64,000 bases of DNA from Nannochloropsis oceanica (taxonomy: Eukaryota > Sar > Eustigmatophyceae > Eustigmatales > Monodopsidaceae), in contig CP038115.1 of NCBI GenBank assembly GCA_004519485.1, forward strand, positions 62,001 through 126,000, read 5' to 3'. Shown one piece after another: positions 1-64,000 of this stretch (positions are counted from its first letter, which is position 1; each line of letters opens with the position of its first letter). The translations under genes and the position numbers were made by a program. The notes under the pieces were generated by a model. It saw nothing but the letters and a program-made list of their open reading frames with translations. It was not told the DNA's origin and ran no database searches.

Positions 1-168
1 ATCCTGGCCTTGAGTGTGCCTCTGATTTTGCGTTTGCGTGTCGTCGCCGAGATTCCTCCTTAGCAGATCCCAGCACGGCATTACTAGCTCCATCACTTCC
101 AAAAAGAAATCACTCGGCATGCCCTTCTCATAACTCCCGCCCTCCATGCCAATCACGAAGGCCAGCAT
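1..168 (-). CDS. Partial protein-coding sequence running off the left edge, function unknown
   Basis: An open frame on the minus strand enters from about position 200 and is still open at base 1. The first ATG is at 168-166 and gives MLAFVIGMEGG, then SYEKGMPSDFFLEVMELV and MPCWDLLRRNLGDD before the edge. The mixed hydrophobic and charged composition is unlike the low-complexity ORFs around it, so it looks like a real exon. It could equally be an internal exon whose acceptor lies just upstream. I recognise no family. The rest of the gene is outside the window. Confidence 0.4.
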   Translation of the reverse strand, partial: MLAFVIGMEGGSYEKGMPSDFFLEVMELVMPCWDLLRRNLGDDTQTQNQRHTQGQD

Positions 169-488
169 ACTCCGGAGCTTACAGCGCTCCTCTCCTCGTC
201 ACCATTACAGTCACTCGTCATCATTCTCACTTCGCCACCAGAAATGCTGGGAGGGTAGGAAGAAGGGGGACGGGGGAAAGGAGAATTAAGAACCGGAAAT
301 ATTTCTTTATAAACCATAAAGGGGAACGATCGCGAATCCATCACACTCCCTCTATCGGCTCACGTTTCTGGGCATAATTTTTGTGCTCCAGCTGGTGATG
401 AACATCGCGTAGCTTAACATACAGCTTTTCTGTGTTTTACAACTAGTAAAAGCGGAAGTCGCGTTAATTAGATTCTTTATACCCTTCC
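169..488. other. Short intergenic stretch
   Basis: This lies upstream of the left-edge gene and downstream of the EAF-like gene stop at 489-491. A 63-residue open frame covers 153-344 on the minus strand but resembles nothing I know. No convincing RNA gene or repeat is visible. Confidence 0.3.
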
Positions 489-754
489 TCACTTGCTGCC
501 ATTCCGTTGCTTTTTCACCACTTCCCCATCCATTTCTTGCCCCGTTCCCTCCCCCTCCTTAACCCCCCCCAAAGCCTGCAATGCAAGCACCGCTGCTTCT
601 GCCTCCTCCTCCGCTACTGCTGCTGTAACTGCCTCCGCCTCATTTTTCACTCCTATTTTGCCCACCTCGTCCTTCTTCTTCCCACTCCCTGGAGGCCGCC
701 CTCGTTTCCTGGGACGTGCTGCTGCTGCTGCTGCTGTTCCGGCTGCTGGGCCTC

Positions 755-789
<35 letters not shown>

Positions 790-2288
790 TTCTCGGACTG
801 CTGTCGCTTTTTTGCCACTGCCAGGCGGACGACCACGTCTTTTGGGCACCATCGCTTCCTCTCCTCCTCCTCCTCCTCCTCCTCCTTCCCCTTCCTCTCC
901 CCCTTCCCCTCCCTCCCTCCAATGTCCCTTTCTTTTTTCGGGTGCTGCTACTGGTGCTCGCACCGTAGCGAAAGGTGCACTAAGGTTGATGGTCAGCTTC
1001 TTCTTCGGCTTCTCCTCGGTCTCTTTCTTATTTTCCTCCTCCTTTTCTAATTGCGCCTGCTGGTGCTGCTGCTGCTGCTGCTTCCCTCGCGCGTCCATTT
1101 GACGTTGCTCCTCTTCCTGCTTCTGCTCCGACTCATCCTCTATTTCCATGCTCTCCTCCTCTCCTTCCTCCTCCTCCATCTTCGTCTCTTCATCTTTTCC
1201 CTCTCCTCCTCGGTCTTTTTCACCGTCCTTCACTGCCGCAGTTGCTGCTGGTGATGATGCTGCTGCTGCTGCAGCTGCGGCCTTCGTCCCGCTGCCAGGT
1301 GGACGCCCGCACTTCTTCCCTACCATCACTGATAAAGACGAAACCGAGCCATCTTCTTCTTCTTCCCCCCTTCTTCCTCCGTCCTTGCTGGCGTCCGTGC
1401 CCTCCTTCTTCTTGACATCCTTCGCATTCACCTTGTAAGCTTTCCTTTCCTTTTTCTCTTGCACCTTCTCCTCCTTCTTCCTCAGCTTCTCCTCTTCCTT
1501 TACCATCTTCTTCTCTTCCTCCTTTTCCTTCTTTTCCCTCTCTTTCTCCTCCTTCTTTTTTTCCCTTTCCTTCTTCAATTTCTGCTGCTTTATCATGGCT
1601 TGCACTTTCTTCTGCGTCAAAGCCTGAGCCGGCGCTGCCCGCACCCCGCCACCTTCCTCTCCCCCATCTCCTTCCTCCTCTCCTTCAGCTTTCCCTCCTC
1701 CGTTTTCCCCCACCTCAGCTGCTGCCACTGCTCCCACTATCGCTGGTGCAGGAGGCACCATTAATTTTTTCCTTTGAACTCCTCCTCCCATCGCGACCAA
1801 CCCCCCCCCCTCCCTCCCTCCCGCCCTCCCCCCCATGAGATCTGGCATCCTGCACATGTGGCACCAATGCCTCTAATCTCCGCATCTCAAACACCCCCCT
1901 ATCCTCCTCATAAATCAATACAAATTCCCTCCCCTGATTCTGAATCGGTTGCCTGTGTCCGTGAAATGATAAAGTCTTCTTGCCTTCCTCTTCCCCCTCC
2001 CTCCCTCCCTCCCCTCCTTTGAGAGGGTGATAAATGGTGACTTCCCCCGAGGGTTGCATTTCATAGCTTGCTGGATCATCATAATCTACCGTGCCTGGCT
2101 TAAATCTATACTGGATAAGGAGAAATTCCCTGTCTGTGTATTTGGTTAAGACGGTGAGGGGGTTGGAAGTATGAATGAAAGGAAGAAGGGAGGGAGGGGC
2201 ACGACGTACCAGCATCCATGCCCAGCTCAATAGGGACTTCCTGACCGGCGGGCCACGGGGATGAGCTACCGCTATTGCTACTGGCCAT
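489..2288 (-). CDS. EAF: EAF-family RNA polymerase II elongation factor with an AT-hook tail
   Basis: The start is the ATG at 2288. Exon 1 is 2288-2210 (MASSNSGSSSPWPAGQ...), the intron 2209-2134 has GTACGT..CACAG ends, and exon 2 starts at 2133 in matching phase. Exon 2 opens with an EAF N-terminal domain: YRFKPGTVDYDD, SGEVTIYHPLKGG, LSFHGHRQPIQNQGREFVLI, EEDRGVFEMRRLEALVPHVQ. In animals EAF binds ELL and stimulates Pol II elongation in the nucleus. A long Lys/Glu coiled region follows, then three AT-hook cassettes (KKCGRPPGSG, KRRGRPPGSG, RKRGRPPGSG). The domain, the coiled/AT-hook part and the last AT-hook lie in different frames. The changes occur at mononucleotide runs (ten C at 1801-1810, twelve C at 778-789, plus strand), which suggests sequencing slips or polymorphism rather than introns. 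The EAF domain is well supported; the joined tail is inference. Confidence 0.72.
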
Positions 2289-2850
2289 GGCTATCTAGTG
2301 TGGTTTGCATGTGCGGGGTGAGAACTGGATGAGGACTTGATGGATGATGAGAGAGGAGGTCGTGGCTTGCGGCAACGGAAGCAAGCGAGCTGCTCTTGCT
2401 GTCGATCCTTTTGTCCCATACAAAACCTCCACACACATTCTACAGCTTCACCGACAAGTTCCTTGTTCCACCGAGCTGCATAAAGCTAGTCGTAAGTCAG
2501 GTCACACCCGCGTCACAAAAAGACTCGCGGTCGCAGACAACCAGAGCCCAAGTAGATCTACCTGCCCGACGGCGCAACTGGTCCTCTTTCTGACGCCTCT
2601 TTACGCACTCCCACCCACAACAACACATAGAGAAGGACAGAAAGGAGGTGTAACAACCTTGGAACCATTGCGCTCTCCAAGGACTGCGGCAACACCCATA
2701 GTGGCAACTACACAACAGACGGCGACAGCAGCAGCAGCCGCAGCAGTGCCACCGCCGCACCTCTTCTTCACTCCCGTCGCACCCACGGGCACTCCCCTCC
2801 TCCCCCAGCCCCTCCCCGGACGTTGTCATTCCTTCCTACTCTTCTTACAG
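2289..2850. other. Divergent promoter region, probably with the 5' exon of the P-loop kinase
   Basis: This separates the EAF-like gene (-) from the P-loop kinase gene (+). The kinase reading frame has no ATG near its start, but a good acceptor (CTTCTTACAG at 2841-2850) precedes it, so an upstream coding exon is expected here. A candidate open frame with an ATG runs from 2344 (MMREEVVACGNGSKRAAL...). I could not choose a donor confidently. Confidence 0.4.
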
Positions 2851-5074
2851 ACGTGACGGTCGTAGGAAGTGCGAGTGGCAGCGGGCAGCAGCAGCAGCAG
2901 CAGCAGCCGTCCTATCACCCTCACAGGCCGCCGCCGACGACGACGCCCAGCAGTACACCTCCGCACATCTCAAACCGCAAGAGAGGCTCTTCCTTAGTCG
3001 GGAGTGGCAACAGCAACAGCAACAGCAGCGTTGGAGGTGTATTTTCCCGAGCCCGGACACACACACCCTCCGACTCATTTTTTGCCGTCGAAGAGGGGAT
3101 AAGCACCAGCAGCGATAAGATAGGTCGTACCAGCAACAGTAGCAACAGGAAACAGACAAAAGGAGAACGAAGGGAAGCTGAGACTAGACAGAAGGGAGGC
3201 AAACTGTGGGGTCTAGGTGTGCTGGTGTGCGCTCTAGGCGGCGTCGGCTTGTTAAGTGTCGGCGTAAGGACACGCCTGCTGCACAGCGGGATCATCATCA
3301 TCAGCAGCAGCAGCAGCACCACCACCACCACCACCACCACCGCGAGAAGTAAGGTATTGGAGAGACGACAAGACACGTTGGAGCAGCAGCTAGGCGACGC
3401 AGCCGCGAGGAGTGGAGAGAGGGAGGGCGAGGTGGACGACGGGGGGATAATGAACGGTAAAGTACTTGTAACGCCGGTGCCACCGGCATGGAGCGAAGAC
3501 AGCAGCAGCAGCATTGGCGTGCGTTTGGAAGACAGTCATGGGCCGGACCCCACCCACGGCGTGAAGGAGGTCTGGGGGAAGGACGAGGATGGGAAGGAGG
3601 ACGGGGGGTACGACTACACCAAGACGACAACAGAGGTGTACGGCGTGAGGCAGATGGAGTTCTTCGGCCCATACGCAGGGACCAGGCAGGGGCTGGACTA
3701 CGGGTTCCATCGAAACTACCGGCGGCAGAGGCAGGAGGTTCAAGACGGGATTATTAGGAGGGCCCTGGAGGGCGGGGCAGAGAGGAGGAGGAGGGAGTGG
3801 GGGAGGGAGGGGTCGTCGTTGGAGGACTTGTCAACCGGCGATGACGGGCAGCAGCAGCTGCAGCAGCAGCAGCAGAAGAAGGACGACGACGAAAATTTCT
3901 CCTCCCTCGCCCACGTCCAACGCGCCGAGCCCCACGAGATCGGCCCGGACTGCCGCCTCTCCCTCCCTCCCTCCCTCCCTCCCTCCTTCTCCTCCCTCTC
4001 CTCCTCCTCCTCCTCCCACCACTCCACCCCCCAGCAGTGGGTGGTGTTCACGGCTGGGCCCATGGGGGCGGGAAAAAGCCACACCCTCAAGTGGCTGGCC
4101 AAGAGGGGTTTCTTCCCGTTGGATGACTTTGTGCTCGCCGACCCGGATGTAATTCGAAACGAGCTCCCGGAGATAGAGGGCTATATAGAGAGGAATCCAT
4201 TAATGGCGGGTCAGCTGACGCATAAGGAGGCGGGTTATGTGCTGGAGATTTTGATTAGGGAGGGGCTGAAGGAAGGGAGGAATGTGCTGGTGCAGGGGAG
4301 CCTCAGAGACGCCGCATGGCATGCGCAGTATTTTCAGGTAGGAGGGAGGGCAAGAGAGAGAGGGAGAGAGAGGGGGGTTGGAGTAAGGGTCAAAGAAGAG
4401 GCAAGTAGGTGGGACGACGAGAGTGCTGACGATGATTTCCCCCTCTTCTCCCTTCCTCCCTCTTCCCCTTCCCAACCCACCCCCTCCCTCCCTCCCGCAA
4501 CAGGAGTTGAGAGAGTGTTTCCCAGGCCTGAGGATCGCGATAATCCACGTGACGGCGAGCAGGGAGACGGTCCTATCAAGGTTAGGAGGGAGGGAGGGAG
4601 GGAGGGAGGGGCAGAAGAACGAGGATGAATAAGAGTCAGGACTCGTATATAAATATATAGCAAGAGGAGGGGACGAGGCGTCACGAGTCGTTTCTCTTCT
4701 AGAAGCTAACGGTTGGATTGGCCTTCCTTCCCCCTCTTTCCCTCCCTCTCTCTCTCCCTCCCAGGGCACGGCGCCGAGGGATAGCAACCCGGCGGGTGGT
4801 GCCGGATGAGGTCCTTCTAGCTTCCCTGGAGGAGACTCCGCGCGCTGTAGGTGTACTGGAGAGACAGGCAGACTACTGTGTGGCCATCGATAACGATGGG
4901 AGGGGGGAACCGCGCCTTGTGGGAGGGTGTGGAAGGGAGGGAGGGAGGGGGGGAAGGAGGGAGGAGGAGACGTGGACGACGTTTTCGGGTGTGTGGCGGG
5001 GATGTGGGTTGCCGTCGAGGAGGGAGGGGGGAGGGGAGGGAGGGAGGGAGGGGAAGGAGGAGGGGAAAGAGTAG
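2851..5074 (+). CDS. Zeta-toxin-like P-loop kinase with a membrane segment
   Basis: The exons are 2851-4337, 4504-4580 and 4765-5074, all with GT-AG introns in consistent phase; the 5' exon is unresolved. The N-terminal half is low complexity (poly-Q, Ser, Thr) with one membrane segment (LWGLGVLVCALGGVGLLSVG). The C-terminal half is a P-loop kinase fold: Walker A in FTAGPMGAGKSHTLKWL (about 4048-4098), FPLDDFVLADPDVIRNELPE, AGQLTHKEAGYVLEIL, VQGSLRDAAWHAQYFQ, then AIIHVTASRETVLSR in the second exon. This matches zeta-toxin/UNAG-kinase-like domains that eukaryotes carry as ordinary cellular proteins. The gene is spliced and intact, so it is treated as a host gene. The substrate is unknown; small-molecule or nucleotide-sugar phosphorylation is inference. 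The C-terminal tail is GGGA-encoded (REGG repeats). Confidence 0.72.
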
Positions 5075-5548
5075 ATGGTTGTGTTTTAGTTTTGTATCGG
5101 TGAGTGGAAGAACACGGGGAGCGTGCATAAGGACACAAAGGTGGAACGTTCAAAAATTAGGGTTGTTTTCGTCGTCGTCGCCGTCGTAGTTGTTGTTGCT
5201 TTTTCCTCGGATTCTTGACTATGTTCTTCTTGTTCTTGTTCTTATTGACACTTCATTTTGTCTTATTATTTTATTTGCAGTTTTGGTTGCATTGCTTCTT
5301 GTTCTCTCCCTAGCGCTAACCCAATACCTTAAGTTTGAGTTTATGTCTTTTTTGCGCACACCGTTGTTCTTGCCTCCCTCCCTCCCTCCCTCACTCCCTC
5401 CCCGCTCGATCCCTTTTCTCATTCTTTATATTAACCACATATGTATAGTAATCAGGAAACAGACCTCGAGCCCGTTCTCCCTCCCTCATCCCCCACCTTT
5501 CCTCCTTGCATCAGCGTCAGTCCCTCCCCACCTCCCTCCCTCCCTCCC
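5075..5548. other. Convergent 3' intergenic region with CCCT arrays
   Basis: The ends of the P-loop kinase (+) and the bZIP-PAS gene (-) face each other here. The sequence is T/C-rich, with CCCT repeat runs at about 5372-5402 and 5523-5551. No gene is seen. Confidence 0.5.
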
Positions 5549-6115
5549 TCAGCCTTCCGGACGAATGATGGCCAGCAACCCCTGCGTTCCCTTCCGAAGC
5601 CCCAGGCCTACTTTGACGTATTTCTCCTCCATCGTTCCTCCTCTGTCTCTTTCCCCCTCCACGGAGCAAGACTTTAATCGGCAGGTGGTCTTGGCCACCG
5701 TATCTGTGCTTAACAGGGTAGTGGTGAACGCCGCGAGCACCTCCTTCAAATCCTCTGCGTGGACCATCTCTCCCAATCTCCTCCCTAGCAAGCTCGCAGG
5801 CACTAGCCCCAGCAAGCGCGCAAAGGCTGAGTTGGCGTACAAGATTTTTTCCTCCCTCTCAGCCGAGAGGACACACATCATATCCGGGGCTTCCTCCACA
5901 ATCAATTTGTAGGCGGACAAAGCCTCCACCATCACCCTCAACTCCTTCATCTCACACTCCTGTCTCTCCCGTGCCTGGGCGCTGTACAATCTCGCCCGCG
6001 CCTTTCTTCTTTCTTGTTTCTCCTCGGCAGTGAAGCCGTTCAGGTCCGCCCTTCGGGCCCTCTTTCCCTTCCTGCTCGCCCGCCATCCAAATTTATCCTC
6101 CTCCCCACCCTCGCA

Positions 6116-6158
<43 letters not shown>

Positions 6159-7180
6159 GTGGTTTTAGTGCCCGAGAAGGGATCGAGGTGATGACCGTGG
6201 AGCTGGCTCTCAAGGGGAATACCCGGCAAAAGGCCTACTCGGAAAGGGCCAGAGTTGGAGCAAGGAGGGGAGGAAGGGATGGAGCGCGGGGGTGGCTGCG
6301 GGTTGGACACCTGATGGGGGTGAAGGCCGCCGACAGGGATAAGGAGGGAGGAAGAGGAGGGACGAACGTGGTGCTGTGCCTTCATGTTAGTGTCGCTGTG
6401 TGGGTGGGGGATCGACGAGGCCAAGGTGCTGACTTTGAGGGAAGAGATGAAGGAGGCAGAGCGGGGGGAGATGGAAGCGGTGGAGCAGGAGGAGGGGGAG
6501 AAGGAGGAGGAGGACGACGAGGAGGGGATGCAGGAAGTGATGGACGAGCGGACAGGGAAAGCCTGCAGTCCGGCAGCAGCTTGTGTTGTGTTGGCGAAGG
6601 AAGAAGCGGTAGAAACGGAGGGAGGATAGACGGAGCAGTGGGCGAAGGCGGCAGGGGGGGGGACGGCGTGGTGGGAAAGGGGTAGCTGTTGTGTTTGTTG
6701 TTGAGTTTGTTGTTTTTGCTGGTGCTGCTGGTGCTGATGCTGGTGCAAGTCTGACCTCGAGATGTGTTGCTTGAGGGGAAAAGGCTGCTGCCAGGGCTGT
6801 GAGTGAGGCCCGTCTTTGGAATCAGTGGGTTCTTGGGCTTGTTGGGCATTGACAGGGGTTGCCAGTCGCCCTGGATGCTGCGCGGACGAAATGGTAGTCC
6901 GCAGTGCTGTTGCGTTGCATTCACTGGCGTCTAATCCTTCACGATCCCCGGAGTTGCTGGGGATTCCACATGCCGCTGCCGGGGCCGAAGCAAGGTGCCG
7001 ATGGGGGCGGAGGCTGCGGTCCAATTCGGTGGTTGCCAAAGACGAAGCGGGGTGCACGGGTTCCAACGGTACCGATAAACCTGGGGATGAGCGCATTTGA
7101 ACAGGTGAAGGGCCATGTCTTGGGGCTAGTAGCGCGGCGGCCGCGAGCAGGTCTTTAAAAACCGAATGGCTGGAAGCCAT
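5549..7180 (-). CDS. bZIP-PAS transcription factor
   Basis: This is a single exon with its ATG at 7180 and a 543-residue product. The first two thirds are Ser/Gln/His-rich and disordered. Near residues 385-425 is a basic region and short zipper (EEKQERRKARARLYSAQARE then MKELRVMVEALSAYKLIVEE), followed directly by a PAS domain (APDMMCVLSAEREEKILYAN, SAFARLLGLVPASLLGRRLG, EMVHAEDLKEVL). The bZIP-then-PAS order is typical of stramenopile bZIP-PAS proteins and aureochromes. The LOV photoreceptor motif with its flavin-binding Cys (GRNCRFLQ) is absent, so this is a plain PAS sensor rather than an aureochrome. The Asn that is nearly invariant in bZIP basic regions aligns with Ala here. It is expected to be a nuclear DNA-binding regulator; ligand and targets are unknown. 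Confidence 0.8.
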
Positions 7181-7943
7181 ACTTTTGAGGGAATGGGGGA
7201 AAGGGGGGAGGGGGGAGATATTAATTGATCGTTGACAAATGCTTTCAGAATAACATCTGTTACTCTCCAGTTACTAAGTTTGTTACGGGCGTTTGTCATA
7301 GCATAGCCTTATCGCTGACTTTGTGATATAACATAGCACTAAATGTAACTACATTTAGTATACCCTGGGTACCCCAGCTTACAACCACAGAGGCGTGCAT
7401 GTGGACATCCACAAACAGGCAGTCCCTACAAATAAAAAATTATAGTAATGACTGTGCACTGTGCGATGCACCGGGGCTCTAGGAGCGCGGCGTAATGGTA
7501 GCATTTGTCTGCCGAAATGATCGGGGTAATTACCTGAAAGTGACGATTAAGCATACTTATTGATATGATATGCATGTCTACACCGACGAGGTCGCGAGCA
7601 TTTAGGAGACCATGCGGTCCTATAGATTGGAAATTACATGAAGAGGACAGTGGCCAAGTTGGAGGATGCCAAAGGAAATTGCCCGATGGACAAACGTGGC
7701 ATAATGAGCATTATAAGGCAAGTTGTCTTGATTCGAGTTGAGACAGTAGTCTATCCCCACGGCTTAACCGGCCGCTCTCGGTTTTTTTCCGACGACGTTT
7801 TCGTTCTCGATTTTTGGTGGGTGTCACTTGAGGTCTAGGGAAACATGGAGATGGGGATACCACCGCCATATGTTTGTGCTTGAGTGTTCTTTGTGGAGGG
7901 CACGCTGGAGTACAGAAACAGAGCCCTTTAAGTTGTGCTAATA

Positions 7944-8250
7944 TGTCTGGTAGGAGATGTATTTTTCGGAAAGCGCGGGAAAAGAAACGTTTCAGGAGCA
8001 TCCCGAATATAATACGAAATAAATATGAGGGGTCGGAACGCTCAGGCATAGGGCTTCCATATGACTTTGTCCCAAGTGACCCGTTTGCCACCACATTGTC
8101 GCACATGCAAGTGCTGTACTTACAAGCAACAAAATTGAGACAGAAACGCCTCCTGAACGTTCTGACCCCTCCAATAACCTATTTCCGTCAAGCACATCAG
8201 GTTCGTTTTCTTTTTCCTCGCTTTCCGAAAAATACATCTCCTACCAGACA
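7944..8250. mobile_element. Foldback MITE with about 100-bp inverted arms and TA flanks
   Basis: The left arm, from 7944 (TGTCTGGTAGGAGATGTATT...), is nearly the reverse complement of the right arm ending at 8250 (...ACATCTCCTACCAGACA). The outer 35 bp or so are almost perfect. Inner parts match with gaps, including GAGGGGTCGGAACGCTCAGG at about 8027-8046 against CCTGAACGTTCTGACCCCTC at 8152-8171. The arms leave a central segment of about 100 bp with no transposase. TA dinucleotides flank both ends (7942-7943 and 8251-8252), as expected of a Tc1/mariner-type target duplication. It is a non-autonomous DNA element; the superfamily is inferred from the TA only. Confidence 0.72.
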
Positions 8251-8364
8251 TAATATGGTATGTGCTGTGCAATGAGGATTCTTACTGCCCTGAATGTTCT
8301 TGGGGATGCTCCTCCGAGATGCAGAACCATGCTGTACGATCCGTATGTTATGACGTCTTCTTCT

Positions 8365-8537
8365 ACGGGGTAGCTGCCGGCAATAAACCCCTAAAAAATA
8401 AAAACAATTAAAAAACTTATATAACTTTCTGTATAGTCAGTCGGATGACCGGCAGCCAAAGGAGCGGCAAATTCAGAGCGGGGTGGCGTCATCGTCCCGC
8501 AAAAATGCCAGTGGCCTGATGCCGGTAGCTACCCCGT
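8365..8537. repeat. Small inverted repeat (18-bp arms)
   Basis: ACGGGGTAGCTGCCGGCA at 8365-8382 is the reverse complement, with one mismatch, of TGCCGGTAGCTACCCCGT at 8520-8537. Next to the left arm is an A-rich block (8386-8428) that recurs in degenerate form at 8624-8664 (AACCCCGAAAAAGAAAAATG...). It may be a decayed foldback element; no target duplication is clear. Confidence 0.5.
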
Positions 8538-10423
8538 CATGCAGGGCGGGCTTTTTTTGGTGCTCACATTAAGATAGAAGTAGATGTCATCATGTCGGTG
8601 GCAAGGCTCGTAATGGTAATTAAAACCCCGAAAAAGAAAAATGAGCAAAAAACGTACATAACTTAAGTCGAGACAAACTCGTCCCGCCCTAGGGGCCCAC
8701 TCGTGTCAGCATGACGAGAATGGATGCCACCATTTTTATTATGTGTTAGATATCTATCTATAGGAAGTCCTGCAGTTCCCTTTCCCCCCCCATTTGAAAA
8801 GGAGGTTGAAGTGAACGAGAAAAACGACACCTGAATACGTGAGGGAGGGACCCTCCCGAGTACAACTCTTCCCTTGATCAAATCCACCAGCTTTTTTACA
8901 CATGACGACAATCACAAGTCGTCCATAAGGACTGGTATAGGATGTGGTGAGCAGAGCGCGGAGCGGGATCGTTTAAGGGACCTGATCAACAAGCTGCAAG
9001 GCCAATTTCAGTGGCTCAAGGCTCATTAACAAAGAAACGCCGAAAGCAACCTACACACCGTGAACAGGCAGGGTTGAAGTGGGGAAAAGAGGAGGCCACA
9101 GTCAATATCTCCACCACCTACCGACTGACGGAGAACCTCAAGGACTTGATCCTTGACGTGGTCGGAAAATGCATAGAAAAATATGATCATGTAGGGAACG
9201 ATGATGAACAGCCAAAATAAATTACACGCATTCTCCAAGGAGGGTCTCACTCGTCGTACCACAGCAAGGCAGACGTGCGTGTTTAGGAGTCAGAGGAACG
9301 CATTCTAGACCTTTCCTGTGGACAAAAGCCATAAAAAATCACCCATGGTCGTCATATTTAGACTCTTGCATGGATGTGGCTAGTTAGAGGAAAAAGGAGG
9401 ATGGCAGGTTCATTGCTTGGCGGGTTCATCTATATGTCTCCCTCATCCCACACGTGCTCGCCTTCTAGAGGGATGACGGATGAAATATGCGATATGATGG
9501 TATCAGGGAAGTGGGGCAAGGTGAAACTTATGGAGTTTATGGTGTTCAATCATGCAGTTTAGGAAAAGCGCGGTAACTGGCTCGACTTGCGAGGGGAGGA
9601 GGGCCATACTGGCGGAATGCAGGGTGGAGGACTGGATGCTGATACGCACAGACAAATAGCAGCGCCGGGCGTGTATGGACGACGAAATCTAGAACTGGAT
9701 ATACAGTAAGCGTTCCAGGCTCGCACAAATCATCCACCAGCCGAAGCAGCCCTTGGACAACGCCGTAGTCAAGCGAGGCGCTCGCAAGGGGATTTTTTCC
9801 CTCCTTACTATTTTCATGCACAGTAGTAGCTGATGGAGTAACAGTAGCTATTTAGCTCGGCGCTTGAGTATATTGGAAAGGGATATGCATATCTAACTGG
9901 CGGAGGGAGCGAAATCGAGAGTAATAATGGTCCGTGAAGCCTCTCAACGAATCGGGCTCGGTGGAGAACGTGCTTGTAAAGATCGAAAAGACGGATCCGG
10001 ACGATGAATACGTACATCGACGATGGGATAATTAATGTAAATAAATGAGTTGTGGAGGCAAGGTGAAATAATATCTCTGTTCTTGGCGTCTTCTTGGTCG
10101 TTTGTGCTTTCAGCTCGAGGTGAGTGGGGAGGTTCGACCGTCAAGACCGCCCAAAACCAAAAGAGATGTGGTTTTCGTGCATGAACACAAAATGAATGCC
10201 CTGCCCATGGGGATGTGATGCACTGCACGATACAATACTGGTCTGCCTCAGCAGGCGCGATGAAAACTCTTCCGGAGCGTGCACTCAAAATAAACGAGTC
10301 ATATCAACGGCCGCTCCATCATCATGCCTCCTCCCAGTTTTCTCTCGCCCGTGCTCATGCTCCATCCAATGCCGCTCACACACATTACAACACACCATGT
10401 ACACCACATTTTCACCACCAGCC

Positions 10424-13400
10424 ATGGCGGACACGGGCGACATTGAGGCCTACTTGGAGCAGCAGGTGGAGCAGCAGGTGCGTTTGTTGACATGGAAGGA
10501 AGGGGTGTAAGGGGGAATGGTAATGATGACGAAAAACGACATGGAAAGAGGGAAAAAAGTTGACGTGGGTTCCTGAGAATTGCATGCAGCTGATGTGACC
10601 AAACCTTTCCCTTGTCAAATGTGCCACCGCTGCTTCTCTCCTGCCGCAATCGAACTTGCGAGGTGACCCTCGTTCCTCCCCCCCCTTTACCCTTACCCCT
10701 CCCCTCTCCGATCCACCACTCCCCTACTAGGCTGCCGCGGCCGCTGCGGCGCTTGCTCCCTCCTCCTCCACCTCCGGACTGAAGGATGACGAGGACCAAG
10801 ACGATCGCAGCCGCTCGCGCCGTGGGGGAGGTGGGGATCGGGAGGGAAGAAGCCGACGTTCCAGGTGAGTGAAGGATGAGGGAAAGGACAGCGCGTTTGT
10901 TTCCTGTGGTCAGGTGAATTGTAGAGACAAGATGAGAGTGGAATAGAGGAAGGGATATGAAGGGTTCAGTGGTTGCGCTGACACCCACCCACTCCCACAT
11001 CCCCTCTTTCTTAGGCGAGGGGAGGTTAGTCCGTCCGTCTAAAAAGGGAGGGAGGGGAAGGAGGAAGAAGTGGTGGAGGGCATGGGCCTGTGCGTGTTTG
11101 TATTTGCATGTGTGTCTCTCTGTACCCCAATCACAGGCAGCTGCTTTCCTCCCCTCCTCCCCTCTCCCTCGTCCTCCTTTCCTTTCTTCTCGATGAAACC
11201 AGGACGTAAAAACCCGACAAGAATCCAGACAAAGGCAATGTGCTTGCCTTCCCTCCCTCCCTTCCTCACTCACCCCTCCCTCCCGTACGTGTCATAATTA
11301 TACGCACTCTGCCCTCTTCCTCCTTCCCTTCCTCCGCCTTCTCTTCCTCCCCCGCACCCTGCGGATGCCTCCACTTGTCTAGTAATACACATACCACAGG
11401 CAGTCAAAGAGCCGGGAGTCCCTCCCTCCCTCCCTCCCTTGAAATGACAGGCCGGCGCCTACTGCCGGGGGGAAAGACTGGTCTTCATTTCCTCTGTTAA
11501 ATCACTCCCTTTTCTCCCCCTCCCTCCCTCCTTCCTTCCCTCCCTCCCTCCCTCCTTCCATCCCACAGGAGTCCGCGCGAGTCCTCCCGTCGAGGTGGAG
11601 GAGGAAGACAGGAGGAAGGAACGGAGGAAGGGAGGGAGGGACGCTACAACAGGGTGAGGGACCGGGACGAAGATCGTCGTCACAGGCGCAGCCGTCGGTC
11701 TCGGTCTCGGTCTCGGTCTCGGTCGCGTAGCCGTGGTAAGTGAAGAAGGGAGGGAGGGAGGGAGGGAGGGAGGGAGGGGAGGGAAAAGATGCCCATTGGA
11801 CAAACTGTCAATGGTTGTTCTTACCTTCGATCCAAGCAGTCACCCCCTTTCTCCCTCCCTCCCTCCCTCCGTAGATCGAAGCCACCGTCGTACCGACAGC
11901 GGCCGCAGCAGCAGCAGGCGTCGCCGCAGCCCGTCCTCCCGCTCTCGCTCCCGCTCCCCTTCCTCCTCCCGCACCTCCCGCCCTCGGGGCCGGGGTCGCG
12001 CTGTCCCTTCCGCCCGCGGCGACGACGGGCCCGACCGACGAGCCCAGCACCTCCCCAGCCACAAGGAAGACTACCGGGACGAGCGGAGTAAGGAACAGCG
12101 AGAGCTGGACGAGTTGACCAAAGACCAGCGCACCATCTTCGTGTCGCAGCTGACCATGAAAGTGGACGAGAGAGTCGTCAAGCGCTTCTTCGAGAATTTC
12201 GGGAAGGTCCGGAGCGTGGTTATGCTCCGCGACAGGGCCTCGGGGAAGCATAAAGGTAGGCATGCTGGTGGGCTAGCCCTCCCTCCCTCCCTCTTTTTCA
12301 ATCCTTTCACTTCTGTCATCGTCCCCCCTCCCCCTCCTTCTTTCCCTCCCGTCGTGGATCTCCCCCCCCATCCCCCCCTCCCACGCTTAGGCGTCGCCTT
12401 CGTTGAGATGACAGACCCTCTTCCCCCTCCTCTCCTCTCTCCCTCCCCCTCCTTCCTCCCCTCCCCCCATCCCCACCCACCCCCTCAGGTTTCGCCTACG
12501 TGGAGATGGCGGACCTGGAGGTCATTCCCAACGTCCTCCTCATGAACGATCAACAGCCGGACTTTCAAAAATTTCCTATCGCCGTCAAGGCTTCCGAGGT
12601 ACGCCCTCCCTCCCTCCCTCCCTCCCTCCTCCTCCTCCCTCCCTCCCTCCTTCTTCCACCCCTCTCCAAATCTCTCTTTCTCCCCTTCCTTCCCGTCCTC
12701 TCTCGCCCCTCGTGCTCTGGAGCCCGTCGAGCCAGTCCGAATCATACCCTCCCTCCCTCCCTCCCTCCCTCCCTCCCTCCCTCAGGCGGAGAAGAACTAC
12801 CTGGCCAAACAAGAGGCCATCGCTAAGGGCACCGTGCGACCCGACGGGGGCCGAAAGCGCAATGTTGGACAGCCAAATAAGGTGCGTAGCCCTCCCTCCC
12901 TCCCTTCCTCCCTCCCTCCTTCCCTCTGTTCCCCTCCTCCCTCCCTCCTTCTCCATCAGTTTATCTTTATGGCCGCTCTCGGTTTCAACAGAGGGATGGA
13001 GGGAAGGGAGGAGGAAGGGAACCATTTTTTCCCTCCTTCCTGCTCTCCCTCCTTCCCCCCCTCTCCTCTCCTCTCCTCTCTCTCTCTCACGGTCATTTGT
13101 TGGTGTTTCTCGACAAGTACCTCCCATCCCATCACATGAGCGCTTTGGATGGAGCAGCCTAAGCGCATTCGAGAGCATCAAGCAAGCCTTTGCTTGTCCG
13201 CCCTCCTTGACGAGGAGTGAGAGAATGAAACCTTTGACTCTCCCTCCCTCCTTCCCTCCCTCCCTCACTCCCTCCCTCCCTCCCTCCTTCCCTCCGTTCC
13301 CTCCCTTAGGTCTTCCTGGGCAATCTCCACCCCAACATCACCGAGGAGGACTTGCTGGAGCTCTTGAAACCCTTCGGAGAGGTGCAGGCCCTGGTTTTGG

Positions 13401-14623
13401 CGCGAAACGAGGAGGGTGTAAGCAAAGGTTTTGCTTTCGCCACCTTCAGCGAGGTGGGGAGGGAGGGAGGGAGGGAGGGAGGGAGGGAGGGAGGGAGGGA
13501 AGAGAAGGGGTTGTGTGGTGAAAGGCCGAATGAGTGACCACCAGCCAATTACAGTGTAATTGCTTCTGAAATGAGATGATAATCTTCCCGTCTCTCGTCA
13601 AAAAATTACCGTGAAATTGATTCTTATTTGAGATGCTGATTACCTTCCTCGTCTCTGGTTTCTCACAACAGGTGGAGGAGGCGCAGACCGTCATGACACA
13701 GCTAGGTGAGGAAGGAGCGAGGGAAGGAGGAAAGGAAGGAAGAAAGGAAGGAGGGAGGAGGAAAGGAGGGAAGGTCTTTTTTCTACCGTTTTAAAAATCT
13801 TCTCTTCTTCCTCCCCTTTACTTCCTTTTTCCTCCCCTCCCCTAAATATTGCCGGAAAGAAAATAACTCGCACCCTCCCTCCCTCCCTCCCTCCCTCCCT
13901 TAGGCGGCGTGCCGCTGGCCGACCGGCCCATCAAGGTGGGTCCTGTCAACGACCGCGGCGTCGAGGCCGCCGCCATGGGGGCGACGAGGTAGGAGGGAGG
14001 GAGGAAGGGAAGGGACGATGAAAAGTATTTTGTGGGGTGGGCACTAAGGGAGTGGGGACAGGTGGAATTGGGACAACGTAAAATGCTTTCATTCCCATTA
14101 AAATGCTACCATCCTGGCACCTCGCCTTCCTTCCCTCCCTCCCTCCCTCCCTCCCTCAGCACCCCCGCCACGGGTAATTGGAAGCTAGACGATGCCGGAG
14201 CCTTACCGATGAACGCCGCCTCTCGCGCGGACCTCATGAACAAGCTGGGGGGGGGGGCAGGGTTGTCGGTTCCCATGCCGGTAAAGAGGGAGGAAGGGAA
14301 GGAGGGAGCGAGGGAGGGAGGTGTGTGCCGCTTATGCGTGAATGTTGTTCCCCAGAGGAGAAAAGCTCGTGAACAAGCTCAAAGGAGGAACAGAGCGTCG
14401 GTCGGACCCTCCGTCCCTCCGTCCGTCCCTCCCTCCCTCCCTCCATGACCCCATCCCTCCCTCTCTCTCTCTCCTTCCCTCATTCTCGTCTCCTCACCTC
14501 ATTCTACCCTCCCTCCCTCCCTCCTTCCCTCCCTCCCTCCCTACCTCTCCCAAGGCCAACCCTGCCGCTGCCGCTGCTCTCCAACTCCAGCAACAGCAGC
14601 AGCTGCAGCAGATGCTTCTCCTT

Positions 14624-14657
<34 letters not shown>

Positions 14658-15149
14658 GCCCCCCTCCTATATTAGGAACCCCATCCCGGGCGCTACTGCT
14701 TAAAAACATGTTCAGCCCGATGGAGGAGAAAGGGGATGGGTGGGAGCTGGACATCCAGGAAGGTACGCCCTCCCTCCTTCCCTCTCTATCTCCCATCCTT
14801 TCTCTCTCCCGTGTGATTTTGTTCGGTTGTCTTTTATGCCCACCCTCTTCTCTTACTTCCTCCCTTCCCTCCCCTCCTCCCTTCTCTCCTTCCTGCCTCC
14901 CTTCTAGACGTGGAAGACGAGTGTAGCAAGTACGGCAAGATCCGTCACTCGGCCGTGGATACCCGAAGTCCGGCCGGCCACGTGTACATGCTCTTCAAGG
15001 AAGGGGAGGAGGAGGGGGCGCACAAGTCGGCTCAAGCCTTGAATGGACGTTGGTTCGCAGGGAGGATGATTGTGGTGGAGTTTATTTCTGTGGAGAGCTA
15101 TATGCAGAGGTACCCCAAGGCCGAGGCGGAGGCGGAGGCAGAGGAGTAG
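10424..15149 (+). CDS. RBM39: RBM39/CAPER-type splicing factor (SR region, RRMs, UHM)
   Basis: I place twelve exons: 10424-10477, 10731-10864, 11569-11735, 11875-12255, 12489-12598, 12786-12881, 13310-13453, 13672-13705, 13904-13988, 14160-14280, 14555-14762 and 14908-15149. They sum to 1776 bases (591 residues plus a TAG stop), and all phases agree. The order is an Arg/Ser-rich region (exons 2-4), RRM1 (RTIFVSQLTMKVDERVVKRF, KGFAYVEMADLE), RRM2 (VFLGNLHPNITEEDLLELLK, KGFAFATFSE), a poly-Gln linker, and a C-terminal U2AF-homology RRM (LLLKNMFSPMEEKGDGWELD, ALNGRWFAGRMIVVEF) with the RxF-type GRWFAGR motif. RBM39 acts in 3' splice-site recognition in the nucleus. The introns carry GGGA arrays after donors and CCCT arrays before acceptors. 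Exon 11 uses a weak acceptor (CCCAAG). Confidence 0.9.
11736..11874 (+). other. Self-complementary intron of RBM39 (example of a class)
   Basis: The intron starts GTAAGT and ends CCGTAG. Just after the donor lies a GGGA array (about 11747-11778), and just before the acceptor a CCCT array (about 11845-11870). In the transcript the two would pair into a long G/C stem that brings both splice sites together. Other introns with the same layout are 13706-13903, 13989-14159, 14281-14554, 4338-4503 and 24987-25135. Confidence 0.55.
12391..12419 (+). pseudogene. Remnant duplicate of the start of RBM39 exon 5 inside intron 4
   Basis: After an acceptor-like CGCTTAG, 12391-12419 encodes GVAFVEMTD in the same splice phase as the real exon start at 12489 (GFAYVEMAD). 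The rest of the copy is CCCT/CCTC tract with no donor, so using this acceptor would continue out of frame into the true exon. It is read as a partial exon duplication that has lost its 3' part. Confidence 0.6.
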
Positions 15150-16353
15150 GAGTAGGGAGGGTGAGAGGGAGTGCGAGGCGGGAATGAGGGTGGAAGACGA
15201 GGATAGAGAGGAGGAGGAGGAGGAGGAGGAGGAGGAGGAGGAGGAGGAGGAGGAGGAGGAGGAGGAGGAGGAGGAGGAGGAGATGTCTATGATGGTTTTG
15301 GTGATTGCCCTCCACCTCACCTAGCTCATTTGGCTCGCACGCCGACGTGGTTGTGGGGGGTAGCGACGACAGGAGGCCATGGAGAAGGAAGAATGGAATG
15401 GCGGCAAGAGGATAGAGACAAGAAGAATGCGGAGGAGAGGAAAAAGAATACGAATGAGGATAGAAAGATAAGAATTAGAAAATAAAGGAAGACGAAGAAG
15501 AAGAAAAGAAGCAGTGGCAGCGGCACACCACAGGCAAACCAAGGGGAGAAAATGAACAAGAAACAAAAAGATTGCCAGCGGCCACCGCATGTGCTCACTC
15601 CTTCTCACCTCCACGCAAGGATGCTATGAAGGCGGGCAAGGGCAAGACAGGTGTTAAAGTTATCTTAAAGCATTTGCGTCATAGCTCTCGACGTGTTGTT
15701 GGTTTTACCTTCAATTGTGTTCTTGGTCGCCCTTCGACTCTAGTCGGCCTTTTTCTTGTCCCTCGGAATTGGCAACTTTCTTCTCTCCACTATCCTTTTC
15801 TGCTGCTTCTGCCGCCGCCACTGCTGCTGTTGCTCTCACGACCATAGGCTGCTCATCTCTACATCCATTTCTTCTTCTTGTTACACCGTCTGACTGGGGT
15901 GGCTGGCTCTCTTCTTCCTTTTCCCTCTGGCTTTCTTCTTCCTTTTCCCTCGAGTTTGTTATCTCTTTCCCTTTCTCTGGTCCGTTTTCTCGTCCTTGTT
16001 CTTAATGATGTTGACAATGTTCTTTGAATTCCTTCCTCGTCCTCGACCTCGTCCTCGTCCTCGCTTTCACACTGTTCACTTCTTTACATTCAACCCGGAC
16101 ATCACACTTCTCCCTCTCTCCCTCCTCTTCCTTTCCTGCACCAATATACAGCCTCCCTCTCTCCCTCCTTTCCCCCCTCCCTCCCTTACCCATCCTTTCG
16201 TTCATACACCAATGTACATCCTCCCATGCCCGCTGCTCCCTCGCTCCTCTCCCCACACAACCACCTAGGCATCCATCACCCCCAGAACGCTCCCACAACA
16301 CCAGCAGCTAGAATCTACACGCCTCTCTTTACCATCCTTCCCCCATCCCTCCC
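15150..16353. other. Convergent 3' intergenic region
   Basis: This is the non-coding stretch between RBM39 (+) and the coiled-coil gene (-). It holds the (GAG)n tract at about 15207-15281, then T/C-rich sequence with short open frames of skewed composition (for example 15321-15614 minus, Phe/Leu-rich) that I take as non-coding. Confidence 0.5.
15207..15281. repeat. (GAG)n microsatellite
   Basis: About 25 uninterrupted GAG units lie in the 3' flank of RBM39, shortly after its TAG stop. Confidence 0.9.
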
Positions 16354-17476
16354 TCAAAACACGTCCCTTCCTCCCCCTCCTCCCCCAGCCCCCCCAAAAA
16401 AACCACCCCCTTCCCCCCCTCCATTCATCCCGCCCTCCATCCCTCCTCCCCTCCTCCCCCCTCCTCCTCCTCCCCCTTCCGACACCATCAACCGATAGCA
16501 CAGACTCCGATTCGCCTCTTCTAGCCTCCCTATATAGTCGAGCATCTGCCTGTTTCCCGCTCTGAGCTGCTCCACCTCCTCCTCCCCCTTCTCGAGCTTG
16601 GCGTTCTGGTAAGCCACCCCTTTCTTCAAGATTCGATTGTCCCGGTCCAGCCCCACTACTTGCTCTTGAGCCCGCGCCAATGCGTGAGATAGGGAGCTGT
16701 TCTCTGTACGCAGGGACAGGATTTCTTCTTCTTTGAGCCGCAGGTGGTGGAGAAGGAGAGGGGCGCTGCTGCTGCCGCTGCTGCTGGTACTGTTTATTCT
16801 GATGCTCGCCGAGGCTGTTGTGGCAATGGCGGTAGCAGCAGTGGTTGAGGAAGAGGGAGAAGAGGAGGGGGTGCATGCTTGCGTTGCTGACGTTTGTGTC
16901 GGGATGGTGACGCTTTCCAAGTTGCTGCCGCTGCTGCTACTGCTACTGCTGCTACTACTACTACTACGACCGAGCGAGTCAGCACCTGCTGGTACCGGGC
17001 CAGCACTTAATTCTACTTCCACAGAACCAGGCTTGAATCTCCCCCCCACTCCTCCTCCACCACCACCACCGCCAAACGAAAAGCGCGCCGATGGTGGTGC
17101 CGCCGTTTGCTGCTGCTGCTGCTGTTGCTGGTAAAACTGCTGCTGCAGATCCGCACCGCCCCACGTCAAGGCCAGTCCCCCCCCCCCCCCCACCACGCCC
17201 CTCCCCTTCCCCATCTTCATCCTCCATAGGCTCAAAAGCTCTGCGGCGCTTACATGCAGAGGGTTGAAAGTAAGAAGGCGATGAGGACGACGCACCCCCT
17301 CCTCTCCCTTCCCCTCCGTCTTCTCTCCCTCCCCCCGCCCCACTCCCGCCGCCACCTCCATCATCATCCATCGCAGAAGCCCCTCCAAAGTTCATCGACG
17401 TATTGATGCTGTCGTCGTTGCATCCCCCCGGTCGGCGCTTGCCCAAAAGAGGGGGCGAGGGAAAGACTTCGGCCAT
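16354..17476 (-). CDS. Conserved coiled-coil protein with a basic nuclear-type motif
   Basis: The first ATG is at 17476 (MAEVFPSPPLLGKRRPGG). A Gly/Ser-rich region with ACKRRRAFEPMEDED follows. The frame then changes at a run of fifteen C (plus strand 17177-17191), probably a length error or polymorphism, and continues through poly-Gln, Gly and Ser tracts. The C-terminal part is a coiled coil: LKEEEILSLRTENSSLSHAL, LDRDNRILKKGVAYQNAKLE, EEEVEQLRAGNRQMLDYIGR, LEEANRSLCYRLM. The NRILK-x-AVAxQ...L..YI..LE..N..L pattern resembles a coiled coil seen in plant CUE-type proteins and oomycete homologues. That match is from memory, and no biochemical role is assigned. Confidence 0.6.
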
Positions 17477-18404
17477 GTTATCAATCCAATCCAAAGGGAG
17501 GGCACTCGTGTTGCGTGCCCCTATTGCCTCTTATGCACGCGCCTCAACCCGACCGGCACTGCTTCCTAGGCACGCTCCTTGTCTAGGCCAGCGGCGGATT
17601 GGCTGTGTGGGATGTGTGCCGCGGGAGCGAGGGAGAGATTAACAATCTATGGATATGGGGTCGCTTGAGGAAGACTAGATGACTGTCGAGGAGCGAGTCA
17701 TGCCCCTTTTTGGGCTTGTGTCCGGCAAACCATGCTCATGGCGTCCATGCTCCGCTTTATATTCACCCGCTAAGTGAAGCTAAGAGTAATTTAGCTGGGT
17801 GGGAGCCGTTCCAAGGACACCGGGACATGCGTCGCAAGCGCCTTCCTGACATGTGACCGAGGTGGTTGATGCTTCTCGCTCTTCCCGTCTTGTATCGCTG
17901 TGGTCGCCACCCCTCCTTCTCGTTCCCTTCCTTTTTGCGCTGCGCAAAAGAGGCGTGGTCGTCGTGTTTAGTAGATCTTGTGGCCAGGGTCTGCCGGGGC
18001 TCTTGGGTGCTACAATTATCACATTTTTACTTCTCCCCGCCTCTACCACTACACACTAACTGGCAGACACGGCTATTACCATAGGCGCCTTGGGAAGCTT
18101 GCATTCTTGACCTCGCTAAAATCACTGCTACGCTATTAGCAAGCAGCGGCAGTGGAAAGGCGCTGTAAACCTAGTCAAGGTTCGTCGCACGCGCGAGTTT
18201 TTTTTTCGTTTGTCTTATCAGTGTACCCACCTGAGAGAGAGGCAGCCAGGCGTCAAATCAGCGGGGCCTTGCACCACTTCTCTGGCGTCCCATGGCGTGG
18301 TTTAAGCTGAGCTTCAACTGCGCCAAGCGCATAGGTGCATTGGTAAGATGGACCTTTCTCTGACCCGTTCATGCCTTTCTCATCCTCAATTCCACAGCAC
18401 AGCC
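17477..18404. other. Divergent promoter region
   Basis: This lies between the coiled-coil gene (-) and the plastid P-loop gene (+). It is mixed-composition sequence without GGGA arrays. Short open frames on both strands overlap one another and look like chance. Confidence 0.45.
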
Positions 18405-20552
18405 ATGTGGACACGACAAAGTCGTCATATCCGCCCCCCCTCCCCCCCCCTCCTCTGCCTCCTCCTTGCTCCCGTCCAACTCCTCTTCCTCCTCCTCCTC
18501 CTCCCCATGGTCCTCCTCGCCAGCGTTACACCCGCTTTTCACTCCGCTATTCTGACACGCCGGCACCATCGATCAAGTCATTGCGTCCTGTACGCAGACA
18601 CCGCGAGCCAGGCAGCAGCAGCAGCAACCTCCGACGACCTCCTCCTGTCTAACCTCTCCTCCCACATTTACGACCCCTCCCTCCCTCCCGCCCTCCTCAT
18701 CCCCATCGGGCCTCAATGCAGCGGCAAAAGCACCCTATTGCGTCGTTTGAGTGCCCGCCGTCCTCCTTCACTCCCTCCCTTGCTCGACATCTCTATCGAC
18801 GACCATCCGGGCCTCTACGTCCCGGTGCCCATGCCTCTCTTCCTGGAGGGAGGAATGGATGCAGGCAGGGAGGGAGGGATACTGATAAAGGGGAAATCAG
18901 TGGCAGCAAGGTGCCTGGAGCCGGCGGCAGAAGAGTGCAGGCTGGTCCTCGGCTATGTTTACGGGAGGGTGGGGTTGGAGGAAGCGGAGGAGGGCTTGCG
19001 AGCCTTGTCCTCTCCCCTTTCCTCCTCCTCCTCCTCCTCCTCCTCCTCGTCGTCTGCAGCCTCTGCGAGGACAAGAGAAACGATGGAGACGATGAGGAGT
19101 GGGGAGGGGGCGAAAGAGGAGTGGCTGCCGCTGCTGCTTGGCGCGATGACGAAGGCGCGAAAGAGGGTTGTCGATGCAAGCGCCGCTGCTGTTGCTCCCA
19201 CTGCTGCTGCAATTGCTGCTGTGCCTTCCTTCCCTCCCTCGCTTTCTGCAACCCACTACCAGCTGTTCCTGCCCCACCTTCTCTCCCAGGCGATCCAAAG
19301 CAGCACCAAGAGGTTGGACATCGCGCTGAGGGAGGGAGGGAGGGAGGGAGGGAGGGCGAGGTCCGGGGCACCCATGGCACCTGTGGCATGGGGAAATACG
19401 AACAGCAAGACTGGTGACTTCAAGGCGGCCTTGAGGGCGGGAGGGAGGGAGGGAAGGAGGGTGGTGTTTTTGAGATGGGGCGAGGAGATCGATAAGGAGG
19501 GAGGGAGGGAGAGTTTGGTGATGAGGAATGTGTGGAGGGCAGCAGAGGAGGGGAAGTACATCCCTGTCAAAACGATTCTAATGACTGCGGATAGGTGCGA
19601 GGCCTTGCTCGAGGGGGGGAAGGGAGGGAGGGATGGAGACCTGCTTGGGAGAGTGGGAATGCGGTTGGATGGGGAAGGGAAGCTGTGTCTGATGGCGGAG
19701 GAGGGAGGGAGGAATGGAGGGAAGGGGAAGGAGGGAGGGGGCGGGGTATGGAGGTGGGGAGAGGGAGGGAGGGAGGGAGAGAGGGAGGGAGGGAGGGACA
19801 AGGTTGATGTTGGTGTGGTCTCTTTGGCGACATCTTTGTGGAGAGGGAGGGATGGGGGGAGGGGGATGCAGGCAGCAGCAGTAGCTGGAACAGCAGCAGC
19901 AGCAGCGGCAGTAGCAGCAGCCGCAGCCGAGAGGATGGTGAGTGAGTTGGTGACTCTATCTTCTGGTAAATGGGGCGGAGGGATGGAAGGAGGGAGAGGG
20001 AAAGGAGGAGGAGCAGCAGTTGCAGCAGCAACTGCGATATCGCTGAGCAGAGAGGAGTGGGAGATGTTCAGTGGCAGCAGTAGCAGCAGCAACAGCAGAG
20101 GAAGAGGAAGAGGAGGAGGAGAGGAAAGTGAGGAAGCAGCGTCTGTAGCAGCAGTAGCAGCAGCAGTAACAGCAGCAGTAGGAGCAGCAGCAGCAGCAGT
20201 GTGTGGCGCCATCGACAGGACTCGCGCCATAATGGGCTCCAGTACTCTACAAGAGGCCGCGGACGGGTGGAGGGAGGGAGGGAGGGAGGTGGAGGCGTAT
20301 GTCAATTGTGTGTGGAGGGCCCAGGGGGGCCAATGGAAGAAGATGAAAGAGTGGAGCAAGAAGGCGGAAGGGATGAACGAGGACTGGAGGAGGGACTACG
20401 CCAAAGCGAGAAATATCACCTTGACGGAAAGGGAGGAGTTTATGAGAGAAAACAACGGGACCGACCCCTGGTTGCAGGGGAAGCAGAAGTTCGACCTTGA
20501 GTTGTGGCAAGTGCTTCGGACGCTCACGGGCTACAACAATCCCCGCTTCTAG
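18405..20552 (+). CDS. Plastid-targeted P-loop NTPase/kinase-like protein
   Basis: This is a single exon ending in TAG. An in-frame ATG at 18348 exists, but the ATG at 18405 (MWTRQSRHIRPPSPP) places the hydrophobic core (LLCLLLAPVQLLFLLLLLP) where a signal peptide needs it. It ends LLASVTPA|FHSAIL, an ASAFAP-like site expected for complex-plastid import. The mature part has a Walker A loop (LIPIGPQCSGKSTLLRRL), then LDISIDDHPGLYVPVP, GKSVAARCLEPAAEECRLVL and a conserved C-terminus (LTEREEFMRENNGTDPWLQG, FDLELWQVLRTLTGYNN). Six or more GGGA runs inside the exon encode GREGGREG-type inserts, alternating with Ala and Ser repeats. The family is not recognised beyond the P-loop; kinase activity is a guess. 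Confidence 0.68.
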   Translation: MWTRQSRHIRPPSPPLLCLLLAPVQLLFLLLLLPMVLLASVTPAFHSAILTRRHHRSSHCVLYADTASQAAAAATSDDLLLSNLSSHIYDPSLPPALLIPIGPQCSGKSTLLRRLSARRPPSLPPLLDISIDDHPGLYVPVPMPLFLEGGMDAGREGGILIKGKSVAARCLEPAAEECRLVLGYVYGRVGLEEAEEGLRALSSPLSSSSSSSSSSSSAASARTRETMETMRSGEGAKEEWLPLLLGAMTKARKRVVDASAAAVAPTAAAIAAVPSFPPSLSATHYQLFLPHLLSQAIQSSTKRLDIALREGGREGGRARSGAPMAPVAWGNTNSKTGDFKAALRAGGREGRRVVFLRWGEEIDKEGGRESLVMRNVWRAAEEGKYIPVKTILMTADRCEALLEGGKGGRDGDLLGRVGMRLDGEGKLCLMAEEGGRNGGKGKEGGGGVWRWGEGGREGEREGGRDKVDVGVVSLATSLWRGRDGGRGMQAAAVAGTAAAAAAVAAAAAERMVSELVTLSSGKWGGGMEGGRGKGGGAAVAAATAISLSREEWEMFSGSSSSSNSRGRGRGGGEESEEAASVAAVAAAVTAAVGAAAAAVCGAIDRTRAIMGSSTLQEAADGWREGGREVEAYVNCVWRAQGGQWKKMKEWSKKAEGMNEDWRRDYAKARNITLTEREEFMRENNGTDPWLQGKQKFDLELWQVLRTLTGYNNPRF

Positions 20553-21783
20553 CCTTTCCTCCTGCCCCCCCTCTTTCGTGTCCTACCTCCCTCCCACCTT
20601 CCGCATCAAAAGACAATAGATGGCTCTAGTCTCTCCCGTGCTCCCTCCCTTATTAAGGTCGACTCAGCAGGGCACGGGGGGGGTAAACGAGGTCGACTCA
20701 GCTGGGCATGAGGGGAAATACTAGTGAACAGAGATAAAGGGGTAGAATTCGAGAGGATTCAGACGCGAAGGGACGATTAAGGAGCTTAGGGTTTTGAGGT
20801 AAGACTTTCACAAAGAAAGAAAGCAGCGGCAGTGTGCACGGAAACACAAAAGATATGTACAGGGAAGGAAGAAAAGTTTAGATTATTAGATATAAGATTG
20901 ACTTTGGCCTCAAGCGCGTGCATTTAAGTTACTTGAAATTAGGAACAACGAACAATGAAAAATGAGAGAGCTTGCCTCACGCCGATAGAGCTTGCCTCAC
21001 GCCGAGAGAGCTTCGGGTACTCCATCCTTTGGGTGATCGTTTCGTTGCTGTTCTGTGCTTTGTGTCTGGGGTGTTGAGGGAAATGGGAGTGCGCGTAATG
21101 GGAGAAAGGTAGGCAGACGATTGCCTAGACCAGCTTCTAGGGAGATGTAGGAACGGCAAAAAGAACTAGACCAACTTCTCAATGGGCAAAAAAGGCCCAA
21201 AGGCCGCGATGCTGAGATTTCAAGCTGTAGCGGCAATTTTCGGCTTTCCCTTTTCTTGTTCACTCCCAGAGGGCGGCAATAGGATAATACGATCCATTCC
21301 AAAAAACTGTCCTATTACCTCCAAAGTCTTTCCTCCTAACACCACCTTTATCACGCAATTTGTCATGCAATGCTGCGATATTCGGTGCATCAAAATGCGC
21401 TTATGCCCCATCTATATCTCAGGTAAGCGAACAATCGCCGATAGGCGCACATTTATGATGTATTTGACGACTGTATGGAGCGTTTTTGTGTTCTGTGACA
21501 TGCTACTTACCTGGTTACACGCACCGGTAGGTAAACGAGAGCGGAAGTTTGTTTCCTGGGCATCGCGCTGGATTTTGTACGCTGAGGGGGCGAAAGGCAG
21601 AAGTTTGATCGAAAAGAGCACTGTGTGGAGCTGCTCCCCTTCGCAACCGGGAAGTATAATATGATGATTGTCACCACTAACCCAGCCCACCATTTACACA
21701 ATGCAGGATCATAAGCAACAATCGTGCTTACGTGGTGTGGGTTGTCCTGAAATTTTCCGCGGAGGTCTTCTTGCTGTTGAGCC
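20553..21783. other. Intergenic region with short direct repeats
   Basis: GAGGTCGACTCAGC-type units repeat at about 20657 and 20691, and AGAGCTTGCCTCACGCCGA is tandemly duplicated at about 20967-21007. Minus-strand frames at 21220-21411 and 21412-21693 have fairly normal composition but no domain I know, so a small unrecognised gene cannot be excluded. The upstream sequence holds the promoter of the receptor-phosphatase gene. Confidence 0.4.
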
Positions 21784-24700
21784 ATGGCGGCTCCTCCTCC
21801 CTCCCCTCCCTTTGCTCCTTCCCCCGACCCCACCATCGCATCCCCCCCAAAGGCATCTTGGACCAATCAATACATCTCACCGCATGACGCTCAGACTCTC
21901 TTTTTAGAAAGCCTTGTTATCCTCTTCCTCTCCATCCTGGCCACGCTGTCCGTGCTGCTGGCGATCCTCCACAGGCACGTGCGCTTGTTGTTCTGGCGGC
22001 CATTTCTCCTCCTCCTGAAAGCTTCCTCTTCTTACCTTCCCCGACCCAGACACTATTTTCCCGATAGAGCCTCATTTTTGTTTCATCTTCTTTTTTTTTC
22101 TTATGATCTCCCCGCACTCCCCATAGGAAGTACAACCGGCGTGACCAGAGGCACCAGGCAGAACGACGTCGACGGCACCGCGAAATCCGCAAGTTTCTTG
22201 ACTTCATCGTCCTGGTCTTGTTTGGGTTTGAGCTATGGCTGTCTCTCAATTGGATGGCTGGCACCATTCTCTCGGAGCAGTTGCATGGCCGGAGCTCGTT
22301 TGGAGTGGAAGCCAGGGAGGAGATGACGAGGCGAGGGTGGGAGGGAAGGAGGAAGGCCTGTCGGGTCGTGGGGGGATTGATCTACGCCATTGAGATCGTT
22401 CTTTACTTGTGGAATGCGTGCCTGGCCTACAGCATCTATTCATGGATCGTCAAAAAAGCCCTCCTCCGACGCCTGTACCACCGCATGCAGTTCCTCCTTC
22501 TCCTCTCCCTCCTCGTCTCTCTCACCATCTCTATTGTCCCGCTCTCGCAAAACGCCTTTGGGGCCACGGCCCATGCCACCTGCTGGCTCGTCAACATCCG
22601 CATGACCAGTGCCCCCTTTCTCCTCAACAAAATGATCGTCCTCCCAATCTGCTGGCTCTTCGTCGGCTATTTCTACGCCCTCACTTTGGCCCATATCTGG
22701 CGACAACCGTCCTCCGGCCCCCTCACCCTGCCAGTCATCAAGTCCTACCAACGCCTCCGCAGACGCCTTTTCCTCTTCGCATTCGTCTTCTTCCTCTGCT
22801 GGACACTCAATGCCCTCTGGTACCTCCTGCTGGCCATCAGGCCGTCCTCCCTCCCTCGTTCCTTTCCTCTCTTCCTCGTCCTGGGGGTGATGGCAAAGTT
22901 CTCTTATGCGCTCGGTCTTTTGGACGCCCTGGCTTATGGGCTTGGGAGTAGCAGCATGGGTGGGGTCACTTTTACGTGCCAGAGGATGAGGGCAGGAGGG
23001 AGGAACAGGGTGGGTGAGTGGTGGAGGAGTATTGTGCGTCGGTGGAGAGAGGGGGCGGTGGAGGAGGAGGAGGGGGGAGGGAGGGGGGGAAGAGGGCGGA
23101 GAGATGTGGGGGGCATCGTCGGAGAGGGAGGGAGAGAGGGAGGGAGGAAGGCCGCATCTAATGAGTTCGTGGTTCACGTTGTTGGCAGGGGTAGGGGGCA
23201 CGGGTGAAGGCGTGGAGGAGGGGATGGAGGAAGGGAGGGGCGAGGTGTTTCCTTGGTCTAGAGTTGAGGATGTGGTTGAGTCGGCTGAAGGAGGGAAGGA
23301 GGGAGGGAAGGAGGGCGGGCGTGGGAAAAGGGATGAGGAGGAATGGAAGGAGGGCGAAAGAGTATTAGATGAAGAAGTGGCCTTGTCAAAAATAGGCGGC
23401 GGAGGAGAAGGGAAAGGTGTTGGTGGTAGAGGAGGAGGAGGAGGAGGAGGAGGAGGAGGAGGAGGAGGAGGAGAAGGAAGAGAAAGATTGGGAAGGGGGT
23501 ACAACGCTTCCCTCCCTCCCTTCTTCTTCCACCTCACCTCTCAGAGACAGGAGCAGCTGCAGCTGAAAGAAAGCCCTAGCCATCTGACCTGTCGCATATT
23601 TGCCACCAGCCTTAACTGTGGCTCTTGCACCCGGGTCCAGGATTTGGGCCGCCTGGACGAGTGGATTCCGAAAGGTGCGTTTCCCCCTTCCCTCCTCGCT
23701 CCCCCCTTCCTCCCTCCCTTTCTTTCTCTCAACCTGTACAGGTGGTGGTTTCGATCCGTCCGTTTGGAAACAGTGCACGGAGGTCGCCTGCAATCTTCAA
23801 GACACCCACCCTCCTTCGCTCCATCTCTCCCTCCCTCCTTCCCTCCCTCCCTTTTTCCGCCCCTCCCTAGACGGCTACGACCTCTACGTCCTGGCAGTGC
23901 AAGAGTGCCGCATGCTCGCTCAGATGCGTAAAGCGGTCCATAGCCATTTGGGCGGCCCCAGCGCCTTTGCCCTCTTCGAACAGGATCTGGGTGATACCCT
24001 CGTTTGCAACGGTTAGAACCACCCTCCCTTCCTCCCTCCCTCCCTCCCTTCCTCCCTTCCTCCCTCTCTCCCTCCCTCTATCCCTGCCTACTCGCCCCTG
24101 AGTCCCTTCCCCCTCCTGCTACAGTCTCTCATCCCTCCCCCTCTCTCATCTTAACATGTCTACATATGTCTCCATCCATTCACGCTCCCCTCCCCGCGTC
24201 CTTTCTCTCCTCTTTCTCTACCCCCTTCCCGCCCCCTCAACAGGCAAGATTGCCCTCCTCATCTTCGGCCGTTACGACCACGTGCAGGAAGGAGCCCTCA
24301 AGCTTGCGGCGCCGGGAGGACGAGGGCGTATCTCCAGCGGCATTGACTTGGTCTTTTCGCGATTCCATAATAAGGGTACGCCTTGACTCTCTTTCCGTAG
24401 TCACGTCTTCGCTCGCTTGATGGTCCTGTCCTCCCTCCCTGACCTCGCCTCTTGTCCCTTCCCTAAGGCTCCCATCACGCCTGCCTGTACTCTTTCCCTC
24501 TCCTCTTTGCTTGGTCTCTCAACTTCTCTTTTGTCTTTCTCTCCTGTCTCCTTAGTCTGTCCATTCCCTCCCAAACACTGTAGACTCCCCCTTCCCCCTC
24601 CCTCCCCCTTTCCCTCAGGTGTGGTGGGTGTGGCGCTGCAGTACTACGGCACAGCCATCGCCTTCCTCGTCGCGCATTTTGCCAGTGACAGCGGCGGGAA

Positions 24701-27700
24701 AAAGCGATGGGAACGACGGGATGAGGACGCCAGGCGTACCCTGCATATGCTGCATCTGGCTGGTGAAAACCCTCCCTCCCTCCCTCCCTCCCTCCCTTCC
24801 TCCGTGTCCCATTCCCCATCACCCATCCAAGACTTGCTGACTCCCCACATTGACTCATTCTTTTGTCCCTCCCTCCATTTCCCCTTCCTCCCCTCCCTCC
24901 CTCTCTCCCTCTCTCCCTCTCTCCCTCCCTCAGGTGATGAGAGAGATTTCGATGTCCACCTCCAGCACGACCATGTCATCCTGCTGGTACAGGGGGAGGG
25001 AGGAAGGAAGGGAGGGAGGAAGGGAGCGAGGGAGCAGGGGGCAATCCGTTTCCGGAAGAAGCAAAATGTATATAATCACCACGGTATGCATCCAACCCCC
25101 CCCACCCTCCCTCCTTCCCTCCTTCCCTCCCTCAGGGTGATCTCAACTACCGCTCTCAGTGTTTTGTGGGCGAGATTCTGTGCCGGCTGGCGGCTTCGGC
25201 GGAGGTCGAGAAGAGCAAGCAGGGCTGGGGCCTTCACTCTGGTCATGCCTGGAGGTAATAAGACGACCTTTCTCTCTCCCTCCCTCCCTCCCTCCGCCCT
25301 TCCCCCCATCCATCATCCATAGGGCGATCGCCCCTCTGGGCCTTCCCGTATCCCAACCCCCTCTCTCATTACCCCTCCCTCGCCCCCTCCCTTCTTCCCT
25401 GACTTGTCCAGGGACGTTTCCTACAACCGCTTTTTCATGCCACCGTCGCAGCTCAGAGGGATGGGGAGAACAGCTCGCTCACCATCTCAAGAGATTCCAG
25501 TGGAAGAGACGGAGATGGAGGTGTTGGGGGAGGAAGAGGGGGAGAGGGGGAGGGAGGAAGGTGTGGGACGTGAGATGACGTGGACGACGGCGCGTGGGAG
25601 TGGGAGTGAGGGAGGAAGGAAGAAAGAGGGTTTGGTGGGCCTACTCTCCTCGACAAGAGGGAGCGCGTGCGTGCGGGAGCAGGCAGAGGAGGAGGCGGGG
25701 AAGGAGAGGGGGGAAGAGAGGAAGGAGGAGCATTGGAATTGGGTTGGGGAAGTGGATGAGCTCTCCCTGTCACGCAAGGCGGAGGTGGCTCTGAGTGGCT
25801 TCCAGGAGGGCCCTCTCACCTTCCCCCCGACCTTCAAATACCACCCGAAGAGGAGCGTAGAGGACTATGCGGACGTGGCGGACCTGCGGTATGCCTACCA
25901 GGTCAGCAAGGGAGGGGGGGAGGAAGGGGGGGAGGGCAGGGAGGTGGGGAAGAAGGAGAGTCGGACTCCGAGCTGGACGGATCGTGTCTTGTTTCATTCG
26001 TTGCCGGGCTTGGAGGGCCGCTTGGTGCTTGAGGCGTATGATGCCTGTGACGCTATTACCGGATCCGACCATCGGCCGGTGGTGGCAGCGTTTCAGCTAG
26101 GGTTGGAGAAGCCGACAATGACAGCGGCACCAGCAGCAGCAGCGGGGGAGATGTTGATGGGAGGAGGCGAGGAGGAGGGAGGGGGAGGAATCGATAATGG
26201 GAAAAGATTGCTTTGGAGGAGGAAGATAGAGGCAGGAGGGGGAGGGAGGGGGCAAGGAAGGGATGCAAACGGTCTGAGTGTTCCTCCTCCGATTTCGGAT
26301 CGAGCCGCGGGTAAAACTCTCTCATGGCATGGCCTGCCCCCGGTCCCTCCCTTTCCTCCCCCCTTCCCTTCCTCCTTTCCATCCATTTTCTCTTCCTCCT
26401 CTCCCTCCTCCTCTCTTTCCTCCTCCTCATCAACCAACCCTCTCTTCCTATCTTCTTCCCGCTCCACCCCTGCCCCCTTCACTCCCTCCTTCCTCCCCCT
26501 CCTGCCTCCTCCTCCCCCTCGACCACCCGTTATTCCCACCACCATTCTCCTCTCAGTCCGTCTCTCCAATTTCCGCTTCCACTTCAAGCTACCCTCCAAA
26601 CCCGACCTGCAGCTCGCGCAGCGCCACCCTTCCTCCCTCCCTCCCCCCTCCTTATCGTCCACCTCTTCCACCTCTTCCTCCTTCCCGTCCTCGGCTGAGC
26701 GATGGCTAGGACCGCTGGCATCCGTTGCAACGTCTTGGTTGAAGGGACGCATTCGGCCTGGTGGAAAAAGAGGAGAGGGGAAAGGAGGAGGAAAGTGGGA
26801 CAGGGAGGGAGGAAGGGGTGTAGGCGGAGAGGAGGAAGAAGAAGAAGAAGAAAAACAGGAAGAGGAGGAAGAGGAGGAGGAAGAAGAGGAGGAAGAAGAT
26901 AAAGAAGGAAAAGAGGAGGGGGTGGAAGGAGAATTGTTCTATACACCTGCGAGAGATAACGCCGGCATCAAGATGGAAGATCTAGAGTCAGGAATAACCC
27001 TCTCTCCCTCCTCCCCTCACCCCCTCACCAGAGGAGGAGGAAGAAGAGGAGGAGGAGGAGGACTAAGCGAAGACGAAGAAGGAGGAGGAGTACCCGGCCG
27101 CCAGATCCCTGCTGCCGCTTCTTACGCCCCCTCATTCTCTCCCATGCACTCCTCCCGCATTAGCGCCCCCCCTTTATCCTCCTCTTCTTCCTACTCCTCC
27201 TTCTCCGCCGAGGCCGAGGTCGAAACCTTCCAGCAGCAGCAGCAGCAGCAGCAGGAGTCCCACCATTCTTCTTGCCCCCCTGCTACCGATGCACGGAGGA
27301 CCACCATCCCTCTCCCCTCCCCTCTCATCCCCACTGAGGCCGACATCGGGTGGGTGATTGTTCTGATGCCCATCCCTTGCCAGGATCCCCTCACCGCCCA
27401 CCGGCGCGTCGTTCTCCTCGACTCTCTCGAGGCCTCACCCGCCGTCCCCCCCCACCCTCTTTCCTTCTCCTCCTCTTCCCCTCTTCTCTCCCTCATGAAC
27501 GGAGGGCTGAGACCCGCAGCAAGGACAGCGGCAAACATAGCAAGGCTGCAGCATCTAAGGAAAAAGGAGAAGGAGGAGGAGAAAAAGGAGAAGAGGGAAA
27601 GGAAAATTATGGAGGTAGCGGCAAGAGCAGAAGCACTCGCACAGACAGCCGCGGCTGCAGCAGCGACAGCGGCAGCGGCAGCGGCAGCAGCGGCAACAGC

Positions 27701-29003
27701 GGCAACAACAACCGCAGCAGCAGTAGGTGTGAAAACAGTAGCGCCTACAGCAAGAGAGAGTGGCAGATGGGAGGACAGTGAAAGGGTGTCAAGTAAGACT
27801 GCCTCTCCCCAATCTCCTTGTGTACCGTCTGAGTGCACGAAACGAAGCGGTGACGATGACGAAGGCGAGGGCGAGGGCGAGGATGTGGAGGAGGGCAAGA
27901 GGGAGGGCGAGGATGAGGAGGAGGGCAAGGGGGAGGGGGAGAGGGAGGAAGGGGCTGAGTCCCACGCGATCGCTGCGGGGGCACCAACTCGAGCAGCGAC
28001 GGCCGGTGTGACGAAAGAGAAAAAGAACGAGGAGGAGGAGGAGGAGGAGGAGGAGAGGGAAAACGAAAAAGAAGAGGAAGAAGGAGTAGTAGTAGTAGAA
28101 GAAGAAGAAGAAGAAGAAGAAGAAGAAGAAGAGGAGGAGGAGGAGGAGGAGGAGGAGGGATGGGGAAATGTAGAGGAATGGAAGCATGTGCATCGATACG
28201 CTTGGGCTGACGTGCAGAAGAAGGGAGAGCTCAGGTGCATTGTTCGACCCCTTCCTCCCTCCCTCCCTCCCTCCATTTTTCCTCACTTCTTTCCTCATCT
28301 TACTATCCACCTATCCATATACGAGCTGTACTCCCACTCTTCTCCTCTCTTTCTATCCCTTTTCTTCTCCTCCTCTGCATCCGTCCAAGCTTCCTCCCTC
28401 CCTCACTCCCACCCCCTCTTCCTCCCTTCCCCCTTCCCCCCCTCCCTTAGGTTTCAGGGCATTGTCGTGCCTACTGGAGGGATGCATGTTGCGATCAAGT
28501 TCTTGGACAAACTAGGAGTCGATCTCGGGCAAGGCGTGATTTGTCTCAAGGAGGTGGTGTCGAGGGGAAAAGGGAGGGAGGGAGTGAGTGAGGGGGCGAC
28601 GGAGGTGAGGGTGAAGTTGTCAGTCGGAGGGATGGGGCTGGGGGAGATGGGGATGCTGGTAGTAGTGAAGAGCAGGAAGAGGCATTCGATGGCGGAAGAG
28701 TGGGTGAGGAGTGGCTCCGCGGGGGCCGCCGGAAGAGGAGGAGGAGAAGGAGAGGGGGGAGGAGAGGGAGGAGGAAGAGGAAGAGGAAGAGGAGGACCAT
28801 TAGGAGGAGGAGAGGGAGCAAAACGATCCGCAGGGACAGGAGAAGGAGGGGTTGGTGGAGCAGTAGGAGTAGAAGAAGTAGCAGAATGTGAGATGTTGAA
28901 GGAGGAGGAGGAGCAGCAGCAGGAAGAGGGAGAGGAGGAATGGGAGGAGAATGATGAGAAAGATGAGGAAGAGGAAAAGGGAGTCTGGCGGCTGTGGGAG
29001 TAG
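21784..29003 (+). CDS. 7TM receptor fused to inositol-polyphosphate 5-phosphatase (GPCR-INPP bigram)
   Basis: I place ten exons: 21784-21974, 22127-23013, 23189-23674, 23871-24011, 24244-24375, 24619-24762, 24934-24986, 25136-25254, 25412-28234 and 28451-29003, totalling 5529 bases, an exact multiple of three. Intron 1 is GC-AG; the rest are GT-AG. Exons 1-2 encode seven hydrophobic helices (for example LESLVILFLSILATLSVLLA, FLDFIVLVLFGFELWLSLNW, KMIVLPICWLFVGYFYAL, LFAFVFFLCWTLNALWYLLL) with a CWLVN motif recalling cAMP-receptor-type GPCRs. Intron 2 (GTGAGT...TTGGCAG) joins this frame to the phosphatase frame. Exons 3-9 give the IPPc core: YDLYVLAVQEC, FHNKGVVGVAL, FLVAHFAS, GDLNYR split across exons 7 and 8, SWTDRVLFHS, GSDHRPVVAAF. 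A long Glu/Ala/Pro-rich region and a small C-terminal module (FQGIVVPTGGMHVAIKFLDK) follow. The product is expected to be a membrane receptor hydrolysing phosphoinositides or inositol phosphates on ligand or G-protein input. Confidence 0.85.
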
Positions 29004-29798
29004 GTAGAGGGTAAGGCACGGCAGTCCGTGGGGTGGGAGAGGGCGAGCGAGAGAAGAAGAGTCAGGAGAAGGGCGGAAGATTGGCCTGCGTTCAGGGGTG
29101 GAGATTTTGGTGCAAGAAAGCGATAGAGAGGAAGAGGGACGAGAAGAGGCAACAGCAAGAGAGGGAGAAATTATAAAAGGCGTCGGCTCGAAGGGAAGAG
29201 AGACAGGGAAGGAGGAAAGGGTCAACCGAGACGAGACATCTCGTCCGTGTACCGCAGAGGGTTTGAAAGCGCAGGAAAGTCTTCCCTTAGAGTAAAGGCT
29301 GCAGCAGGAGCAGCATTAGCGAATGACAAATGAGAATATATGAAGAAGTAGGTAGTTTATAAATAGGGCGGAAGACGTCGAGAAAGGGCGAGAGAGATTT
29401 TAGTAGACATCGTGCGTTCCGGAAAGACAAGGGCCGACGAAATAGGGAGAGTGTGTATGGATAATGACGACGACGATGTGAATGACCAGATGCACGCAAT
29501 CGAAAGATGAAGCGTGTGATCGAATAGATGTATGCGAAAAAGACACAAGCGAAAAGGGGGACGATCTATGTGATGACGTCCATCCTTCGTTCCCTCCCTC
29601 TCTCCCCTCTCAACCTGTATCCGAAGACACAAGTGAGAAAGGGAGCAAGAAGACTCTGAACAAACAAAAGAATAAGGATAAGTGCAACAGAATATGCATT
29701 ACCGCCGAATGAATTGCCAAGCCCAGACTTATCTCTTTCTCATACTTCATCCTTTCCCCCCCCCCCTCCCTCCTTCCCTCCCTCCCTCCTCTCCTCCA
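29004..29798. other. Convergent 3' intergenic region
   Basis: This is a purine-rich downstream flank of the receptor-phosphatase gene with a CCCT run near 29761-29790. It meets the 3' end of the minus-strand repeat-protein gene. No gene is visible. Confidence 0.5.
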
Positions 29799-31631
29799 CT
29801 AGCTCTTAAAGCCCAACTGCAACCGTCGCGCCACGTTCTCGAAACCGCCATACCGAATTATCTTCTCCAGCAAATCTCTCCGCTCGTCCCCAACCAGCTC
29901 CTCCGCCGTCGGTAAAAACAAGTTTACCTTCTCCCGCTCTTTCCTCCCCGCGCGCTCCCGTGGGTGCTGCGCCCAGCATTTGTTCATAATGTACTCCAAG
30001 AGCGCCACGCCAAAGTCAAAGTCAAAAGTCCCGTAGCTAATCCTCGACGCGAACTTGCCTCTCTCCCCACTCCCTGCCTTCAAGGGCAGCCCCAGCCGGG
30101 CCGCCACGAGCTTCCTCCCTCCGTTCCTCGCCACCTCTGAGTGCAGGCGGTGGTAGCCCGCCCGCTTGATGTCCCTCAACGTGGGCATCTCCCGCCGCCC
30201 TCCCTCCTCTTCATCCAGGTATGTCTTGAGGTCCTTCATCAACAAATAAAACCGACAGAAGTAGCTCCACTGCGAGAAGGGGATGAATCCCAGGGAGCAC
30301 ACCACGCTCTCGTACCCGCCGTACCGCCGGATGGTATTGATCATGTTCGCGCGGCCCCACCCAACCAGGTCACTAATCTTGGGAAAGAAGAGCAGGGGGA
30401 GGTGAAGGGCTGCGGAGTGCTCCTCTGCGACTAGATAGCACTCGTCGGCGAGTTTCTCCATGCTCCAGACGGTCCGGTTCTGGTACTTCCATCCCCCGGG
30501 GACCCCGTCCTTGTCGTGCTTCCCATGGGAGGGGGGGAAACGCGTCGTCTTGAGACGCTCATTCAAAATGACAGCACCGCCGCGAGGGCCAATGACGAGC
30601 CGGCGCTCGATCCGTTGGTGTTGGAGGGAGGGAGGAGGGGAGAGAAGGGCTTGGGATTGCGGGTCCCCGTGGGGCACAATGACGCCGGCATCGACTAGCG
30701 CCTGGACCTCCGGGAAGCTCATGGCTTGTCGAAAGTCCCCCGGAATATAGTCAGTGCCGAGGAGGTAGGCCAGGGTCTCCCTTCCCCCCTGCTTGTAGAT
30801 GGCGTGCCGGAGTCCGTGGGCATCATAGAGCCGCAGCAACATCTCGTTCGGGATTGCCGAGCTGCTTATGTTCAACCCCTCCCAGAACTCCTCCACGGAC
30901 GTCTTGATCTGGGAAATATCTTTCCAATAGCCCCAGGGCTTTCGGTCCCCTCCCAACCCTCCCTCCCGGACCCCGACCCCTGCCTCCTTGTCGCCCTCTT
31001 CCTGGCCTGAGAGGGTTAAAAGAGCGGATTGTCGCTTCAAACGATAGCTCTCGTCGAGGCCTGCTCGAAAACCGACCAGATCTAGAAGGGAATGGTCGCT
31101 GCTGTTCTTCCCGGAGGAATTCTTCTTGCTATTGGTGGTGGCGGAGGTGGAGGGGGAGGACTCGGGGGATGGCGAGGAGGAGGAGGAGGAGGAGGAGGAG
31201 GATGAGGGTTTGGTGGCGTGAGTCATTGAGGGTGGGTGAGTGGGATGACGGCTACTATACGTGGGAGAGGATGAGGGAAAAGGGAGGACAGGGACGAGGA
31301 AGCCAGATGGTGGTAGTGACGGCGATGATGATGGTGACATCGCCGAGGTTACATGGAGGAGGAGGCAAGGGAGTAGGCAAGGGAGAAGGATGACGGGCCA
31401 AAATGGGAATGAAAGAGGCGCGAGATCTCTTCTTATTCTAGCCCTTCTTGGTAATGAGGGCGAAAATGCGTCTGTCGATGAAGAAGGAGAAGGAGACCTG
31501 GTCGAAAGTAGGGGCGTAGGTGGTAGTACCATGCTCCTCGGCAAAGGACATGCACACAGGTGTCCTATGCCCTCCTCTTCATTATGGACACCTGCAGCCG
31601 CTGGAGCTCCGGATCTTCTTCTCCATCTCAT
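29799..31631 (-). CDS. Protein with repeated 'GG-x3-VA-x2-LG' helical modules, probably organellar
   Basis: This is a single exon with ATG at 31631 and 610 residues; later in-frame Mets could also serve. The N-terminal 160 residues are Pro/Ser-rich with one hydrophobic stretch (FPFWPVILLPCLLPCLLLHV), so an organelle or secretory leader is possible. The rest has at least four related modules of about 50-60 residues: YDAHGLRHAIYKQGGRETLA, GWGRANMINTIRRYGGYESV, AGYHRLHSEVARNGGRKLVA, DERRDLLEKIIRYGGFENVA, each followed by a short hydrophobic end such as RRLQLGF or ARLGLPL. Many algal and plant organellar proteins carry repeats of this type, with unclear function. The intact, regular composition argues for a real gene; the role is not assigned. 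Confidence 0.65.
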   Translation of the reverse strand: MRWRRRSGAPAAAGVHNEEEGIGHLCACPLPRSMVLPPTPLLSTRSPSPSSSTDAFSPSLPRRARIRRDLAPLSFPFWPVILLPCLLPCLLLHVTSAMSPSSSPSLPPSGFLVPVLPFPSSSPTYSSRHPTHPPSMTHATKPSSSSSSSSSSSPSPESSPSTSATTNSKKNSSGKNSSDHSLLDLVGFRAGLDESYRLKRQSALLTLSGQEEGDKEAGVGVREGGLGGDRKPWGYWKDISQIKTSVEEFWEGLNISSSAIPNEMLLRLYDAHGLRHAIYKQGGRETLAYLLGTDYIPGDFRQAMSFPEVQALVDAGVIVPHGDPQSQALLSPPPSLQHQRIERRLVIGPRGGAVILNERLKTTRFPPSHGKHDKDGVPGGWKYQNRTVWSMEKLADECYLVAEEHSAALHLPLLFFPKISDLVGWGRANMINTIRRYGGYESVVCSLGFIPFSQWSYFCRFYLLMKDLKTYLDEEEGGRREMPTLRDIKRAGYHRLHSEVARNGGRKLVAARLGLPLKAGSGERGKFASRISYGTFDFDFGVALLEYIMNKCWAQHPRERAGRKEREKVNLFLPTAEELVGDERRDLLEKIIRYGGFENVARRLQLGFKS

Positions 31632-33143
31632 GCTTAGTCCCTTTCACTTCTCCGGCTTCAAGGGCAGAGAGTTGGTCGGCAGTAATGCGGACGAGGGACA
31701 GGACCTAATAAACTACGTGATGATGACGTTGTCCGAGCCCGCGGTGCCTTATGCTTGTCACTTTGTCCGCCCTCTGTATGTGGTGCAACAACAAGGAATG
31801 AGGGTATCATAGCAGCGATGAGACTCTGCAGTAATGAGAGTCAGGGCAATTTGGTTGTCTTAGGCATTGGGTAGATGCGGGCAAGACGCAAGCATCATTT
31901 CTTAAATTTGCCAGGTAGGATTTCAGTGAAGAAAGCGAGGAAGAGTTCCAATTCTGCCTTCGGGCCATACATAACTTTCGTAATTTTCTCGCAGAGCTTT
32001 TGAAAATGATAGAGCAGGTAGACAACGAAAAAGGATGATGTTTTTCCCAAAAAGAGAGATGTTTGTTTCCCTCCCCTATGCGGCATGGCTGCATATGCAT
32101 TCGGGCAGGGCTCGGGGTTTGGATTGAGATGAATTTGCTCCTTTTTCGTGAGATGGACACGGACCCGCCCATCGTTGATCATCAAATGTGTGGAAACTGT
32201 TTCAAACGACTGTCTTAAGCCTTTTCATGCCAGTGAGGGCTTCAAGGGGAAAAAGTCCACTGAATTGCAAAGACATCTCCTCTGTGTCACAAAGCTACCC
32301 ATGTTTACTCCCTTGTGCCGTCTATGCAGCACGATATGCATATATTTATTCATTACTTTTCTCCTTTCGTTTGCCATGGCATGGCTTAAAGAGTCTATCC
32401 ACACACTCTTACGCTCAAATATATGCATGTGCTAACATGTTATAGTCTCGTATTTTTTTCCTCGCCCAGGCATACAATTATATCCCCTTATTCTCGAGCA
32501 CATTGACAATCCATCCCCCTAACAAATATATCGAATACAGAAAAGTCGCGGGGCGGGTTCTAACCGACCCTTCTGCTCTTCTCTATGGCAATGTTGGCAT
32601 TCTCTCGATACAACATAAAAGCTCTTGCATGCACCCCAGGGATTACAGCCACGTGGCACATGGCATGCCATCTCAAACTTTCCTCTGTCCTCACTTCTCC
32701 TCTCTCTGTCCTCTCACCCTTCCGCTCATCTTTATTCTCTACTTTCTCCATATATACGCGCATGTCCACACCACTTATCAAGGCAAGCAATTCGCCTGTG
32801 TCCGCTACTATCTATCATTCCTATGGCTTTTACCTATTGCTGTATCTGCTCTTTCTCTGCCCTCTCTCTTTCTTATAGCGCTACTAGCACACACTTGAAC
32901 ACTCAATTTTCGTGCTGCATCTTTTCCAGTAATTTTTTTAACATGAAAATGTACAACACTTACTATCCAAAATAAAGTACACGCATGCAAGTATGTCACA
33001 CTCCCTCTCCCTCTCCTCCGCACTCATTGTCTCAAATGCCTCCGTTCAATCCTCCGAGGACGCCAAGTCCCACCTCACGCTCCCTCCCTCACTCCATCCC
33101 TCAATCCCTCCCTCTATCTCTCCCTCTATCCCTCTTCTGTCCG
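31632..33143. other. Intergenic region, partly A+T-rich
   Basis: Between the repeat-protein gene (-) and the MYB gene (-) lies 1.5 kb. The part at about 31830-33000 is more A+T-rich than most of the window and nearly free of GGGA/CCCT arrays; CCCT-type repeats return at about 33060-33135 near the MYB 3' end. Only short open frames without domains are present. Confidence 0.45.
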
Positions 33144-34130
33144 TCACGACATGCTGAACATCGAGGCAGCGGCCAGCGGCTGGAAGAAAGGAGAGTGCGA
33201 GGAGTTACCCGAGTCATTAGCCGTCCCCAGAAAGGAGGGCAAGCTGGGAGGGAGGGAGGGAGGAGAGAGGAAGATGAGGGAGGGAGAGCTGCCCAGTTCG
33301 GTTGCAAATGCCTCCTCATAGAGGTGGGAATGGTGGTGGTTATGGTGCGGGGGCAGGAGAGGGTCGTGCTCATGCTGCTCCGGGTGGTACAGGCGGTGAA
33401 TGTGCTGCTGGTGCTGGTGCTGGTGCTGATGGTTGCCGTTAGGCCGGCACGGAGACGGGGAATTGTAGTAGGAAGAGGTATGAGCGTCAGGGGGGGAGGA
33501 GAAATTCGGAGGTAGAGTGGATAAATCGCCCGCAGCCAGGAAAGAAGTGTAATGCGGCTGCTGCGGCGCCGGCTGTTGCTGATGGTGTTGGTCGCGAAAA
33601 CTAGCAGGCGATGGAAAGGGGGGAGGAGGAGATGGAAGGTAGTGCGGCCGGTAAGGCATCCACTTCTGCTGCTCCGGATCCCCTTCAGGTGGGGAATGCG
33701 TTTCTTTCCTGCTTCCACCCCCTTCTTCTTGTCCTCCGTCCCCTCCTCCTTCTTCTTGTACCTTTTCCCCTCCTCCTACTCTTCCCTTCTCTATCCCCCC
33801 CACTCGCAAAGGCGACGAATACATGATAGTTGTGCTCTGCCCTGGTGTTCCAAACACACACACACGTCCTTTACCGTTCCCTTCCACCCTTCTTTCCGCC
33901 CGCCTGCCCCTTTCCTCTTCCTGTCCGTAGCGCGAGGGATGTGTGGATAAGGTGGGCGAGACCGAGGAGGAGAAAGAGGAAGAGGAAGAAGGGCAACTAG
34001 AATAAAGAGAAGAAGAAGGGGAGTGGAAGGAGGAGGAAGGAGGAGGGGGCATAGTGGCGTACTGCATAGTATTGGACATAGAGTATCGCGTCGGGCTAGG
34101 GAATGAAGACGGTCTCTGCTTTTGCTGCCG

Positions 34131-34161
<31 letters not shown>

Positions 34162-36008
34162 CGTCGTCGTCGTTGTTGTTGTTGTTGTTGTTGTTGTTGC
34201 GGCTGCTGCTGCTGCTCCTGATCCGGTTGGTATAGGTAGTGGTGCACATCTTTCCATCTCTTCCCTCCTTTATCGTACTCCCTATTCCGCTGCTTTGTCG
34301 CCTTCTGCCTGGGTGTCGCATCCACTTTCCTTCCCTTTGAGACGCTGGCAGTGGACAACGAGGAGGGGGGAGAATGGTCATTGCGTGCGCGCTTGCTGAT
34401 GGGGGGCGGCACGTCCATGTCATCGGCGGCGGCGACTGCAGTTGTCGCGATTAAACTTCGACTCCCTGTGCTGATTCGCTTCGCTTTTTCACTTCGCACT
34501 CTTCCTTGCTCCAACTCTGCCACTGCTTGAGTCTCTTTCTCACCTCTCTCTCCTTCTTGTTCCGCCGCTCCTCTTCCCTCCTTAGCATCCTCTCTCTTCT
34601 TCTTCTCCGCCATCACATCTATCGCCCGCGACCTCAATAGCTCATCGAAGGCCCCTCCTCCCGACCTCCTTCCCCTCAGCTCTGCCTGCTCCTTCTGCAA
34701 GCGTTTGAATCGATTCTTGACCGCATACCCGCTCCTACCCTTCAAGTGAGTAGCGCTTCTTGTCCATTTGGTCCCGTTCTCTTCAAAAAGATGAATTATC
34801 TTAATGTCTTCGGCCGGCGTCCAGGCTCGTGTGGCTTCCACTGGGACCAGCGCGTAGTGCCATCTGTAGATGGAAAGATGGAGGGAGGAACAATAAATGA
34901 GTGAGTGGAAGTGCATTGGTCAGTGAACGATGATTTTGATATTTTTCCCGGGGTCTATGGTAGAACAATGAGAATGTCAAATTGAAAGGCCCTCAGCCTT
35001 TTGATGATAGTGCTCGACAAAAGATTTACTGAAATCTCGATGAGATAAATGGTATCAGAATGAACGACAAAGGATAGGGCGCATGCAAAGTTTATCGTGG
35101 CTAAGTATATGGGTCGCACTCAAACAAACCAACACACAGACAGATAGGCACATGTGTGCAGACACATCTAAATGTGCGCCCGCATCTTACCGCTGATAGC
35201 ACTGTTTGGGGTTCCGTCCTGGGAGCGCCTCAGAGATCTCGTTCCATTGCTTTTCGCCCATCTCGGAGACCTTGGCCCGTAGCAAGGCATCTTCCGCCTC
35301 ATTCCAGTTGTGGCGCTGCAGCGGCTGTCCGTCACGATTCAGCCCTACACCACTAGCTGTCCGCCGCTTCGAGCGGCGGGAGTTGGCAGTATGATGAGAG
35401 GGGTTGCTGCTGCTGCTACTACCAGTCTTGACCCTTCTGCTGATACTGGGAGCACTGGCGGCGATGAAGCCAGTTGCACCCGTGGATTCGGTTGTAGCTG
35501 TGGCGGGGGAGGTGAGCTTTTTCTTAGTAATTGTACTAGCGACTGTTTGTTCCTGTTTGGGGAGGAGAGGAGGGGGACGCGAGCGGCTCTCCTGCTGCGA
35601 TGAAGGAAGCTTGATCTTAGACGCCTTGAAGCAGAACTGTTTGGTAGCCTCGTTATTGTCATTGTCCTCCTCTTTTCCAACCCCCCATTCCTCTCCTATC
35701 TCTTCCCCGTTTTCGAGAGGGAGGATAGGAAAGGTGTGGTCGACTACGTGAAGAAGTGGGGAGTCTGCATTTGCCACCGTGGCCCTCATTCCTATGTGGT
35801 CTTGCGCGTGGGCGACACTACGCCCAAAGAGGACGGAGGAGGACGGAGAGAGCCCCGCTGCAAATCCTAGGTTGCCGCAGCAGGTATGCGAGGTGCTGTC
35901 CATGCTGGTGCTGGAGCTACCGGTCTCAAGGCCATCCGATGCTAGGCGAGATGGGATGGGCTTGGACTGCGACAGGACCATTGAGAGGTCGTCCGTCTTG
36001 CCCTCCAT
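33144..36008 (-). CDS. R2R3-MYB transcription factor
   Basis: Exon 1 is 36008-35191 and exon 2 is 34863-33144. The intron 35190-34864 begins GTAAGA and ends CTACAG, and CG|A restores the Arg before the third Trp of the first repeat. The in-frame ATG at 36008 gives MEGKTDDLSMVLSQSKP; total 845 residues. Two MYB repeats straddle the intron: HNWNEAEDALLRAKVSEMGE, KQWNEISEALPGRNPKQCYQ, RWHYAL, then AWTPAEDIKIIHLFEENGTK, WTRSATHLKGRSGYAVKNRF. Spaced Trp residues are clear, with Phe at the last position of the second repeat. The long tail is rich in Gln, Asn, Ser, Pro and His. It is a nuclear DNA-binding regulator with unknown targets. Confidence 0.88.
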
Positions 36009-37258
36009 AAAAAGGAGGAGAGATGGGAGATGAAGGAGGGACGAATTGGCCCTAAAAGCCCGCAAGTACCGTGTAGAGCCTACCAGAGAGTGTTTAGCCA
36101 CTGCTGTAGTTATATCGGTGTAGGTGTGGAAAGGACGGGTACGTTCCCTGAGGGCTCATTAAGCGTATATGTTTGGACGGGAAGAATTCATTGGGACACG
36201 TGAGCAGTGGCGGTGGGTGTCTTTCTACATTTAAAGCGCCACAAAATCGTGCCTAGATCCCTGATACTCGATTGTTAACGCCTAGTTCGATGCACAATGC
36301 CAGAGTGGGCACGGGTCGTGTGCGTACCCGTTCTTATTTAGAAGGAAGAGCTGTGTGGTTGCCTGTGAAATAGTAAACAGCAGACAGCAGGGATGAGAGC
36401 TCGCATGTACTCCTTGCCCCCTGAAGTCTGACGCCAGTCCCTGCATCACAGTTGGATGAAAGTAAGGGAAGCCAGGAGCAGTTATTTCATTCGTTGACTT
36501 TGTGGCGCATATTTGTGCCTGCCCTGGGCGATGCGCCAACGGCTGCAACACCTCTACGTGTCCCTCCTATGAGATGAATTTGAGGATGCCGATGTAGGAA
36601 TACAGGAACAGAATATGGAAAACATCTTGGCGTATATTAACATGGTGTAAGATGCCGCGGGTGTGTGTGCAATGCATTTTATATCTCAATATCTTCTCAC
36701 AAATCTGGGCGGCGCGAAAGCCGATCTGCCTCCTCTCCAGGCCTAAATGTGAAAGCCTAAAAGTTGCGTCGCTGCCTTTGAAATGAGAAATGGAGAGTTT
36801 TTTTAAATATCGTAATATTTCGTGTCCATGATTGTGTGGATGGGAAGGTGGAGAGCGGCTCTAGTAGTGGGCGAGGCGGCACATAAGCTTTTGCCCCGGC
36901 CCCACTTCTTTTTTGCCGGTGTGTAAAACCAAAAGCAATCACCTAGCGCACAGAAAGCGCATAAAAGTGTAAAAGTAGTTTGAATTGCTTCATCAGAGAG
37001 CCATTTCTGCCGTCTCAACCTTGAGACACGCATTTTGAGGTGGGAGTTGTGGGGGATGGGAAGTCGAGTAAAAGTCCAAGGACAGAAACCCGGGTAAAAG
37101 CAGTCTTGTCACTTTCCCCCTTTCATTTCATTCGCTTCGTCTATCTATACACATACTCTGCACATCATATCTCTATCTCTGTATTCCCCCGGCGATCCCT
37201 GCCATCACACTTTGCCCCACTATCCCCACCAACCCCCCCCTCCTCCTTCATCCCCTGT
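36009..37258. other. Intergenic region with the MYB promoter
   Basis: This is upstream of the MYB ATG and downstream of the acylphosphatase stop. The composition is mixed, with scattered short frames (for example 36282-36551 minus) lacking known motifs. No repeat or RNA gene was recognised. Confidence 0.4.
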
Positions 37259-38115
37259 TCAGCCATTCCGCACCCCAAAGTCTTTGTAATTGGTTATATC
37301 GATCCGACGCTCGTTCTTGAAAATTGCGTTGCTCACCCGCGATTGTGGCGATCCCTCGTTTTGTAGCCAATACCTGATGTGACAGGAGAAAATTGAGCGT
37401 GAGACTGGAGAAGAGGACAGTGATCGGGGTAGGGCACAATCAAGAGAACAAAATTCCAAGGACAAGGACACGATCACTTCTCCCTCTCCCGTCATTTCTT
37501 TTACCTGAGATAGTCTTTCGCTCCCCAAACGTTCCACGCGTCTTCCCTCCCTCCCTCTTTGTGCCCCCCCTCTATATTCCCCAACAATAAACGCACCGAA
37601 AGACCTCCAGCATCTCGGGAGGCCCCTCTGCCTCCCCTTTGACAGTTCCACAAACTGTATTTGAGCACCAACCCACCAAACCCAATGATTGTGCCTTTTC
37701 GACCGTGTATCTCCGGAACCATACCCCTTGGACCTGATGTGCGCGTGCGTGAGAGGGGGAAGTGTTGGTGAAGGACGAGTTTAGATAAGAGGATGAGAGG
37801 AGCGAGCACAAGGTATAGGCAACAGCTGTTGATAATCTCTCTTGTCGTTGCAGTCGGCATGAGCGATGCTGGATGTCTCCAGTCTCTCATCTTGTTGCTC
37901 GTTTCAGCAAGGATGAATGAGAGCCCTACATTTGTTGAGGCGGTGCGATTACACACTTTCCTAGAACAATTGCTGCTCCTCCTCATCGGCGATTGATAAT
38001 CATCTTCTATTTCTTCCCTCCTTCTAGCTTTCGCACTCACCTTGCCACAAACTTCCCAGTCCATGTGCCAAAGCGGTTTGTCGCTGCCTTCCCGTGATGG
38101 TGGGGATGCCGCCAT
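37259..38115 (-). CDS. Acylphosphatase (three exons)
   Basis: The exons are 38115-38041, 37733-37597 and 37373-37259, giving 108 residues. Donors are GTGAGT and GTGCGT, acceptors ACATCAG in both introns. The spliced protein reads HMDWEVCGK|VQGVWFRRYTVEKAQSLG, LVGWCSNTVCGTVKGEAEGP, PEMLEVFR|YWLQNEGSPQSRV, then IFKNERRIDITNYKDFGVR. This is the full acylphosphatase fold (usual length about 95-100): the GxVQGVxFR phosphate loop with its catalytic Arg and the WCSNT Asn are present, as is the C-terminal NERxI..xYxDFxxR strand. The enzyme hydrolyses acyl-phosphates such as 1,3-bisphosphoglycerate in the cytosol. The exons are spread over different frames, so simple ORF calling misses it. Confidence 0.9.
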
Positions 38116-39106
38116 GGCTTTGCTCAACTGCTTCAATAGTTAGGTTGGGGAAAAGAGAGAGGAAGAAGGGTCGGCTGTGGATTCTAAAAACTTGGCAAGC
38201 CCAATTGTAGTACAGCCCAGGCTGCAAAGGGTATGCCCAGCCGCAACAGGAGAAATGGGAACGTCCCTTTCTGCAGCCCTTGGGAAGAAGGCTCTGCGAG
38301 ATCGCCCCTCGTGAGGGTCCATTTTTCTATTCATCGTGTTGTGTACACTAAGATAATCAGTGTTGGAAAGAGAATCGTTCACTAAATATGATCGAAGGGG
38401 ACAAGAAAAATGTCACTCCCGCAAGCTGTCGAGTGGCCAGACATTCTATGGCCCCTCAGCAAGTTCGAGGGGACAGGTTTCCCCCTGGCCCCCTGTGGAC
38501 TCTCTCTACAAAGTTGAGGGGATACAGATTTCTCCCAAAACCACAGTGGTCTCTCTCTCTATGCAAGCTAGAGGGATACACACTCATGACAATCATGGCT
38601 GGATTAAATAAATGGATTAAGGATGATGATGATGGTAGCCGTAACGCCAGGCGGCGTTGGATAGAATATGTGTCTGTTGAGTATCGTGTCGGTGGGGGCT
38701 CCCGCTGACATGAGTGACTCTCCCTTCCACGACGTATATTGCTGCAGCAACAATAAAAAGACGTTGTGCCTATCTCAATGATTCTTCTCGGCGTCCCTGT
38801 GGCGTGCGGTGTTGCGAAGGGAGGGCGTGCGGCCTCTTTCCTTATCATCGACCGTTTCATGGAGACTGGGCTACTTCCATGTTGCAACCTGCCCTAAATT
38901 TAGCGTTGCACGTTGCCCATACTACTTGGCTGCGCGCGTGCGGGAGGCATTCTAGCATTCTATCAAGGTATTTATCATCACCTATTTCCCTCACACCCAC
39001 AGCCAGGCGCACCAGCGGAGCAAGCAGGACAAGTAACGCCCACAGAGGAACTTTTACATCCCCACCTAACCCGCCACAGTTTCCCTGTGCCTCCAGCATT
39101 AGAGGC
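38116..39106. other. Divergent promoter region
   Basis: This lies between the acylphosphatase (-) and the MFSD5-type transporter (+). Open frames here (for example 38388-38708, and 38714 onward upstream of the transporter ATG) overlap in several phases and show no domain. Confidence 0.4.
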
Positions 39107-41418
39107 ATGTACACCCAATCTCTCTTCTGGGCGATCGGTGCCTGCGTGACCACGCGGGTGCTCCTGCATGGAAGTGGGAAGAAGACGTTGGACTTGACGG
39201 ACGGGCTGACCAAAGGTGGGTAAGAGGGGAAGGGGATGATGCAAGGCGTGTGGGACGGGGACAGGGCTAAAAACATGGCATGCATGTGGTCGATGTATCT
39301 CTCAGTGTATGAGTATCAGCAAGCAGATGAGAGTGGTGGATATGGCTCGGGTAAAGGGACGGGTAGGGAGGACTGCCGTGTTTCTCCAGGCGCACCATCT
39401 CATAGCGGCTTCAATTATCCACCCACCCTTCCTGCCTTCCTCCTCACTCCCTCCCCTCCGTGAAGAACGTAACGATGAGTCTCGCCGACGAGAGTTTAAA
39501 ACTTTCCAACGCTCTTTCCTGGCGGTGGCCCTGCTGGCCATGTTCTCGGACTGGACACAGGGCCCGTACAGCTACGCCCTTTACGCCTACTACGGGTACG
39601 AGTGTGCCCCGCCAGCCCTTCCTCCCTCCCTTTCTCCACCCCTACGTTCTTTTTCCTACTTCTTTCCTTGTAGTTATTACCTTTTCGTGGTGGCGAAGGA
39701 GCTTCAAGCACAACTGCACACGCATTGACCTCCCCTCCTTCCCTCCCTCACTCTCTCCCTCTTTCCGCCCTTCCCTCATTTCCCTCTAGTTATGAGCAGG
39801 GGGATATTGCCATGCTCTACATGGGGGGCTTTCTCTCCTCCATGGTGGCCGGCTCTTTCGTTGGTGCCCTCGCCGACAATTACGGGAGGAAAAAGATGTG
39901 TGTCGTGTATGCGGTCTTCTACTGCATCTCGTGCTTAGTCAAGCTTGTCAACAACTACTACATCCTCATGTTCGGCCGCTTCTTTGCGGGCGTGGCCACA
40001 TCGTTGTTATTCTCGGCATTTGAGGCCTGGATGGTGTGTGAGCATAACAAGCGGTGAGTACTCGTACCCCCTCCCTCACTCTCTCCCTTCCTCCCTCCTT
40101 TGTCGGGTGCACCCTCGATATCTTTCCACAGAAGCCCTTCCCCATCTCTCCCCCTTCATCTCCTCATTCCCCCTCTCTTCCCCCCTTTCATCTGTTCTTC
40201 AGTGGCTTCCCCTCCGAGTGGCTGTCGGAAACGTTCGGGTACCTGACCCTGGGCAACGGTTTTGTGGCCGTTCTCGCGGGCCTGGTTGCCAACTTCTTTG
40301 CAGAGCGCTATGGCTACATCGGTACGTCCCTTTTCCCCTTCCTCCTTCCGCTTTTCACTCCCTCCCTCCTGCATTTCCTCTTCCTCATGCAACGGGCGTG
40401 CATTTTCACAGTCTGAGGGAACGCCTCCAGAAAGAGCGCCACCTCCTGTCTCGCTCCTTTTGGCCGTCGTCCCCTCCCCCCTTTTTGGGTTTCATCCACA
40501 TTCACCCCTCCCTCCCTCAATTCCTTCCTCAGGCCCCTTTGTGTTCTGCCTCTTCCCCCTCACCTTGGTCGGCGTCCTGGCGGCCCTGTGGTGGCCTGAG
40601 AACTACGGCGACATCAACCTGCGCCCCGAGATGGCCCTCCCCAAGGCCTGGAGCTACATCCGCTCCAACTCCTCCATTATCTACCTCGGCCTCGGCCAGT
40701 CCTGCTTCGAGGGCGCCATGTACGCCTTCGTCTTCGTGTGGACACCCGCGCTGCAGGCGGGCGGGCAGGACGTGGGCCCATATTTGGGTATCATTTTCAG
40801 CACTTTCATGGTGTGCACCATGACCGGCTCGAATATCTTCAGCCTCCTGATCGGCAAGAACCTTCTGTCCGTGGTGCCAATCATCGTCCACACGGTGGCG
40901 ACCCTCGCCAACCTGACGAGCTTCCACTTCATCAAGCAAACGGGGAGCGTCTACGTCTCCTTCCTGCTCTTCGAGCTCACCGTAGGCATGTTCTACCCCT
41001 CATACGGGAGCATCAAATCCATGAACATCCCAGAGGAGGTCCGCTCGGGTACGTCCTCCGCTGCCCTTCCTATTTTCCTTCCTCCCTCTTTCCTTCATGA
41101 GTGTGTATCGTTATTCCGTGTTGCGACCATTCACTCCCCTACATTCCCTCCTTCCCCCCCTCCCTCCCTACCTCAGGCGTGATGAACATCTTCCGCATTC
41201 CCCTAAATGCCATCATGGTCGTTTTGCTCGGCCTCATCGAGGTCAAGCAGATCTCCATGGGCACGACGCTGGCCCTCTGCACGGTCATCCACGGTGTGGG
41301 GCTGGTCATGTACTGGAACTTCGAACGGTCCCGCAAGCACTCCAACATGAGTGTGGAGTACTCGCCTGTGACGAGCCTTGGAAGCGAGAGCGGAAGCGAG
41401 GAGGACGAGGACTCCTGA
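39107..41418 (+). CDS. MFSD5: MFSD5-type molybdate-anion transporter (MOT2 family)
   Basis: The exons are 39107-39215, 39466-39595, 39790-40053, 40203-40321, 40533-41048 and 41177-41418, giving 459 residues with all phases consistent. The sequence follows the MFSD5 family from end to end: SFLAVALLAMFSDWTQGPYS, DIAMLYMGGFLSSMVAGSFV, GALADNYGRKKMCVVYAVFY, FGRFFAGVATSLLFSAFEAW, FPSEWLSETFGYLTLGNGFV, ENYGDI, LGLGQSCFEGAMYAFVFVWT, LGIIFSTFMVCTMTGSNIF, ELTVGMFYPSYGSIKS, GVMNIFRIPLNAIMVVLLGL. About twelve membrane helices are expected, plus an extra N-terminal helix (SLFWAIGACVTTRVLL) as in the family. The tail is acidic (SGSEEDEDS). The likely role is high-affinity molybdate uptake for the molybdenum cofactor, inferred from the family. 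Confidence 0.93.
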
Positions 41419-42275
41419 AGCCGTCAGGCAGGGAGGGAGGGAGGAGGGCTGGGGAGAGGATAATTATACATAGGTGGACTGAGAGGGAGGAAGACAGGGA
41501 GTGAGGGAGTGTGCGAGGGATTAAGAAAGTGTCTTGCTACCCGGCGCGAAGGCGGCATGCCCACTCAGCTGTATGATGATCACCTCACTTGCTGCACATA
41601 TTACTTGCCATCGGCTTGCTTCTATTTTGGACATCAATGGTTGACGATTAAACCCGTGTATAATTTTTATCATTGATCATTTAAGTCCTTGGCTTTACAC
41701 ATGTTTCTGTTCTAGGATCAATGGCAAGGGAGGGAGGGAGGGAGGGTGGGATTTGCGCAACTGGCGGCTGTGGCACCAGGAGTAACAGCAGTCACAGCAA
41801 GGACAGGGAACAAAGCAGAGCAAAGATGTAGCAGCAACAAATTTGGAAAATGAAATGGAGGGAAGAGACCCCCCCAATCACAACCACCACAAGAGGCGAG
41901 GATTGGAGTTTGCACGAGACGACGGAAAAAACCGCAGCAGTCATTCAGACTGACGACAGTGGCCGCAGTAACTACATTAGAGGCCCGAGCCAAAGGAGGG
42001 AGGGAGGGAAGGAAGGAATAACGGGACTCAAAGCACAATCTAGATCGATGTATCCGGGAAGACGCGCACGCTTTCGGCGTGCTTGCCTCTACGCCTCAAT
42101 CCCACAGGCACTACGTCCGCCATCTGAGGCACTTCTTCCTTTTCTTCTTGTTGTTGTTGTCGATCTTTTCCTTGTCCGTCCTCTCTTTTGTTTGCCAAAA
42201 TGTTCTCATCCACTTCTCTCGTCTCCCTCCCATTCTGACACTCCCTCAATCCCTCCCTCCCTCCTCTTCTTCCCC
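41419..42275. other. Convergent 3' intergenic region
   Basis: This separates the transporter stop (+) from the stop of the large helical protein (-). GGGA runs occur near 41432-41450 and 41728-41749. No gene is seen. Confidence 0.5.
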
Positions 42276-45200
42276 CTACATGCCCACGCGGTCACTGTAC
42301 CCGATGATGTCCAGGAACGCCCGGGCTGCCTCGGGAGCCTGCCGCCTACTTATCATCTTGGTGCACACGTTGGCCAGCTGCAGCCCGTCCTCATCCGCGA
42401 TCCTAGCCGTCGGGTTGATCTCGCACCCGAGCTTCTTCCTGAACAACTCAGCGTCCGTCTGGATGAACCGCAACGTGCTCTCAATCTCCTTAAACGCCTT
42501 CTGGGGCTGCCCCTCCATGTCGGCAAACAATGCCCGCGCCGCCAAATTCCCAATATGCACCTGCACTGCCGCCGTGGTCGCCCTCCGCACGCTGCCCCCG
42601 TCCAAGCGCATCCTCGCCCCCTCTCCCACGATCCTCTCCACCACCTCCTCGGCACTCAGCCCCCCCGGGCCCAACATCCCCTCCAGCACGAGCGTCTGCA
42701 ATTCAAACGTGCCCTGGTCCTCGGCCATCGCCTCGAACTCCTCCCTCCCCAGCTCCAGCGTCTCGCATCCCCACGTTATCGCCAGCTCCCTCCTCTGGTC
42801 TGCATTCCCCCCCTCCTTTCCTCCCTCCCTCCCTCCTTCCACCACCTTCTCCGCCATGACCCTCACCGCCTTCGTCCTGGCCGTCCCTCCCTCGTACTTG
42901 TCATACTTCAACCTCCGACACACCCTCCCCCAATCCCGCTGGAACCCCACCCCCCCCCCCGGCCACTCGCCCCCTCTCTCCCCCCAGACCTCCGCCATCA
43001 TCTCCCCCACCACCACCGGAACCGTCTCCTTCGCCACGTACAGCAGCTGCATCTCGCTGAGACTCAACACTTGCCTCGCCAAATCCCACCCGCCAATGTC
43101 TCCCGCTCGCAGCCTCCCCTCCCCGTCCTCCCAAGGCACGGGCAGCGACCGGTGCAGCATGCATTCCAGCACCCACTGACGCACGTACCCGCCCAAAAGG
43201 GAGGAGCGAATCGAGGACGAGAGCTCCACGCCGATGCCGTTGACCTTCTCCGCCAGGACGCCCTGGACGCCCTCTTCGAAGGCGTCGGGGTCTTGCGCAG
43301 GATTGAGGCCCCGGGCGAGGGCCAGGCTTTCAGCAGCGTACCTGCCCAACTCCATCACCATTCCTAGCCTTGCCACCCCCTCCTCCTTCGACACCTCGCT
43401 TTCCTTACCTCCCCCCTCGCCTTCCAAAGCGCGTTTCGCCACCCGCCTTAACCATGGCACCAGGAAGAAGGCCGCTCCCTTCACCGCCTCCTCGGTGGGC
43501 ATCTTCGTCAGCCCAAGCACCTGCCGTGCCAAGCCCCCAAACTCCATGAGCGCGCGGGTCGTCCCCCGGAACACCTCCGCTTTCATCAAGGACAGGGCCT
43601 CGCTCGAGCCCGGCAGACACTCCGACATGGTGCATTCAAACACAGCCCGACAGCCGAGCCCCAGGCTGCTCTCCATGCTGATGCCCGAACCCATCGCCAC
43701 CTCCTCCGCGTGTTGGTGGACGTTGCCCATGCCCCGACTCGCCCACGGGAGGTTCAGCAGCACGTACAGCATGTTCCCTCGCCGTCGTCTCACTTCCGGG
43801 TACTCGTCCGCAATTCCCTGAGTCACGGCCCGGATCACAGCAAGGTGGGCAACGGTGATATCCGCGCCGTGGAAGTCCTCCGGCGGCAGCAGTCGATCCG
43901 CCAGGTGCTTCATCCCCAGGACCTTGTCCGCCGTCAGCAAGTACTTACTGCTCGTTATCGTCTTTTCCACCAGCGCGCCCCACGCCGCCAGCCGCTCCAG
44001 CCCCGACCCGCCTTCGCCCTCCCCTTCCCTATCCAAATCCTTCCCCGAGGTCCCATCTATAATTCTTTTGACCAACATGTTTCCCGCTCCCTTCCTCATC
44101 GCCCCAAGCACCTGCTTCTCGTCCCACGCGCTCTTCCTCCCCCCTCCCCCCATCCTTCCGCCCCCAAACACTATACCGCCCCCCCCTTCTTTACCACCAT
44201 CTCTCGCCGCCTTGAGCCCCCTTACAATCGTCTTTATGTCCACCCCACTGTCCTTGCTCACATCCTGCAAGGCACTCACCAGCTCCTCCACCACCTCCGC
44301 ATACCTCTCCTCTTGCCCCGGGTCCGTCAACGCCCCCCCCTTCCCTCCACCCTCCCCTCCTCCTCCGGGAGCGGAAGGCAAAGAAGGAGTCGCGCGACTG
44401 GTCATGCTCCCCCCCCTCCCTTCTGTAGGGCCACCCCACCCTCTCTCGACCACCGCCTTCTTCTTCCCAGCAGGCCCCTTCGCTGAGAGCGGCACGGCTG
44501 CTTGCAAGCCCGTTCGACTACTCACGGGCGGACGAGGCGCGTTCTCCTGCAGCTCCTCGTTATTTTTCTGGTTGTCATCGCTCTTATTGTCTCTACTGCC
44601 TCTTCTTTTCCCGCCGCTGCTGCTGTTGGACCTGCTTCGCCCTCCTCCTCCTCCTCCTCCTCCTCCTCCTTCTCCACCACCACGTTCAGCCTGCTGCTGC
44701 TGTAATTTGGCCAGTTGTGCCTTGAGACGTGCGGCCTCCAGCTCGGCCATTAACCGTGCCTGCTCCGCTTCCAACACCGACAGCTCTCGCGCTATATCGT
44801 CGGCGTCGTCGTCCATATTTCGTCCACGGTTGCCGCTGCCGCTGCCGCTGCCACTGCCGGCGCTGCTGCTGCCACTGCCGGGGCCCCAGCCTCGGGCAAG
44901 CAAGGGATTTACACGCAGAGAGAAAGTAGAAACAAAGACGGCGTATGATGATGGTGGAGATGAAGAGGATGGCGGAGGGGAAAAAGACGAGAAGGGGGAA
45001 GGGGAGATTGAGGAGGTGCAGGAAGCATAGTGGAGGAAGCCCGCTTCCGTTTGTTTCTTGCCACCCAGGGCTGTTAGGGTCAAAATTGGGAGAGTCAGAA
45101 TCAGCCCCAAGCGACTTTGCGGGGATACTGTGTTCACCCCAAATGTCTAAATAATGTACATACCATGTCCACGGCTCCCTTGTGCGCCTCCTACCAGGAG

Positions 45201-45384
45201 GAGGAGAGACGAGAATGCCGTCGTTGCTGCTGCTGTGGCGGCGCCTCGACCGGGCCGCCTTCTTCTTCTTGGCCCTTGATGCGGCGCCATAGCTAGCATC
45301 TACTGCGACTCCTCGTTCTGCTCGTGCTCGCGGTGATGGTGCTGCTCTTAGCCCTGTGTGTGCGGGTTTAATCGAAGAGGGCAT
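42276..45384 (-). CDS. Large helical protein with acidic coiled-coil N-terminus, function unknown
   Basis: The main frame (42276 to about 45137) lacks a suitable ATG at its 5' end. The first in-frame ATG is at 44816 (MDDDADDIARELSVLEAEQA). A phase-consistent alternative splices a 5' exon 45384-45164 (MPSSIKPAHTGLRAAPS..., basic KKKKAARSRRR) through GTATGT...CGGCAG to 44874, giving 939 residues. After a coiled coil and a Gly/Arg/Ser-rich linker come roughly 600 residues of helices: ITVAHLAVIRAVTQGIADEY, GNMLYVLLNLPWASRGMGN, LLGGYVRQWVLECMLHRSLP, LSLSEMQLLYVAKETVPVVV, VHIGNLAARALFADMEGQPQ, ARAFLDIIGYSDRVGM at the end. Long regular helices suggest a scaffold or HEAT-like fold. I do not recognise the family. 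Codon composition and length argue for a real gene. Confidence 0.65.
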
Positions 45385-45869
45385 GTGGAATTTGATGTCT
45401 TGCTGCCAATGAAAAGGTAAAAGTAAAGAGTACACCACGAGTCAAGAAAAAAATCGTTGGGCTTGTGTTTTCGCTGGAGGCTCATATCATGTGAGAAGGG
45501 AAATGAGTATGGAAAAAATGCCATAGTCACTCCGTGAATGTGACAGCCTATGTCAGCCAGAAGCAATCGGCAACTGCAGTCTCGATCGTCATCAACGAAT
45601 AGCCGGTCGGGGCCATGGCTTTCCATGCCTGCTGGAGACCATAAGCATGACATGTGCCCGCCCTATGCCACCGTCACAATACAGACAAGTAAAGCATTTC
45701 TTTCAAGGTGTGGGAATCGGTGGTGAGCCCGTAGTTGACCAAAGACAAGGATTATCTCATCATCTACGCCCGACCTCCCCACCCCCAGGCACCATTCAAA
45801 TATCACCCCGTGCACCTAGACTCACAGCATCTTTCAACGCCTACCACAACACAGGTTTCGCAAGCAAGT
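45385..45869. other. Divergent promoter region
   Basis: This lies between the large helical protein (-) and TRM6 (+). The TRM6 frame is open back to 45735 but has no earlier ATG. Confidence 0.45.
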
Positions 45870-47471
45870 ATGACCGATGTCAGCGGCACCGAAGCTTCCG
45901 CAACCGCTTGTTGTACCCGCACATCTCCTCCTCTTCCACCCATTACAACCTCCCCTCCTCTGGCCTCACAACCAGCCGCACTTCCCGTCATCGAAGAAGG
46001 CGCCTGGGTAATCCTGCAAATGGGAGATGGCCGAAATTTTTTTGCTTGCGCGCAGTCCAAGGGTATGATGCGTCTTGGTAGGGTTAATATCTCGCTCAGT
46101 GGATTGATAGGTGTGCCCTATGGCAGTGTCTTGGAGGTCCACCCGGATGGTCTAGTCCCTCTGCCGGGTACGAACGAGCTCTACGAAGACCTTGCCGTGG
46201 GCGACATGGACGGAAACGAATTCACCCGAGGAGGAGGACCTGCGAGCGTGGGGGAGTATGATGGTGCTACCTCGGATAACAGGGATTTTACGGACACAAA
46301 CACGGCGCAGCGCATGACCATGGTCGAGATTGAAGAGCTCAAGAATAGTGGAGCATCTGGCCACGCGATCATTCAAGCCTTGGCTTCGAATTCAGACACC
46401 TGGGACAAAAAAACGGCGTTCGCAAAGCAGAAGTGGACCAGGAAAAAGGCGCATAAATACGTCGTGCGCGTCAGAGCAGTAGCCGGGAACGGGACAAATG
46501 TGGTGCAAGCCCTCTTTGTGAAGTCGGGCCTTGTTAAGAGCACTGCCATCCGTCCAGACAGTATCGCCCAACTCCTCTCCTATGGCAATGTCTCCGCCGG
46601 CTCCCGTGTCTTGCTCTTCGATTCCTACTCGGGCGTGGTGCTGGGCTCGGTCCTTGAGCGATTGGGAGGGTATGGAAATGTGGTGAATTTATTCGCGGGG
46701 GCTCAGGCTCATATGGACCATGTCAAGTATTTTAATTTGCCCAAGGAACATTTGGCCAGGACGCTGGTCCATTATCCGTTAACGGGATTGGCAGAGGCGG
46801 AGAGGGCGAGGAGGAGGAGGATGGAGGCCGGGGTGGAGGAGGAGGAGGAGGAGGGGGATAAGAGGTTCTTACCGACGGCCGAGGAGGAGGTCAAGGCGCG
46901 GGCGTCGGGGAAGTTCGTCGTGTACCAGAAGCCAGTAGGTGTGAATGAAAGGGTGGAGGAAGGGAAGATTGGCAAGGGAGAGGAAGAAGGGGATAGCTTT
47001 GATCGACCCAAGTGGTTGAAGTACCTGGAGAAGAAGCGGAGTCGTCTCCGGGCCTTAGCGGAGGGCAGGAGATTGTTGTTGGAAGGGACAGATTGCTTGA
47101 TCGTAGCCTGTCGGCATGATCCGGCAGTTGTGGTGCCGAGGTTGTTGCCTTTCATGCAGGAGGGGGCGGCGTTTGCAGTGTACTGTGAGTTTTTGGAGCC
47201 CTTGGTCGCCTTGCAGGACTTGTTGATGGACGCGGGCATGCTGAGACTGCAGTTGCTGAGCACATGGTGGCGTGAGTATCAGGTTATGCCCGGCAGGTCA
47301 CATCCGCATATGAACATGAGTGCGGATGGTGGGTGCGTCTTGACGGGCATAAAGATAAGCGATGGCGATAAGATATGTGGGGGGCCCTCGATGGAGGGAG
47401 TGGAGGCGCAGGAGCGGGAGGCGGTGGGGGGAAATGGAAATTCTAGAAAGCGGTACCGGAAGCAGAGATGA
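45870..47471 (+). CDS. TRM6: tRNA (adenine-N1)-methyltransferase non-catalytic subunit TRM6
   Basis: This is a single exon with its first ATG at 45870 (MTDVSGTEASATAC). TRM6/GCD10 motifs run in order: VIEEGAWVILQMGDGRNFFA, RVNISLSGLIGVPYGSVLEV, DNRDFTDTNTAQRMTMVEIE, LASNSDTWDKKTAFAKQKW, KKAHKYVVRVRAV, then a Rossmann-like half (GLVKSTAIRPDSIAQLLSYG, VLLFDSYSGVVLGSVLERLG) and the C-terminal REYQVMPGRSHPHMNMSADG, GCVLTGIKI. TRM6 pairs with catalytic TRM61 to make m1A58 in tRNA, including initiator tRNA, in the nucleus. A Glu-rich insertion near 46836-46856 interrupts the middle. The protein is about 533 residues, close to other TRM6 proteins. Confidence 0.93.
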   Translation: MTDVSGTEASATACCTRTSPPLPPITTSPPLASQPAALPVIEEGAWVILQMGDGRNFFACAQSKGMMRLGRVNISLSGLIGVPYGSVLEVHPDGLVPLPGTNELYEDLAVGDMDGNEFTRGGGPASVGEYDGATSDNRDFTDTNTAQRMTMVEIEELKNSGASGHAIIQALASNSDTWDKKTAFAKQKWTRKKAHKYVVRVRAVAGNGTNVVQALFVKSGLVKSTAIRPDSIAQLLSYGNVSAGSRVLLFDSYSGVVLGSVLERLGGYGNVVNLFAGAQAHMDHVKYFNLPKEHLARTLVHYPLTGLAEAERARRRRMEAGVEEEEEEGDKRFLPTAEEEVKARASGKFVVYQKPVGVNERVEEGKIGKGEEEGDSFDRPKWLKYLEKKRSRLRALAEGRRLLLEGTDCLIVACRHDPAVVVPRLLPFMQEGAAFAVYCEFLEPLVALQDLLMDAGMLRLQLLSTWWREYQVMPGRSHPHMNMSADGGCVLTGIKISDGDKICGGPSMEGVEAQEREAVGGNGNSRKRYRKQR

Positions 47472-48555
47472 TTTTTGAATGAATGAAATACAGAAAAATT
47501 ACTCGAGTGGATATGTGCCTGGCACTGTGTTTCTGGTTGAGTGTGTCGTGGTTTTCTTTTCTGCTTAACCCGGTTAGGAGGTTGGATTAGGCGAGATACC
47601 CACCACAGGCGATGGACAATTTCATGTGACTGTTAGCGTGATTTTCTGTCTATTTTTTGTATCACTAGGGCTGGAAGATAATATCACGAGAGGATGGACA
47701 ACATATCACGCGAGGATGGACAACATAGCTTGAAAGCGCTCAACAAGTACCTGGCCCTCGAGCTTCTGATAAAGCCCATTAAAATGTTAACATGATCCAA
47801 TATTCTGCGGAATCTGAAGCCCATGGGCGGCTCCATTGACCCGCTTATTCTTTCCATGGCCCCATGGTGATCAACAAGCATCTTGTGTTGTGTGAAAAGA
47901 ACCCTCCCCTCCCCCTTAGCCTTGTTGCCTTTTTTCGATAAAACATGACTAAAGAGTTTTATTTGTTGTTTTTGTTCTGCCCTTTTTGTTCTCTTCATTA
48001 TGAATCATGCTCTATAATTGATCCACACGCGTCGGAAATGCCCTCATCCGTCAGATATCCTCAGTAAAATGAAATATTTTAGGCGCAAACTGCATTCAAC
48101 GCTGTGCGTCCTCCTTTGCGTGTGATGGTCCACCGAAGCAGCTTTTAGGAGGCAGACAGCAAGAAAGCGGCCTAGACAAAGCCGCCGTAGGCTGTCTAAT
48201 TTTGTGCCACTGACATTCTATGGACGATTCACGCGATAATTTTAGGATTGTAGGAAACTACAGGAAAAAGAATTATATATAGACGGTGATCGACGGAGAC
48301 GAACTTCGAATGGGGGGGGGTACCCCGCAACCACATCTCGCTTAACAGCGGCGCAGCGAGTTGGTGCTGCTTCGTGTAATGCTGAGTACTCTCCTCTTGA
48401 GCCTCAACCGACGTGCTTGTTATCCTGATGACACTTAAAGCATGGTTGCACATGTGAAGCTTCAGCCAGAGAGACAAGCTGTCCCTGGCGTGTCCTTTAT
48501 AGCCACCACTAACTAATCAACCACACAACCACACAAGCACAGGGCTTTGCAAAAT
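47472..48555. other. Intergenic region
   Basis: This holds the 3' flank of TRM6 and the promoter of the GNAT gene. A nearly duplicated sentence, ATCACG(A/C)GAGGATGGACAACAT, appears twice at about 47681-47727. Otherwise there are only short frames. Confidence 0.4.
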
Positions 48556-49593
48556 ATGCCACCACAATTACTGCCGCTAACATCACCACGGCGGCCAGAA
48601 AGACGAAGAGAGCAGCCACGGTGTCTCCTCCTCCTCCTCCTCCTCCTGCTCTCCCTGACAGGGACGCTGTCGTTTGTGCGCCCGCTCGCTTCTCCCTCCA
48701 TCCTTCTTCCACGTCGCTCCTCCAGCGTCGTCGTCCCTCGTCCCTCCACAACCACCGACCCTCCTTCTCCTCATTCTCCATCTTCTCCTCTTCCCGATGT
48801 CACCGACATCCGCAATGGTCCACTCCGCTTCCTTTTACGCCCCAAGCCCTCCCCCCCCCCCTTCCACTCTTCCACCTCTTTCCGTATCCAGCGCATGGAA
48901 GCCTCCGACCTCCCGGCCGTCGTCCGTCTCGCCGCACGCGAATTCGTGCCGTTGAATGAGCTACCCGAGTATGGAGGGATGTCATCGACAGGATTTGGAG
49001 AGCAGGTGGAGGCATGGTGGCTGCGGCAGAATGTGTATTGGGGGATGTTGGCTCGCCATATGTACCCCGATAGGAAGGACCATCAGGTATTCTTGCTTTT
49101 GGAAGAACAGGGAGGAAGAAAAAGTGCGCGGGATACTCCATATTACAGGAAGGGCAAGAAGATGGGCGAGGAGGAGGGACAGGGGCGTGAGAATGAGGAC
49201 ACTACTCTTCTGGGCATGATTGAGCTCTCCCTGCAACCCACTACTGGCCTCCCCCCGCCCCTCCTCCCCCTCCCTCCCCCCATTAAACGCTTTCTCGCAC
49301 TTCTCGGTTTTCCCGTCCATCCATATATCTCCAACCTTTTGGTCGACGCGAGTGTCCGAAGGCAAGGACATGCGGCTCGTTTGGTGGCTCATGCCGAGAG
49401 CGTGGCGCGTGAGGACGGGTTTAATCTGATCTTTTTGCACGCAGATGGTGACTACAGACCCGCAGTGAAGCTTTACGAAACCTTGGGCTATAAAGGAGGA
49501 GAAGAGGAGGGAGAAGAGGGAGGGGAAGAGAGAAGGGGATGGGTGGAAAAATGGGTGGGGATGAAGTTGAGGTATTTTCGGAAGGAGCTCTGA
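48556..49593 (+). CDS. GNAT-family N-acetyltransferase, plastid-targeted
   Basis: This is a single exon with its first ATG at 48556 (MPPQLLPLTSPRRPERRREQ). A signal peptide core (CLLLLLLLLLSLTGTLS) ends at LS|FVRP, an ASAFAP-like site for secondary-plastid import, followed by a Ser/Pro/Arg-rich transit region. The domain starts FRIQRMEASDLPAVVRLAAR and has the acetyl-CoA motif (YISNLLVDASVRRQGHAARL, with R/Q-x-x-G-H-A) followed by LIFLHADGDYRPAVKLYETL and GYKGG. The substrate is unknown; plant plastid GNATs acetylate protein N-termini and lysines. The Glu/Gly-rich tail is repeat-encoded. Confidence 0.82.
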   Translation: MPPQLLPLTSPRRPERRREQPRCLLLLLLLLLSLTGTLSFVRPLASPSILLPRRSSSVVVPRPSTTTDPPSPHSPSSPLPDVTDIRNGPLRFLLRPKPSPPPFHSSTSFRIQRMEASDLPAVVRLAAREFVPLNELPEYGGMSSTGFGEQVEAWWLRQNVYWGMLARHMYPDRKDHQVFLLLEEQGGRKSARDTPYYRKGKKMGEEEGQGRENEDTTLLGMIELSLQPTTGLPPPLLPLPPPIKRFLALLGFPVHPYISNLLVDASVRRQGHAARLVAHAESVAREDGFNLIFLHADGDYRPAVKLYETLGYKGGEEEGEEGGEERRGWVEKWVGMKLRYFRKEL

Positions 49594-50270
49594 TAGGAAG
49601 AGGGAGGGAGGGAGAAAGGAGCGAATGCAGGGAGTGGTCTTTTCCTCGCATGTACATAGAAGTAAATAGTGAAGAATTTCAAGAGGGATGAGCGGCCACG
49701 TGAAAAACTTTTATGAAAGTAAGAAGGGATGACGCATTAGGCAAAGCAATGTAAAGTCAAAAGTAGTGGACAAATCGTTTTATATAACATATGGTAAGGT
49801 CGTTTTTGTATGTCGATGTAAGCGCTGGCGTCAGGAAGCGATGAAGAGGGATGAGCCTTGAACGGACCACAGCCCTTGTGAGAGCGAGTTGGCTAGCTTT
49901 TTCCCGACGCGAGAGAGCCCTTCTTCAATCTTTCGGAGGCGTATCGCCTGACTACGTTTCTTTCCATTTACTGCCCTCTTACTCTACCTTCGTTCGTGTT
50001 TGCCGTCCTATGAAGGGCAAGGGCAAAAGGGGTGGCTGGGTACAGAGAGGCGATAACTTACGCGTGGCCTTCATTTCACGTCCCGTTTCGCAATAGTTAC
50101 TTTCTTTTCTCTGCGGACCGCAGTCAGGATGTGCGACGACAGAAAACGCCCACTCCCCCTCGGCTGCTCAATCAGCTCTCCCTCTCTCCCTGATTTCTTC
50201 CCCATCCTTCTCGTCGTATGTATACATCGCTCCTCCCTCGCCCCCCCCTGCTTCCAGCCCCTCCACCTTC
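49594..50270. other. Convergent 3' intergenic region
   Basis: This lies between the GNAT stop (+) and the Derlin stop (-), with mixed composition. A frame at 49851-50096 (+) has no known domain. Confidence 0.45.
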
Positions 50271-51408
50271 CTACTGACTCCCCAACACCCTCCCCCCCCC
50301 CCCCGTCCATCCTGCTGCTCCTCCCGCTCCTCCTACTCCCCCCCCCGCCCCAACCCTCACGCCCCCCGCCATCGCTCCTCCTCCTCCTCCTCCTCCTCCT
50401 CCTGGCCCGACCGGTGGCCCCTCGAATGCATCTACCAGGAAGTTGGGCGTCTTGAGCACGTCCCAGTCGTACTCCACGGGCAGGGTGTCGATCAAGAAGA
50501 AGTACACATGACCGACAGCGATGCCCATCAGGGGGTCGCTCAGCCCCTGCTGGCCGTTCATCAAAAACTGGAGGGCGGTCAGGGCCCACGGCAGGTACAT
50601 CGCCTCCAAGGTAAACCCCCAGAATGACACCATCGAGTGCGGCTCCCGGCAAGACCAAACGTAGGTGATCATCATGACCAAACACGAGCCCAACACCATC
50701 TTGCCCATGTACAGGTTCAAGATGTGCAAGGCCCCGGCCCCGAAAATCAGCATCATCGCATAGTCCGACGACCCCCCGCCCCCTCCGGTGTTGAAGGGGG
50801 AAATCTCGTACCGGCTCGAGTACTGAACGAGCATGAAGAGCTGCATGACGAAGGGCATCCCCAGGCCACCGAAAAAGGTGAAGGGGGTGATGAGGCGCCA
50901 GAGCTGTATGAGGAGGAGGTAGGAAGAGGGAAAAGGGGACGACCGAGAAACGTTGCATAAGCGTAAATATACAAGCGGTGATTTCCTCCCTAAAATGAAC
51001 CTCATCCCTTTCTTCGCTGGCCTAGCAATACCCCATGCCGCGCACCCGCACGACCCCTCGTCAAACTTCCATCCCCCCCTCCCGTCCGGCCTCTCCTCCA
51101 ACCTGAAAGTTCTTCAGCCCTTCCCAATCCCAAATCAATTTCCTTGGGGAAACAATGCCAAAGTGGGAAAAAATGGTGGAGAAGAAGGCGGCGATGAGGT
51201 AAGCCCTGGTGATGGGCGGCAGGCTTTTGAACCATTCCTCTGATTTGGGGAGAGAGAAAAGGAGAAGGGACGGGAGAAGAGACGAGGCGGGTCAAGGGAA
51301 ACGGTATCAATGATGTGCGGACCAACTTAAGTCCCTACGCACCACAAAAAACGTACCTGGAGAGTTGCCGCCACCGACTTGTCGGATCTGGGGGCGTGGG
51401 GGACGCAT
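50271..51408 (-). CDS. Derlin (Der1-like ERAD protein)
   Basis: The exons are 51408-51357, 51239-51103 and 50903-50271, giving 273 residues. The start is MRPPRPQIRQVGGGNSP, joined to EEWFKSLPPITRAYLIAAFF, IVSPRKLIWDWEGLKNFQ, then LWRLITPFTFFGGLGMPFVM, QLFMLVQYSSRYEISPFNTG, SSDYAMMLIFGAGALHILNL, MYLPWALTALQFLMNGQQGL, DPLMGIAVGHVYFFLIDTLP, LKTPNFLVDAF. These are the Derlin hallmarks (WR motif, LY..YS..LE/YE region, G-x3-G-H-x-Y-F). Derlins are rhomboid pseudoproteases that move misfolded proteins out of the ER. In complex-plastid algae a Derlin paralogue (SELMA) acts in plastid import; this one has no obvious extra leader, so ER is more likely. The Gly-rich C-terminal tail is repeat-like. Confidence 0.92.
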
Positions 51409-52323
51409 GCTGCTCAGCGCTGCCTGTCGGTTCAAGACGAAGCCCTGGGGTTATGGGGACGGGTGAGGACGGAATGAGACTGCGTGTGAAATGCGAAGGG
51501 GTTAATAGGAGGACAAGCATCTGGGCACGATCCTTGGGCTTGGAGCATGGCCTGGTGCCTGCGCCTGGGTGTGGTGCGCTGTGGTGCTTGTGTGCTGTGC
51601 TGCGGAAGGGATGGTCTGACGGGGAGAGGAAAATATTGTATAAAAAACAACCAGACCAGGCCAGATGAGCCCTGTCTTCCTCTCGCCTCCCTCACTCTAG
51701 CGAATCCACATCCCAAACAAATTGCACGTGAGCTGGAAGGTTCCCCGTACAACCTCATTATGCAGAACACTCGCCAAAACCCATTCTAAGCCTTTTTTTG
51801 GATCCTCCTGGGGCGTCTGTCTTGTGTCCTGCTAGCATAAGAACAGCCTGGGGTCTACGATGTCCAGGTTCTAGTTTGGTGCGGTGTTAGTGCTTCCTCT
51901 CACTATTAGAGCTTTACTTTTCTCCCCGGGTTCGGGGAGAGGGAGCGTGCAGCCCCGGATGCGCCCTATCTCTCATCCTCCTGTGTGGTCCTTGATATGG
52001 TCGTTGATCTGTCGATCCGAGGCGCCCGTTAAAGGCGACGTCGGCTGCGTTTTCTATACTCACCCACACACATACAGTACTATTCCTTCCTCGCTCCAAC
52101 CCTTAGCAACGTGGGGTAGCGCTGGGCTTCAGCATCGTATGGTCTGTTGCGGCGGTGGTCCAACGCAAACTCCGCCCTGCTTTTCCACCATGCGCGACGC
52201 ACGGTCTTCGACATTTCCACAGCAAGCAGGCCCCACCATCCCTGTACGCCGCCCTGCATTTGCTGATCTTTTCACCGCACTCGTTTTGAACACACACAGG
52301 ACCTCTTCCCTACCATAATAACT
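51409..52323. other. Divergent promoter region of Derlin and the LHC-like gene
   Basis: About 0.9 kb of mixed composition without GGGA arrays. No gene or repeat is evident. A light-responsive promoter for the LHC-like gene is expected here but no motif was identified. Confidence 0.4.
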
Positions 52324-53736
52324 ATGAAGACCGCCGCGATTTTGGCGGTTCTGGCTTGCGCCGCCAACGCCTTCGTCTTCCCCACGCCCAAGGTCTCCCA
52401 GGTAAGGATTGGGAGAGAGGGAAAGAAGGACCGAAGAAGTGTATTTGAGTCAGTTTCCTTGAGCAAACATGTCAATAAGAGGCCGGCACTATTCTTTTCA
52501 GTGTCTCTTCATACGGGCCCCTGTCCAATGTTTTGAATGGTACGTAGACAAACCTTGCTTTGATCTGAGAGCAAGGTACCATTCTCATTGCCATTTTTGA
52601 CTGCGACATGAACTGCTTGTGCATGTTTGAATAGTCGAGGTCTTCCTTATGCACGAGTGCAGAATTTTAAATGTGTATCTCACCGCGATCCCTCGCTCCT
52701 CTCCTTCCCCACATTTACTAAACACACAGACCGTCGTCAGAGGCACACCCTTCGACACGGTCAGCAAGGATGAGCTCGCGGTCGAGAACAAGGCCATGGC
52801 GGGAAAGAGTGTCTTTGAGCGTGCCATGGCAGATTTCAATGGCCGATATCCTGCGGTCGCTGCGTTGGGGTTGGGCCCCAGCGCCAAGGCGGAGCGATGG
52901 AATGGACGCCATGCCATGTTTGGCTGGATCGTGCTGCTGGCCACGGGGTATGCGCAGGCGCACGGGCTTCTGCCCGAAGGAGGCATGGATGCCAAGGAGT
53001 GGGGCACGGTGAGCTTCATTATAGGGGGAGAATGAGGTGATAGTGTTTGCTTTCTGGTGTGCGAGGGTTTTGCTGCTGATTGCCGTAGGGGGGGTATCAC
53101 ACTCCTCCCCAACGCAAGGCACTCGTATAGTAAACACATCAGAATTAGTAACTGGATCGTCCTTCATGACTAAATCATCATTTGTACCATACATACAACC
53201 ACCTCAACTAAAACTAGTGGGTCATCGTCAGTACGACTAATGGGGAACAGGTCACGATCCCCGCTGCCCGTGCTGCTATTGCCATTGGACACCTGCACTT
53301 CGGCGCAGTTGGCGTGTTTGCCGCTTACAGCAAGAACAGCGTCAAGGACAGGCTTCTGTTGGAGCCGGGGGAGAAGGATGAGGCGCCCGCTGGCTTGTTC
53401 CCTGCCCTTCGCCCGGGCTTGACCAAGGAAGCCGAGATGCTCAACGGTGAGTAAACGACTAGCTGCATGCATCAGTTATGTCAATGGAAAGATGGCAACC
53501 TGTCGGGGGAAAGACGAAGAGTCAAACACACTTAAGGCACCTGAAACGTACTCATTCATTTCAAGGCACCTGGAACGTACTCATTCATGTCCCCGTTCTT
53601 GCTCCCTCTCTCCCGTTCCCCAGGTCGCGTGGCCATGCTCGGCCTCGTGGCCCTCGTTGCCGTTTCCGCCGCCACGGGCCAGGACATCCTCTCGGTCATT
53701 GACCAGGGCCTCGGTGGCCTGCTCCTCAAGGCGTAA
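52324..53736 (+). CDS. LHC-superfamily chlorophyll-binding-like protein, plastid
   Basis: The exons are 52324-52401, 52730-53008, 53251-53446 and 53624-53736, giving 221 residues with clean GT-AG introns. The N-terminus MKTAAILAVLACAANA|FVFP is a signal peptide ending in an ASAFAP-like motif. Two helices carry the chlorophyll-binding E-x-x-N/H-x-R motif: KAERWNGRHAMFGWIVLLAT (first) and EAEMLNGRVAMLGLVALVAV (third). A middle hydrophobic stretch (RAAIAIGHLHFGAVGVFAAY) makes a three-helix LHC-like protein. Typical FCP/LHCX sequences differ in the first helix (EI.HGR.AM), so it may be an LHC-like or stress-related member rather than a bulk antenna. The short exons avoid the GGGA arrays common elsewhere. 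It is expected in the thylakoid membrane. Confidence 0.85.
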
Positions 53737-54206
53737 TTCACTCTATACAATTTCAGAAGTGATCAGTACAACAATGAGTGGACTAGTATTTGTGAGTGTC
53801 AGTGTCTTTCTCCAGTCCCTTGCCCCTCTAATCATAATCGGTCCTTTTATTGGGCTTGTCAAGGCATTGAGTTGGATCGGGCGGGCAAGGTGCCTCTTGT
53901 TGCTTGCCTTGTCTTGGCCCCTTTCCTTACCCTCCAGAGCAGTAGCAGCGTCCTTAATTTCTTCCGTCGAATTTAGACGGCGATTTAGTCTGCAGGAGAA
54001 AGAAATAAAATGAAAGATCGATCGATAGGAGAGTACGCAAACATCAAACGAGTAAAGTGAAAGGCTACACAGAGCACGTACACTACTTGTTTGTCTTCCT
54101 CATCTTGTTTTTCTTCCTTTTTTTCTCTTCTATTTCTTTCGCTTCTACACTTTCACTATTCGCCAGCTCACTTTCTTTCTGACTGACTGGATAGAACTCA
54201 CCCTCG
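53737..54206. other. Convergent 3' intergenic region
   Basis: Between the LHC-like stop (+) and the TDP2 stop (-). T-rich and low-complexity near 54090-54180. No gene seen. Confidence 0.5.
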
Positions 54207-55244
54207 TCATACACCAGATGCCGGCAAGCGTACCAGGCACGAAATCCCAAAGTGATCCGAGGGGAACCTACCGTCAGCCATGCGCGCCTTCCCAAGCAAC
54301 TTCCACTGCCTCACTAATTCCGTCCGTTCCTTCACCGTCTCCGCCGCTTTCTTTTTGCCCTTTCCCCCTCCGCATCCTTTATTCGAGTCTGCTGCTGTCG
54401 TTGAAGCCGTCGTCGTCCCTATCCCGCCCCACTTCCAATTGAGCAATAGCCTGTCCAACCTCATTCGAGGCAAGAAAGAAGCACCATCCATCTTCAAGTT
54501 GTCATTTATCGACATATCCCACGTCACTTTTTCGGCGGCCGGACTCCCAGCAGCCATCCAGGCGTCCACCACTTTCTTATACTGCTCACAGGCTTTCACC
54601 TCCCCCTCTCTCAGGTTGGTGTCGCCGGCAAAAAGGGCAGGGCCAGGGAAGGAGAGGAGATTGTCTAAGATTTGCGTAAGCTGCCGGCAGCGTTCCGTGG
54701 ACCCAGGACCCAAGGACTCGAAGTGGGAAGTCATGAAAAGAAACTCACGAGAAGAGGCGGAGGAGAAAGGGGTTTCGTCAGCAGCACCAAGTGCCAGCCG
54801 TCCCTCCACCTTTATCAAATCCCGCCCCATATTCGACCCGGAAAAGGGCGTGCGCATCGAACGTGTGATTTGAATGCGAGCTCCGTTGAAGAAGGCTAAG
54901 GTAAAGTAATCGTTGTCTTCGGGGATGGACGAAGGGGCGAGGACGTACCCGGCGGAGCAAAGGCGGGAGACAAAGACCGGGAAATTTGCTTGCACGATTT
55001 CCTGCAGCAAAATGACATCAGGCAAGAATCCGTCCGGTTCTTCTTGGAGTAGGATGGAGCACACTTCGTTTGCGCGATCCGAGATGTTGAGGTCATCGAG
55101 CCCATCCACGTTGTACGAACAAACGCGCAAGAAATTCGTGGAGAGGAGGCCGACTTTCGCACGCTTCATGTTGTTGTCCGGCGAGGAGGGGTTAGCTACG
55201 CTGCTGATGCTGCTGCTATGGCTGCTGCCGACGTATCGTTTCAT
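54207..55244 (-). CDS. TDP2: Tyrosyl-DNA phosphodiesterase 2 (TDP2)
   Basis: This is a single exon with ATG at 55244 (MKRYVGSSHSSSISS), 345 residues; the frame is open further upstream but without an ATG. The four TDP2/EEP motifs are present: LRVCSYNVDGLDDLN, DVILLQEIVQANFP, FMTSHFESLGPGSTERCRQL and GDTNLREGEVKA, with the terminal FPSDHFGISCLV. TDP2 removes topoisomerase II peptides from 5' DNA ends using Mg2+; the catalytic Asn, Glu, Asp and His of the family are all in place. The order SYNVDGLD...GDTNLRE...SDHFG separates it from inositol phosphatases of the same fold. An insert rich in Thr, Gly and Lys precedes the last motif. It is likely nuclear. Confidence 0.93.
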   Translation of the reverse strand: MKRYVGSSHSSSISSVANPSSPDNNMKRAKVGLLSTNFLRVCSYNVDGLDDLNISDRANEVCSILLQEEPDGFLPDVILLQEIVQANFPVFVSRLCSAGYVLAPSSIPEDNDYFTLAFFNGARIQITRSMRTPFSGSNMGRDLIKVEGRLALGAADETPFSSASSREFLFMTSHFESLGPGSTERCRQLTQILDNLLSFPGPALFAGDTNLREGEVKACEQYKKVVDAWMAAGSPAAEKVTWDMSINDNLKMDGASFLPRMRLDRLLLNWKWGGIGTTTASTTAADSNKGCGGGKGKKKAAETVKERTELVRQWKLLGKARMADGRFPSDHFGISCLVRLPASGV

Positions 55245-56063
55245 GATGTTACGTGGCGGACGGAGGAAGCGAGACGTGAGACGGTGCGTGGTAGGGAAGG
55301 CAGCGATAGCTGTCCTGATCGTGAGGATCGAAATCACGACGATCGCCGGTGGAAAGAAGACGAGGTTGGAAGAAAGAATGGTAATAAAAGTCGCTTTCCC
55401 AGAAGGAGGGCGACGTGTAGCCTGTGAGTGATGAGTTTATGACATTGTGGCGTGATCGAGTGGGTTGCTGCTTGTTGATCGTCCGGCTGAGTTAGGCGAG
55501 GTGAGTTCATTCTTTCCGTGAGTGCATCAAAAAATCGTGTTGTTTGGCCCAAAAGCTGATGAATACGTATACGGCCACTGACTTGCTGGACGGGGGAACT
55601 GAATGTTGAGAAACAAATCGCGCTCCATCATGCCAACAACCTCCCGCGGTCTCGACTCCCCCTGGCAAGTAAAGGCAGCAAGTTCACCCATTCCGCTTAC
55701 CGGCAGGTCTTTTTGCTCTTGCTCCAAGCCACCGTCTCAATCCTCGCATCCCATCATATCCACAAATAAAACATAAGAACTGTGACCGCCTCCTCACAAG
55801 CAAGTCTTCACTAATACTCCTCAACACAACACACATTCTCACAAATAAAACCCAAGAACTGTGACCGCCTCCTCACAAGCAAGTCTTCACTAATACTCCT
55901 CAACACAACACACGTTCTCACAAATAAAACCCAAGAACTGTGACCGCCTCCTCACAAACAAGTCTTTACTAATACCCCTCAACACTTACACATTCTCACA
56001 AACGGCCGCCGCGCGTCGTCGCCATCAGCGAGCCTGGCCCATCCCAACATCTTCTAGCCTCAA
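55245..56063. other. Divergent promoter region with tandem repeat
   Basis: This lies between TDP2 (-) and the BAR-like gene (+). It contains the 79-bp tandem repeat described separately, which ends about 60 bp before the BAR-like ATG. Confidence 0.5.
55761..56003. repeat. 79-bp tandem repeat, three copies
   Basis: Copies start at 55761, 55840 and 55919 (each CACAAATAAAAC..., then GAACTGTGACCGCCTCCTCA and AAGTCTTCACTAATACTCCT). A fourth begins at 55998 and breaks off after CACAAAC. Copies 1 and 2 are almost identical; copy 3 has a few changes. The array sits in the promoter or leader of the BAR-like gene. Confidence 0.93.
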
Positions 56064-57011
56064 ATGTTTGCGAGTTTCCACCGCGGCGACAAAAAGAGCA
56101 CGGAAGCAGGGCGGGCAAACAGCGACAATGGAGATGGAGGCGGTGGATCCAGCACCAACACACCAATCATCGCTGCGAGGTCCTCCTCCTTCTCCGCTTC
56201 TTCCCCCTCTGACGTGCAGTTGATGCTACACATTGACAAGGACTTCAACCTCCTTTGGAATCAGTGCTGCCATCATGAGACCTCCACCACGCAGTTACAA
56301 CAAAAGATTAAGGGAATTCTGCTACTTTTCCGCGAGGCGGCGCAATCCCTGTGCGCCATCTCGGAGAGCTTTGGAGGTGGCTTGGACTCGTCCACTGGAG
56401 GTGTCTCTGTCGACGCCTGCGATTACATCAACGCAACCACACTAATTGCAACCGAATCTTTCAATGATTTTGAGCATGAATTGCGGGAGCATGTACTTTC
56501 GACAATGGGTTACACTGCGAACGAGAACCGACGGACAGAGGAAAAGATGAAAGCACGTCTTGACCTGCTAAAGCAACACGACGCCGCCTTTCGGGCCATG
56601 GTCTGCGCTCGGAGAGCCACCACTACCACCACCGCCGCCATCGATACTCCATCACATCCACTACACGCACAAATGCACCAGCGAGAGCCCCAAGCAGTCA
56701 CCGTGGGTACTCCTAGGGCTGAGTTCTTCGCCTTGCAAGATCAAATAAAAATTGAAATTGGCTCCCTCCTCCGTGACCGCGTGAACCTGTTTCAAAAGAT
56801 GCTAGCCAAGCTATCCCAAATCCAATTGAGGCTTTTTGTCAAAATGTACAGTGTGCTGAGCAAGTCGTTGGGTTACGATGTAGAGGTACCTCCCCCACCT
56901 GCTGTGTCGGAAGAGGGGGTCTTCACCAGCAAGGAGGAGGGCCTTAGGAAGGGCGAGGAGAAGAAGGAGGAGGAGTATCAGGAGAAGGGGGACAGGCGCA
57001 GTGGCGGGTGA
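56064..57011 (+). CDS. BAR/AH-domain-like helical protein
   Basis: The ATG is at 56064 (MFASFHRGDKKSTEAGR), 315 residues. After a Ser/Gly-rich start, three long helical segments follow: SDVQLMLHIDKDFNLLWNQC with QQKIKGILLLFREAAQSLCA; INATTLIATESFNDFEHELR with TEEKMKARLDLLKQHDAAFR; and FFALQDQIKIEIGSLLRDRV with NLFQKMLAKLSQIQLRLFVK. This spacing resembles BAR domains that bind curved membranes and small GTPases. The C-terminus is charged low complexity. The frame ends at 57011 just before a region of broken coding sequence with a TBC remnant on the same strand, so it may have been the N-terminal part of a longer gene. Confidence 0.55.
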   Translation: MFASFHRGDKKSTEAGRANSDNGDGGGGSSTNTPIIAARSSSFSASSPSDVQLMLHIDKDFNLLWNQCCHHETSTTQLQQKIKGILLLFREAAQSLCAISESFGGGLDSSTGGVSVDACDYINATTLIATESFNDFEHELREHVLSTMGYTANENRRTEEKMKARLDLLKQHDAAFRAMVCARRATTTTTAAIDTPSHPLHAQMHQREPQAVTVGTPRAEFFALQDQIKIEIGSLLRDRVNLFQKMLAKLSQIQLRLFVKMYSVLSKSLGYDVEVPPPPAVSEEGVFTSKEEGLRKGEEKKEEEYQEKGDRRSGG

Positions 57012-59889
<2,878 letters not shown>

Positions 59890-60670
59890 GCGAGCTCTAT
59901 TGTCGCGAGCTTCAGCGAGGGCGTCTCAGCCGTGTCTTACAGGCATATGCAGTGTTTAACTCTCGATAGAGATACTGCCAGGGGATGAATGTATGCACGG
60001 CAATCTTGTTGACAGTGACTGGGAATGACGAAGAAGCGGCATTTGAGATGTTGGTGGGGTTGTGTGAGCGGTGTCAGATGGAGGAGATGTGGATGGAGGG
60101 CATGCCGCGCTTGAAGGCTTGTTTTGCGGTGTTGAATCGATTGTTGCACTTGCGGACGCCGGCTTTGCACGCGCTTTTTGAGGAGGCTGGGGTGCATGTA
60201 GCCATGCTTTCGTCCAAGTAGTTCGTGACTTTGTTCTCGAATCTGGATACCTTGCCACTGCAGACCGTGTCGAGTTCGTAGAAGGATGGAGTGTGATTTT
60301 GGGGGTGGCCGTCTCTCTCATCGAGATGCTGGAGAGTCAATTGAAGGACTTGAAGCTTGACGACGTACTGCATATGATGCAAGACCCTCAAAAGGCGCCG
60401 CTGGAACTCCTCCTGACCCAGAGCCCGATAAGGCAGCCGGTGGGTTGTTCTGAGGAGAAGGAATGTGCGGACGGGGAAGGGGGCGGCGGCGTGGCTAGGG
60501 TAGGACAGGAAGCGACGAGGACAGGGGAAAAGAGTGTCGGCGAGACTCTTCAGGAGACGGGTGAAAGTAGAGCGGCGATGTCTATGTCGGCCGTGCTCAT
60601 GCGGAGAGGAATCGCCATCACACATGGCGCCCAAGTATTAGCCGAGGTGCAGGAGGAGTATAATTTATAA
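59890..60670 (+). pseudogene. TBC/RabGAP-domain pseudogene
   Basis: TBC-domain sequence is plain: ELQRGRLSRVLQAYAVFN, YCQGMNVCTAILLTVTGNDE, LKACFAVLNRLLHLRTPALH, ALFEEAGVHVAMLSSK, FVTLFSNLDTLPLQ, VEFVEGWSVILGVAVSLIEM, then a C-terminal frame to 60670 (AITHGAQVLAEVQEEYNL). Aligned to the family without gaps, TAG stops replace a residue before RYCQGMN (59967-59969) and the Trp of the WF..LF motif (60219-60221). The frame shifts by one near 60260 before VEFVEGW. TBC proteins switch off Rab GTPases in membrane traffic. Here the gene looks dead, or the assembly carries several errors. Confidence 0.65.
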
Positions 60671-61482
60671 ACTGTAGATAGGTGACAAGTGTGGGATTGA
60701 GAAAGCTCCAACAACGGGGACATGGAAGAAGAAATGTTTTACCAACAGAAAAATATGCTTGCTCTTGTTTTGTGAAGCAGGGAGCTTGTAGCGGTCCCGA
60801 TCTCCTTTCGGGAGGATAGGAGGTCTATGCAGACGCGGTGCTCACTGGAAAGAGCAGTCTTATGATCGGGCATCTGCAAGACCCAACAATCCATGGAGGA
60901 ACGCTGGAGGGAACCTACTTTTGGTGATGATGTCGGCTATATTTCATTCGATTGACGGATTTGTTGATTTATTCTTTTGTGTCACTTGCCCTTTTGCCCA
61001 ACCTCCTCCCTCGTCACAGAACAAAGAAAGGCGGCAAAAGTCTGGTTTCGTCACCTCCACCATCAGTTCATCATGCCCTGGCCCTGTGCGGTGCACTGCA
61101 CCACCGCAAACTCACGTCGGTTTTCCCAGTACGACAAGCACACGTTCCATGGAGTTAAGCTGGACAAGGCGAGGGTGCCGCCAGGGGTGCGGTGGCTAGT
61201 ACGGCACGCTGTCCTAGGCGCCTTCAAATTCTGCAAGCTTTCTTCGTCACCTACACTTGACACACGCGCGGCGGCATCGTCGTCCACACCCTGCGAACCG
61301 CCGCCGAATGTATAATTGCCATGAAGTGGTCTTGTATCTGCTGCGTCCTTTCCCGTCCGTCACGCACAACAAGACACGCAGCCAACTAGCATGATACTCA
61401 TCGTCATGAACATGCTTCTCCCCCTCATCCTTCACACCACCACTACACTACAGCGGGAGGCACGCACGCCCACGTGACAGCC
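60671..61482. other. Intergenic region, possible coding remnant
   Basis: A plus frame at 60977-61315 includes YDKHTFHGVKLDKARVPPG and VRWLVRHAVLGAFKFCKL, which has normal protein composition, but I recognise no family and no splice context. The promoter of the next gene should lie here. Confidence 0.35.
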
Positions 61483-62466
61483 ATGACCACTCTCATGACG
61501 GTAACCGCGGATGAGAAGGTGGAGATGAGCTTAGACGATCTGGTCAAGCTGGAACGCAAGCAGCAGCAACAACAGAAGAAGAAGCCCATCGCTCCTGCAG
61601 CGGCTGGCGGTGCCCAGAACAGCAAACAGAACAAGCGAGGCGGAGTCCGTAAGCCCGTTCTGAAGCAGACACAGGCAGGGCAAACACGTAAACCGGGCCA
61701 GGCAGCCAAGCAGAGCGTTCTTCAAGCCCAGAGCAAGCGGAACCTGGCCATCAACAATGCACGTGGTATCCAACCCGCACCAATGGTCGGCGTCACGACA
61801 GCCGGGGCTGCCGGCGGCAAGAAGAGGAAAAAGAAGAAGGCCTCGCCCGCACCTAAGAAGATGTCGATCAAGGTCAGCAATGTCCAGGCGAACGGCGGTG
61901 GTCGTCGCGGTGGTGTTGGAGGAGGGGGAGTCACTTCACTGGACGGTGGTGTCAGCGGCAAGAAGGCTGCGGACTTTGTATTTGACAGCGCCGTCGGCAA
62001 TGGGGGCAGTGGGGGTGGTGGTGGGGAAAGCTTTGGGCCTGGAGGCTTCAAACTACCCAAGGGCACCACCCTCAAGATTTCCATTAATAATACTGCCAAC
62101 GCTGCGACTGCCACGACCCCTGTCAATCCCATGGCCGCGCAGCGTAAAAAGAAGCAGCAGCAGCCACAGCAGATGCAGGTGATTTTGAATCGAAGCAGTG
62201 GTCCTCGTGTGAGTATGAAGGCGATGCAAGCGGAGCGACAGGCAGGGGCAGGGGCTTTGGCCCGACGGATGGGTCGCATTTCCGTGACGCAGAATACGCG
62301 GCAGATGCTTTTCAACCAAAGCCGTGGCTTGCCTCCGACTGCACCACAGCAATTGCAGGTGACGACTGCGGGGGGTGGGGGGAAAACAAAGAAAAAGATA
62401 AGTTCTGGTGGAGGAATGGGTGGGGGGAACCCGCGTCAGGTGATTGTGCGGCGTCGGGTGAAATAA
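61483..62466 (+). CDS. UAP56-binding-motif protein, mRNA export adaptor-like (UIF/ALY type)
   Basis: This is a single exon; the frame's first ATG is at 61483 (MTTLMTVTADEKVEMSLDDL), 327 residues. The segment VEMSLDDLVKLERK is a good UAP56-binding motif, as found at the N-termini of ALY/REF and UIF export adaptors. The rest is basic, disordered and Gly/Lys/Arg-rich (KKPIAPAAAGGAQ, GGKKRKKKKASPAPKKMSI, GGRRGGVGGGG), with no RRM. It ends NPRQVIVRRRVK, and a related basic block (QVILNRSSGPRVSM) lies further upstream, as expected for an RNA-binding arginine-rich adaptor. UIF-like proteins load the DEAD-box helicase UAP56 and NXF1 onto mRNA in the nucleus. The motif is clear; family membership is inference. 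Confidence 0.65.
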   Translation: MTTLMTVTADEKVEMSLDDLVKLERKQQQQQKKKPIAPAAAGGAQNSKQNKRGGVRKPVLKQTQAGQTRKPGQAAKQSVLQAQSKRNLAINNARGIQPAPMVGVTTAGAAGGKKRKKKKASPAPKKMSIKVSNVQANGGGRRGGVGGGGVTSLDGGVSGKKAADFVFDSAVGNGGSGGGGGESFGPGGFKLPKGTTLKISINNTANAATATTPVNPMAAQRKKKQQQPQQMQVILNRSSGPRVSMKAMQAERQAGAGALARRMGRISVTQNTRQMLFNQSRGLPPTAPQQLQVTTAGGGGKTKKKISSGGGMGGGNPRQVIVRRRVK

Positions 62467-63115
62467 GGCAGGAGCTCTTGTCTTATTCCTCGGGGTGGGG
62501 GTGGGGGTGGGGGGGAGACTAGAGCTTGATTTACGACGCGGGGGCAAATCAAGGGCAAGAGGGAAGTAGGGAGGATGTACACTTAGCAAGATGACAAACA
62601 GAAGGGCTAAGCGTCGCCCAGGATTAAAAAAAACACGGAGACGGATGATGAAGGAGAGGACAGATCATTGAAACCCAAGCATGCATTGAAATTGTGAACG
62701 CAGACAAAACATTTTCTTTAATAACAATATGAATAAATGCATGTGAGGGATGAAGAAGGAGGTGTACGTTTGAGGAAGAATCGCAGCAGCAGCAACAGCA
62801 ACAGCTGCAACTGCAAATGCAACTGCAAATGAGGGGGAAAAAGCTAAAAAGTCCTCGTTGAGGATATCCGGTGTTTGAAGGGGAAGAGAGGGGTTTTAAA
62901 AGAATGGAAGACCGACAACAAAAAAGAATCTTTGTGTTTATCAACCAATCACACATCCCCGCGAGTCGATCGAAAAGAAGTGCAAAAAGCAACAAGCAAA
63001 ACAAAAAAAATACAGTTTGAATGTTTTTGGACCCTACTATTGATTTCTATTTCCAGATGTTTGTACCACAAATACACCAAACTCTTCCTTTTCCTTCCCC
63101 CCGACCTTCCTCCTA
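62467..63115. other. Convergent 3' intergenic region
   Basis: Between the UBM-protein stop (+) and the VPS28 stop (-). It contains a short G-rich run (about 62490-62517) and an AACAGC/TGCAACTGCAAA minirepeat at about 62789-62829. No gene is seen. Confidence 0.5.
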
Positions 63116-63838
63116 CTAATTACCGGCCTTCAACCAGGCGTGAAACGAGCTGTATCCTTGGTCCAAGTCAAAGAGCAACTGCCTCGCCTGCTCCTCCGTG
63201 ATACTGTCCATGGCCCGCATAGCATTGAGTGTGACCAGCCAATCCTCCAACTTTTTGCTGGCGACAAAGTCGGTCGGCAGCCCCGGGACGCGGGTGAGAC
63301 TCGTCATAATGTCCGTCAGCATTGGTTGCAGCTCATCAACGGCCCGCTGCTCCAACCGCACGCCGTCCATAGCCGTGATGAAGTGCTGTACCGTCTCGGC
63401 CACCTTGATGGCCTCCCCTCGCCCGTCGTCCGAGGAAGGATTGATAACCGTGGCAGGAACGCCCAGTCGAAGCAAGCGCTCCACTGCCCGGGGGCAGTCC
63501 ATGTGGTATTCACTCATAAAGGCTTGAGTGTCGGCCACTGTCTTGGCAGCCAGCACCGCGGCCTCGGTGGACTTAAATTGCGAGATCAACTTGCTGCACG
63601 CGGCGGTATAATCTTCTTGAGTGACGGCGTCACGAGCAAAGGCTGCCTCCAAATGCTCCGTGGCCTTGATGATGGAGTAGAGGTCGGCTAGGTCCTCGTA
63701 CTTGCGGCGTTCTGCGGCATTATTGATCAGTTTGATCTCTTGCTTCAGGGATGGTGGCGGCGAAGGAGCGTCGAATTTGCTTCGCGGGGGCTTGGATGGC
63801 TGTGATTGGATGGCGGCGTCGTACGGTGGAGGCTGCAT
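63116..63838 (-). CDS. VPS28: VPS28, ESCRT-I subunit
   Basis: This is a single exon with ATG at 63838 (MQPPPYDAAIQSQPSKPP), 240 residues, close to the family's usual 210-240. The N-terminal domain reads EIKLINNAAERRKYEDLADL, YSIIKATEHLEAAFARDAVT, DYTAACSKLISQFKSTEAAV, then MDCPRAVERLLRLGVPATV. The C-terminal four-helix domain reads VAETVQHFITAMDGVRLEQR, AVDELQPMLTDIMTSLTRVP, LPTDFVASKKLEDWLVTLNA, ARQLLFDLDQGYSSFHAWLK. VPS28 bridges VPS23/TSG101 to ESCRT-II on endosomes for sorting ubiquitinated membrane proteins. Nothing is missing. Confidence 0.95.
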   Translation of the reverse strand: MQPPPYDAAIQSQPSKPPRSKFDAPSPPPSLKQEIKLINNAAERRKYEDLADLYSIIKATEHLEAAFARDAVTQEDYTAACSKLISQFKSTEAAVLAAKTVADTQAFMSEYHMDCPRAVERLLRLGVPATVINPSSDDGRGEAIKVAETVQHFITAMDGVRLEQRAVDELQPMLTDIMTSLTRVPGLPTDFVASKKLEDWLVTLNAMRAMDSITEEQARQLLFDLDQGYSSFHAWLKAGN

Positions 63839-64000
63839 TTTTCGTTTGAGGGGGGGGCGATCTCACCGGGAGTCTCGCTATGAACACGGGGAGAAGATGC
63901 TGGATGGCGCAATGCCGGCTGGTTCGATAAGGGTTACAAAAATCAAAGGGGGCTTTGTAGATGTAGAGGCGGGAGTTGTGAGACACGGTGTGTGATCTTC
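63839..64000. other. VPS28 upstream region
   Basis: This is the 5' flank of VPS28 up to the window edge. Short frames on both strands show no recognisable protein. Confidence 0.4.

Follow-up and report, generated by a model that had tools for sequence, protein, structure and literature searches.

A receptor–phosphatase gene of the GPCR-INPP type in Nannochloropsis oceanica, with a conserved and probably C2-like C-terminal domain

The window analysed here is a 64,000-nucleotide stretch (G000:C18:62001-126000) of the 29.26 Mb, 32-contig genome assembly of the eustigmatophyte Nannochloropsis oceanica. At one other locus of this assembly, L025, the N. oceanica protein P0088 (VYU27_006980) matches with 100% identity over 388 and 51 residues. 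Positions 21784-29003 hold a gene for a GPCR-type receptor with seven helices (7TM), followed by an inositol-polyphosphate 5-phosphatase domain (IPPc). With the exon boundaries that we chose, the ten-exon model (Table 1) comprises 5529 nt and encodes 1842 residues, with no internal stop and one terminal stop, so that the exons do sum to a multiple of three, as a first-pass annotation of this DNA had proposed. The first splice junction can be read as a GC-AG intron (21975-22126) or as a GT-AG intron (21979-22130), giving proteins of equal length that differ in one residue.

Table 1. Features of the receptor–phosphatase gene, in coordinates of the window
Feature	Position	Strand	Content
Exon 1	21784-21974	+	N terminus and TM1 (TM1 ~21907-21972); donor ambiguous; 43% identity to P0003
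Exon 2	22127-23013	+	TM2-TM7 (~22188-22937); 50% identity to P0003, E 8e-111
Proposed junction intron	23014-23188	+	Good splice signals, purine-rich; frame 1 resembles P0003 open frame; may be coding
Exon 3	23189-23674	+	Low-complexity linker, then IPPc start (IFATSLNCG from ~23596)
Exon 4	23871-24011	+	IPPc (VQEC motif)
Exon 5	24244-24375	+	IPPc
Exon 6	24619-24762	+	IPPc (AHFASD segment)
Exon 7	24934-24986	+	IPPc
Exon 8	25136-25254	+	IPPc (GDLNYR)
Exon 9	25412-28234	+	IPPc remainder (SWTDRVL, SDHRPV; to ~26111), then long acidic and low-complexity linkers
C-terminal domain pieces in exon 9	26544-26612, 27354-27473, 28176-28234	+	
Exon 10	28451-29003	+	End of conserved C-terminal domain (to ~28670), low-complexity tail, stop codon

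Two further splicing possibilities were weighed. A phase-neutral intron at 26311-26556 (pyrimidine content 0.85), the removal of which would shorten the protein to 1760 residues, is disfavoured because orthologues conserve the sequence just before its acceptor; similar residues are found there in P0009, P0015, P0017 and P0018, all four of them genomic translations, the best being ILLSVRLSNF in P0018. A donor for exon 7 at 25084 was rejected by hand, as the reading would meet a stop. Long open frames flank the gene at 18306-20552 and 29799-31643, and neither has a Pfam match at E 0.01.

A hydrophobicity scan of the spliced protein places seven hydrophobic clusters in exons 1 and 2, where seven helices had been proposed; of its other marks, one is a strand of the phosphatase, one a run of alanines and two are short later stretches, and none of these is counted as a transmembrane helix. 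Lysine and arginine residues number 10, 5, 6 and 4 in the loops expected to lie inside, and 1, 7 (with 5 acidic residues), 1 and 2 in those expected to lie outside. A profile built from four relatives that match the cAMP-receptor family PF05462 (P0010-P0013) and the paralogue C17 detects the 7TM region of the window at 3.8e-14 with Z fixed at 1e5; among 500 shuffles none scored above 4.4 bits. The clusters, the charge pattern and the profile match agree on an N-terminal 7TM domain with GPCR topology. Against PF05462 itself the window scores 10.6 and 9.9 bits, below the Pfam gathering cut-off of 21 that P0010-P0013 and C17 (32.9 bits) all pass. The best 50 PDB matches listed by Foldseek for the 7TM fold are GPCRs, with weak E values, none of these 50 being at E ≤0.001. 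Searching the genome with PF05462 gave no match, nor did the controls, and is thus uninformative on absence; the 7TM exon of the window, used as a genome query, matched no locus other than itself.

The phosphatase is identified directly, PF22669 matching within the first 965 residues at 8.2e-28 (98.2 bits, where the cut-off is 27). Since GDLNYR, SWTDRVL and SDHRPV are all present as well, the full IPPc core of the first-pass annotation is upheld. The catalytic columns N, QE, NK, H, GDxN, TDR and SDHRPV are invariant in all five sequences aligned, the window and four paralogues, with C8 left out. We take these residues to have their usual roles in metal and phosphate contacts and in catalysis. 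The predicted product is a 5-phosphatase with intact catalytic residues, which would be an active enzyme. A profile of the five aligned IPPc domains has SHIP2 (2.3e-39) and SHIP1 (1.5e-34) as its best solved relatives, with the 72 kDa phosphatase at 1.3e-27 and the type II phosphatase at 3.9e-25. No SH2 domain was matched when the open frames and the spliced protein were scanned against Pfam.

The gene belongs to a small family. A profile search of the assembly gave 17 matches that represent at least nine IPPc loci, and at six or more of these, C18 (this gene), C27, C2, C26, C17 and C8, helices compatible with a 7TM domain lie upstream. Both domains share one unbroken frame in C27 and C2 (1435 and 1404 residues), and in C26 and C17 the frame that holds TM7 also holds the beginning of the phosphatase. 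The sixth locus, C8 (L023, G000:C8:772000-780500, at ~4285-5582), looks decayed: its VLVVxEC motif is broken by a stop, a lysine replaces the asparagine that is conserved in the first phosphatase motif, and the last helices stand in a different frame. No 7TM domain was seen in the stretches around the IPPc loci C3 (OCRL-like), C4 and C22.

Relatives in other organisms carry the same fusion. The orthologue P0003 (659 residues; 50% identity over 330 residues) keeps a single frame from the 7TM domain through the linker into the start of the phosphatase, although this is a genomic translation that also runs through the place of the first intron of the window, and P0010, a complete transcript ORF, matches both PF05462 (6.6e-17) and PF22669 (4.2e-40). 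These relatives were gathered in three protein searches. The first returned only the SHIP2-like P0001, low-complexity words probably masking the others; the second, with a trimmed alignment, gave two matches; and the third, in which the phosphatase was set before the 7TM domain in each row to draw the search words from conserved sequence, gave at least 112 matches at E ≤0.001 among 8000 candidates. The artificial order of this last query cannot show domain order, which was taken from the matched proteins themselves. Among the matches listed in these searches, the window's own protein is absent and none is named as oomycete or Nannochloropsis gaditana.

The homologues support the receptor–phosphatase fusion better than does the splice phase from which a single polypeptide had been deduced. 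The splice phases are compatible with a single polypeptide, but the intron that would join the two halves in this copy, 23014-23188, is itself questionable. Its GTGAGT donor and CAG acceptor are both good and their phases match, and to this extent it deserves its earlier description as canonical. Its pyrimidine content, however, is only 0.23, compared with 0.72-0.85 in eight of nine other intervals, and its translation in window frame 1 aligns without gaps over 45 residues, ending in SSWFTL, with the linker and open frame of P0003. When the P0003 linker was shuffled 1000 times, 4 of the shuffles equalled this match in score, whereas 691 and 137 did so for frames 0 and 2. Positions 23077-23098 hold a G-rich run, including eight consecutive G, where the reading frame may change and where an assembly error is possible.

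Because the stretch is purine-rich and resembles P0003 in frame 1, it may be coding, with the change of frame lying elsewhere, in the G-rich run. It would appear that either an intron is conserved here and P0003 reads through it, or the stretch codes for protein and the frame of the window changes in the run. We give somewhat less than even odds to the coding alternative, in which the frame change would be a length difference in the G-rich run, introduced by assembly error or by a real change in the strain; in the latter case, and if unspliced, this copy would yield a receptor lacking the phosphatase. The unbroken passage from TM7 to the phosphatase start in C27, C2, C26 and C17 favours it, as do the pyrimidine content and the frame-1 match. 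The strong splice signals with their matching phase argue for an intron, as does the intron 24987-25135, which is likewise poor in pyrimidines (0.44), and P0003 may read through an intron here as it does at the place of intron 1. Although 23014-23188 is thus doubtful as the junction intron, this copy, too, may encode one polypeptide.

The phosphatase domains of the relatives sampled share a common ancestry. A FastTree phylogeny was calculated for those 65 of 122 IPPc sequences that had 200 or more aligned positions; this left out fragments, among them P0002, P0003, P0015, P0017, P0018, P0020 and P0031. All 17 tips belonging to the family, including P0010-P0013, form one clade with support of 0.925. 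With midpoint rooting the neighbours of this clade are C22, then P0019, P0021 and P0039, and then the SHIP2-like P0001 group. For the sequences sampled, this topology fits a fusion that arose only once; the tree contains no named oomycete or N. gaditana member.

A third conserved domain, missed in the earlier two-domain description, follows the phosphatase. The region is common to the window, the paralogues C27, C2 and C26 and, as far as it was read, C17; a profile from which the window and its orthologues were excluded detects it in the window at 6.4e-11, and it is also present in P0010. Strands make up most of this domain in a structure model of P0010 (mean pLDDT 64). Chains of SHIP1 and SHIP2, 402-462 residues long, fill the first 25 places among the Foldseek matches of the model, with a best E of 5.5e-21, compared with 4.5e-16 for the best phosphatase-only chain. 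A second fold comparison aligned phosphatase-C2 chains of SHIP1 and SHIP2 over up to 392 residues at an rmsd >11; there the phosphatase-only SHIP2 reached an equal Z, and P0010 beyond residue 713 is barely covered. At the sequence level the domain gave no significant match to the SHIP C2 domain. On the strength of the model we consider the conserved C-terminal domain to be probably C2-like, and the layout of the protein to be probably receptor–phosphatase–C2. The C2 domain of SHIP2 is described as binding phosphatidylserine and enhancing turnover (PMC5550278). Elsewhere in the genome, L019 (G000:C22:264000-271500, minus strand) encodes a phosphatase with no visible 7TM domain, followed by a region that by eye resembles a classical C2 domain.

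The gene carries a 7TM domain and an IPPc domain in that order, with conserved catalytic residues and a conserved third domain. The best explanation, to which we assign a probability of about 0.65, is a three-module GPCR-INPP in which a 7TM receptor, a tethered 5-phosphatase and a probably C2-like domain act together, the state of the receptor controlling the phosphatase; our confidence was lowered slightly because the second fold comparison barely tests the C2 part. We infer enzyme activity, a substrate, a ligand and direct coupling in the following scheme. The receptor, related to cAMP-receptor-like GPCRs, would lie with its N terminus outside and its C terminus inside, placing the phosphatase in the cytosol. 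Binding of a ligand would alter the conformation of the 7TM domain, and with it the activity or the membrane orientation of the tethered phosphatase, which would take the 5-phosphate off a phosphoinositide in that membrane, most plausibly PI(4,5)P2. Genome searches for PI3- and PI4-kinases speak neither for nor against PI(3,4,5)P3 as a substrate, since they do not decide among the PI3K classes. The C-terminal domain would probably position the phosphatase or boost it, in the manner of the SHIP2 C2 domain.

A more far-reaching idea, which we put forward tentatively and consider somewhat unlikely as a whole, is that the GPCR-INPPs are a stramenopile family of three-domain receptor enzymes with a single origin. 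Their 7TM domain would directly gate a SHIP-like phosphatase-C2 module, the C2 domain relaying the change in the receptor to the active site, and an outside signal would remove a phosphoinositide without a G protein. The SHIP-like layout would, if true, offer a concrete and testable path from receptor to active site. N. oceanica can be transformed, and its small family of at least six loci, one of them apparently decayed, provides a testing ground outside the plant pathogens.

Direct control of the phosphatase by the receptor has to be weighed against ordinary GPCR signalling through G-alpha, with the phosphatase as a passenger or under indirect regulation. Such a route is among the published models (PMC6033456) and a G-alpha gene is present in the genome, the only one at the cut-off being G000:C4:529738-530983, in two pieces of 299 and 74.5 bits (eight of the ten matches fall below). 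The invariance of the catalytic columns in the five members aligned argues against a passenger, and we regard this alternative as rather unlikely. A genome search for PI-PLC-X gave one match, at 17 bits against a cut-off of 23.1. It is very improbable that the locus holds two genes, with the 7TM receptor gene finishing after exon 2 and the phosphatase gene beginning at a start of its own further downstream: the junction intron is doubtful and an ATG lies at 23161 in the phosphatase frame, but C27 and C2 run in single frames across both domains, C26 and C17 join TM7 to the phosphatase start, and both P0003 and the transcript ORF P0010 unite the two.

A receptor–phosphatase in a photosynthetic stramenopile, which the first-pass annotation presented as a compact one-protein signalling unit, is a type already known, and this gene extends the GPCR-INPP 'bigrams' to a further species of Nannochloropsis. 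They were described in 2018, seven of them in Phytophthora infestans, with between one and nine in other oomycetes (van den Hoogen et al., mBio, PMC5784254); outside the oomycetes that article places them only in N. gaditana, with seven genes. Work on GPCR-bigrams has appeared since that year (PMC5784254, PMC6033456, PMC9694693, PMC12716839, PMC9960496), and a review lists the GPCR-INPP type with possible modes of action (PMC6033456). The words 'inositol' and 'phosphatase' do not occur in the main text of PMC12716839 and PMC9960496, and among the matches listed in the related literature no title is devoted to this gene. What is added here is the conserved C-terminal domain, the SHIP1/2-like character of the phosphatase and, as a lead only, relatives in further organisms.

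Comparison with known systems places the protein closest to these GPCR-INPPs, with which it shares an N-terminal 7TM domain and a C-terminal inositol polyphosphate phosphatase; like them it is one of several copies in its genome, and with N. gaditana it has the genus in common (PMC5784254). It differs in that N. gaditana and not N. oceanica was reported there, and in that 'C2 domain', 'SHIP' and 'PIP3' do not occur in the main text of that article, supplements apart; the seven genes of N. gaditana compare with at least six 7TM-IPPc loci here. The GPCR-PIPK bigrams are similarly receptors fused to a phosphoinositide enzyme, but one that carries out the opposite reaction. They are reported to be lacking in N. 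gaditana, and our rough scan of frames of at least 70 residues at five PIPK loci (ten matches) agrees, with at most two hydrophobic segments in any frame. The receptor is allied to the Dictyostelium-type cAMP receptors (PF05462) through relatives whose profile detects it, although in the window it falls below the Pfam cut-off itself and, unlike those receptors, carries an enzyme. SHIP1 and SHIP2 are the nearest solved phosphatases by profile, and their phosphatase-C2 structures head the Foldseek list of P0010; in contrast to them the protein has a 7TM domain in front and no detected SH2 domain, and its link to their C2 domain is one of fold.
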